A stretch of DNA of 35,463 nt from a virus. Below, piece by piece: positions 1-35,463 of this stretch. A program made the position numbers and the translations under genes. The stretch lies in IMG/VR virus record IMGVR_UViG_3300005549_000444, positions 1 to 35,463 of that record; one strand, given 5' to 3'. Numbering within the stretch: the first letter of the stretch is position 1; every line of letters starts with the position of its first letter. The notes under the pieces were generated by a model. The model was given only the letters and a program-made list of their open reading frames with translations, had not been told where the DNA came from and ran no database searches.

Positions 1-714
1 TCAGCGCCCCTTCACGAGCCGCCGCAGGCGGCGGCGCAGGCGCAGCGCCCAATCCTGCGGGCGCGGGCGGTAGTCGGTGGTGCGCAGGTAGCTGGTGTCC
101 CACCCCGTGTCGGTCTTCAGACAGCAATCGTTCGAGTAGTAATAGACCGCCAAGGACCGCCGCTCCCGGGCCCAGCGCAACGGCTCGGGATGCCCGTGGT
201 AGCTCGTGGCGCTGGTGGCGAAGATCACGGCGCGGTTGAACACGGGCGCGATCACCACCTCGCGGCGCCGCATGTCGGGGGACCACAGCTCCAGCGCGCC
301 GCCGGCGCCGGGCTGCCGGTTCAGGTACAGGAGCAGGTTCAGGGCCCGGCGCGCCCCCGTGCGCGGGTGGTGCGTGAAGTCGGCGTGCACGCCCAGGCGC
401 CCGTGGACGCGCGTGACGTGCTGGCCCCCGCCGAAGCGATCCGGGTCCGCGTGGAGCGGGCGCAAGCCCGTCAGCCGCTCCATCGTGGCGCAGAGGATGG
501 GGCTCTCCAGATAGCGGAGCGCGGCCTCGACCGCAGGATGCAGCCCCTGCGTGCGCGTGGCCTTGTGCCGCGAGTAGAGATGGTGGCGCTCGATCCAGGG
601 CCCGTCGCCGTCGAAGAAATGCGCGTCGGCCGCGGGCGCGAGGTCATCGGGGAGGAAGTCGTCGATGACCCACGCCGGGAACGGCTGCGTGTACTGCGTG
701 ATCGCCGGGCTCAT
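1..714 (-). CDS. 2-oxoglutarate/Fe(II)-dependent oxygenase
   Basis: 237 aa. The protein carries the iron-binding facial triad of the 2OG-Fe(II) dioxygenase superfamily: HAD (H110, D112) in a jelly-roll core and a distal histidine at about H173 in SYHGHPEP. An arginine pair at 185-186, before the strand SLAVYYYS, can bind the 2OG carboxylate. Prolyl-4-hydroxylase-like members hydroxylate proteins, small molecules or glycans; the substrate here is unknown. It is the last gene of the leftward operon and its ATG overlaps the stop of the 42-aa ORF upstream (ATGA). The C-terminus is strongly basic (RLRRRLRRLVKGR). The gene ends at the window edge with its own stop codon, so it is complete. Family call firm, role open. 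Confidence 0.88.
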   Translation of the reverse strand: MSPAITQYTQPFPAWVIDDFLPDDLAPAADAHFFDGDGPWIERHHLYSRHKATRTQGLHPAVEAALRYLESPILCATMERLTGLRPLHADPDRFGGGQHVTRVHGRLGVHADFTHHPRTGARRALNLLLYLNRQPGAGGALELWSPDMRRREVVIAPVFNRAVIFATSATSYHGHPEPLRWARERRSLAVYYYSNDCCLKTDTGWDTSYLRTTDYRPRPQDWALRLRRRLRRLVKGR

Positions 715-839
715 CGCGTCTCCTCGGGTCGGCAGGGCCGGTGCTGCGCCATCTGGGCGTCCACCACGTAGCAGGCGCTATTGGGCTGCTGGCTCAGGCC
801 CGGCGCGGTCAGCAGGCACGCGAATAGGAGCAGGATCAT
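711..839 (-). CDS. Short secreted or membrane-anchored peptide (42 aa)
   Basis: A 42-aa ORF that exactly fills the gap between its neighbours: its ATG overlaps the stop of the 201-aa gene upstream and its TGA overlaps the ATG of the oxygenase. It begins MILLLFACLLTAPGLSQQP, which looks like a short signal peptide with possible cleavage near residue 16 or a lipobox-like LFAC, followed by a small polar tail with two cysteines. No family recognised. The coupling on both sides is the main argument that it is translated. Confidence 0.55.
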   Translation of the reverse strand: MILLLFACLLTAPGLSQQPNSACYVVDAQMAQHRPCRPEETR

Positions 840-1441
840 CGTGGCGGGGGCGCCAGGCGGGCCAAGACGGACTTGAAGCGCACGTACGCACAGTCAGCCC
901 CGTGCGGAAACGTCGCATCGGTCGGCTTGATCCACCGGGGATTGGTTCGCCATTCCGAGATGAATTCGCCGTCACAGCCCCAGCACTGGAAGCCCTCACG
1001 CTGAGAGTCTCCGCATTCTGACCAAGCAGACCAAGGCTCCAGGCTCTCTTTCGCGTGCTTCCACGCCCATTCCAACGCGGCCCGCGCCTCCTCCAGCCGC
1101 TGCAGCGCCTCGTCCAGCAGCAGCACACCGCGAGCATCAGCCTTCGACTTCTCGTCCTCTAGTTCCTCCAGCGCGCGGCGGGCGGCGGCGAGGAGGGACC
1201 TTGGCGCAATGGCACAGGAGCATGAATGGCCCGGCGTCCCTGCGGGCTCTCGGCGGTCGCCGCTACAGGTCACGAGGTGGACATACGCTCCATTGCTCAT
1301 GGGTTGAGCGAGCAAGACCGCGGTCACCGCCTCCTCCGCCTCCGCGAGGCGGGTGCGGAGGTCGTCAATTTCAGTGAGGGCCTCCCGCATATTCCCCGCA
1401 TACGGACATGGCGTATCATGCCCCTCGCCGCGCTCGCTCAT
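836..1441 (-). CDS. Hypothetical coiled-coil protein with Cys pairs
   Basis: 201 aa from the ATG at 1441, chosen because it overlaps the upstream stop (ATGA, 1438-1441); the frame stays open further upstream but that part is a shadow of the 70-aa gene. Residues about 18-35 and 80-125 are rich in Ala, Glu, Leu and Arg, as expected for helical coiled coils. The C-terminal third has a CWGCDGEF pair resembling half of a zinc knuckle, then a Trp- and Phe-rich end. No known family recognised. It lies within the coupled leftward operon between a small membrane protein and a secreted peptide. Confidence 0.65.
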   Translation of the reverse strand: MSERGEGHDTPCPYAGNMREALTEIDDLRTRLAEAEEAVTAVLLAQPMSNGAYVHLVTCSGDRREPAGTPGHSCSCAIAPRSLLAAARRALEELEDEKSKADARGVLLLDEALQRLEEARAALEWAWKHAKESLEPWSAWSECGDSQREGFQCWGCDGEFISEWRTNPRWIKPTDATFPHGADCAYVRFKSVLARLAPPPR

Positions 1442-1650
1442 CGCCCCGCTCCGGTGGCCTCGGGATGATCCGCCTGGGCCAGCTTGCGCTCGTAGTGGCG
1501 CATCATCGCGCCAAGGAACAGATCGACCGCCTGACACGCGACGACGCCGACCGCGACCCAGCGCGTGACTGCATCCGGTTCCCCGCTCATGAGTGACAGC
1601 GTGACGAACAGCAACCCGACCACCGCAGCCATGTCCCACGCAAATCTCAT
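1438..1650 (-). CDS. Small two-helix membrane protein
   Basis: 70 aa with two predicted transmembrane segments, about residues 6-22 (DMAAVVGLLFVTLSL) and 31-50 (WVAVGVVACQAVDLFLGAM), followed by a charged tail (HYERKLAQADHPE). Start and stop overlap neighbouring genes by ATGA junctions. Size and topology would suit a holin or an accessory envelope protein, but the position in the leftward, apparently early operon argues against a late lysis role. Function unassigned. Confidence 0.65.
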   Translation of the reverse strand: MRFAWDMAAVVGLLFVTLSLMSGEPDAVTRWVAVGVVACQAVDLFLGAMMRHYERKLAQADHPEATGAGR

Positions 1651-1865
1651 CCCTCCTCCTTCGCCGCCGCCGCGGGGGTCAGGGTGCCGAGCACGAATTG
1701 GACGCGCGGCTTCCGGCCCTCGGCAATGTCCGCTCGCACACGTCGCACCTGCTCGTGCATGTCGCGCGCCTGCGCTTCCGTCTCAAACGTCATGACCAAC
1801 TCAACCCGAAAGACTGGGCCACTCGTGTACCACGTGTTCACGTCGATATGTCTGGGCTCGCCCAT
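1647..1865 (-). CDS. Hypothetical small protein (72 aa)
   Basis: 72 aa, starting MGEPRHIDVNTWYTSGPVF. It has an alternating beta-strand-like N-terminus (VFRVELVMTFET) and a helix rich in Arg, Glu and Gln (residues about 30-48), so a small alpha/beta fold is likely. It starts immediately after the RusA stop and its own stop overlaps the next start. No family recognised; presumably an accessory of the recombination module it sits in. Confidence 0.65.
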   Translation of the reverse strand: MGEPRHIDVNTWYTSGPVFRVELVMTFETEAQARDMHEQVRRVRADIAEGRKPRVQFVLGTLTPAAAAKEEG

Positions 1866-2237
1866 CTAAATCTCCTCCACCGTGATCTCCACGCCGCGCC
1901 CGCCGCGCCGGATCTGCTGGCTGTAGATCACCGAATGCCCTGAGTGCGGTGCGTCCGAGTGGATCACCTTGGCGTCAACCAGGCCATCGAGCGTAGGTTT
2001 TAGCGCGCTGACGAGGCCGTCATGGTCGAGCACGTTCCAGGTGTAGGCCGTGAGGTAGATCCGCTTGGCCACCGTCGGCCCGCCCACCTGGTCGCGCAGG
2101 CCACTGGCGAGCCATGCCGCCTTCACCTTGGTGCGCCACGTCTGGCGGTAGCGCGCCACGGTGGACCAGTGGCCATGCGCCCCGTTCTGGTGGTTCACGA
2201 GGTGGCCCGGCACGAATACCGTGGGGCGCGGTCTCAT
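1866..2237 (-). CDS. rusA: RusA-like Holliday junction resolvase
   Basis: 123 aa from the ATG at 2237, which overlaps the upstream stop (ATGA); the longer open frame upstream is the shadow of the XF1762 gene. The core DHDGLVSALKPTLDGLVDAK (residues about 71-90), followed by VIHSDAP, matches the RusA signature: conserved Asp residues (D71, D73, D84, D95) and a Lys (K80) that coordinate Mg2+ and cut four-way junctions. RusA acts as a dimer and resolves recombination intermediates during phage replication and packaging. Neighbours include an annealing-type protein, which supports this. Length matches the family (about 120 aa). Confidence 0.87.
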   Translation of the reverse strand: MRPRPTVFVPGHLVNHQNGAHGHWSTVARYRQTWRTKVKAAWLASGLRDQVGGPTVAKRIYLTAYTWNVLDHDGLVSALKPTLDGLVDAKVIHSDAPHSGHSVIYSQQIRRGGRGVEITVEEI

Positions 2238-2701
2238 ATATTCTCCAGAAGCGGCAACGCCCATCTGCGTTTCTTGGCTTGGTAGTGTTCGCGCGCTTTC
2301 ACGGTGCGCCCGCTGGTCTGATGCGATTGCCAGTAGCTTTGAATGCCGACGCGCTCTAGCATCCAGCCGGCGGCGCGGAGGCTCGCCCCAGACTCTGAGT
2401 CGAGCGTATACGTGATGATCCGGTGGAATCCCATCTCCCGCGCGATCCGGGCACATGCGCTGTAGAGAAACGAGCAGGCGTTTTTCTGCCCGTCCGTCGC
2501 CACGCGCACGACCTCGCACGTGAGCCCGTCGTCGCTATTGCGGTTCGGCGGGCGCGCGACGATGGCCACGCCGACGATCTCCCCCTCGCTCACCGCCGCG
2601 ATGCGAAAGAAGTCGAGGCCCGCCGGGAAGGCGCCGTGATGGCGATGCCACCGTGCTACGTGCGCATTGGCGGCCTTGAGCGTGAGCGGGACGACGAGCA
2701 T
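2234..2701 (-). CDS. XF1762-family protein (GNAT-like fold)
   Basis: 155 aa from the ATG at 2701, which shares its A with the upstream stop (TGATG). Recognisable features of the XF1762 family: LTLKAANAHVARWHRHHG at the N-terminus, GEIVGVAIVARP in the middle, NACSFLYSACARIAREMG, and ITYTLDSESGASLRAAGW. These resemble the acetyl-CoA binding layout of GNAT acetyltransferases. Such proteins are common beside phage recombination or replication genes; the substrate is not known. Here it sits directly upstream of rusA. Confidence 0.82.
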   Translation of the reverse strand: MLVVPLTLKAANAHVARWHRHHGAFPAGLDFFRIAAVSEGEIVGVAIVARPPNRNSDDGLTCEVVRVATDGQKNACSFLYSACARIAREMGFHRIITYTLDSESGASLRAAGWMLERVGIQSYWQSHQTSGRTVKAREHYQAKKRRWALPLLENI

Positions 2702-2964
2702 CACCGGCACCGGCCGATCCGCCGGCGGCACCGGGTGCAGTACGGGCACGTGCCCTTGCGCACCTCTTCGCGCCCGCAGCACACGCAGCGGTGGGTCATG
2801 GCCGCCGCCGAGGCGCTCACTTTGACGCGCCCCCGGGTGCCGTGTTCTTTGGTGTAGCACCCCAGGACCGCCCAGGCCCAGCGCAGGTCCGGTGAGAGCG
2901 CGAGGAGGTCGTCGTCAGACGGAGCGCTACACCATAGCTTGAACCACCGCTTTTGATCGGCCAT
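2701..2964 (-). CDS. Replisome-organiser-like N-terminus joined to a zinc ribbon
   Basis: 87 aa. The start at 2964 is preceded by GGGAGGT, a good ribosome binding site; an ATG 12 bases upstream is possible but lies inside that site. Residues 5-47 (KRWFKLWCSAP through TKEHGTRGRV) resemble the N-terminal winged-helix region of phage replication initiation/replisome organiser proteins. Instead of the usual long C-terminus the chain ends in a Cys-rich stretch (CVCCG, CPYC, then Arg-rich CRRRIGRC), which could bind zinc and DNA. Either a minimal origin-binding protein or a truncated relic. It is the first gene after the promoter at 3051-3079. Confidence 0.6.
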   Translation of the reverse strand: MADQKRWFKLWCSAPSDDDLLALSPDLRWAWAVLGCYTKEHGTRGRVKVSASAAAMTHRCVCCGREEVRKGTCPYCTRCRRRIGRCR

Positions 2965-3050
2965 CTCACCTCCCACCAGAGGCGACCGGGAGCCGACGTG
3001 GTGGCGTCGACCCCCGGTCCAGGAACGAACCGCCCGCTTGTTGCCCTGCT

Positions 3051-3079
3051 ATTACACTGCTAGCGGCCATGGCGGTCAA
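3051..3079 (-). promoter_or_regulatory. Sigma70-like promoter for the distal half of the leftward operon
   Basis: On the minus strand TTGACC (3079-3074) and TGTAAT (3056-3051) are separated by 17 bases. It lies over the 3' end of the 73-aa gene and precedes a roughly 90-base gap before the next gene, the only sizeable break in the leftward operon. The -35 context CTTGACCGCC is identical over 10 bases to the rightward promoter at 5487. Predicted start near 3044. Not experimentally known. Confidence 0.6.
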
Positions 3080-3281
3080 GCGAAAACGCCTGCTCCAACG
3101 CGCAGAGCGTCCGCGCCGTCTTCTCGCTGCACGTGGCCCCCCACCGCGCACGCCACGCCGCGATCTGCTCCACGGTGGGCTCGGGGTCGGGCGTGGCCGG
3201 CCTGATCCCGACGATGTACTCGGCCGGCGCGTGGCGGTGCAGGCCCCAGCCCACGACCGCCGAGAGCTTGATGTGTCTCAC
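3060..3281 (-). CDS. Hypothetical protein (73 aa)
   Basis: 73 aa from a GTG start that overlaps the stop of the upstream gene (GTGA). It begins RHIKLSAVVGWGLHRHAPAE and has a helical C-terminal half (PTVEQIAAWRARWGATCSEK). No family recognised. The short length and coupling to the annealing protein gene suggest an accessory factor. Its last codons overlap the promoter at 3051-3079. Confidence 0.6.
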   Translation of the reverse strand: MRHIKLSAVVGWGLHRHAPAEYIVGIRPATPDPEPTVEQIAAWRARWGATCSEKTARTLCALEQAFSLDRHGR

Positions 3282-4069
3282 TTCTTCTCCCGACTCTTCG
3301 CCGCCCTGTACAGGGTTTGCAGCTCGCCCAGGAGCGCGTTGAGCGCGTCCAGCGTGATCGCCTCCGGGTCCAGCACCGGCCCCTGGCCGCCCGAGTGCTT
3401 GAGCCACTTGGCCTTCTGCTCATCGGCCGTCAGCTTGAGCGCGCCGAATCCCTTAGCGACGGACTCGAGCACCGCCACCTTCTCGGCGCGCTCCTCCTCC
3501 TCGGGGGTCTTGAACAGGCGGTCGCCCTCCTCCTCCACCGTCTCGGTAATGGCGAGGTTGTCATGCGGCCCTGCCACGCCCAGGTCGACCACCTGCACCC
3601 CCGGAATCGTCTCCACCTCGGTCTCGTCCAGCATCCCGAGCCCGCAGAGGGAGAGGGTCACGCGCCGCTTGGCCTTGGTCTCGGCCTTCAGCAGCGCGTT
3701 GGCCTTGGTCTCGCCCTTGAGGTTCTCAATCGCCACCGCGCCCGTGGCCACATCCTCGCGCCCCGTACTGTCCTTGGCGTAAGCGGTGACCACGTAGACG
3801 CCCTCGGTAGTGGTGCCCTCCAGCCGAGTGATGCTGACGCCGTGCTGCTTGCGTAGCTGCTCCGTCGCGTCCTTGCGCGCATAGAGCACGAGCTTGCCGC
3901 TCAGGTTGAGGTACTGAAACGGCTGCGTGAGCGGGTTGAGCTTGAGGCTCTGGCACAGCTCGCGGTAGTACAGCAGCCGGTCCTGCGCGGAGAGCTTGCT
4001 CAGGTCGCCGCCCAGCACGACGCGCTCCAAGAGGCCGGCACTGTTCGTCGCCATCTCCGTCGTGGTCAT
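3278..4069 (-). CDS. Probable single-strand annealing (RecT/Bet-like) recombination protein
   Basis: 263 aa from the ATG at 4069, which overlaps the upstream stop (ATGA). The N-terminal core contains YRELCQSLKLNPLTQPFQYL (residues about 36-55), the element 'LnPlt' seen in RecT/Redbeta-type proteins, then LVLYARKDATEQLRK and a conserved basic stretch KAETKAKRRVTLSLCGLG (residues 128-145). The C-terminal third is acidic and helical. These proteins coat single-stranded DNA and anneal complementary strands for recombination-dependent replication. RusA two genes away fits that pathway, though no exonuclease partner is seen. The assignment rests on motif resemblance; a related phage protein family of unknown function is the alternative. 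Confidence 0.62.
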   Translation of the reverse strand: MTTTEMATNSAGLLERVVLGGDLSKLSAQDRLLYYRELCQSLKLNPLTQPFQYLNLSGKLVLYARKDATEQLRKQHGVSITRLEGTTTEGVYVVTAYAKDSTGREDVATGAVAIENLKGETKANALLKAETKAKRRVTLSLCGLGMLDETEVETIPGVQVVDLGVAGPHDNLAITETVEEEGDRLFKTPEEEERAEKVAVLESVAKGFGALKLTADEQKAKWLKHSGGQGPVLDPEAITLDALNALLGELQTLYRAAKSREKK

Positions 4070-4272
4070 CGCTCGATCTCCAGCGACCACCCGCGCCCGC
4101 TCAGCTCGGGCGGCTCGGGGTCGTCATCGGTCGTGAGGTTGTCGAACCGCAGGAACCCTTCGCAGTCGCAGTCGGCGCCGCGGCAATACGTGTTGTGGGT
4201 GAACGGGGCGTCGTCGCCGTGGTCATTGCGCTCGTGGCCACAGACGCAGCGCGCGTCGCCGGCCTTAGCCAT
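4066..4272 (-). CDS. Cys/His-rich small protein (putative zinc finger)
   Basis: 68 aa from the ATG at 4272, overlapping the end of the HNH gene by 8 bases. It has a dense metal-binding pattern: CVCGHERNDH followed after about a dozen residues by CRGADCDCEGF, giving six cysteines and several histidines, then an acidic tail (TTDDDPEPPE). Similar Cys-rich small proteins are common in high-GC phages, usually without known function. Its stop overlaps the annealing-protein start. Confidence 0.65.
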   Translation of the reverse strand: MAKAGDARCVCGHERNDHGDDAPFTHNTYCRGADCDCEGFLRFDNLTTDDDPEPPELSGRGWSLEIER

Positions 4273-4732
4273 GGAAGCTCTCCACGTCGCCATCGCGCGG
4301 GTGTAGCTGCAGAGCATTGGCCATCTCCTTGGCGCGTTTCCGCCGTTGGTACATTTTCGCGGCCTCGTTGGAACAGGTGCGACATGTGCGCCGCCCGCCA
4401 GGGCGCTGGCGTGTGTTCCCCGCATCGTACGGGTGTCCACGCCTGCAGGCCGCCAGCTTGGGAGGGGCCCAGTGGCGGCCCTTGCGCACCATGTCCTTCG
4501 TGTTGTCCTGCGCCGTGCCGAGAAACAGATGCGCAGGATTCACGCAGCACCGCACATCACAGCGGTGCAACACAAACAAGCCGCGTGGAATCTCCCCGTG
4601 ATGCGCGCGCCACATTGCTCGATGCGCCAACTGCGTCACGCCACCCTTGAGGGCGCCGTATCCCGTGGTGATGTAACGACCGGTCCAGAGCCAGCACCCG
4701 CTCATCGGCTCCGGCTCGTAGGTGTCTAGCAT
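4265..4732 (-). CDS. HNH homing-type endonuclease
   Basis: 155 aa from the ATG at 4732, preceded by GGGAG at suitable spacing. The N-terminus GCWLWTG...GYGALKG and the block LHRCDVRCCVNPAHLFLGT (about residues 55-73, with H56, N65 and H68) are the HNH_3-type nuclease motif with zinc-binding cysteines. A second cysteine cluster follows (C96, then CRTC at 117-120), as in free-standing phage HNH enzymes. These nick or cut DNA and often behave as selfish elements. It lies between small genes of the leftward operon and does not interrupt a recognisable coding sequence. Confidence 0.88.
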   Translation of the reverse strand: MLDTYEPEPMSGCWLWTGRYITTGYGALKGGVTQLAHRAMWRAHHGEIPRGLFVLHRCDVRCCVNPAHLFLGTAQDNTKDMVRKGRHWAPPKLAACRRGHPYDAGNTRQRPGGRRTCRTCSNEAAKMYQRRKRAKEMANALQLHPRDGDVESFHG

Positions 4733-4827
4733 CTGCGGTCTCCCACGCACCACGTCGAGGCCGTGATGAAGCCAAGCAGCCAGCAGCCAACCGCGCCCAG
4801 CAGCAGGACCGACCAGGGGAGCCACAT
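4726..4827 (-). CDS. 33-aa single-pass membrane peptide
   Basis: A short ORF whose ATG shares a base with the upstream stop (TGATG at 4827) and whose stop lies just inside the HNH gene start. The product begins MWLPWSVLLLGAVGCWLLGF, an almost continuous hydrophobic stretch of about 20 residues, then a short polar tail with two cysteines. It fills the gap between the two larger genes, which supports it, but at this size coding cannot be proved from sequence. Confidence 0.45.
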   Translation of the reverse strand: MWLPWSVLLLGAVGCWLLGFITASTWCVGDRRC

Positions 4828-5123
4828 CACGCGCTCCGAGGGCGGTGGTCCACCCAGCTATCCCACGCGTGGTTATACGTCGGGAACGATCCGCCCTCGT
4901 CGCCGCAGCCACACACCCACCAGTAGGACTCGGGCCCGTGCTCAGTGAGCGAGACGAGGGGATGCGTCTCAAGGACGCGGGCCCCGCAGTCGCAACACAT
5001 GCCCGCATCATTGATCTGGAGCGGAGGGTGATAGCACCGCGCCGGCAGTGGCAGCACGAGCCCGTTCAAGAAGCTCCGAAACATCGGGTGAACCTGCGAA
5101 TTGCGCTCATTCGTTGGGATCAT
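4827..5123 (-). CDS. Hypothetical Cys-rich protein (98 aa)
   Basis: 98 aa from the ATG at 5123, overlapping the stop of the 48-aa gene (ATGA). Cysteines occur as MCCDCG (around residues 42-46) and VCGCG (around 69-73), with Trp-rich surroundings (SYWWVCGCGDEG, HAWDSWVDH), consistent with a small zinc-ribbon fold. No family recognised. One of a run of metal-binding microproteins around the control region. Confidence 0.6.
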   Translation of the reverse strand: MIPTNERNSQVHPMFRSFLNGLVLPLPARCYHPPLQINDAGMCCDCGARVLETHPLVSLTEHGPESYWWVCGCGDEGGSFPTYNHAWDSWVDHRPRSA

Positions 5124-5266
5124 CGCGGCGCCTTTGCCTCGCGCGGCCGCGGCACGCAGGGCGTGTCCACGAACTGCACGAGGGTCATGCGGCGCATGCA
5201 CCGCAGGCAATGCACGTAGCCTGGCTCGAGATCGGGCACGCGCCAGGTGAGGGAGTGGCCTTTCAT
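5120..5266 (-). CDS. 48-aa Cys-containing protein, first gene of the main leftward operon
   Basis: 48 aa from the ATG at 5266, which has an excellent ribosome binding site (GGAGG, 6 bases upstream). An in-frame ATG at 5299 would add 11 residues and falls at the predicted transcription start of the promoter at 5306-5334, so a leaderless longer form is possible. The product has a CLRC pair (residues 20-23) and a basic tail. Its stop overlaps the next start. Function unknown. Confidence 0.6.
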   Translation of the reverse strand: MKGHSLTWRVPDLEPGYVHCLRCMRRMTLVQFVDTPCVPRPREAKAPR

Positions 5267-5305
5267 CGTCGCCTCCTGCGTCGGAATGGGATGCGTCATA
5301 CGAGG

Positions 5306-5334
5306 AGCCTACGGCAGCGCAGCAGTCTTGTCAA
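5306..5334 (-). promoter_or_regulatory. Sigma70-like promoter with palindromic -35 (leftward operon)
   Basis: Minus strand TTGACA (5334-5329), 17-base spacer, TAGGCT (5311-5306). The -35 is embedded in a perfect inverted repeat AGTCTTG-T-CAAGACT (5324-5338), a likely operator. The predicted +1 is close to 5299, which is an in-frame ATG of the first gene. Confidence 0.7.
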
Positions 5335-5337
5335 GAC

Positions 5338-5469
5338 TTATTTTGTGCTGACCGGGGTGAAGCATTTCGGGCAGCGGCGCGCGCTCCCGACATTGGCCGT
5401 CTTACGGGGGACCCACTCGTGCGCGCAGCGGGGACACCGGATGCCGGGGATGCGAATGATGGTGTGCAT
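5338..5469 (-). CDS. 43-aa zinc-ribbon microprotein
   Basis: 43 aa with a classic two-knuckle arrangement: CPRC at residues 12-15 and CPKC at 33-36, separated by 17 residues, ending TPVSTK. This is a rubredoxin-like or zinc-ribbon pattern. There is no ribosome binding site; the ATG lies about 8 bases after the TATTCT box of its promoter, so a leaderless transcript is expected. It has its own promoter, separate from the rest of the leftward operon, and may be a regulator or an accessory of transcription. The function is inferred from cysteine spacing only. Confidence 0.6.
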   Translation of the reverse strand: MHTIIRIPGIRCPRCAHEWVPRKTANVGSARRCPKCFTPVSTK

Positions 5470-5476
5470 GGCCCGC

Positions 5477-5506
5477 AGAATAAGACTTGACCGCCCGGGT
5501 TGTCAA
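5477..5506 (-). promoter_or_regulatory. Leftward promoter of the 43-aa zinc-ribbon gene
   Basis: Minus strand TTGACA (5506-5501), 18-base spacer, TATTCT (5482-5477). It overlaps the rightward promoter almost completely; both -35 boxes lie in an inverted pair CTTGAC-N10-GTCAAG (5486-5507) centred on CCCGGG. The start codon at 5469 is 7 bases past the -10 box. Confidence 0.65.
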
Positions 5507-5516
5507 GGGGTACTGT
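5487..5516 (+). promoter_or_regulatory. Rightward promoter for the replication operon
   Basis: Plus strand TTGACC (5487-5492), 18-base spacer, TACTGT (5511-5516). Predicted start near 5523, leaving a short leader with GGGAGGA (5524-5530) ahead of the ATG at 5539. It overlaps the opposing leftward promoter, so the two probably compete or are switched by a common regulator binding the CTTGAC half-sites. Confidence 0.62.
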
Positions 5517-5538
5517 GCCACGCGGGAGGAACCCGCCT

Positions 5539-5655
5539 ATGTTCTGGTGTTGGCGCTGTGACGCCCGCCTACCCCTTGATGCCCTGGAGCATCCCCCGGA
5601 CTGCGGGTTGTGTCTGGCCTGTTGCCGGGCGCATCATCGCCACGCCCAGCCGTGA
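5539..5655 (+). CDS. 38-aa Cys/His-rich microprotein
   Basis: 38 aa, with GGGAGGA 8 bases before the ATG. The product starts MFWCWRCDARL and has CGLCLACC near the middle, then a His-rich end (RAHHRHAQP), giving six cysteines plus histidines for metal binding. Its TGA overlaps the GTG start of the helicase gene (GTGA), so it is probably translated and coupled to it. Function unknown. Confidence 0.6.
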   Translation: MFWCWRCDARLPLDALEHPPDCGLCLACCRAHHRHAQP

Positions 5656-6878
5656 TCCAGAAGATCGGGGATAGTTACTTCGTCACGTGGCCCGGCGCCA
5701 TCACGGGCGAGTTTCACCACCTCCGCGAGCACAGCGACGGCATCGCGGCTGAGCTGTCCCTGACCCAGAACGGGCTGGTGGCCTACTGGGGGCGGCTGAC
5801 GCTGGCGAGCGCCGTCGCCCGGACCACGGCGGCCAAGGCCGCGGGCGAGGCGATCCCGGGGCAAGCGTGGCTGCGGATCATCAACGAGTCATGCCTCCAG
5901 GTGGTCGCCCTCCATCGCAAAGGGGCGCCGACCACGGCGCTCGAGCCCCGGCCGCCCAGCGCCGCCCGGTGGCTGGTGGAGGGCCTGGTGCCCCAAGGGG
6001 AGACCACGATCCTCTTTGGCGATGGGGGCAGCGGCAAGAGCCTCTTTGCGCTCGGGTTCGCGGTGAGCGGCCTCACGGCCGCCCCGCTCGGCCGCTGGCG
6101 GGTAGCGCCCGTGCGCACGGTGCTGTATCTGGACTGGGAGTCCTCGCGCAGCGACCACGAGGAGCGCCTGTGGGGGCTCCTGGGCCCGGAGCCGGGGGTC
6201 GCGCCGGGGGCGATCCTCTACCGCCCGATGACGCGCCCGGTGGCGGAGGAGGCCGGGGAGCTGCGCACGGTGGTGGCCCAGGCGGGGGTCGATCTGGTGA
6301 TCTGTGACAGCCTGGGGCCGGCCTGCGGCGCCGAGCCCGAGACGGCCGGAGCGGCCACGGCGGCGCTCAACGCGCTCCGGTCGCTGGCCCCGGCCACCCG
6401 GCTGGTGATCGCCCACGTGAGCAAGATGGAGGCCGACCGGCAGCGGGGGCATAGTCGGCCGTTCGGGAGCGTGTACGTCTACAACCTGGCGCGGAGCGTG
6501 ATCGAGGCCAAGCGCAACGAGGGCACGGAGCCGGATGAGTTCACGCTGACCCTGACGCACACCAAGAGCAATACGGGGCCGCGGAAGGGGCAAGCGGCGA
6601 CCCGGTTCCTGTTCAGCCCCGAGGGCTATATCTTTGTGCGGCCTGGCGATCCCGATCTCGCGCGGGCGCCGCTGAGTGCCCAGATCCGGGCCCATTTGCG
6701 CGACGGGGCGAAAACCGCACAGGAGCTGGCCGAGCTGTGCGAGGCGGCCGACAACCACATTCGAGCCCGGCTGAGCCAGATGGAGAAAGCGCACACCGTG
6801 GTACGCTTAACCGCACTGCCGGGCGGGAGGGGGAATAAAGGGCTATGGGGACTCGCAGAAAAACCGCACACGTCCTGA
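5652..6878 (+). CDS. RepA-like hexameric helicase/ATPase (RecA fold)
   Basis: 408 aa from the GTG at 5652, chosen because it overlaps the upstream stop; an ATG at 5610 in the same frame lies inside the preceding gene. The central domain has a Walker A GDGGSGKS (residues 123-130), a DWES element after a hydrophobic strand (about 161-164), Walker B LVICDS (215-220) and IAHVSK (253-258), the layout of RepA/AAA_25-type replicative helicases. The N-terminal 100 residues look like a separate beta-rich domain, and the C-terminal 70 residues resemble a winged helix (AQIRAHLRDGAKTAQELAEL). It probably opens the phage origin and unwinds DNA. Repeats at its 3' end may be the cognate origin. Confidence 0.85.
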   Translation: MIQKIGDSYFVTWPGAITGEFHHLREHSDGIAAELSLTQNGLVAYWGRLTLASAVARTTAAKAAGEAIPGQAWLRIINESCLQVVALHRKGAPTTALEPRPPSAARWLVEGLVPQGETTILFGDGGSGKSLFALGFAVSGLTAAPLGRWRVAPVRTVLYLDWESSRSDHEERLWGLLGPEPGVAPGAILYRPMTRPVAEEAGELRTVVAQAGVDLVICDSLGPACGAEPETAGAATAALNALRSLAPATRLVIAHVSKMEADRQRGHSRPFGSVYVYNLARSVIEAKRNEGTEPDEFTLTLTHTKSNTGPRKGQAATRFLFSPEGYIFVRPGDPDLARAPLSAQIRAHLRDGAKTAQELAELCEAADNHIRARLSQMEKAHTVVRLTALPGGRGNKGLWGLAEKPHTS

Positions 6879-6955
6879 GCCGGAAACCGCACACGCTTCT
6901 GTGCGGGTTGGTGGGGTGGGGGGGCGCTCCGACGCCCCCCACCCAAACCGCACAC
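6711..6955 (+). repeat. Iteron-like repeats AAACCGCACA around the helicase 3' end
   Basis: Copies of AAACCGCACA(C) occur at 6712-6721, 6861-6871, 6884-6894 and 6945-6955, with a degenerate copy (TAACCGCACT) at 6808-6817 and an inverted near-copy TGTGCGGGTT at 6900-6909. Two copies are 23 bases apart. Short direct repeats beside a replication initiator/helicase gene are typical of origin iterons, but the first copies lie in coding sequence, so this is a suggestion. Confidence 0.5.
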
Positions 6956-7186
6956 TTTCTCTTTGTCTTAGGGGTGTGCGCTTTCCTGACTGGCTGCAGC
7001 ACCACCGCCACCTACACCCGCGGCCCCGACGCGGTGACGTGCGTGCGCCCCGCGCACTCCCCGGGCAGCGGCCTGCTCGGCCTCCTGACCAGCCCGCTCT
7101 ACGCGAAGGCGGAGTACGACGCCGCCACCCAGTTCGCCCAGTGCAAGACCGCCGCGGAGCGCCTCGGCTTCACGCGCCAGCCATGA
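6845..7186 (+). CDS. Putative lipoprotein
   Basis: Up to 113 aa from the ATG at 6845, which overlaps the helicase end. A lipobox LTGC places the lipidated cysteine at residue 51, following a hydrophobic run (HFLFVLGVCAFLTG). That is a long pre-sequence; a GTG at about 6911 would shorten it to a usual length but lacks a basic region. The mature part (about 63 aa) is small, with two further cysteines. The N-terminal coding region overlaps the repeats and stem-loop, so the true start is uncertain. It could be a lysis-accessory (Rz1-like) or superinfection-exclusion lipoprotein; no family recognised. Confidence 0.5.
   Translation: MGTRRKTAHVLSRKPHTLLCGLVGWGGAPTPPTQTAHFLFVLGVCAFLTGCSTTATYTRGPDAVTCVRPAHSPGSGLLGLLTSPLYAKAEYDAATQFAQCKTAAERLGFTRQP
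6900..6954 (+). other. Large GC-rich stem-loop (terminator or origin element)
   Basis: The two arms share TGTGCGG plus GGTGGGGGG and their complements, with a CG-CTCCGA-CG centre; only a few bases between the arm segments fail to pair. The outer parts of the arms are the iteron-like sequence in inverted orientation. It lies 22 bases after the helicase stop and is followed by TTTCTCTTTGTC, so it may act as a rho-independent terminator, but its link to the iterons also fits an origin. Confidence 0.5.
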
Positions 7187-7323
7187 GCCCGCGCACCCCC
7201 TGCCCCGTCTGCGGCCGCCTCATCGCCCCCGCCTGGGGCAAGCCCGCCACCCACCTGCTGCCCGCCACCCGCCGCGTCCCGGGCGCGAGCCGCTGGTGCC
7301 CCGGCAACCGCAAAGCGCCATGA
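7183..7323 (+). CDS. 46-aa zinc-knuckle microprotein
   Basis: 46 aa with CPVCG at residues 7-11 and a later CPGN near the end, rich in Pro and Arg. The ATG overlaps the stop of the lipoprotein gene (ATGA) and its stop overlaps the next ORF. Probably a small zinc-binding protein; function unknown. Confidence 0.5.
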   Translation: MSPRTPCPVCGRLIAPAWGKPATHLLPATRRVPGASRWCPGNRKAP

Positions 7324-7418
7324 CCAGCGCCGTGTTCACCACCACCCAGGCCCCGTGCCCCTGCGGCTGCGAGCGCCTGGATACGTGGGTGACCCTCACC
7401 GGCGCGCCATGCCGCTAG
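7320..7418 (+). CDS. 32-aa Cys-rich microprotein
   Basis: 32 aa, coupled to the preceding gene by ATGA. It contains CPCGCE (residues 13-18) and a cysteine near the C-terminus. Extremely short; evidence is the overlap and the cysteine cluster. Confidence 0.42.
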   Translation: MTSAVFTTTQAPCPCGCERLDTWVTLTGAPCR

Positions 7419-7522
7419 TCGACGCCGGGGGGAGCTGCTTCCTCGCGCTGCGCTCCGCGTTTTCACACCCTTCCCGAGCAGTCCAGATTCTGGACCACGC
7501 GTCGCGTCGCAACGTGACATAA
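7409..7522 (+). CDS. Possible 37-aa ORF
   Basis: Starts inside the preceding microprotein (ATG at 7409) and ends at TAA 7520-7522. The composition is ordinary (MPLVDAGGSCFLALRSAFSH...) and shows no motif. Listed only because it continues the run of coupled small ORFs; it may equally be non-coding leader. Confidence 0.22.
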   Translation: MPLVDAGGSCFLALRSAFSHPSRAVQILDHASRRNVT

Positions 7523-7598
7523 TGCCCCTTATCAGACACGTGTCGCGTAAAGGTGCGCCACACCACACATGTGGGCGCTGACATGACGCGTCGCAACG
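7504..7598 (+). promoter_or_regulatory. Intergenic control region with palindromes and an 11-base direct repeat
   Basis: GCGTCGCAACG occurs at 7504-7514 and 7588-7598. Between them lie the palindromes GACACGTGTC (7535-7544) and CACATGTG (7566-7573), and a CATAAT box at 7518-7523 without a clear -35. The pattern suggests operators or protein binding sites ahead of the next gene; the regulator is not known. Confidence 0.3.
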
Positions 7599-7813
7599 CA
7601 GCGCAGCGCGTCAGTGCCGCGTGGAAGGCCTCCCCCTGGTGGCAGGCGCACCAGGCGCGCTGGATCGCGGCGTGTGCCCGAGCCCGGGCGGAGCGCAACG
7701 GGACGGCGCGTGTGCTGCGCAGGGCACCCCTCGCCACCCCCGCGCCGAAAAAGTTGGGGCATCAACCCCGCGGGGGGCCGCTGAAGCCGCGCCGGGCCCC
7801 CGAATCGCCTTGA
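7583..7813 (+). CDS. Small basic protein (76 aa)
   Basis: 76 aa from the ATG at 7583 (MTRRNAAQRVSAAWKASPWW...); no clear ribosome binding site. It is rich in Arg, Lys, Trp and Pro, with a helical first half containing paired tryptophans and a disordered basic tail (LKPRRAPESP). This suits a nucleic-acid-binding protein. Its stop lies within the -35 box of the next promoter. The start is uncertain. Confidence 0.45.
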   Translation: MTRRNAAQRVSAAWKASPWWQAHQARWIAACARARAERNGTARVLRRAPLATPAPKKLGHQPRGGPLKPRRAPESP

Positions 7814-7838
7814 CAAGGCCGTCGGGCGATGCTAAAGG
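7810..7838 (+). promoter_or_regulatory. Sigma70-like promoter of the accessory/packaging operon
   Basis: TTGACA (7810-7815), 17-base spacer, TAAAGG (7833-7838) preceded by TGC, an extended -10 feature. The predicted start near 7845 leaves only about 8 bases before the ATG at 7853. It probably serves the coupled gene run from 7853 through the terminase. Confidence 0.62.
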
Positions 7839-7852
7839 TGACCCACTCGACG

Positions 7853-8008
7853 ATGCCTGCCACGGAGGCTACGGCGGCACTGGACCCGAAGGTGTGCGAG
7901 CGGTGCGGGAAACCGTATATCCCGCGCCAGTTTTGGCAGCGGTGGTGTGGGCGGCAGTGTCGGCAGCTCGCGTATTGGGCCCGGCGGCTGGCGAAGGCGG
8001 CCCCATGA
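7853..8008 (+). CDS. Zinc-finger microprotein heading the accessory operon
   Basis: 51 aa from the ATG at 7853 (an in-frame ATG at 7829 lies in the -10 box of the promoter). It carries CERCGKPYIPR (from residue 15) and WCGRQC (residues 31-36), a Cys-x2-Cys...Cys-x3-Cys pattern typical of small zinc-binding proteins with 'Cys-Arg-Gln-Cys' tails. Its TGA overlaps the ATG of the membrane protein gene. It may be a DNA-binding regulator; this is inference. Confidence 0.6.
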   Translation: MPATEATAALDPKVCERCGKPYIPRQFWQRWCGRQCRQLAYWARRLAKAAP

Positions 8009-9009
8009 TCGCGGCGATCCTGGTCGGGTACGCGGCCTACGGGCTCTGGCTCGCCCGGCGCATGGGGTGGTGCGATGGCGAGTACGGGCTGCTGCCGGCG
8101 GGGGCGGCGGTGCAGCAGGCGCGGTATCAGCAGGAGTTCGGGGTGGCGCCCGCGCTGGTGGGGGGGGTGGCGCGGCTGCCGTTCCGCCTGCCGGGGGCGT
8201 ACTGGGTGTACGCCTGGGCCCGCTACGTGCCGCTTGAGCGGCAGCGGGCGCTCGGCCGCGGCGTGTCGCTCGCGCTGAGCCTGCCCGGCGTGACGCTGAC
8301 GCTCATCTGGGCGCAGGAACTGGGGGGCCCCGCGGCGGCCGTGGGGGTGGGGCTGGTGCTGCTCTCGAGCGCCACCCTGGTGGGTAGTTACGCCACGGCG
8401 TCCTACGAGGGCCTGCAGGCCACGCTCTGGCTCGGCGGGCTCTACGCGGCGTGGCACGGGCTGCCGCTGCTCGCGGTGCTCTGTGGCAGCGCGTTGGCGC
8501 TCCTCCGCGCGTCGGCCCTCCCCCAAGCCTTCGCCCTCCTCGTGCTGTCGTCCTCCGGGTGGGCGTATCTCGCGGCCGCGGGGATCGGCTGGTACCTCGG
8601 GGGCCACCCGGAGGTGGTGGCCGCGAACGGCTGGGTGCGCCTGATCCGGCGCGAGCACGCCGTGCCGTTCATCCCCCGCGACGGGTGGGCCTACGGCCTG
8701 CGCGTGCTGGCCCAGCGCTACGAGCCCGTCGCCGGCTGGCTGGCCCTCGCCGGGATCGGCCACGCGCTGCCCGCCCCCTGTGGCACGCTCCTCACCGTGA
8801 CGGCCGGCACCCTGGTCGCGGCCCATGCCCCGCGCGCCCTGATCCGCCCGAAGTGGGTGGTGGGCTATCTGCCCGATTTCGCGCTGCCCGTCGTCCTCGT
8901 CCTCGCCGTCGCGCTGGCCCCGGCGCTCGCCGACCCGGCCTGGTGGTGGGCCGCGGGCGTGGTGACCGCCTGGGGGCTGCTCCGCCGCCGGCATCCGGCC
9001 CTGGCGTGA
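8005..9009 (+). CDS. Polytopic membrane protein of unknown function
   Basis: 334 aa from the ATG at 8005 (ATGA overlap with the preceding zinc-finger gene); the open frame upstream is a shadow. By eye there are about nine or ten hydrophobic segments: 1-18, 87-105, 110-137, several between 140 and 200, a pair near 240-280 and two between about 290 and 325. The segment between roughly residues 19 and 85 is a soluble loop with many aromatic residues. No transporter, kinase or glycosyltransferase signature is visible. Such a large multi-pass protein is unusual in a phage; candidate roles are superinfection exclusion or altering the host envelope, both unproven. Confidence 0.8.
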   Translation: MIAAILVGYAAYGLWLARRMGWCDGEYGLLPAGAAVQQARYQQEFGVAPALVGGVARLPFRLPGAYWVYAWARYVPLERQRALGRGVSLALSLPGVTLTLIWAQELGGPAAAVGVGLVLLSSATLVGSYATASYEGLQATLWLGGLYAAWHGLPLLAVLCGSALALLRASALPQAFALLVLSSSGWAYLAAAGIGWYLGGHPEVVAANGWVRLIRREHAVPFIPRDGWAYGLRVLAQRYEPVAGWLALAGIGHALPAPCGTLLTVTAGTLVAAHAPRALIRPKWVVGYLPDFALPVVLVLAVALAPALADPAWWWAAGVVTAWGLLRRRHPALA

Positions 9010-9362
9010 CCGACCTTGTCGCGACCCTGACGGCCCTCACCGTGTGCCCCGAGGACCACGCCCCCGTCGTGCGCCGCCCCGGCCCCGGGCGCCCCCCGCG
9101 CTTCTGCTCGCGCCGCTGCCAGCAGAAGGCCAACGCCCGCGCCTGGGCCGCCGCCCACCGCGGGGCCGCCGCGCCCGCCCGGGAGCCCGTCGTGCCGCGC
9201 ACGGTCCCGCCACCCGCCGCGGCGCTCGCCCTGGCCCTGGCCGTGTACGACCGCGCCCTCAAGGATGCCGATGGGGCGTGGCTGGCCGATCCCGCCGCGC
9301 AGCACCCGTGGCGCCCGATCCTGGCCGCCCTCCGGGCCGCCACCGACCCGGGGGGCGCGTGA
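9006..9362 (+). CDS. Zinc-finger protein (118 aa)
   Basis: 118 aa from a GTG overlapping the upstream stop. The N-terminal half has C15 and then FCSRRCQQKANARAW (around residues 35-50), a pattern shared by many small proteins of high-GC phages and actinobacteria ('RFCS..CRQ..YR'). The C-terminal half is Ala/Pro-rich and helical (ALALALAVYDRALKDADGAW). It probably binds zinc and perhaps nucleic acid. It is coupled on both sides. Confidence 0.65.
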   Translation: MTDLVATLTALTVCPEDHAPVVRRPGPGRPPRFCSRRCQQKANARAWAAAHRGAAAPAREPVVPRTVPPPAAALALALAVYDRALKDADGAWLADPAAQHPWRPILAALRAATDPGGA

Positions 9363-9997
9363 CCGACGCCCCCACACCCGGGTGCACCCCTGCCGAGGGC
9401 TGGACCCTCGACGCGGAGCCGGGGAGCACCTACCAGCAGGCCGCCGCCTGGGTGCTCGCGCACCTGGCCCCGGCGGGCGCCGCCTGCCTGGTCGTGGGCT
9501 CGCCCCCCGGCGAGGCCCGCGCCCTCGCCGCCCAGGGCTGGGCCGTGACCTACCTCGATTGGCGGACCCCGCCCCCGCTGCCCGGCGTCACCGCCGTGCA
9601 GGGCGACGCGGCCGCGCTGCCCTTCCCCGCCGCGGCCTTCGACGCCATCGCCTCCACGTGCGTGTGGTGCCACGTGGGCCTCGGGCGCTACGGCGATCCC
9701 TGCCGGCCCGGGGCGCGCGCCACCATGCTGGCCGAGGCCGCCCGCGTGCTCCGGCCCGGCGGCGTGTGGGTCGGGATGCCGGGCCCCGTCGCCGCCGGGC
9801 CGCCCACGGACGTGGGGACCGTCCACCACGTCACCACGCCCGCCGCCTTCGCGGCCGCGGCCGCCGCCGCGGGGTTCCAGCCCCCGACGCTGCGCGTGTG
9901 GCACGAGGGCCTCGGGCAGTGGCAGGCGGCCACCGCCCCCCTCCCGCCCCTGGCCCGCATCCCCGTCGCCTATCTCTGCGCGGCCATGGCCACATGA
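9359..9997 (+). CDS. Class I SAM-dependent methyltransferase
   Basis: 212 aa from a GTG (GTGA overlap). The Rossmann-fold elements are in order: CLVVGSPPGEARALAAQG as motif I (about residues 43-60), YLDW as the acidic strand end, QGDAAALPFPAAAFDAI (81-97) as the SAM-binding loop and beta4, then CVWCHVGLGRYGD (101-113) and ARVLRPGGVWVGM (128-140). This resembles Methyltransf_11 enzymes acting on small molecules or sugars. There is no DNA-methylase motif, so nucleic acid is a less likely target. The gene sits after the membrane protein and may act with it. Confidence 0.82.
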   Translation: MTDAPTPGCTPAEGWTLDAEPGSTYQQAAAWVLAHLAPAGAACLVVGSPPGEARALAAQGWAVTYLDWRTPPPLPGVTAVQGDAAALPFPAAAFDAIASTCVWCHVGLGRYGDPCRPGARATMLAEAARVLRPGGVWVGMPGPVAAGPPTDVGTVHHVTTPAAFAAAAAAAGFQPPTLRVWHEGLGQWQAATAPLPPLARIPVAYLCAAMAT

Positions 9998-10623
9998 ACG
10001 TCCACACGGGCTTTCCCCGCGCCTGGTGGCGCCTGGCCCAGGCCGAGCGCAGTACGTGCGTCCGCGCCCTCGTCCGGGTGGGCGAGCCGGGGCCCCTCGG
10101 GGGCCGGTGCTTTCGCCGCAAGCGGTGGGAGGACGTGGGCCGCCCGCTCACGGGCTGGCGCGATTCCTACGCGCTCCAGAATCCCGTCACGTGGATCTCG
10201 CGCCACCTGGCCCCCGTCTACCGCCCGCCCGCGTCCTTCTGGGAGCCGGTCACCGCGTGGTATCGCTACGCGCACCGCCACCGCGACCGCCCGCTGCACA
10301 TCCTGGGCGACCGGGCGTGCCCGCGGCACACCCGCATGGTCCGCTGGCAGTGGCCGCCGCGGCCCGATCACCCCACGCACGGCTGGCGCGCGCAGCTCGT
10401 CGCCCGCTGCTTCGTCGCCACCGTGATGCAGCACCAGTGGCGGATGGACTGGCACACGTGGGACGCGCTCCAGCACGTGGCGCAGGGGCGCGAGCCCTTC
10501 AGCGCCGGCGTGCTCGCCCGCGTCGAGGCGGGCATCGTCGGCGGCAAGCTCTGGTGGGAGCGGAAGCGCCACCCGTTTACCATCGCGCTGGGGACCGGCG
10601 GGGTGATGTTGGGGAGGCGATGA
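9994..10623 (+). CDS. Trp/Arg/His-rich protein of unknown function (209 aa)
   Basis: 209 aa from the ATG at 9994 (ATGA overlap). It is remarkably rich in Trp (about a dozen), Arg and His: WRLAQAERST, KRWEDVGRPLTGWRDSY, FWEPVTAWYRYAHRHRDR, HQWRMDWHTWDAL. No catalytic motif was recognised. The strong basic-aromatic composition suggests binding to nucleic acid or to an acidic membrane or protein surface. It is coupled with the methyltransferase and the coiled-coil peptide that precedes the terminase, where a small terminase subunit is often found, so an atypical small terminase is a possibility. Confidence 0.65.
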   Translation: MNVHTGFPRAWWRLAQAERSTCVRALVRVGEPGPLGGRCFRRKRWEDVGRPLTGWRDSYALQNPVTWISRHLAPVYRPPASFWEPVTAWYRYAHRHRDRPLHILGDRACPRHTRMVRWQWPPRPDHPTHGWRAQLVARCFVATVMQHQWRMDWHTWDALQHVAQGREPFSAGVLARVEAGIVGGKLWWERKRHPFTIALGTGGVMLGRR

Positions 10624-10781
10624 TGCCGTCTGAGCAAATCACGAGTCTGCCGTTCTGGCAGGCCGATCCTCACCCCGGGTCACTTCGCATCGACGACACG
10701 GAGATCATTCGACGACTGGAGAGCGTGGAGCAAAAGATTGACGAGTTGATGCGCCGCCTCAAAGAGCGCGGGAGTCTGTGA
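10623..10781 (+). CDS. 52-aa coiled-coil peptide preceding terminase
   Basis: 52 aa from the second of two adjacent ATGs (10620 and 10623), chosen for its better spacing from GGGGAGG. The N-terminal half is SEQITSLPFWQADPHPGS; the C-terminal half (EIIRRLESVEQKIDELMRRL) is a heptad-like helix likely to oligomerise. Its stop overlaps the terminase GTG (GTGA). Candidate roles are a terminase accessory or small-subunit remnant. Confidence 0.6.
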   Translation: MPSEQITSLPFWQADPHPGSLRIDDTEIIRRLESVEQKIDELMRRLKERGSL

Positions 10782-12541
10782 AGAAACAGACCCAGGCGCT
10801 CGCCGCCTCCTTCTGGGCGTTCGCGCAGACGATCCGCATTCCCTCGAAGGACCACGGCGTCATCCCGTTCACGCCGTGGAAGGTCCAGCAGTACGTGCTC
10901 AACGAAGTGGTGAGCCAGCTCGAGAAAGGCATCCACAACTTCGTGATCCTGAAGCCCCGCCAGATCGGCGTCACCACCGTGCTGCTCGCGCTCGATCTCT
11001 ACTGGATGCTGCGCTACGGCGGCCTCACGGGCGCGTTCATCACGGAGACGGACCCGAACACGGCCTACTTCCGCGTGATGATGACCGAGTTCTTCCAGTC
11101 GCTCCCCGTCCGCTACCAGTGGCCCATGATCCGCGACAACAAGGCGTTGAAGGCGTGGGCCAACGGCTCGCGCCTCGTGTTCCAGACGGCGGGGCCGCGC
11201 AGCAGCGTGAGCCTCGGACGCTCCAAGGGCCTCAACTTCTACCACGGCAGCGAGGTCGCGTACTGGGGCGACCCCGAGCGCATCCCCGATTTCTTCGCCT
11301 CCCTCTCCGAGCGCCACCCGCACCGCCTCTACCTCCGCGAATCGACGGCCAACGGCTTCAACTTCTACTACGACATGTACAAGAATGCCGCGCTCGCCAC
11401 CACGCAGCACGCGATCTTCGTGCCCTGGTGGCGCCACACGCTCTACGACCTGGCCCCGCAGAGCAAGCAATACCGCGTCTACTGGGACGGCAAGCTGACG
11501 GGCGAGGAGCAGGGCTGGGCCGCCCAGATCCAGCAGCGGTGGGGCGTGACGCTCACGCCGACGCAGTGGGCGTGGTTCCGCTGGAAGCTCGCCGAGGAGA
11601 TCCGCGACGACGTGAAGATGCACCAGGACTTCCCCACGCTGCCCGAGCACGCCTTCCAGGCGACCGGCAGCCCGTGGTTGGGCTCGCAGACGATGAACAC
11701 GCTGCGCCGCAACCTCGTGGAGGCGCCCGCGCCGGACTTCTACCGCTTCACCTTCGGCCCCCTGGTCGAGCAGATGGCGCTGCACGCCACCACCGACGAG
11801 CTGGCGCAGCTCACCCTGTGGGAGCACCCGCAGCCGCACAGCTATTACGTGGTGTCGGCCGACCCCGCGTTCGGCGCGAGCGAGGATTCCGACTACCACA
11901 CGTGCCAGGTGTGGCGTGTGGAGCGGTCGAAGCTCGTGCAGGTGGCCGAGTTCAGCGACAACGACATCACCTTGCAGCAATTCGCGTGGGTGTGCCTGCA
12001 TCTGGCCGGCCAGTACATGCGCTCCTACTTCATCCTGGAACTGCAGGGCCCCGGCCAGGCCGTGTGGCAGGAGATTCAGCGCCTGCAGACCCTCGGCTGG
12101 GGCACGCAACGCTCCCCGAGCGAGATCAGCGACGTGGTGGGCGCCATCCGGCACTACATCTACCGCCGGTACGACACCTTCGGGGGCGCGATGGCCTGGC
12201 ACTGGATGACCAGCGGCTCGCGGCGACAGGGCGTGCTCACGCGGCTGCGCGACTGCTGCATGGTCGGCTCCCTCGTGATCCGGTCGGCCGAGATGGTGGA
12301 GGAATTGTCGAACATGCGGCGGCAGGAGGGCGGCGTGATCGAGGCCGAGGGCAAGGCGCACGATGATCGCGTGTTGGCGGGGGCGATGGCGGTGGAATGC
12401 TGGCTCGAGCAGGCCATGCCGGTGCTCCAGCACCTGCCCATCCGCGCGCCCGGCGAGGCCGAGCCGCCCGCGCCCCCCATGCCGCACGCCGGGACGCGGC
12501 TGATGGAGCGCTTTTTCTCCGGGTTGGGGGGCCGGCTATGA
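10778..12541 (+). CDS. terL: Terminase large subunit
   Basis: 587 aa from a GTG overlapping the upstream stop. The ATPase domain has a Walker A-like KPRQIGVTT (59-67), a Walker B-type segment FYHGSEVAYW (154-163, with catalytic Glu159), and coupling elements to about residue 200. The nuclease domain (RNase H-like) begins with ADPAFG (Asp362), continues with LELQGPG (Glu421) and ends with AHDDRVLAG (Asp529/530). Together these pump and cut DNA into the procapsid. Length is typical (500-600 aa). No partner with a clear small-subunit fold was identified. Confidence 0.93.
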   Translation: MKKQTQALAASFWAFAQTIRIPSKDHGVIPFTPWKVQQYVLNEVVSQLEKGIHNFVILKPRQIGVTTVLLALDLYWMLRYGGLTGAFITETDPNTAYFRVMMTEFFQSLPVRYQWPMIRDNKALKAWANGSRLVFQTAGPRSSVSLGRSKGLNFYHGSEVAYWGDPERIPDFFASLSERHPHRLYLRESTANGFNFYYDMYKNAALATTQHAIFVPWWRHTLYDLAPQSKQYRVYWDGKLTGEEQGWAAQIQQRWGVTLTPTQWAWFRWKLAEEIRDDVKMHQDFPTLPEHAFQATGSPWLGSQTMNTLRRNLVEAPAPDFYRFTFGPLVEQMALHATTDELAQLTLWEHPQPHSYYVVSADPAFGASEDSDYHTCQVWRVERSKLVQVAEFSDNDITLQQFAWVCLHLAGQYMRSYFILELQGPGQAVWQEIQRLQTLGWGTQRSPSEISDVVGAIRHYIYRRYDTFGGAMAWHWMTSGSRRQGVLTRLRDCCMVGSLVIRSAEMVEELSNMRRQEGGVIEAEGKAHDDRVLAGAMAVECWLEQAMPVLQHLPIRAPGEAEPPAPPMPHAGTRLMERFFSGLGGRL

Positions 12542-13206
12542 GTCTCCGCGACTACCTGTTCCACGAGGAGCCGGGCATCACGCTCTACTGCGGGGATTGC
12601 CGTGAGGTGTTGCCGCTGCTCGGCTCCGTAGATGCGATGGTGACGGACCCGCCCTATGGCATCGGGTGGCCGCGCGGCACATGGGACGACTCTCCGAGCG
12701 CCTATCCCGCAATGATGCGCTGGCTCGTACATGAGAGCACCCGCTTGGTGCCGGCGGGTTGGGTGTTCATCTTTCAAGCCATGCCTAACATCGGTCGCTT
12801 TCACGAGTGGTTTCCCGAGGGCTGGCGTCTCTTTGCCGCCTGCAAGAACTTCGCGCAGATTCGCCCGACTGGCGTGTGGCATAGTTGGGACCCCGTCGTG
12901 TTTTGGAACAACGGGCCGAACAACGGGCCGAACAGCGGGCATGTGAACCGCGATTATCATGTCGGCAATGTCGCGGGCGTGTTTGGGGACCGCATCGGGC
13001 ATCCATGCCCTCGCCCGTTTGACACAATGAAGCACATCGTACAACTCGCCGCGGCGCCCGGCGGAGTGCTGCTGGACCCATTTACTGGCAGCGGCACAAC
13101 GCTCCATGCGGCGAAGGAGACTGGTCGGCGCGCCATCGGCATCGAGATCGAGCCGAAGTATTGCGAGATCGCGGTCAAGCGGCTGCGGCAGGAAGTGCTG
13201 TGGTAA
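12538..13206 (+). CDS. Beta-class DNA (cytosine-N4 or adenine-N6) methyltransferase
   Basis: 222 aa from the ATG at 12538 (ATGA overlap with the terminase stop). Motif IV TDPPYG (36-41) precedes motif I LDPFTGSGTT (179-188), the beta-class order, with a target-recognition stretch between them (residues 45-165). An N-terminal YCGDCREVLPLL is typical of the group. It transfers a methyl group from SAM to DNA, probably protecting phage DNA from restriction; no cognate nuclease is nearby. A duplicated 12-base unit encodes NNGPNNGPNSG in the recognition region (12907-12939). Coupling to the terminase hints at methylation timed with packaging. Confidence 0.9.
   Translation: MSLRDYLFHEEPGITLYCGDCREVLPLLGSVDAMVTDPPYGIGWPRGTWDDSPSAYPAMMRWLVHESTRLVPAGWVFIFQAMPNIGRFHEWFPEGWRLFAACKNFAQIRPTGVWHSWDPVVFWNNGPNNGPNSGHVNRDYHVGNVAGVFGDRIGHPCPRPFDTMKHIVQLAAAPGGVLLDPFTGSGTTLHAAKETGRRAIGIEIEPKYCEIAVKRLRQEVLW
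12907..12939 (+). repeat. 12-base tandem repeat inside the DNA methyltransferase
   Basis: AACAACGGGCCG occurs twice in direct succession (12907-12918, 12919-12930), followed by a partial third copy (AACAGCGGG). It encodes an NNGP repeat in the variable region between motifs IV and I. Copy number could vary by slippage. Confidence 0.75.
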
Positions 13207-13233
13207 CGCGCTGCTGTGCTACTCTCCCCCCTA

Positions 13234-13653
13234 ATGGGGCCCCGGGCCAATTTCGTGTGCCTGTCCAAGAAGTGCCAGCAGGCCGACGGCGAGGCGCCGC
13301 TCTACGAATTGCCCGTCGCCGCGACCCGCTGCCCGGTGTGCGGCACCACCCGCATCCGCCGCCTGTTCGACGCCGTGAACGTGGGGCGCGGCATGGCCCA
13401 GCACGTCGATCGCCTGGTCGAGCCCGAAGTGACGCGCCAGCGTGAGCGGACGGAGGCGCCGCTCGAGGCCGTGGCCCCTGGCGTGCCGGTGCAGGAGCAG
13501 CTGCAGCTGCGCCGCACCAATACGGGCGCCTCCGCGGCCGGGATGCTCGGCCTGGTCCCCGGCGAAGGGCGGCAGGCGAGCGCGGGGGTCAACGTCCCCC
13601 TGCTCCGCCGCCTGGGCGGCCCGATCCCGACGACCGGGATGGTGGTGCGCTGA
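13234..13653 (+). CDS. Small zinc-ribbon structural-region protein (139 aa)
   Basis: 139 aa from the ATG at 13234; a GTG at 13216 is also in frame but neither has a good ribosome binding site. The N-terminus shows FVCLSKKCQQ and, after about 20 residues, RCPVCGTTRI, a zinc-ribbon pattern. The rest (GVPVQEQLQLRRTNTGASAAG) is low complexity and probably disordered. Similar short zinc-ribbon proteins precede portal genes in many phages. Role unknown. Confidence 0.65.
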   Translation: MGPRANFVCLSKKCQQADGEAPLYELPVAATRCPVCGTTRIRRLFDAVNVGRGMAQHVDRLVEPEVTRQRERTEAPLEAVAPGVPVQEQLQLRRTNTGASAAGMLGLVPGEGRQASAGVNVPLLRRLGGPIPTTGMVVR

Positions 13654-13654
13654 C

Positions 13655-15331
13655 GTGGCGCCCGCGACCGACCGCGACCAGTCGCGCCGCCTGCTCGATC
13701 TGATCGATTCCTGCGCCACCTCGCGCCAGCAGCGCCAGGACAAGTACGGCCGGATGCGCATCTGGTACGAGCGCGGCACCGACCGCGCCGGGATGCCCGC
13801 GCGGTTCAACAAGATCAAGGCCGCCGTGACCCAGCAGGCGTCGTATCTGTACAACCCCGAGGGCACGCGCTTCTCGCTGGGCCTGCCCCCCGCGCACAAG
13901 AAGGCGTGGATGAAGCCGGCCGAGGTGGCGCGCCAGGAATTCACCCGCACGTGGCGCGATATCGGCGCCGACGTGATGTTTGGCGAGTTCGTGAAGATGG
14001 CGGGCGTCTACGGCGCGGGCCTGGTCAAGCTCCTGGCCGAGCCCGAGCACGCCTACTCGCTCAACTGGATTCCCCCGGGCGATTGCGCCGTCCTGCGCGA
14101 GGACGTGCCGTATCTCGACCGCCAGGACGCGCTCGTCCACTGGTACTACCTCACGGTGCCCGAGGTGCGCCTGCTCGTGCGGGGGCTCAAGAACGCCGAC
14201 CAGATCGTCACCTGGGCCGAGGAGCACGCCACCCCCGGCCAGCAGGCGGATCAGTCGTCCAACATGCTCCAGCAGATCATCATCAACACCGCGCAGCCCT
14301 CCCCGCCCATCGGCACGTTCCCCGGCGGCATGACGCCCTGGACGCAGCTGACCGATCTGCGCGCGCAGGTGGCCGAGCCGCTCGTGGAGTGCATCGAGGT
14401 GTGGGAAAAGTCCGACATCAAGATCGACGGCAAGACGCACGTGGATTACTGGGTCTCGACCGTCATCGGCACATGGACCGTGATGGAGCGCCAGAACCCC
14501 GTGCTCCCCGCCGTGGGCGATTTCGAGGCCGAGTTGCCGTTCGTCAAGGTGTGGACCGATCCCGTGCTCGATTACTTCTGGGGCGAGTCGGCCATCGAGA
14601 AGCTCTTGCAGCTGCAAGACTGGCGCGAGCGGCGGATGGGCGAGATCGACGAGCTGTACGGCCTGCAGCTCGATCCGCCGGGCTTCTACTCGGGCCCCGG
14701 CATGATGCCGATGGGCGATGAAAAGAAGTTCACCATGCGCACCCGCGGCGCGCTCGTGCAGGGCGGCCCCCAGTCGAAGATGGACCCGCTCCGGCCGCCC
14801 ATGCCCGACAACCCGTTCGAGTTGATCGACCGGGTGGACGGCATGTTCGACGAGGCCATCCAGATGCCGCCCATCCTGAAGGGCCAGAACGAGCAGGGGG
14901 TGCGCGCCGGCAATCAGCTGGCCGATCTGGCCTCCATCGCCTCCGGGCCCGTGCGCAACAAGGCGCTGATCGTGGAGGACGCCATCGAGGTGCTCGCGAC
15001 GCGCCTGTTTCACCTGATGCAGCGCGATGACCCGACGAAATACGAGACCGACGACGGCCAGGAGTTTCTGCTCGCGCAATTGCCGCGCGGCACCACCGTC
15101 AAGGTGTCCGCGCACACCTCGAGCCCGATCTACGCGCAGGATCTTTCCGACAAGGCCGACCGGCTGCTCAAGGCCGGGGCCATCGACCTGGCCGACTACG
15201 TGGAGATGATCAATCCGCCGCGCGCGGAGGAGCTGATGGAGAAGGCGCGCGTGCTGATGAAGGCCAAGGCCGAGATGGTGGCCAAGAAGTTCCAGATCGA
15301 GGAGAAGAAGGCTGAAAAGAAAGGGCGGTAG
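13655..15331 (+). CDS. Portal protein
   Basis: 558 aa from the GTG at 13655, two bases after the preceding stop; the frame is open further upstream as an artefact of composition. The N-terminal segment TDRDQSRRLLDLIDSCATSR and NKIKAAVTQQASYLYNPEG match the start of podovirus-type portals. Acidic and aromatic clusters in the middle (PFVKVWTDPVLDYFWGESA) and EMINPPRAEELMEKARVLM near the end fit the wing, stem and clip regions. The dodecameric portal forms the DNA entry channel. The gene lies just after terminase and methylase and before the scaffold, as expected. The assignment combines residue pattern, length and synteny. Confidence 0.85.
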   Translation: MAPATDRDQSRRLLDLIDSCATSRQQRQDKYGRMRIWYERGTDRAGMPARFNKIKAAVTQQASYLYNPEGTRFSLGLPPAHKKAWMKPAEVARQEFTRTWRDIGADVMFGEFVKMAGVYGAGLVKLLAEPEHAYSLNWIPPGDCAVLREDVPYLDRQDALVHWYYLTVPEVRLLVRGLKNADQIVTWAEEHATPGQQADQSSNMLQQIIINTAQPSPPIGTFPGGMTPWTQLTDLRAQVAEPLVECIEVWEKSDIKIDGKTHVDYWVSTVIGTWTVMERQNPVLPAVGDFEAELPFVKVWTDPVLDYFWGESAIEKLLQLQDWRERRMGEIDELYGLQLDPPGFYSGPGMMPMGDEKKFTMRTRGALVQGGPQSKMDPLRPPMPDNPFELIDRVDGMFDEAIQMPPILKGQNEQGVRAGNQLADLASIASGPVRNKALIVEDAIEVLATRLFHLMQRDDPTKYETDDGQEFLLAQLPRGTTVKVSAHTSSPIYAQDLSDKADRLLKAGAIDLADYVEMINPPRAEELMEKARVLMKAKAEMVAKKFQIEEKKAEKKGR

Positions 15332-15479
15332 GCCCCGGACCTGGTCGCACCACTACGCGACCGGGCGCTGCACGGTCCGCAACGATCAGGGCCGCCGGTG
15401 CGGGCGCCCCCGGGGCCATCCCGGACTGCACCTCTGCCACCGCGACCTGAGTTCGGCGACCCTCGTCTCGCGCTGGTAG
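15312..15479 (+). CDS. Possible 55-aa zinc-binding ORF overlapping the portal 3' end
   Basis: A frame with convincing composition (GRPRTWSHHYATGRC, then RRCGRPRGHPGLHLCHRD) runs from the end of the portal gene to TAG at 15477-15479. The repeated Cys and His are typical of small zinc-binding phage proteins. No ATG, GTG or TTG is present in frame after the upstream stop; the only candidate start is CTG at 15312, or entry by +1 frameshift near AAAAGAAAG at the portal end. Treat as tentative. Confidence 0.35.
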   Translation: MKRKGGRPRTWSHHYATGRCTVRNDQGRRCGRPRGHPGLHLCHRDLSSATLVSRW

Positions 15480-15503
15480 CCCCCACCGGTAGGCGGTATT
15501 TTC

Positions 15504-15534
15504 TTGACACCCCAAGATGTGGTATGCGTATGCT
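15504..15534 (+). promoter_or_regulatory. Candidate promoter for the head-gene operon
   Basis: TTGACA (15504-15509) and TATGCT (15529-15534), with a 19-base spacer, in a locally AT-richer stretch (GGTATTTTCTTGACA) after the portal gene. The spacer is on the long side. The CTTGAC core is shared with the other promoters of the window. The predicted start near 15541 is close to the ATG at 15543. Confidence 0.5.
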
Positions 15535-15542
15535 CCCCCCCG

Positions 15543-15656
15543 ATGCCTACCTTATCTGCGGTCGCACCGTGGAGCCGCGCGTGTGCGGTCAGAGAGGAGT
15601 CCACGCCATGGCCCGTCGGGGTCGTCGGGGTCGTCGGGGTCGTCGGTAGTCGCTGA
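15543..15656 (+). CDS. Possible 37-aa ORF coupled to the next gene
   Basis: Begins at ATG 15543 near the predicted transcription start and ends TGA 15654-15656, where TGATG couples it to the 117-aa gene. The C-terminus is a Val/Gly repeat (VGVVGVVGVVG) encoded by the same 9-base repeat that encodes Arg/Gly in another frame. It competes with the 13-aa ORF at 15608, and either may be the real leader peptide. Confidence 0.3.
   Translation: MPTLSAVAPWSRACAVREESTPWPVGVVGVVGVVGSR
15608..15649 (+). CDS. 13-aa arginine-glycine peptide (possible leader peptide)
   Basis: ATG at 15608 with a strong ribosome binding site (AGAGGAG, 15593-15599; 8-base spacing). The product is MARRGRRGRRGRR. It ends 6 bases before the next gene start, so it could set ribosomes for the 117-aa gene, which has no ribosome binding site of its own. 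A real short peptide or a translational enhancer; not provable by eye. Confidence 0.35.
   Translation: MARRGRRGRRGRR
15614..15646 (+). repeat. 9-base tandem repeat CGTCGGGGT (3.7 copies)
   Basis: CGTCGGGGT at 15614-15622, 15623-15631, 15632-15640 and a partial copy to 15646. It overlaps two small ORFs in different frames (RRG repeat and VGV repeat) in the leader of the head-gene operon. No CRISPR-like spacers are present. Confidence 0.85.
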
Positions 15657-16009
15657 TGCCGGAGCTGCCTCCAGGAATGGCGCCGTCAGCGCCCGCGCCG
15701 CACGCGCAGGCGCCAGCCGCTCCGTCCGGTCCGGTCTCCGGGGCCGGCGGACGGGGCCAAGCTTTGCTCCGCGCCCTTGCGGCTCGCAAGGTGCTGGAGA
15801 TGGCGGCGCCGGCCCTGGGGGTGGGCACCCCGGAGGGCAAGGCCGTGTACGACGCGATCAAGTCGCTCGCCAAGATCGACATCCAAGCCTCGCCGGGGCT
15901 CACGCAGACCGAGGGGCAATCCATCCAAGAGGCCGTCCGCCCCGTGCAGACCGCGGGGCCGCAAGCCATGGGCGGGCCGATGCCAGGGCCCGGCTCGCAA
16001 CCCGGGTAA
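15656..16009 (+). CDS. Hypothetical head-region protein (117 aa)
   Basis: 117 aa from the ATG at 15656. The first 35 residues are Pro/Ala-rich and probably disordered; residues about 38-75 form a helical segment (QALLRALAARKVLEMAAPAL); the tail is again Pro/Gly-rich. It lies between the portal and scaffold genes. It may be a head-assembly accessory; no family recognised. Confidence 0.65.
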   Translation: MPELPPGMAPSAPAPHAQAPAAPSGPVSGAGGRGQALLRALAARKVLEMAAPALGVGTPEGKAVYDAIKSLAKIDIQASPGLTQTEGQSIQEAVRPVQTAGPQAMGGPMPGPGSQPG

Positions 16010-16020
16010 AGGAGACCACC

Positions 16021-16224
16021 ATGCCGAGCAACTGGGCCCCGAAGGCGTATCCGTTCCGCGACCCCCGCAGCGGCAAGCAGCAGGTGGGCCGCATCGTCAA
16101 CCCGCCCCGCGCGCTCAAGCTCGGCGGCAAGGGCGAGTCCCGCATCTGGGACCAGAACGGCGGGCGCACCACCGGGCCGAGCGGCAAGGGCCCCGTGTCC
16201 GACCGGGGGCGGGGGAGGAAGTAG
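16021..16224 (+). CDS. Small basic protein (67 aa)
   Basis: 67 aa with AAAGGAG (16008-16014) ahead of the ATG. The composition is Gly, Arg, Lys and Pro rich (MPSNWAPKAYPFRDPRSGKQ, then KLGGKGESRIWDQNGGRTTG), as in small DNA-associated or minor capsid proteins. It stands directly before the scaffold gene. Function unknown. Confidence 0.62.
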   Translation: MPSNWAPKAYPFRDPRSGKQQVGRIVNPPRALKLGGKGESRIWDQNGGRTTGPSGKGPVSDRGRGRK

Positions 16225-16749
16225 ATGGCCGAGCCCGAGATCGACCCCCAGTGGCAGCCGGTGCTGCAGAAGTCGAAGCTCCTGGATGAGCTGTACCAGG
16301 ACCCCAAGACCCGCGACGAGACGCTGCGGCTGATCAAGGCCAAGTACCCCGACGTGCGCATCCCGGAGATCGAGGTGCAGGACCGGGTGAGCCAGATCGA
16401 GGACAAGTGGGAGAAGCGGTACGAGGCGCGCGAGAAGGTGTGGCAGGAGCGCGAGGCCAAGCAGAGCCGCGCCGAGGCCATCGAGGCCATGACCGCCAAG
16501 GGCGTCGCCCCCGCCGAGGTCGAGGCGGTCGAGAAGCTCATGGTGGAGGGCAAGATCGGCGACCCCGCCGTCGCCGCCGAGGTGTTCGTGACCCGCCGGG
16601 CCGCTGCGGCCCCCCGGGGCGCGCCGCAGTCGTTCACCTTCGACATGCCGAACCAGAAGGAACTGTTCGGCACCCCGAGCCAGCGCAAGAACTGGGCCCG
16701 GCGCGAGGCGGCGCGGGTGCTCGATGAAGTCCGGCAGGGGGGGAGGTAG
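16225..16749 (+). CDS. Probable scaffolding protein
   Basis: 174 aa; GGGGGAGGAAG precedes the ATG. Highly charged, Glu/Lys/Ala-rich and mostly helical (residues 50-85 QDRVSQIEDKWEKRYEAREK through REAKQSRAEAIEA, 87-115 AKGVAPAEVEAVEKLM), with a final basic segment (RKNWARREAARVLDE). This is the signature of a scaffold that guides coat assembly, with the C-terminal basic helix likely contacting the coat. It lies between portal and coat genes. Function from composition and synteny. Confidence 0.68.
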   Translation: MAEPEIDPQWQPVLQKSKLLDELYQDPKTRDETLRLIKAKYPDVRIPEIEVQDRVSQIEDKWEKRYEAREKVWQEREAKQSRAEAIEAMTAKGVAPAEVEAVEKLMVEGKIGDPAVAAEVFVTRRAAAAPRGAPQSFTFDMPNQKELFGTPSQRKNWARREAARVLDEVRQGGR

Positions 16750-16752
16750 TCC

Positions 16753-17091
16753 ATGGCCGTCAAGATCAGCACCTTCGCCACGGCGACCTACGGGACCGCC
16801 GGCTCGGCCTTCGGCTCCATCATCACCCTCAACGTCAACCCGATCAACGGCAAGACGTTGAACGCGACCAACTACCCGATCCTGGCCGGGCAGCTCCCCG
16901 CGCTCGCCTGGCTCACCATCCCGGCGGGCACGGCGCTCGAGTTCACCCCCGACGGCGGCACCACGTGGATCCAGGCCCTCGCGGGCTTGGGCTCGGGCGT
17001 CTGGTACGTGGACGGGTTCACCAGCCGCATCCAGGGCGGCGCGGCGGGCGTGGTCAATGCCACGTTCATCGCCATCAAGGCGGAAAGTTAG
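16753..17091 (+). CDS. Probable head decoration or minor capsid protein
   Basis: 112 aa; GGGGGGAGG precedes the ATG. It is beta-rich with Gly/Ala/Thr-heavy strands (TATYGTAGSAFGSIITLNVN, GTALEFTPDGGTTWIQALAG), typical of decoration proteins, and lies directly before the coat gene. Alternatives are a small structural protein of another kind. No charged coiled coil, so a second scaffold is unlikely. Confidence 0.6.
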   Translation: MAVKISTFATATYGTAGSAFGSIITLNVNPINGKTLNATNYPILAGQLPALAWLTIPAGTALEFTPDGGTTWIQALAGLGSGVWYVDGFTSRIQGGAAGVVNATFIAIKAES

Positions 17092-17104
17092 GAGGCGATA
17101 AGCG

Positions 17105-18139
17105 ATGCCTATCGGCGGCGGATTCCTTCCCCCTTCCGGCTCAGTCCTGACCGAGTTGTCGGCGGTCACCCGGCGTGCGTTCATCCCCAAGGTGATCGTG
17201 CAGCTGTACCAGAGCACGCCCACGCTCTCGGCCTTCCTGGCCGCCGCCGAGCCCATCAGCGCCGGCGTCAGCCCCATCACGGTGCCGCTGCAGAACACCG
17301 CGATGACCACGACCAGCACCACGGACTACTCGGGGAGCTTCACCGCGCCCCAGCTGCAGACGGGCCTCACCAACGCGGAGTTCACGATGGCCGCGATGGT
17401 GACGCCGATCCCCTACTACGTCATGGAGGGGCTGGCCCAGATCGACGCGGCCGTGATCCCGCTGATCGAGGCCCGCATGAATGACGCGGGCAACAGCATG
17501 GCCGACTACCTGAACACCCGGCTCTGGGCCGCGCAGTCGGCCAACACCGCCAACGACATCTTCTCCATCGCCGACATCATCTCCACCACGAACCCCTCCC
17601 AGGCCAACTACGGCAACATCACGCGCGTGGGCAACACGTTCTGGCAGGGCAACGTCAAGACGGCGACCACGCTCGGCTCCACCGCCATCACCCGCGCCAA
17701 CATGGTCACCGCCATCACCTCGGCCACCAAGGCGAGCGGCGGCGAGATGCCGTCCTTCGGCATCATGGGCCCCGGCACGTGGGCCGCGCTCAGCCAGGAC
17801 TACATCGGGAGCGAGCGGTACAACATCACCCCCGAGCGCGCGTTCAGCGACACCGAGGACGGCGCCCGCGCCGCCTTCACCGCGCTCGCGGTCTCGGGCG
17901 TGCCCATCTACATGGATCTCGCGGCGAGCGAGAACCAGGTCGTGTTCTTCAATTCGTCGTACATCGGCTTCAAGATCCACAGCGATGCGGCCTTCGCGCT
18001 CGCCGGGCCCGAGAGCCTGCTGCCGAACATGCAGCTGGCGTACCTCCTCGTGCTCGTGACCCTGCTGCAGCTGGTCTGCACGAAGCCGAAGGCGCAGACC
18101 CTGGTGACCGGCTACTCGGGCGCGTTGACCGGCGTCTAA
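17105..18139 (+). CDS. Major capsid protein
   Basis: 344 aa; AGGAGGCGATAAGCG precedes the ATG, the strongest ribosome binding site in the region, as expected for the most abundant virion protein. The layout is HK97-like: an N-terminal helix (SVLTELSAVTRRAFIPKVIV), the long E-loop-like strands around residues 60-100, an A/P domain rich in Thr, Ser and Asn, and a hydrophobic C-terminal stretch (LQLAYLLVLVTLLQLVCT region). It follows scaffold and decoration genes and precedes a terminator and the head-tail adaptor. Family recognised from context and fold pattern. Confidence 0.85.
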   Translation: MPIGGGFLPPSGSVLTELSAVTRRAFIPKVIVQLYQSTPTLSAFLAAAEPISAGVSPITVPLQNTAMTTTSTTDYSGSFTAPQLQTGLTNAEFTMAAMVTPIPYYVMEGLAQIDAAVIPLIEARMNDAGNSMADYLNTRLWAAQSANTANDIFSIADIISTTNPSQANYGNITRVGNTFWQGNVKTATTLGSTAITRANMVTAITSATKASGGEMPSFGIMGPGTWAALSQDYIGSERYNITPERAFSDTEDGARAAFTALAVSGVPIYMDLAASENQVVFFNSSYIGFKIHSDAAFALAGPESLLPNMQLAYLLVLVTLLQLVCTKPKAQTLVTGYSGALTGV

Positions 18140-18161
18140 TCGACCCACGCGAACGCACACG

Positions 18162-18200
18162 AAGGGGCCGTGAGCCACCGGGCTCCGGCCCTTTGTGTTT
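18162..18200 (+). terminator. Rho-independent terminator after the capsid gene
   Basis: A 13-pair stem with two single-base bulges (left arm AAGGGGCCGTGAGCC at 18162-18176, right arm GGCTCCGGCCCTT at 18181-18193) with a 4-base loop, followed by TTTGTGTTT (18192-18200). It sits between the capsid gene and the adaptor gene and would limit transcription of the tail genes. Confidence 0.72.
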
Positions 18201-18212
18201 CAGGGGGAGCGG

Positions 18213-18851
18213 GTGGCGTCACTGAGCGATTACCTGGCCGAGGTGGAGCGGTACCTGCACGATTCGACCAATTCGTACTGGTCCGAGTCGGACTTGACCG
18301 CGTACATCAACAAGGCGATCAAGCAGCGCGACCGCGATACGGGCATGAACCGCGAGATCACCACGTTCACCCTCACGACGGGCACCAACGTCTACCAGGT
18401 GGCGAGCGTCAACGCCAACGCCTTCGACGTGTTCAGCATCATCCTCAACTACTCGAACGTGCGCCAGCTCCTGAGCCAATTGCCCTACACCCTGCTCACC
18501 TCGCAGGTGCAGGGGATCAACCTCTACAACCAGGTCTCGCTGGCCTACGCCAAGTACGGGGCGGGGGCCATCTATTTCGCGCCCGCCCCGAATCAGGCGT
18601 ACGTGACCGAGTGGGATTGCCTGGTGGCCTCGCCCGATCTGGTCAACGCCACGGACGCGGACCCCTTGCCCGCGCCGTGGACGGATCCGGTGCCGTTTCT
18701 CGCGTGCAGCTTCGCCAAGATCCAGATCCAGCAGTACGACGAGGCCGAGCGGTTCAAGGGGCTCTACCGGGACCGCCTGGACGAGGTGATGGCCAATAGC
18801 CGCAGCAGCAGCATGCCCTACCCCTACTACGGCTTCTCCGGATGGCGCTAA
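18213..18851 (+). CDS. Head-tail adaptor (P22 gp4-like)
   Basis: 212 aa from the GTG at 18213, close behind GGGGGAGC; a GTG at 18195 is in frame but overlaps the terminator tail. It starts with a helical pair (SLSDYLAEVERYLHD, YWSESDLTAYINKAIKQRDR) and has the strands TTGTNVYQVASV and the motif YFAPAPNQAYVTEWDC found in podovirus adaptor/connector proteins. It presumably seats under the portal and joins the tail. Position after coat supports this. Confidence 0.72.
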   Translation: MASLSDYLAEVERYLHDSTNSYWSESDLTAYINKAIKQRDRDTGMNREITTFTLTTGTNVYQVASVNANAFDVFSIILNYSNVRQLLSQLPYTLLTSQVQGINLYNQVSLAYAKYGAGAIYFAPAPNQAYVTEWDCLVASPDLVNATDADPLPAPWTDPVPFLACSFAKIQIQQYDEAERFKGLYRDRLDEVMANSRSSSMPYPYYGFSGWR

Positions 18852-20396
18852 ATGCGCGGGCAGCCGCCCGGCAAGCCTGGCGGAGGCGGGGACGATTCCG
18901 CCCAAACCATCCAGTTCCGCAAGTTCTCGGGCATGAACCAGACGGACGCCCGGACCGCGATCAAGGACGAGCTGTCGGGCGACGCCACCGAGTTCTTCTG
19001 GATGGAAAACGCCATGCCCATCGGCTCGGGCAACGTGCGCATCCTGCCCAACGTGGGCTCCACCATGTCGGCGGTCGCCGCGGGCGTCGCCACCATGTGG
19101 GGCTTCTCGCTCAACCGCGGCGGCGGCCCCTTGCCGGTCATCATCACGGTGAATACCGACGGCTCCATGACGACGGTGGACCCCGTCACGGGCTCGCAGG
19201 TGCTGTCCGCGGCGGCGGGCACGGTCACGACCAGCGCCCGCCTCACCATCTGGAAGGACACGCCCGTCCTGGTGGCCGATCCCACCAAGGGGTACTTCTA
19301 CAACACCGGCACCGCCACCTTCGTGGCCGGCTCCACCGTGTTTGCCACCGATGTGGCCGTGTTCGAGGGGCGCGCCTGGCTCACCACGGCCTCGCGCACC
19401 ATTGCCTTCACCGCGCCCGACACGTACAACGACTTCACGGGGGCCAGCGGGGCGGGCACGGCCACGGTCACGGACAGCGCGTTCCCGGGCAAGATCTACC
19501 GGCTGCTGTCGGCGCTCGAGCAGCTCTGGATCGTGGGCGCGGGGGCGGTGGACGCGATCAGCAACGTGGCGACGACGGGCGGCGTGACCACGTTCAGCAT
19601 CACGAACATCGTGACCAATGTGGGGTCGCCGCACCCCTCCAGCGTGACCTCCTTCTTTCGTACCTTCTTGTTTCTCAATCAGTACGGCGTGTATGCCATC
19701 GTGGGGGCGACGCCGCAGAAGCTCTCGGACAAGCTCGACGGGCTCTGGCCGATCTTGTCGCACCCGGCCGACGTGCCGGCGGCCACCACGACGATCTTCG
19801 ACGTATTCCTCTGGTGCGCGCTGATCAACCTGGTGGACCCGTTTGGGCGCGGCACGATCCCCATCCTGCTCTGCTTCAGCCAGGGCAAGTGGTTCATCGC
19901 CCGGCAGGGGACACTCACGTGGATCACCCCGGTGATCTCGAGCCTGGGCGATCCCCAGGTGTGGGGCACGGACGGCACCAACATCTTCCAGCTGTTCGCG
20001 GACGCCAGCGCGCCCATCGCCTATCGGATCATGTCCAAGCTGTTCGACTTCGGCTCCGGCGTGCAGTACAAGCAATGGCTGCGCGTCGGCTTCGAGTTCA
20101 ACTCCTCCTCCGCGGTCAGCGCGACGCTCACCGCGGAGAACGAGCGGAACAGCAGCGCGGCGACCATTCCGCTGTCCTCGGCCAACATCATCAGTTTCGT
20201 CGGGGCCGGCCCCATCGTGTTCGTCGGCACGGGGCCGCTCACCTTCGTGGCGGCGGGGCTGCAGCTCGTGCGGCAGCAGATGCCGGGCGGGCTCCTGGGG
20301 CGCTATCTGGCGCTCGATTTGACCGGCACGTCGTCTCCGTACATTATGAGCGCGATCCAGATGCAGATTAAGCCCGAGGGCAAGGAGTGGAACTAG
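18852..20396 (+). CDS. Tail stabilisation protein (P22 gp10-like)
   Basis: 514 aa, starting at the ATG right after the adaptor stop. The N-terminus has SAQTIQFRKFSGMNQTDART, then beta-rich repeats across 50-400, for example VATMWGFSLNRGGGPLPVI, AGTVTTSARLTIWKDTPVLV, and VTSFFRTFLFLNQYGVYAIV, consistent with a propeller-like tail stabilisation protein that closes the portal vestibule. Length (about 470-520) and synteny match. It is probably a component of the short tail. A generic beta-rich tail protein is the alternative. Confidence 0.72.
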   Translation: MRGQPPGKPGGGGDDSAQTIQFRKFSGMNQTDARTAIKDELSGDATEFFWMENAMPIGSGNVRILPNVGSTMSAVAAGVATMWGFSLNRGGGPLPVIITVNTDGSMTTVDPVTGSQVLSAAAGTVTTSARLTIWKDTPVLVADPTKGYFYNTGTATFVAGSTVFATDVAVFEGRAWLTTASRTIAFTAPDTYNDFTGASGAGTATVTDSAFPGKIYRLLSALEQLWIVGAGAVDAISNVATTGGVTTFSITNIVTNVGSPHPSSVTSFFRTFLFLNQYGVYAIVGATPQKLSDKLDGLWPILSHPADVPAATTTIFDVFLWCALINLVDPFGRGTIPILLCFSQGKWFIARQGTLTWITPVISSLGDPQVWGTDGTNIFQLFADASAPIAYRIMSKLFDFGSGVQYKQWLRVGFEFNSSSAVSATLTAENERNSSAATIPLSSANIISFVGAGPIVFVGTGPLTFVAAGLQLVRQQMPGGLLGRYLALDLTGTSSPYIMSAIQMQIKPEGKEWN

Positions 20397-20397
20397 C

Positions 20398-21372
20398 ATG
20401 AGCGGCTCGCTCAGCATCCCCAACACCTTTGCCACCGCCTCGGGCTCGGTCGCCGCCTCGCTGCTTGACGCCAACTGGACCGCGGTCGCCTCGTACGTCA
20501 ACACCCGCGAGATCACGCTCGGGCTGCTCGGGTCGCGCCCCGCGGCGGGCGTGGCGGGGCGGTTCTACTTCGCCACCGACAACGGCCTGCTCTACGCCGA
20601 CACGGGCAGCACGTGGACGCAGATCGGGCAGACCGCGGTGGGCGTCAGCACGGGCGTGCCGCGCGTGTCGGGGCTGACCGGGGCCAACAATAGCGGGACG
20701 CCCACCACGAAATTCGACCTCGCGGCCAGCTTCGTGCAGCTGCGCAACCCGGCGGACGGCACGATCAACATCCAGGTGAGCACGGGCACGCTCACCAATG
20801 ATGTGACGGTGGCGACCGCGGCCAACGGGCGCGACCAGGCGGGCGCCTTCACCGCCTCCACGTTCGTGCATTTCTACTTCATCTGGAACGGCACCACGCT
20901 GGCCACGCTGTCGAGCGCCACCGCGCCGCCGACCGGGCCCACCCTGCCCGCGACGTACACGCACTGGGCCTACGCGGGGGCGGTGTTCTTCGGCGCCGGC
21001 TCGACGCTCACGAGCGTGTCCCTGCGGGGCTCGTGGGTGGAGTACCAGGCGCGCCAGATTCTCGCCACCAGTTTCTCGTCCACGAGTGAGACGACGCTCA
21101 ACGTGAGCACGTGCGTATCGGCCAACGCCAGCCGGTTCGAGGTCGGCGGGTTCGTGAGCCACGCGAACAACAACACGCAGCTGATGCTGCGCTACCTTAC
21201 GACCAAGGATTACCGCCCGATCACCGGGATCAACACGCTCGGCGCGTCGTGCCCGATCATCGCCACCCTGCCCAACGTGAGCCAGCAATTCTTCGCGCAG
21301 TGGTCGGGGGCGGTGTCGAACACGGGCACCATCGACATCGTGGCCTACCAGGTGCCGAACGGAGACAGCTGA
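20398..21372 (+). CDS. Tail fibre or tail appendage protein
   Basis: 324 aa. N-terminal segment MSGSLSIPNTFATASGSVAA and a strand-turn region GLLGSRPAAGVAGRFYFATD (about residues 41-60) are typical of phage fibres and minor tail proteins; the remainder is beta-rich, Thr/Ser/Gly-heavy, with a conserved-looking WSGAVSNTGTIDIVAYQV end. It is probably a distal tail component. It begins one base after the previous stop. Confidence 0.65.
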   Translation: MSGSLSIPNTFATASGSVAASLLDANWTAVASYVNTREITLGLLGSRPAAGVAGRFYFATDNGLLYADTGSTWTQIGQTAVGVSTGVPRVSGLTGANNSGTPTTKFDLAASFVQLRNPADGTINIQVSTGTLTNDVTVATAANGRDQAGAFTASTFVHFYFIWNGTTLATLSSATAPPTGPTLPATYTHWAYAGAVFFGAGSTLTSVSLRGSWVEYQARQILATSFSSTSETTLNVSTCVSANASRFEVGGFVSHANNNTQLMLRYLTTKDYRPITGINTLGASCPIIATLPNVSQQFFAQWSGAVSNTGTIDIVAYQVPNGDS

Positions 21373-21500
21373 TGCGCCACGACGCGCGGATGCGCTGGGA
21401 TCACGAGGAGCCGGTGGAGCACCCGCTCCGCGCGCTGGGCGTGCTGCTCACGTGCGCGGCCCTCCTGGGGGTGGCCTTGTGGCTGAGCAAGACGATCTGA
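21372..21500 (+). CDS. 42-aa single-pass membrane protein
   Basis: 42 aa from the ATG at 21372, sharing a base with the upstream stop (TGATG). The N-terminal half is charged (RHDARMRWDHEEPVEHPLRA) and the second half is one hydrophobic helix (LGVLLTCAALLGVALWL) ending KTI. This is the size and topology of small phage lysis or ejection-associated peptides. Its end overlaps the next gene. Confidence 0.55.
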   Translation: MRHDARMRWDHEEPVEHPLRALGVLLTCAALLGVALWLSKTI

Positions 21501-23143
21501 ACCGGCTGCTGGTCGAGGGGCCGAACTACCTCGGCAGCCAGGTCCGCGTGCCCTTCCAGGGGCAGGGCGACCTGTCGGGCAGCGCCGGGGGCGGGTTGCC
21601 CGCCGCGGTGGTCGGCACGCCGGGCAGCGGGAGCGCCCCCGGGGGGCGGGCCCTCGGCGGCGGCGGGGCCGATGACCTCGCGCTGGCGCTCCAATCGCTC
21701 GGCGTGGCGGGCAAGACCGGCCAGAGCCTGACCGACCTGCTGCGCGGGGGGTCGACCCGCGGGGGGACGGGCGGCGCGTCGCTCTCGGACCAGCTGCGGG
21801 GGATCCCGGGCCTCGCCAGCCTGCTCGGCACGCCCGGCGGCTCGGGGGTCGGCACCCTCGGGGGCGTCCCGAGCGCCCTGCCCTTCGGCACCCCGCTCGA
21901 CGCCAGCACGGTGGACTTGCTCTTTCAGCAGGGCTTCACGGGCGACCAGATCCGCGAGGTGATGGGCGGGCTCGAGGGCGTGTCCTCCGGGGGCCAGGGC
22001 GTGGCCGGCGCGGCCCCCGGCACCGCGGAAGCCCTCGGGGGCGGGGCCAGCGGGGCGCTCGGCGGGATCTCGTCGGGGGCGGGCGCCCTCTCGGCCATCC
22101 TCGGGCTCATCGCCTCCCAGACGGGCAATCAGGATCTGGCCACCGCCGCCAGCGGGGTGGGGGCCGCCGGGACGGCCGCGAGCACGGCGGGGGCCCTAGC
22201 CGGCGGCGCGGCGGGCGGGGGCATTGCCGGAACCGGCGCCACCACCGCGTTGGGCGCCGTCTCCGCTCCCGCGGCGGTCCTGGCGGCCCCGATCATCGGC
22301 ACGCTGCTGGCCGACTCGTTCTTCAGCAAGAAGGGCGAGGATCTGCTGAGCGACACGATCCGCACCTACCAGGGCGATTACGCCACGTTCAACCAGGACA
22401 AGCTGTTGCCCACGGAAGGCGCCCAGGGGCAGGCGCTGGCCGCGCTCCAGCAGGCCCTGCCCTACGTGCAGAGCCAGGAGGAGCTGGGCCAGCTGCTCAA
22501 CTCCTACAAACAGTTCGTGACCACGACCACGGGGGCCCCGCTCACGGGCGGCGATCCGAGTAACATCTACGGGGTCGGCACCATCGCGGGGACCGGCCCC
22601 GTCACGCACGGCCAGCAGACGCCGACCATCGATTGGGGGCCCCAGACGCAGCAGCTGCAGGCGCTCGTCCAGCAGCTACAGGGCGTGCTGCCGGGCACCG
22701 CGATCACCGATCCCACCGCCACGCTCCAGGGGGAGGCGGGGATGCGCCTGTTCGACCAGTTCCTCCCGCGCGAGCAGTTCGCGCCGCTCTACACGCCCGG
22801 CGGCAGCGCGACGGATCCCGGGACGGGCCAAACGAGCAGCCTCGGCCCCGGCGTCTATCCCGCGGGGCAGATCGCCCAGGCCGGCGCGCCCAGCATCGCC
22901 TACGGCCAGCCGGGGTACGACTATGCCGTCAGCGGGTATCCCGCGCCCGGCCAATATCTGGGCAGCATCTCGCCTTTCTGGGAGCAACTGATGAGCCAGG
23001 CGGGCGGTGGCGCGGCCGCGGCGCCCGGTGCCCCGGCGAGCACGCCCATGGACTCCATCGCGGCCGCGGCGCTCGCCACCCCGCCGGGCGACTTCGCGGG
23101 CGGGATGTTGCCCGAGGACGAGCGGAAGAAGCTCCTGCAATGA
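21479..23143 (+). CDS. Gly/Ala-rich ejection or internal virion protein (554 aa)
   Basis: 554 aa from the GTG at 21479, with GGGGGTGG nearby. Long Gly/Ala/Ser-rich stretches (residues about 25-120) precede a hydrophobic region around residues 190-270 (AILGLIASQT, then AGALAGGAAGGGIAGTGATT and APAAVLAAPIIGTLLADSFF), followed by a Gln/Leu-rich helical part. This composition matches the hydrophobic ejection proteins of short-tailed phages, which are released into the host envelope to make a DNA conduit. It overlaps the preceding membrane peptide by 22 bases. Function is inferred. Confidence 0.62.
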   Translation: MAEQDDLNRLLVEGPNYLGSQVRVPFQGQGDLSGSAGGGLPAAVVGTPGSGSAPGGRALGGGGADDLALALQSLGVAGKTGQSLTDLLRGGSTRGGTGGASLSDQLRGIPGLASLLGTPGGSGVGTLGGVPSALPFGTPLDASTVDLLFQQGFTGDQIREVMGGLEGVSSGGQGVAGAAPGTAEALGGGASGALGGISSGAGALSAILGLIASQTGNQDLATAASGVGAAGTAASTAGALAGGAAGGGIAGTGATTALGAVSAPAAVLAAPIIGTLLADSFFSKKGEDLLSDTIRTYQGDYATFNQDKLLPTEGAQGQALAALQQALPYVQSQEELGQLLNSYKQFVTTTTGAPLTGGDPSNIYGVGTIAGTGPVTHGQQTPTIDWGPQTQQLQALVQQLQGVLPGTAITDPTATLQGEAGMRLFDQFLPREQFAPLYTPGGSATDPGTGQTSSLGPGVYPAGQIAQAGAPSIAYGQPGYDYAVSGYPAPGQYLGSISPFWEQLMSQAGGGAAAAPGAPASTPMDSIAAAALATPPGDFAGGMLPEDERKKLLQ

Positions 23144-23460
23144 GCCATCTGATCTCGCCGTTTCTCTGGGCCATGGTCCCGTTCAAGGACGAGGACGCCT
23201 TCAGCGACTTCCTCCATCTCCACGAGGAGTGGAACCGCGAGCTGTGCAAGGTGACGAACGTGGCCTTCCGCCTGCTGGACGATCTGCGCACCAGCTTGAC
23301 GCCGCACGGGCACATGCACGACCAGATCGCGGACGCGCTCAGCCTGCCGCACGTGGGAGACTGGGTGAGTTACGACTTGACAGATGAGGAAAGTTTTACC
23401 ACATTCATGCAGTTATGCGCCCAGGACACGCAGCGATTGCGCCTGGCGGCGGGGCTCTAA
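23140..23460 (+). CDS. Hypothetical protein between ejection-type genes (106 aa)
   Basis: 106 aa from the ATG at 23140 (ATGA overlap). Aromatic and acidic (FKDEDAFSDFLHLHEEWNRE, VGDWVSYDLTDEESFTTF). Codons are less GC-biased near the end (AGTTTTACC, TTCATGCAGTTATGC). It has a helical pattern and no membrane segment. Probably an accessory of the ejection set by location. No family recognised. Confidence 0.65.
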   Translation: MSHLISPFLWAMVPFKDEDAFSDFLHLHEEWNRELCKVTNVAFRLLDDLRTSLTPHGHMHDQIADALSLPHVGDWVSYDLTDEESFTTFMQLCAQDTQRLRLAAGL

Positions 23461-24219
23461 ATGGGACTCTTTGACGGCGTCGGGGACTGGTTCAGCGGCC
23501 TCTTTGGCGGCGGGGGCGGGGGCGGCAGCCCGGCCATCCCCACGTACGGCAGCATGGACACCGGCGTCTCCGGGGTCCAGGCGGACGCGCCCTACACCTC
23601 GGCGTTCACGGGGACGGGCGCTCCCACCCCCCCGGCCGGGGCGGGGAGCGGCGGCGGATTCCTGGGCGGCGGCGGCCTGAACGACGTGCTCACGGGCATC
23701 GGCCCCGCGCTCCGGCTCGCCACCACGGGCGCGGGCATCGGCTCCTCGATCTACGGCCTGACGCAGGCCGCGGGCCAGCGCAAGCAGCTGGAGCAGCAGC
23801 AGAAGCAGCAGGCCGCGACCGCGGCCCCCGCCGCCGCCGCGGGCCAGCAGCTCACCAGTGCGGGCTCGCAGGCCCTGTTGGGGGGTCCCCTCCCCGCGCA
23901 GCTGGAGAGCCAGGTGGACCAGTTCAAGGCGAACGCGCGCATGAAGATCCGCGATTACCTCGCCAAGGCCGGGATCACCGACAGCACGATGGCGCAGCAG
24001 TTCGACACGTTCATCGACATGCAGGCGCAAACCTTGCGCAGTCAGCTTGCGCAGAATTTGCTCCAGAGTGGGTATTCCGGCATCGGCGCGGCCATGGGGC
24101 CGTCGGGCCAGGTGTCGGCCACCGCGCAGGGGTTGATGGGCGGCACCACCGACGCCATCACCGCGGCCAACAAGTCCATCGCGCTGCTGCTGGGGGCCAC
24201 GCAGAACAATGCCGGCTGA
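23461..24219 (+). CDS. Amphipathic-helix ejection-type protein (252 aa)
   Basis: 252 aa. It begins MGLFDGVGDWFSGLFGG, an amphipathic membrane-active helix followed by a Gly run, then a Gly/Ala-rich hydrophobic segment, a Gln-rich coiled coil (KQLEQQQKQQ near residue 108) and a helical C-terminus. Such proteins are carried inside podovirus heads and inserted in the host envelope. It lies between the 554-aa and 520-aa proteins, in an arrangement like the P22 gp7-gp20-gp16 cassette. Functional call is by composition and position. Confidence 0.62.
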   Translation: MGLFDGVGDWFSGLFGGGGGGGSPAIPTYGSMDTGVSGVQADAPYTSAFTGTGAPTPPAGAGSGGGFLGGGGLNDVLTGIGPALRLATTGAGIGSSIYGLTQAAGQRKQLEQQQKQQAATAAPAAAAGQQLTSAGSQALLGGPLPAQLESQVDQFKANARMKIRDYLAKAGITDSTMAQQFDTFIDMQAQTLRSQLAQNLLQSGYSGIGAAMGPSGQVSATAQGLMGGTTDAITAANKSIALLLGATQNNAG

Positions 24220-25771
24220 TCCCCTCCAGGCCGTCGCGCCGACCCCCACCGCCGGGATCAGCGCCCACGATCCGCTCGGCTCCTGGGTCGAGGCCACCGG
24301 GGGGCAGCTCGCGGACCTCAAGAAAGCCGAGGAGGAGGCCAAGGGGCATCGCGCCGAGGCGCAGGGGTATTACAAGGACGCGGCCGACGAGATGAATCGC
24401 ATCCAGACGCTGCGCGAGGCCGATCAGGACCGACTCCAGGGGCGGGCCGACGCGCTCGAGCAGGGCGCCACGCGCCTGCCCGCGCCGCCCCAAGCGCCCG
24501 ACGAGCCCGACGTGCCCTCGCGCGCGGCCCAGCCGTTCCTCAACCTGGGGGAGAACGCGGGGCTGGTTCAATCGTTGAACAGCACGCTCTACGGCCTCGG
24601 CCTGCTCGCCCAGATGGGCATGGGCATGGCCAAGGGCTACCCCTCGGGCGCGCTGGCCGCCTACACGGGGGCGCTCGACGGGTGGGCCAAGGGCGACGCG
24701 GTGCGCGCGGAGCACATGTGGAAGGAATACCTCGCGGGCGTGGCCAAGATGTCGCGCGAGTACCAGCGCCAGCGCGACGAGTACCAGGACATCCTGGACC
24801 GCTTCGGCCTGTCGCGCGACATGCTCGGCACGCAGCTGAGTCTCGCGGCGGCCAAGAACGGGCTGGCCAAGGAGCGCGTGCTCCTGGCCGCGCAGAAGCC
24901 CGACGAGTTCATGCGGGTGCACCAGCTGTTCGATGGCCAGATCAGCGCCCTGCGCAAACAGGCGGCCGACATCTCGGGCGAGATCGCGAAAGCGTACATC
25001 GCCAAGCAGCAGCACGACACGGTCAACGCCTTCCGGCAGCAGATGCTGGATCTGAAGAAGAAGGAAATGGCCACGGCGGACGGTGGACTCACGGGGGGCC
25101 TCACGCCCGACGCGCAGGAGATGGCCGCGCAGCAGTACCTGCGGACGGGCCAGCTCCCGCCGATGGGCATGAGCCGGTACGGCGCGCAGACGCGCGCCGC
25201 CATCATCAACCGCGCCACCGAGCTGGCCAAGACGGGCGGGCTGGGACTCGACTCGCAGACGCAGCGGACCATGCTGGCCAAGGCGAACCAGACGGAGATG
25301 AACCGTATCCAGGCGCAGCGCGGGCCGGTCCTGGCCTTTGCGCGGACGGCGGACAAGAACCTCGACGTGGCGCTGGAGATGTCCGACAAGGTGGACCGCA
25401 CGGGGGTCACGGTGTTCAACAGGTGGCTCTCCGGCGGCCGGAAGGGCACGGGCGATGTGGACGTGGTGCGCTTCCATGCGGCCGTGGTGACGGCCTCCAC
25501 CGAGTACGCTCGCGTGATGTCGGGCGGCAGCGTGACCAGCGACAAGGCGCGCGAGGAAGCCTCGGGGATCATCAGCCAGTGGTACACCCAGGAGCAGTTC
25601 AGGGGGGTGGCGGACATCATGCGGCGCGACATGAAGAACCGGGAGTCGGCCTACGATGAGCAGCTCGCAGTCATCCGCGAGTCCATGAACGCGCTGAAGG
25701 CCCCGGCGCCGGGCGGCGCGGGGGGCGCCAAGATCGGCGCCGAGATCGACAAGGCATTGGGCCTCGACTGA
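24209..25771 (+). CDS. Long helical internal virion protein (520 aa)
   Basis: 520 aa, the ATG at 24209 overlapping the previous stop by 11 bases. Mostly helical with coiled-coil segments (residues 28-90 LKKAEEEAKGHRAEAQ..., and 165-260 including REYQRQRDEYQDILDRFGLS). A Gly-rich patch near 120-145 may span membrane. The C-terminal region (GGAKIGAEIDKALGLD) is short. Consistent with an internal head protein that forms part of the trans-envelope channel or packs DNA. Alternatively a tape-measure-like protein, but the neighbouring genes suit a podovirus. Confidence 0.62.
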   Translation: MPADPLQAVAPTPTAGISAHDPLGSWVEATGGQLADLKKAEEEAKGHRAEAQGYYKDAADEMNRIQTLREADQDRLQGRADALEQGATRLPAPPQAPDEPDVPSRAAQPFLNLGENAGLVQSLNSTLYGLGLLAQMGMGMAKGYPSGALAAYTGALDGWAKGDAVRAEHMWKEYLAGVAKMSREYQRQRDEYQDILDRFGLSRDMLGTQLSLAAAKNGLAKERVLLAAQKPDEFMRVHQLFDGQISALRKQAADISGEIAKAYIAKQQHDTVNAFRQQMLDLKKKEMATADGGLTGGLTPDAQEMAAQQYLRTGQLPPMGMSRYGAQTRAAIINRATELAKTGGLGLDSQTQRTMLAKANQTEMNRIQAQRGPVLAFARTADKNLDVALEMSDKVDRTGVTVFNRWLSGGRKGTGDVDVVRFHAAVVTASTEYARVMSGGSVTSDKAREEASGIISQWYTQEQFRGVADIMRRDMKNRESAYDEQLAVIRESMNALKAPAPGGAGGAKIGAEIDKALGLD

Positions 25772-27144
25772 TGGCCGATGATCTCAAGGGCCTGCTCGCC
25801 TCGCCCGAGTTCACGGGCGCCTCGCAACCCGAGCGCCTCAAGATCCTGAGCCAGCACTCGGCGAAGTTCGCGGGCCTGGACCCGGCCGCGCAGATCAAGA
25901 GCCTGTCCACGCTCGAGAGCAAGTACGGCGCGAGCGCCGGCAAGCGGCAGGAAGCCGCCGCCGAGGGCAACCAAGCGGTCAAGAGCATACTGAGCACCGG
26001 GGCGAGCATCGGCCTGCCCATCGCGGGCATGGGGCTCGGCCAGGTGCTCGCGCGGGGCGCCGGCCCCATGGCCCAGGCCGGGGCGCGGATGGCGGGCTCG
26101 GCCCTCGGCGGCGCGGCGGCCGGGGCGGCGACGGGGGAGTCGGGCCTTCCGATCACTGGCCACGCGCCGGCCGACCAAGCGATCATGGCCACCATCGGCC
26201 AGGCCATCCCCGAGTTGGGGGCGGCGCTGCTGGGCAAGGGGATCAAGACGGTCCAGGGCGCGCAGGGGGCGCGGGCGCTGACGCAGTACGAGGACAAGGC
26301 CGCGACCAAGATCGCGGGGACGGTGCAGGACGCGATTCCCTGGTGGAAGGGGCAGTTCTCCAAGGACCACGCCGGGCTGATGGATATGGTCTACGGCAGC
26401 GGCCCCGAGAAGCTCCAGCAGGGCTACGCCGACATGCTCAGCAAGATCGGGCCCTACGTCGAGGGCCAGCCGATCCTCATCGACGTGCGGGCCGCGCAGC
26501 GCCTCGGCCTCGATACCAAGGCGCTGGCGCGTCAGCCCGGGGCCGCCATGGGCGCCCCCGACGAAGTGGTCGTGGACATGGGCAAGGTCGTGGACAAGCT
26601 GCCGAGCCTGCGCGAGAAAGATCCGGGCGCCTACGCCTTCATCGTGCGGACGGTGGACCGCTACCTGGCCGACATGACCGGGTTGCCGAGTGAGTTCAAG
26701 GCGGCGCGGAAGGCGTACGCGGAGGGCAAGGGGTTCGTCGATTCGATGCAGAAGTCCGGGGCGATGGACCCGGCTGAGCGCCGCCTCAAGGCCGACAAGC
26801 TGGCCACGGGGCTGGTCAAGAAGGACGTGCTGAACCAGCAGGCGAGTCGGTCGCGCGCCCCCGTGACGCGCCAGGCGTTGCAGGAGGTCTCCCCGCTCGA
26901 CCGCCCCGCCCCGGTGCGCGGGGAGCTGGACATCCACATCCCCGGCCTCTCGCGGCGCCTCGGCAGCGACACGCGCGGGTTCGAGCGCGGCCCCACGGTG
27001 CGGATTCCGACCGCCAAGAACGTACCGGGGCAGACGCAGACGGTGCACCCGGCCATCAGCAAGGGCCTCCCCATGGTCGGCGGCGGCCTTGATCAGATCG
27101 CGCGTGAGGCGCTGGCGCGGAGGCGACGTGGCGACCAAGAGTAA
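25771..27144 (+). CDS. Ejection-type protein with hydrophobic Gly/Ala core (457 aa)
   Basis: 457 aa, ATG at 25771 (overlap of the previous TGA). Helical start (DLKGLLASPEFTGASQPERL), then a strongly hydrophobic region at residues about 75-120 (ILSTGASIGLPIAGMGLGQV, SALGGAAAGAATG), then a helical middle and a Lys/Arg-rich end. It is the fourth member of the likely ejection cassette. No catalytic (lysozyme-like) motif is recognised, so peptidoglycan cleavage cannot be claimed. Confidence 0.62.
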   Translation: MADDLKGLLASPEFTGASQPERLKILSQHSAKFAGLDPAAQIKSLSTLESKYGASAGKRQEAAAEGNQAVKSILSTGASIGLPIAGMGLGQVLARGAGPMAQAGARMAGSALGGAAAGAATGESGLPITGHAPADQAIMATIGQAIPELGAALLGKGIKTVQGAQGARALTQYEDKAATKIAGTVQDAIPWWKGQFSKDHAGLMDMVYGSGPEKLQQGYADMLSKIGPYVEGQPILIDVRAAQRLGLDTKALARQPGAAMGAPDEVVVDMGKVVDKLPSLREKDPGAYAFIVRTVDRYLADMTGLPSEFKAARKAYAEGKGFVDSMQKSGAMDPAERRLKADKLATGLVKKDVLNQQASRSRAPVTRQALQEVSPLDRPAPVRGELDIHIPGLSRRLGSDTRGFERGPTVRIPTAKNVPGQTQTVHPAISKGLPMVGGGLDQIAREALARRRRGDQE

Positions 27145-27340
27145 CGGCACCGCGCCGCCCAAGACGAGCGACGACTACACCACCAAGGTGGACCGGGCCG
27201 TCATCGCGCAGATGGAGCGGGCCGATCTCACGGGCGACGAGCTGAACAAGGCGATAGGAAATGCGATACGATGGGCCGCCGTGAAGGGGAAATTGGTCCT
27301 GAAGGACCATGGATCTGGGTTCCTGGAGGAGGACGAATAG
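27128..27340 (+). CDS. Small helical protein (70 aa)
   Basis: 70 aa from the GTG at 27128, preceded by GGAGG, overlapping the previous gene's end. Polar, with DDYTTKVDRAVIAQMERADL and AIGNAIRWAAVKGKLVLKDH, and ending in acidic residues. Function unknown; next to the holin candidate. Confidence 0.6.
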   Translation: MATKSNGTAPPKTSDDYTTKVDRAVIAQMERADLTGDELNKAIGNAIRWAAVKGKLVLKDHGSGFLEEDE

Positions 27341-27592
27341 ATGGCCGCCCAGCAATCGCTCTACGAGCGCCCCGCAGTCGAGGTGAACGGTCGCGGCTTC
27401 CGCGCGGCCACCGAGGACATGCTCGCCATCGCGTTCCGCGCGCTGAGCGACAAGATGCTGTTCTGGACCGTCACGCTGGGGGCCCTGGGCCTCTGGACCT
27501 TCGCGGCGATCAAGCCCGAGTTCTGGCGCCACATCGCCGTCGCGGCCTACACCCTCGGCGTGTTCCTTCCCATGCTCTGGAAAGCGAGGTAA
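27341..27592 (+). CDS. Two-helix membrane protein, holin candidate
   Basis: 83 aa; GGAGGACG precedes the ATG. The N-terminal 35 residues are soluble; two hydrophobic segments follow (39-57, MLFWTVTLGALGLWTFAAI; and 65-79, HIAVAAYTLGVFLPM) and a charged C-terminus (WKAR). This is class II holin-like topology. It is in the late region. No endolysin gene is recognisable beside it, so the lysis role is a suggestion. Confidence 0.6.
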   Translation: MAAQQSLYERPAVEVNGRGFRAATEDMLAIAFRALSDKMLFWTVTLGALGLWTFAAIKPEFWRHIAVAAYTLGVFLPMLWKAR

Positions 27593-27599
27593 CCCGCCC

Positions 27600-27764
27600 A
27601 TGTCCATCGACGGTGTGATCCGCAAGATGGTGGCCGGCAAGCGGCCCAACGGCAAGGTGCCGATGATCCGCGCCAAGCACCCGGGCACGCCGGTCCGCAT
27701 GACGAGCGCCCCGACCCCCGAGCACAACCTGTACAAGCGCACCGACAACAAGCGCGTCATCTAG
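27600..27764 (+). CDS. Small basic protein (54 aa)
   Basis: 54 aa from the ATG at 27600. Rich in Lys, Arg and Pro (MSIDGVIRKMVAGKRPNGKV, then HNLYKRTDNKRVI at the end). No motif recognised. Located between the holin candidate and a structural gene, eight bases after the preceding stop. Confidence 0.55.
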   Translation: MSIDGVIRKMVAGKRPNGKVPMIRAKHPGTPVRMTSAPTPEHNLYKRTDNKRVI

Positions 27765-27776
27765 GAGGCGACGACT

Positions 27777-28256
27777 ATGCCCACGGCGATCACCGGCATT
27801 CGCGGACTGCAAGAAACCGGCTCGGGCCTGCTGACGAGCTACCAGCAGGACGCGCTGACGGGGATCGGCGTCCCCTCCATCGTCGGCCTCATCCAGACCG
27901 ACCAGAAGGCGGCCACCACCGGCTTCGCCTCGGCCGCGCTATACACCACGGTCGGCTCGGGCGTGTTCAAGCTCACCTCCGGCCTCCAGGGCTACCAGCC
28001 GGGCACGGGCGGCACGGTGCAGGCGCAGGCGATCTTCACGTCGGACGACAGCGCGGCGGCCAAGATCATCAACGTGGGCTCGGCCATCTCGACCAACTCG
28101 GGCGTGGTGACCGCGGCGCCCACGCTGGCGCTGTCGGGCGGGACCGTGCTGGTGCAGGCGAGCGCGGCCACCACCATCTACGGCTCCACGGTGCTGACGG
28201 GCGCGGCGGGCACGCCGAGCTATCGGTTCAGCATGACGTGCGAGCGGATTTCCTAG
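27777..28256 (+). CDS. Small beta-rich structural protein (159 aa)
   Basis: 159 aa, with TAGGAGGCGACGACT before the ATG, a strong ribosome binding site that suggests high expression. Thr/Gly/Ser/Ala-rich beta pattern (AALYTTVGSGVFKLTSGLQG, ALSGGTVLVQASAATTIYGS), like decoration, fibre-adhesin or minor tail proteins. Probably a virion surface protein. Family not identified. Confidence 0.6.
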   Translation: MPTAITGIRGLQETGSGLLTSYQQDALTGIGVPSIVGLIQTDQKAATTGFASAALYTTVGSGVFKLTSGLQGYQPGTGGTVQAQAIFTSDDSAAAKIINVGSAISTNSGVVTAAPTLALSGGTVLVQASAATTIYGSTVLTGAAGTPSYRFSMTCERIS

Positions 28257-28603
28257 TGCTGGATCGGCTCCAGCTGCCCGGGTGGCGGCGGCGGCTCGAG
28301 GGCGAGAAGGCCGCCAAGCGCTACGAGGCCGAGGCCGCCACCACGCCGCGGGTCGCGGTCCCGGGCGTCCTGCCTGCGGTCGGGCACACGGCCACGTTCA
28401 TCCGGCGGATGACCGAGGCGGTGAGCAACCGCTTCGCGTGGCTGCTGGACGCCTACGACGACTACCCGCCCCGGCGCGGAGGCGGGCGCACCCTCCCGCC
28501 CATCTCGGGGGCGCAGAACGTGCCGACCACGCTGGCGCACCCGCCGGGGACGGTGGGGGCGGCCAGCAGCTTCGCCGTGTTGCGCCGACGGGGGCGCATG
28601 TAG
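28256..28603 (+). CDS. Hypothetical protein (115 aa)
   Basis: 115 aa from a GTG sharing a base with the upstream TAG. An Arg/Glu-rich helix (WRRRLEGEKAAKRYEAEAAT) follows a short leader; the second half is Pro/Gly/Arg-rich and probably disordered. No family recognised. Its stop is followed immediately by the next ATG. Confidence 0.6.
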   Translation: MLDRLQLPGWRRRLEGEKAAKRYEAEAATTPRVAVPGVLPAVGHTATFIRRMTEAVSNRFAWLLDAYDDYPPRRGGGRTLPPISGAQNVPTTLAHPPGTVGAASSFAVLRRRGRM

Positions 28604-28726
28604 ATGCTCCTGTGGTTCTACGGGGTCCGCGCCGGGGCGGCGGCCCCGCCGCCGCCGTTGCCCGCCGCTGCGGGGCACCTGTTTCCGTATCTCCTGTACC
28701 GTCGTCACCGGAGGATGCCGCGATGA
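28604..28726 (+). CDS. 40-aa Pro/Ala-rich hydrophobic peptide
   Basis: 40 aa, ATG directly after the upstream stop (TAGATG). It starts MLLWFYGVRAGAAAPPPPLP and ends in a basic RRHRRMPR. Short Trp/Tyr-rich N-termini of this type occur in many late phage genes, often between structural genes. Its stop overlaps the next ATG. Function unknown. Confidence 0.5.
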   Translation: MLLWFYGVRAGAAAPPPPLPAAAGHLFPYLLYRRHRRMPR

Positions 28727-28920
28727 GGCACGAGACGTTCACGTGTGACGCCAAGGGGCACGCCACGGTACTCGCGGTACACCACGTCCTGCTCGACGGG
28801 TCGGATCAGCGCCTGGACCTCTGCTACGACTGCACGGCGCAGGGCTTGGCCCTCCTGCTGAGTAACCTGAGCCCCGCCGCGCAGCACGAGTGGCGGGCGG
28901 CGCTGCTGGGCGAGGCGTAA
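28723..28920 (+). CDS. Cys-containing small protein (65 aa)
   Basis: 65 aa with GGAGG 8 bases upstream, overlapping the previous stop. Contains C8 and CYDC (about 34-37), His residues, and a helical C-terminus (SNLSPAAQHEWRAALLGEA). Perhaps a zinc-binding accessory. Followed directly by the 500-aa protein. Confidence 0.58.
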   Translation: MRHETFTCDAKGHATVLAVHHVLLDGSDQRLDLCYDCTAQGLALLLSNLSPAAQHEWRAALLGEA

Positions 28921-28921
28921 C

Positions 28922-30424
28922 GTGGCCGTCGTTACCGTCACCACCCAGGTCTCCTCCGCGACGGCCTCGACCGATGTGCTGGTGTTCCCCATCACGGGGG
29001 CCACCATCCCCGCGGTGATCCTGGCCAACGCCTTCGGTACGGCGGTCGCCTTCTCGAGCCAGCCGAATCCGTCGTACACGGGGACGTCGATCCAGGTGGC
29101 GGTGAGCGGCACGGTGGCGGACGCCACCCAGGCGGGCCCCATCGGGGGCTTCTACGGCACGCTGCCCTTCGGCATTTTCAACGAGACCGGGGCGGCACAG
29201 CTCGGGGCGAACCAGGTGGGCGCGGACCGGTCCACGGCGTTCCGGGCCAAGCACGTCAACCTGCGCGACTCGCTCGGCACCGAGGTGATGGACACCACCG
29301 CGCACGCGGTGCGGACCACCCTGTACAGCACCACGGGCACGGCGGTCAGCATCGCGGCCAACGGGTCGCTCAACGTGAGCATCGTGGCCGGGGGCGGCAC
29401 GGGGGGCACCAGTTCGACCGATAGCAGCACCTTCACCGTGGGCAGCACGGCCCAGACGCCCATCGGCGGCGAGTTCAACGATGCGGGTTCGGGCGGGGCG
29501 TCGTCCATCGCCTCGGGCGTCACCGCGGCGGCGCGCATCACGGGCTTCCGCGCGCTCCATACCAACCTGCGCAGCAGCAGCGGCACCGAGATCAGCAGCA
29601 CCGCGCAGGGCTGGCTCATGGTCAGCAACCAGACGCTGCAGGACGTGGAGGGCCCCACCGCGGCGGGCGTGGCGGTGTCCACCAAGCCGCTGCTGGCGGG
29701 CGGCTACGCCTCGGGCCCGGCGTTGAGCGCGGTCACCGCGGGCCAGCACCAGTACCAGTGGCTCGATCTGAACGGGCGCATCATGGCGGCCACGCAGGGC
29801 GTGGACCCCAACGGGTCGGCCATCAACGGCTCGGCCGTGCTCATCGGCGGGTGGGCGGCGAGCACGCCGCCGACGGCGGCGGGGGGCAACGGGCGGCTGA
29901 TCCCGTCCTGGCACGACCTGAACGGGCGGGCGCACATCGTCGCCAACGTGTCGAGCGTCTATCAGCCGCTCACGTCGTCGGCCATCTCGATCACACTGGC
30001 GAACCTGAACACCGGCACCGCCGTCGCCCGGTCCTCGGCCGCCATCGACAACAGCGCGTGGAACTTCCTGGACGCCCTGGTCACGATCAACATCAACGGG
30101 GGGCGCCCCGGGGGGAACAGCCAGGCCCTGCTCTACGCCTACGGCTCGCTCAACGGGGGCACGAACTACACGGAGGGCAACGCGGGCATCGGCACGGACG
30201 CGAGCTACGCGATCAACAACCCCACCGCGCTCAAGTACCTCGGCACCGTCCCGATGCCGTACAACTCGCAGGTTTATACGGGCGGGCCGTTCTCCGTGGC
30301 CGCCGCCTTCGACGGCGTGCTGCCGCCGCGGTGGGGCATCGTCGTGCAGAACGATGGCGCGTTCCCGTGGGCCGCGACCAATTCCAGCGCCATCTGGACC
30401 GGGGTGGCGCGGCAGCTGGTCTAG
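28922..30424 (+). CDS. Beta-rich tail/appendage protein with internal duplication (500 aa)
   Basis: 500 aa from a GTG at 28922. Beta-strand rich with Thr/Ser/Gly/Asn. It contains two related segments: GPIGGFYGTL...FRAKHVNLRDSLGTEV (about residues 72-122) and TPIGGEFNDAG...FRALHTNLRSSSGTEI (about 179-226), indicating internal duplication. The C-terminal third has further aromatic strands (WNFLDALVTININGGRPG). Likely a virion appendage or fibre component. No enzyme motif. Confidence 0.62.
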   Translation: MAVVTVTTQVSSATASTDVLVFPITGATIPAVILANAFGTAVAFSSQPNPSYTGTSIQVAVSGTVADATQAGPIGGFYGTLPFGIFNETGAAQLGANQVGADRSTAFRAKHVNLRDSLGTEVMDTTAHAVRTTLYSTTGTAVSIAANGSLNVSIVAGGGTGGTSSTDSSTFTVGSTAQTPIGGEFNDAGSGGASSIASGVTAAARITGFRALHTNLRSSSGTEISSTAQGWLMVSNQTLQDVEGPTAAGVAVSTKPLLAGGYASGPALSAVTAGQHQYQWLDLNGRIMAATQGVDPNGSAINGSAVLIGGWAASTPPTAAGGNGRLIPSWHDLNGRAHIVANVSSVYQPLTSSAISITLANLNTGTAVARSSAAIDNSAWNFLDALVTININGGRPGGNSQALLYAYGSLNGGTNYTEGNAGIGTDASYAINNPTALKYLGTVPMPYNSQVYTGGPFSVAAAFDGVLPPRWGIVVQNDGAFPWAATNSSAIWTGVARQLV

Positions 30425-31110
30425 TGGCCCGGCAGTACATCGCGGCGGCGTCGGAGCGGATGGACATCGCCGCGACGATCACGTCGAGCACCGCGCTCAC
30501 TCTCTCGGCGTGGTTCCGGCCGACCTCGGCCACGGGCGGATTCCTCCTCGCCCTGTCCGATCCGATCAACGCCGGCCAGTGGTTCGCCATCATTGGCGGC
30601 ACCACGGCGTGCAGTCTCCAGATCAACGACAATGCGGGCGGCTTCGGGGCTCCGAGCGCGGCCGTGGTGGCCCCAGGCTGGCATCATCTCGCGGGCCGGT
30701 TCATCAGCTCCACCTCGCGCCAGGTGTGGCTCGACGGCACGCTGCGCGCCAGCGACACGACCAGCTCCACCCCGGTGCGTTCCTCGCCGAACTGCGACGT
30801 GGGGTGTCTGCCCGATCAGGCGGGTCCGCGCATCTTCTTCGACGGGTGGATCGCCTTCCCCACCGTCCACGATGTCGCGCTCGACCCCAACGAGCTGCTC
30901 GCGCTCGCGCAGGGGGCCGATCCCATCACCATTCGCCCCCCGCGCTGCGTCGCCTCGTGGGATGACTTCGGGCGCGACCGCACGCAGCGCGGCAACAACA
31001 TGACGACGGTGAAGGGCCGAACAGCGCCCACGCGGCTGGTGACCCAACAGGTCGAGGGCCCGAGCCCCGTGCGCAGCTACGGCCCGCGGCGCGTGCTGCG
31101 GGTGGGCTGA
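30424..31110 (+). CDS. LamG/concanavalin-like lectin domain protein (228 aa)
   Basis: 228 aa from a GTG sharing a base with the upstream TAG. Residues about 15-170 show a laminin G-type jelly-roll pattern: SSTALTLSAWFRPTS, CSLQINDNAGGFG, WHHLAGRFISSTSRQVWLDG, and IFFDGWIAFPTVHDVALDPN near the end. These domains bind carbohydrates, which fits host surface recognition. The C-terminal 50 residues are basic and disordered. Sits just before the spike gene. Confidence 0.76.
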   Translation: MARQYIAAASERMDIAATITSSTALTLSAWFRPTSATGGFLLALSDPINAGQWFAIIGGTTACSLQINDNAGGFGAPSAAVVAPGWHHLAGRFISSTSRQVWLDGTLRASDTTSSTPVRSSPNCDVGCLPDQAGPRIFFDGWIAFPTVHDVALDPNELLALAQGADPITIRPPRCVASWDDFGRDRTQRGNNMTTVKGRTAPTRLVTQQVEGPSPVRSYGPRRVLRVG

Positions 31111-34100
31111 TGACGCTCGCCGCCGATCCGCTCGCCCCCCAGCGCGACCTCTCGGTCAACGAGCTGCGCGCGGGCGTCAACTACGGCTCGGGCGTGAGCT
31201 ACCTCAACGGGGTGCCGAATCCGGCGGGGATGCGCAGCGGGACCGTGACGATCTGCAAGACGCTGGCGCAACTCAAGACGGCGGTGACCAACGCCAACTA
31301 CGGCGACGATATTGTCATCCCGAACGGCACGGCGAACGCCATCACCACCGACGCCACGCAGATCACGTTTCCGATCCTGCCGACCATCACCGCGAGCACC
31401 CCACGCCAATCGCCCCCGCCGATGATGACCTATTCGTCGGCCGTCGGCCTGATCATCTCGGCCCCGGTGCCGATGGCGGCCCCTCCCGCGGCGCTCGCTG
31501 CCAGGCCCGCGATGGCGAGCGTGATCCCGCAGGGCGACCCCTCGTATGTGCGCATCATGTCGGGGCAGGCCGAGCAAGTGACGGTGCCGCCGCCGCATAC
31601 GACGTGGCACGTGACGAACTACGAACGATTTGCCCACCTGATAAAGGGGTCGAACGCCGCGGCGCTCATCGGAACCCCGGACACACAGACGCATTACGAA
31701 GAGCATCACTTCCGTCTGGAGGGGCTGCGCCTAGTTTCCACGCCGACGGATGCCCAAGGATTCTACGTTAACATTGGGTCGGCGAATGCGCAGACGTCCA
31801 ACGGATCACTTCGAGTGCCCGATCATTTTTTGATTGACCGGTGTTACTTCGATGCGGACATTTCTGGAGCGGGTGTCGTCCCGGCTGGGTTGGGCTGCAA
31901 TCGCGGGGTGGCGGGCTCCTGTGACTATTTCGGGCTCATCAATAGCCGGGCCACTGGTATCTACTCCTCGGATTCCGCGGGCTATAACCTCGAGGGTAAC
32001 GTCATTGCCATGAGCCAGGGCACTGGGCCGGGGCACATAGAGAACAACGCCCTCAACGGGTCGGGCGAGTGCGTCCTGATGAACGTGGATACCGTCAATG
32101 GGTATCCATATCCCTATCTCCAATCCGATTGGACGTTCAAGCGAAATTGGTCGTTCCGACCGCTCGGGTGGAGGGAGACCTTCCACTACAACGCGGTGCC
32201 GCCGAATCAGACCGGCCAGGCGACCGTGAGCCTCGATGTCAACGGCTCAGTGGTGAGTCTGTCGTTCCCCGGCGCGCTGTCGGGGGACAGCTACGTACCG
32301 GGCGATTTGTTCTGGACCTCGACCAGTGGGCGCCCGGTTCAGATCACGGCGTATCCCACCTCATCGACCTTCCGATTGGCGTCAAATTATACGGAGAACG
32401 CGGGCGGATCTGGCCTGACGGGGGTCATGGCACGCGGGCGCCAGTTCCTCGATGGGGGCGATGCCAAAACGGTCACGCTCAGCGGCGCGGGCAACCGCAC
32501 GGTGACGGGATCGGCCACCTCGTGGACCGCCACGCTGCGACCGGCGGTGCTGGCTCCCCCGCCGGGGTGCGGCGTGTTCTTCGGAATCAACACGAACCTG
32601 ACGAGCTCCCACAACAGCCAGAAGTTTTCCCCGATCTTCAAGCAAATCGCCAGCGTGGACAGCGACACCCAACTCACGCTCGCGGAGGACTATACCGCTG
32701 GCACATTCTCCAATGTGTATTACACCGCGTCGTACTGGGATGGGCGCGCGCGCAGTGTGATGAAGAACCTGCACGAGTGGAAGGGGAGCAATCGGGTCCG
32801 GGTGATCGGCAATGTGTTCGAGAATGCCTGGGACACCTTCAACGGGCAGGGCGCCAACTGTTTCGCCATGAACATTGCCAGCGGCGCTTTCTCCTATCAT
32901 CGGGATATGTACATCGGCTACAACCTGGTGATCAATACGGAACTCCTGCAGTACATCGTCGGGTACCCCTTTAATACCGGTCCACCGGCGGGAGACATTT
33001 CTCTAGGGCCGCAGCGGCGTTGCCTCGTGGAGCATAACCTCTTCACGGACACGTCCAATTACCAGTGGCAAGCGAACACCACCCAGGTCTTTGGAAACAA
33101 CTTCTTTCAGGCCAACCTGAATCCGGTGGGAGCCACCAATGACGGGGTGCACTTTAGCGGTGTCAACGATTACCAGTTCCGACACAATGCCATCGTGGCC
33201 GCCAGCCCCGACTATCAGACCTACACACGGAGTCTGTACTTCAATACCGCGCAAGCGGAAGAGATTAGCAATCACTTCGCGTTCCGCGACAATATCCTGC
33301 ATGTCGGGGACCATACCGCGCTCGCGGCGGGGACCTATCCAGGAGGATTGAGCGGGGGCGTAGGGACGGCCGCGAACGCGGATACCTATGACGCCGACGG
33401 AAATTTGTCGGGCGTGAACCCGGGCGCGAACGCCTTTCCGTTCATCTCCTCCGACTCCGTCATCGCGGGTAACATGTTTCTGCGCGGCAGCGGCCCGACC
33501 ATCGCGGCCCACACGGTGGCGTACGGCGCCCTGAATGGCGGGGGGCTCAACGAGTCGAGCGTCGCGTTCTTGAACTACGCCAACGCCGCGAACACGCCCC
33601 GCTGGCTCACGCAATCCGTCGTCCCCAGCGATTACGCCCTGACCACGGTGTACCAGACCGACGCGGCGGCGTGTGCCGTCTCGGGGTCCACTGTGACAGT
33701 GACCAGCGGGACGATCCCCACAACGGTCGGATTGGGCACCCCCTTCCGCATCCTCACGGACCCGGCGGCGGTCATGGCGCGGGTGGGAAATCGCACCAGC
33801 GCCACCCAAGTATCGCTCACGGCCCCGTATACCGGGACGACCGGGGCGGGGTTGACCGGACTCTTCAGTTTCGTCGGGGCCGGGACGGACGGGACGACCA
33901 GCACGGTGTTCATCTCGGATCCCGCGGTGGCGACGGTCAGCAACATTTCGTCGGTCAGCTACACCGAGAGTTTTACCCATGCGAACGAGGCCTCGCTCTC
34001 TGGGGTGGATCAGCCGTGGACGCAAACGCTGGGGAGTTCCTTTGGCATCACGTCCAATGCGGCGGCCATCCAGGCGGCGGGAGCCCGCCAGATTGCCGTG

Positions 34101-34790
34101 TGTCAAACCACCTTGCGCAGCCCCGATCACATCGCCCAGACCACCCTCGCCGTCTTTACCAACCTGTCGAATCCCCAGGGCGGGATCGTCTGTCGGGCTG
34201 ATGCGGCGGGGGGGTCGATGTATGGGTTTCACTCCGTGCCACTCAACAGCGTGGTCGAAATCTTCAAGATCACGGGGGGGAGCACGTTTACCTCGCTCGG
34301 AACCGTGGCCCCGGCCGCGACGGTGGGGCAAGTGATGAAGTTTGAATGCACGGGCGGGGCGCTCCGTGGCTATGTTGATAACGTCAACGTGCTGAACGTG
34401 AGCGACGTGTCGATTACGACGGGAAACTTTGCGGGGATCGTCGGACTCAGGGGTGCGGGCGGTGACGCCATCTCGCTCGACGCCTTCTCCGCACAGACCA
34501 GCACCCCCCTCGCGGTGTCTCTCGTCACATTGGCGGGCCAGCAATTTCCACTCAGCGTGACCCCCTCGACCCTGTTTCAACGGCAATTCCGAGCGCAGGG
34601 CGATGCCGCAGGGGCGGCCACGGCGGTCGCTAGCTACGACAGCGCCACTCAGGTGGCACTCACGACCCTTTATCCGGGAACGACGGGGGCGGGGCTCACC
34701 GCGCTCATCACCGGCACGGTGCCGAGCGGGGTCGATCCGGGCCCAAACACCACCGCGGTTCTCGCGGCGATCTCGGGCATCCGCACATGA
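31110..34790 (+). CDS. Large tail spike protein (1226 aa)
   Basis: 1226 aa. Residues from about 160 to 800 look like a right-handed beta-helix (for example FLIDRCYFDADIS, YFGLINSRATGIYSS, NLEGNVIAM, YQFRHNAIVAASPDY), the fold of spikes that bind and often cleave host polysaccharides. The C-terminal 400 residues contain LamG-like strands (about 945-1110) and two related modules ending in TGTTGAGLTGL and PGTTGAGLTAL. Parts of the gene use AT-rich codons (ATAAAGGGG, TTTTTTGATTGACC) unlike the neighbours, which suggests horizontal transfer of the receptor-binding part. Depolymerase activity is plausible but unproven. Confidence 0.72.
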   Translation: MTLAADPLAPQRDLSVNELRAGVNYGSGVSYLNGVPNPAGMRSGTVTICKTLAQLKTAVTNANYGDDIVIPNGTANAITTDATQITFPILPTITASTPRQSPPPMMTYSSAVGLIISAPVPMAAPPAALAARPAMASVIPQGDPSYVRIMSGQAEQVTVPPPHTTWHVTNYERFAHLIKGSNAAALIGTPDTQTHYEEHHFRLEGLRLVSTPTDAQGFYVNIGSANAQTSNGSLRVPDHFLIDRCYFDADISGAGVVPAGLGCNRGVAGSCDYFGLINSRATGIYSSDSAGYNLEGNVIAMSQGTGPGHIENNALNGSGECVLMNVDTVNGYPYPYLQSDWTFKRNWSFRPLGWRETFHYNAVPPNQTGQATVSLDVNGSVVSLSFPGALSGDSYVPGDLFWTSTSGRPVQITAYPTSSTFRLASNYTENAGGSGLTGVMARGRQFLDGGDAKTVTLSGAGNRTVTGSATSWTATLRPAVLAPPPGCGVFFGINTNLTSSHNSQKFSPIFKQIASVDSDTQLTLAEDYTAGTFSNVYYTASYWDGRARSVMKNLHEWKGSNRVRVIGNVFENAWDTFNGQGANCFAMNIASGAFSYHRDMYIGYNLVINTELLQYIVGYPFNTGPPAGDISLGPQRRCLVEHNLFTDTSNYQWQANTTQVFGNNFFQANLNPVGATNDGVHFSGVNDYQFRHNAIVAASPDYQTYTRSLYFNTAQAEEISNHFAFRDNILHVGDHTALAAGTYPGGLSGGVGTAANADTYDADGNLSGVNPGANAFPFISSDSVIAGNMFLRGSGPTIAAHTVAYGALNGGGLNESSVAFLNYANAANTPRWLTQSVVPSDYALTTVYQTDAAACAVSGSTVTVTSGTIPTTVGLGTPFRILTDPAAVMARVGNRTSATQVSLTAPYTGTTGAGLTGLFSFVGAGTDGTTSTVFISDPAVATVSNISSVSYTESFTHANEASLSGVDQPWTQTLGSSFGITSNAAAIQAAGARQIAVCQTTLRSPDHIAQTTLAVFTNLSNPQGGIVCRADAAGGSMYGFHSVPLNSVVEIFKITGGSTFTSLGTVAPAATVGQVMKFECTGGALRGYVDNVNVLNVSDVSITTGNFAGIVGLRGAGGDAISLDAFSAQTSTPLAVSLVTLAGQQFPLSVTPSTLFQRQFRAQGDAAGAATAVASYDSATQVALTTLYPGTTGAGLTALITGTVPSGVDPGPNTTAVLAAISGIRT

Positions 34791-35095
34791 AGGGCACGCC
34801 CTCGCTCGCCCTCTGCCGGGACCAGTGTGGCGCGCGGTGCTGCACGGCCCCGGGCTCGATCACGCTGTCGCTCCTCGAGGCCCGCAAGCTCAACACCTGG
34901 GCGGGGCGCGAATTGGTGTACCGGGAGATGCCCCGAGGGCGCATCATGGGCCTCGTGCTGAACTTCAGCGAGAACGGGGGCCAGTGCCCGATGCTGGCGG
35001 CGGACAAGTCGTGCTCCATCTACCCGTACCGGCCGGTGGGGTGCCATCTGTTCCCCCAGGCGCCGACTGAGGAGTGCTTGGTATGGCCACGGTAA
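34787..35095 (+). CDS. YkgJ-type cysteine cluster protein
   Basis: 102 aa from the ATG at 34787, overlapping the spike stop (ATGA). The cysteines match the YkgJ/UPF0153 pattern: C10, C14, C18-C19, then QCPML (C67), SCSIYPYRPVGCHLFP (C76 and C86) and C97. Family members bind a metal ion (zinc or an iron-sulfur centre) and are of unknown function. Such a protein beside a tail spike is unusual; it might be a maturation factor for a virion protein. Length is typical. Confidence 0.82.
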   Translation: MKGTPSLALCRDQCGARCCTAPGSITLSLLEARKLNTWAGRELVYREMPRGRIMGLVLNFSENGGQCPMLAADKSCSIYPYRPVGCHLFPQAPTEECLVWPR

Positions 35096-35463
35096 ACTAT
35101 CAGGAGTCGATCTTCGGCGGCAGCCACTTGATCCAGTGGTCGGGCGTGGGCACCGGCGACGTCTGCGTGGCCTGGTGCGGCGGCCTCGAGTTCATGGACA
35201 AGACGGTGCAGATCAACGGCTCGGCCGTCACCAGCGTGGTCATGGCGGGCACGAACGACTCCCGCGTGTTCCTGGTGCCGCCGGGCCAGTACGACAGCGC
35301 GGTCACGCTGACCGATGCCACCACGGGCACGGCGATCAGCGTGAGCAGCAGCACGAACAGCCCCGGGTTCTTCGTGATCAAGGAGAACCCGCTCGGCATC
35401 TTCCCGGTGGTGACCACGGGCACGGCCTGCAACTTTCGGGTGACGGCCGCCAAGAAGAGGTAG
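35083..35463 (+). CDS. Small beta-rich protein at the window end (126 aa)
   Basis: 126 aa from the ATG at 35083, with GAGGAG upstream, beginning inside the preceding gene. Beta-rich (SIFGGSHLIQWSGVGTGDVC, VFLVPPGQYDSAVTLTDATT) with a basic C-terminus (NFRVTAAKKR). Perhaps a virion surface or tail protein. The stop codon is the last three bases of the window, so the protein is complete. Confidence 0.6.
   Translation: MATVNYQESIFGGSHLIQWSGVGTGDVCVAWCGGLEFMDKTVQINGSAVTSVVMAGTNDSRVFLVPPGQYDSAVTLTDATTGTAISVSSSTNSPGFFVIKENPLGIFPVVTTGTACNFRVTAAKKR

Follow-up and report, generated by a model that had tools for sequence, protein, structure and literature searches.

Upstream of the gene for the terminase large subunit (terL), a 35,463-base viral contig of 69% GC, the whole of which we call the window, carries a gene for a large polytopic membrane protein (mem). 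What might such a protein do beside a packaging gene? An earlier sequence-only reading had proposed that mem and its translationally linked neighbours serve one process, such as envelope modification or exclusion of rival phages. From a structure model and comparisons with relatives, we conclude that mem is probably a GT-C glycosyltransferase that modifies a glycan of the host envelope; a process shared with its neighbours is less well supported.

A gapless run of genes into terL

The run lies on the + strand and begins with zf1 (7853-8008), which encodes a 51-aa zinc-finger microprotein with a C-x2-C / C-x3-C pattern; a second in-frame ATG is present at 7829. It continues with mem (8005-9009), whose 334-aa product is polytopic and has a predicted GT-C fold, zf2 (9006-9362; 118 aa, GTG start), a zinc-finger protein with a GRP-type basic motif, and MT (9359-9997; 212 aa, GTG start), a class I SAM methyltransferase of the small-molecule type. 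Next come W (9994-10623), encoding a 209-aa Trp/Arg/His-rich protein, and cc (10620-10781), encoding a 53-aa coiled-coil peptide. The last gene, terL (10778-12541; 587 aa, GTG start), is recognised weakly (phrog_2, E 8e-12). GC3 values of 0.95-0.97 in mem, zf2, MT and W indicate that these are coding genes.

As the sequence-only reading had described, six genes are joined by start/stop overlaps into terL. All six junctions from zf1 to terL are 4-base ATGA/GTGA overlaps, giving a gapless run of seven genes, compared with 4-base overlaps at 8 of the 42 other same-strand neighbours in the window, and a chance origin is ruled out (Fisher p = 2.4e-4). However, the overlaps continue through terL into a DNA methyltransferase gene (N6_N4_Mtase, 12538-13206, + strand, again with a 4-base overlap), so the coupling says little about one shared process. 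The call of a SAM methyltransferase was also confirmed, since MT matches Methyltransf_11 with an E-value of 9.8e-10. A PADLOC scan of the window returned a generic methyltransferase part of mad2 and nothing else.

W and cc occupy the place where a small terminase subunit (TerS) had been expected, and from gene position either could be proposed to replace it. A TerS gene before terL would encode a DNA-binding HTH and an oligomerisation region; no HTH match was found in W or cc in the family scan. W has conserved Cys, His and Trp residues, yielded no family match and no match in phage records, and gave an unusable predicted structure (pLDDT 44). We consider it doubtful that W is a packaging factor standing in for TerS; W may be an accessory of the mem enzyme.

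The predicted GT-C fold of mem

The structure of mem was modelled with AlphaFold2 from three sequences (pTM 0.68, mean pLDDT 62); one of the five models was good, with well-modelled core helices and a poor first loop. The model contains about ten membrane-length helices, in agreement with the earlier estimate of nine or ten membrane segments and within the 8-13 TM helices of GT-C enzymes (PMC8035078). In a Foldseek search of the PDB, the best matches were ALG9 (probability 0.99), STT3 and ArnT, with ALG12, AglB, EmbB and AftD close behind. When the matches were re-aligned, the leading 34 rows, with Z scores from 16.8 to 8.5 and covering residues 1-334, were all GT-C proteins, and the next unrelated rows had Z scores of 7.7 and 6.0. 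The core fold of GT-C enzymes, a TM1-TM7 module, is present in this model of moderate quality. A sequence search of the solved-structure sequences found nothing.

In an independent test, the relation could also be detected when the three-sequence mem profile was compared, profile to profile, with 29 genome-derived PMT_2 proteins. The match gave P = 4.4e-4 locally and P = 1.1e-5 globally over 305 columns, whereas an MFS control profile gave P values of 0.033 and 0.2. None of 100 block-shuffled and none of 100 reversed versions reached the score; circular rotations were excluded from these counts since the aligned segment survives rotation. Structure and profile searches of this kind had been recommended for mem, and both led to GT-C enzymes over its full length.

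A candidate catalytic motif, D24-G-E26, lies just after TM1 of mem, and R61-L-P-G-A-Y-W67 precedes TM2. In the alignment with PMT_2, D24-G-E26 falls over the 'DE' motif and GAYWVYAWA over PPLFYWITAA. Both lineages that cover this part of mem preserve D24-x-E26 and RLPGAYW. In all GT-C_A enzymes a catalytic, essential Asp is found at the tip of JM helix 1, and a kinked TM3 is a further published GT-C feature (PMC12041299); an extracellular loop of GT-C enzymes bears a DxD-like motif (PMC8035078). GT-C_A enzymes have two juxtamembrane helices between TM1 and TM2; the mem model places helices at 33-45 and 65-71 there, with pLDDT below 50 for most of residues 21-73, including the loop that bears D24 and E26.

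Taken over the whole protein, the predicted fold of mem resembles that of GT-C_A enzymes (ArnT, ALG9/ALG12, PglB/STT3, PMT, EmbB/AftB), with a similar apparent pattern of TM1, tentatively modelled loop helices, TM2 and kinked TM3, D-x-E in the first loop, and an aromatic-Pro motif before TM2. Unlike these enzymes, mem has only 334 aa, no extracytoplasmic domain and no named family match. No GT-C family match to mem was found in Pfam, PHROG or NCBIfam at any reported E-value, and its score lies under the Pfam gathering threshold for PMT_2 (PF13231), to which it is related only remotely, by profile-profile comparison. Searches of 50,697 phage records, of 72,556 plasmids and of the genome collection turned up no relative of mem at the sensitivity used. 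Because of the fold matches, the PMT_2 profile score and the first-loop motif, we file mem as a probable member of the GT-C superfamily, with high confidence in the fold, and do not place it in PMT_2 or any other named subfamily.

Close relatives and the region 5' of terL

Among IMG/VR contigs, mem, W and terL were found together in only four, representing two further lineages. The order mem, methyltransferase, W, cc and terL is common to all three lineages; compared with the window, terL is 86%, W 72-74% and mem 55-58% identical. Both mem and W are conserved at the protein level (dN/dS < 1). The highest dN/dS was that of mem (0.45-0.63), compared with 0.15-0.43 for W and 0.10-0.22 for terL, all of these being rough values with dS partly saturated and GC3 extreme. 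The cc gene keeps its position and, loosely, its sequence, with C-terminal 'RLKERGSL' or 'ELRKRGSL'.

Other parts of the run vary. The L002 lineage reads mem, MT, an HTH_8/zinc ribbon gene, W, cc and terL, with every pair of neighbours overlapping and mem coupled directly to the methyltransferase. L006 has zf1 (67% identity over 36 aa) and several further genes: one of 57 aa, two that are small and Cys-rich, and another paralogue of the methyltransferase, shorter than the first. The zf2 gene is missing from L002 and replaced in L006, and an HTH_8 gene precedes W in both, whereas in the window W follows MT with no HTH gene in between. The window MT aligns to the relatives' methyltransferase at 30% identity with many gaps (BLASTP E 0.05 over 15 residues), and by sequence the two appear to belong to different families with no recognisable kinship. 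In L002, tblastn gave an apparent 'match' to the window MT that lay mostly inside the W gene; it was discarded as composition noise. The gene order beside terL, which the sequence-only reading had proposed to test in relatives, is kept for mem, the methyltransferase, W and cc, and is not kept for zf2 or for the family of the methyltransferase, with an HTH gene added.

Relatives of terL number about 590 or more viral contigs in IMG/VR. We surveyed the best 80 of these terminase matches, which are not a random sample; in this wider family the terminase is 37-42% identical to terL. Outside the close relatives, no locus checked, among roughly 80 more distant relatives (terminase 38-42% identical), encoded mem, W or any other large polytopic protein on the 5' side of terL. 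Two phages from Manatee Spring (MW202825 and MW202753), with terminases about 40% identical to terL, likewise lack mem, W and cc and encode small proteins ahead of terL. In MW202825, the gene that immediately follows terL is one for a SAM methyltransferase. Only four distant relatives of terL were found in the genome collection, in betaproteobacterial, alphaproteobacterial and Balneolaceae MAGs.

Many loci of the wider family encode a conserved protein of about 80 aa, often with a gene inserted between it and terL. In 12 loci a GT2 (PF00535) glycosyltransferase gene lies directly 5' of terL, three of them identified by scans against PF00535 (E 5e-7 to 3e-9) and the rest by similarity, in 3 loci this slot holds a pair of glycosyltransferase-like genes, and in L062 it holds an epimerase with a GT2 gene. 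Other occupants, in or near the slot, are 2OG-Fe(II) oxygenases (L065, L067 and L068), DpdA (L039), a Mom-like gene (L022) and, judged by eye, a cytosine-methyltransferase-like gene (L014). The GT2 genes (L028, L056, L085 and others) share with mem the slot, their aligned gene region stopping about 14-33 bases before the terL match, and the expected class of activity. In contrast to mem, they encode soluble, GT-A type proteins with no relation to it in sequence or fold.

Of the loci, 73 have 720 or more bases of upstream sequence, and these form 26 clusters at 90% terminase identity. In 6 of the 26 clusters, one or more members have a glycosyltransferase 5' of terL (in L096, 0.9-1.6 kb away), and the terminase tree requires about 5 changes of this label, of which supported branches force at least 4. 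Glycosyltransferases have thus occupied the slot repeatedly. We lean towards reading the stretch 5' of terL as an accessory slot whose modification genes are translated along with the packaging genes and which here holds a stand-alone GT-C enzyme. DNA modifiers (DpdA, Mom-like and cytosine-methyltransferase-like genes) are also among its occupants, so the slot taken overall is not reserved for envelope modification.

This variety bears on the idea of one process. The chance is close to even that mem is a GT-C enzyme whose neighbours are unrelated cargo, sharing an insertion slot and an mRNA and no joint pathway. Such a reading is favoured by the different methyltransferase family and missing zf2 of L002, the HTH_8 zinc-ribbon gene added in L002 and L006, the two methyltransferase paralogues of L006, and the mixture of GT2, epimerase, 2OG oxygenase, DpdA, Mom-like and DNA-methyltransferase-like genes in the wider family. 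It is opposed by the direct coupling of mem to the methyltransferase in L002 and by the presence of a methyltransferase after mem in 3 of 3 lineages despite the change of family. The proposal of one process is therefore weakened, whereas that of envelope modification gains from the fold of mem, its first-loop motif and the order kept with a methyltransferase.

Possible envelope modification and its alternatives

GT-C enzymes use lipid-linked sugar donors and are membrane-embedded with an extracytoplasmic active site (PMC8035078, PMC12041299). By analogy, mem would reside in the inner membrane and expose its D24-x-E26 loop to the periplasm or the outside. The donor would be a polyprenyl-phosphate-sugar that host enzymes make and flip, and mem would transfer its sugar to an envelope glycan. 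The sugar, the lipid or the glycan may also be methylated by the coupled SAM methyltransferase. Because mem is encoded with terL, late expression is suggested, and the changed surface could then mask the receptor late in infection, so that released virions would not re-adsorb or rival phages would be kept out.

Exclusion might also be achieved without an enzyme. Membrane exclusion proteins are common in phages, and mem could be a non-enzymatic superinfection-exclusion or lysis protein, a GT-C-like helical bundle that would stop DNA from entering or disturb the membrane. The rapid evolution of mem relative to terL (with dS partly saturated) and the adjoining putative lipoprotein gene fit this idea. 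We nevertheless judge it unlikely, given that D24-x-E26 and RLPGAYW are kept in both covering lineages and that the GT-C match spans the full length of mem.

Less probable still is a slot for DNA hypermodification or anti-restriction that would include mem and MT. In the relatives, the slot or its vicinity does hold DpdA, Mom-like, DNA methyltransferase-like and 2OG genes, and the window itself has a Mom-like gene and a DNA methyltransferase. However, with an extracytoplasmic active site, as in GT-C enzymes (PMC12041299, PMC8035078), mem could hardly reach cytoplasmic DNA. The relatives' cytosolic GT2 genes could serve in DNA modification. Finally, a host transporter or permease picked up once, an origin raised by the sequence-only reading and suggested by a polytopic protein unmatched in family libraries, can be rejected on the fold search, which put GT-C enzymes at the top and no transporter near, and on the failed MFS control, and it also sits poorly with the occurrence of mem in conserved order in three lineages and with the lack of relatives in the phage, plasmid and genome collections at the sensitivity used.

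As an envelope-modifying GT-C enzyme, mem invites comparison with the gtr cassettes by which Shigella phages such as SfIV convert serotype (gtrA-gtrB-gtr(type), PMC3851460). Shared with these is a phage-borne gene for a membrane glycosyltransferase that varies fast between related phages, and in its predicted structure mem would correspond to their polytopic, type-specific glycosyltransferase. SfIV lysogens are resistant to SfIV (PMC3851460); similarly, a sugar added to the surface late in infection by mem might block adsorption of sister or rival phages. In contrast to the gtr cassettes, which lie beside int/attP, mem lies 5' of terL in the structural operon, with MT and zinc-finger genes as neighbours and with no gtrA, gtrB or integrase found in the window. 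Of the window proteins that were scanned, none belonged to the families of gtrA (the flippase) or gtrB (the bactoprenol glucosyltransferase), so mem would need host donors.

We tentatively suggest, as a possibility rather than an expectation, that the locus is a stand-alone, gtrAB-free surface-conversion cassette, in which a minimal GT-C enzyme and an exchangeable methyltransferase, produced alongside the packaging genes, would use host polyprenyl-sugars to give the cell a new surface late in infection, with W as a possible acceptor-binding partner. The cassette would sit in a slot dedicated to modification genes, which related phages refill time and again with unrelated glycosyltransferases. 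If mem is active, cells could be re-glycosylated without gtrA/gtrB helpers and outside the classic serotype-conversion locus, and the position beside terL would offer a simple handle for finding more such genes. In any case, an unnamed membrane protein now carries a testable enzyme prediction, and the survey points to a fixed place beside terL where an abundant group of environmental phages swaps glycosyltransferases and other modification genes.

The surroundings of the operon are suggestive of envelope modification as well. A small putative lipoprotein gene with the lipobox LTGC (6974-7186, + strand; start codon provisional) lies just upstream of the operon and is conserved, likewise ahead of the operon, in L010, the longest relative. 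On its - strand, L010 encodes a 356-aa protein with 8 TM segments that includes the segment HVHNEYVEWAYEGG and whose sole Pfam match, to Wzy_C/O-antigen ligase, is below the cut-off (E 0.0065). The same strand carries a 219-aa neighbour with a TLDSDVVV stretch (DSD motif), a protein with a weak Methyltransf_23 match, and a 2OG oxygenase. Because an oxygenase homologous to the last of these occupies the left end of the window (1-714), genes like these possible glycan genes of L010 may lie just past the end of the contig.

Modification genes near terL and elsewhere

The accessory gene position 5' of terL (the slot) gathers several kinds of modification genes across the wider terminase family. 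The L039 locus carries a DpdA (deazapurine-in-DNA) gene close upstream of terL (9273-10001), and L062 has a gene for an NAD epimerase there (2713-3627), with a GT2 gene next in line. The window encodes a Mom-like DNA modification protein on the minus strand (2234-2731; phrog_1384, E 1e-30), which is ~50% identical over part of its length to the product of a Mom-like gene in the terL slot of L022.

Putative membrane and surface proteins

Foldseek comparison of the predicted structure of mem, the 334-aa putative GT-C glycosyltransferase, with viral proteins in BFVD returned A0A514K300 (Nitrosopumilus spindle-shaped virus 1) and A0A8S5S3I0, both at probability 0.99 and both listed as uncharacterised. 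It is possible that they are further unrecognised viral GT-C enzymes.

Just 5' of the operon lies a small lipoprotein-like gene with the lipobox LTGC (window 6974-7186, start codon provisional), which is conserved in L010, the longest relative (8316-8543), and could encode another surface or exclusion protein. The minus strand of the L010 phage contig (1286-3012) has two overlapping genes, one for an 8-TM protein in which one segment resembles O-antigen ligase (Wzy_C, E 0.0065) and one for a DSD-motif protein; no relatives were found in phage records.

An HTH gene of the relatives and a possible replication origin

A gene for a Fis-type HTH (HTH_8) and zinc-ribbon protein is absent from the window but lies between the MT methyltransferase gene and the W gene in both relatives (L002, 1463-1798; L006, 9666-10004). 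At the 3' end of the window's AAA_25 helicase-like gene (5652-6878), six copies of AAACCGCACAC, with one mismatch allowed, cluster at 6712-6984, compared to 0.4 expected across the entire window. The cluster looks like iterons or operators, and it is possibly a replication origin.
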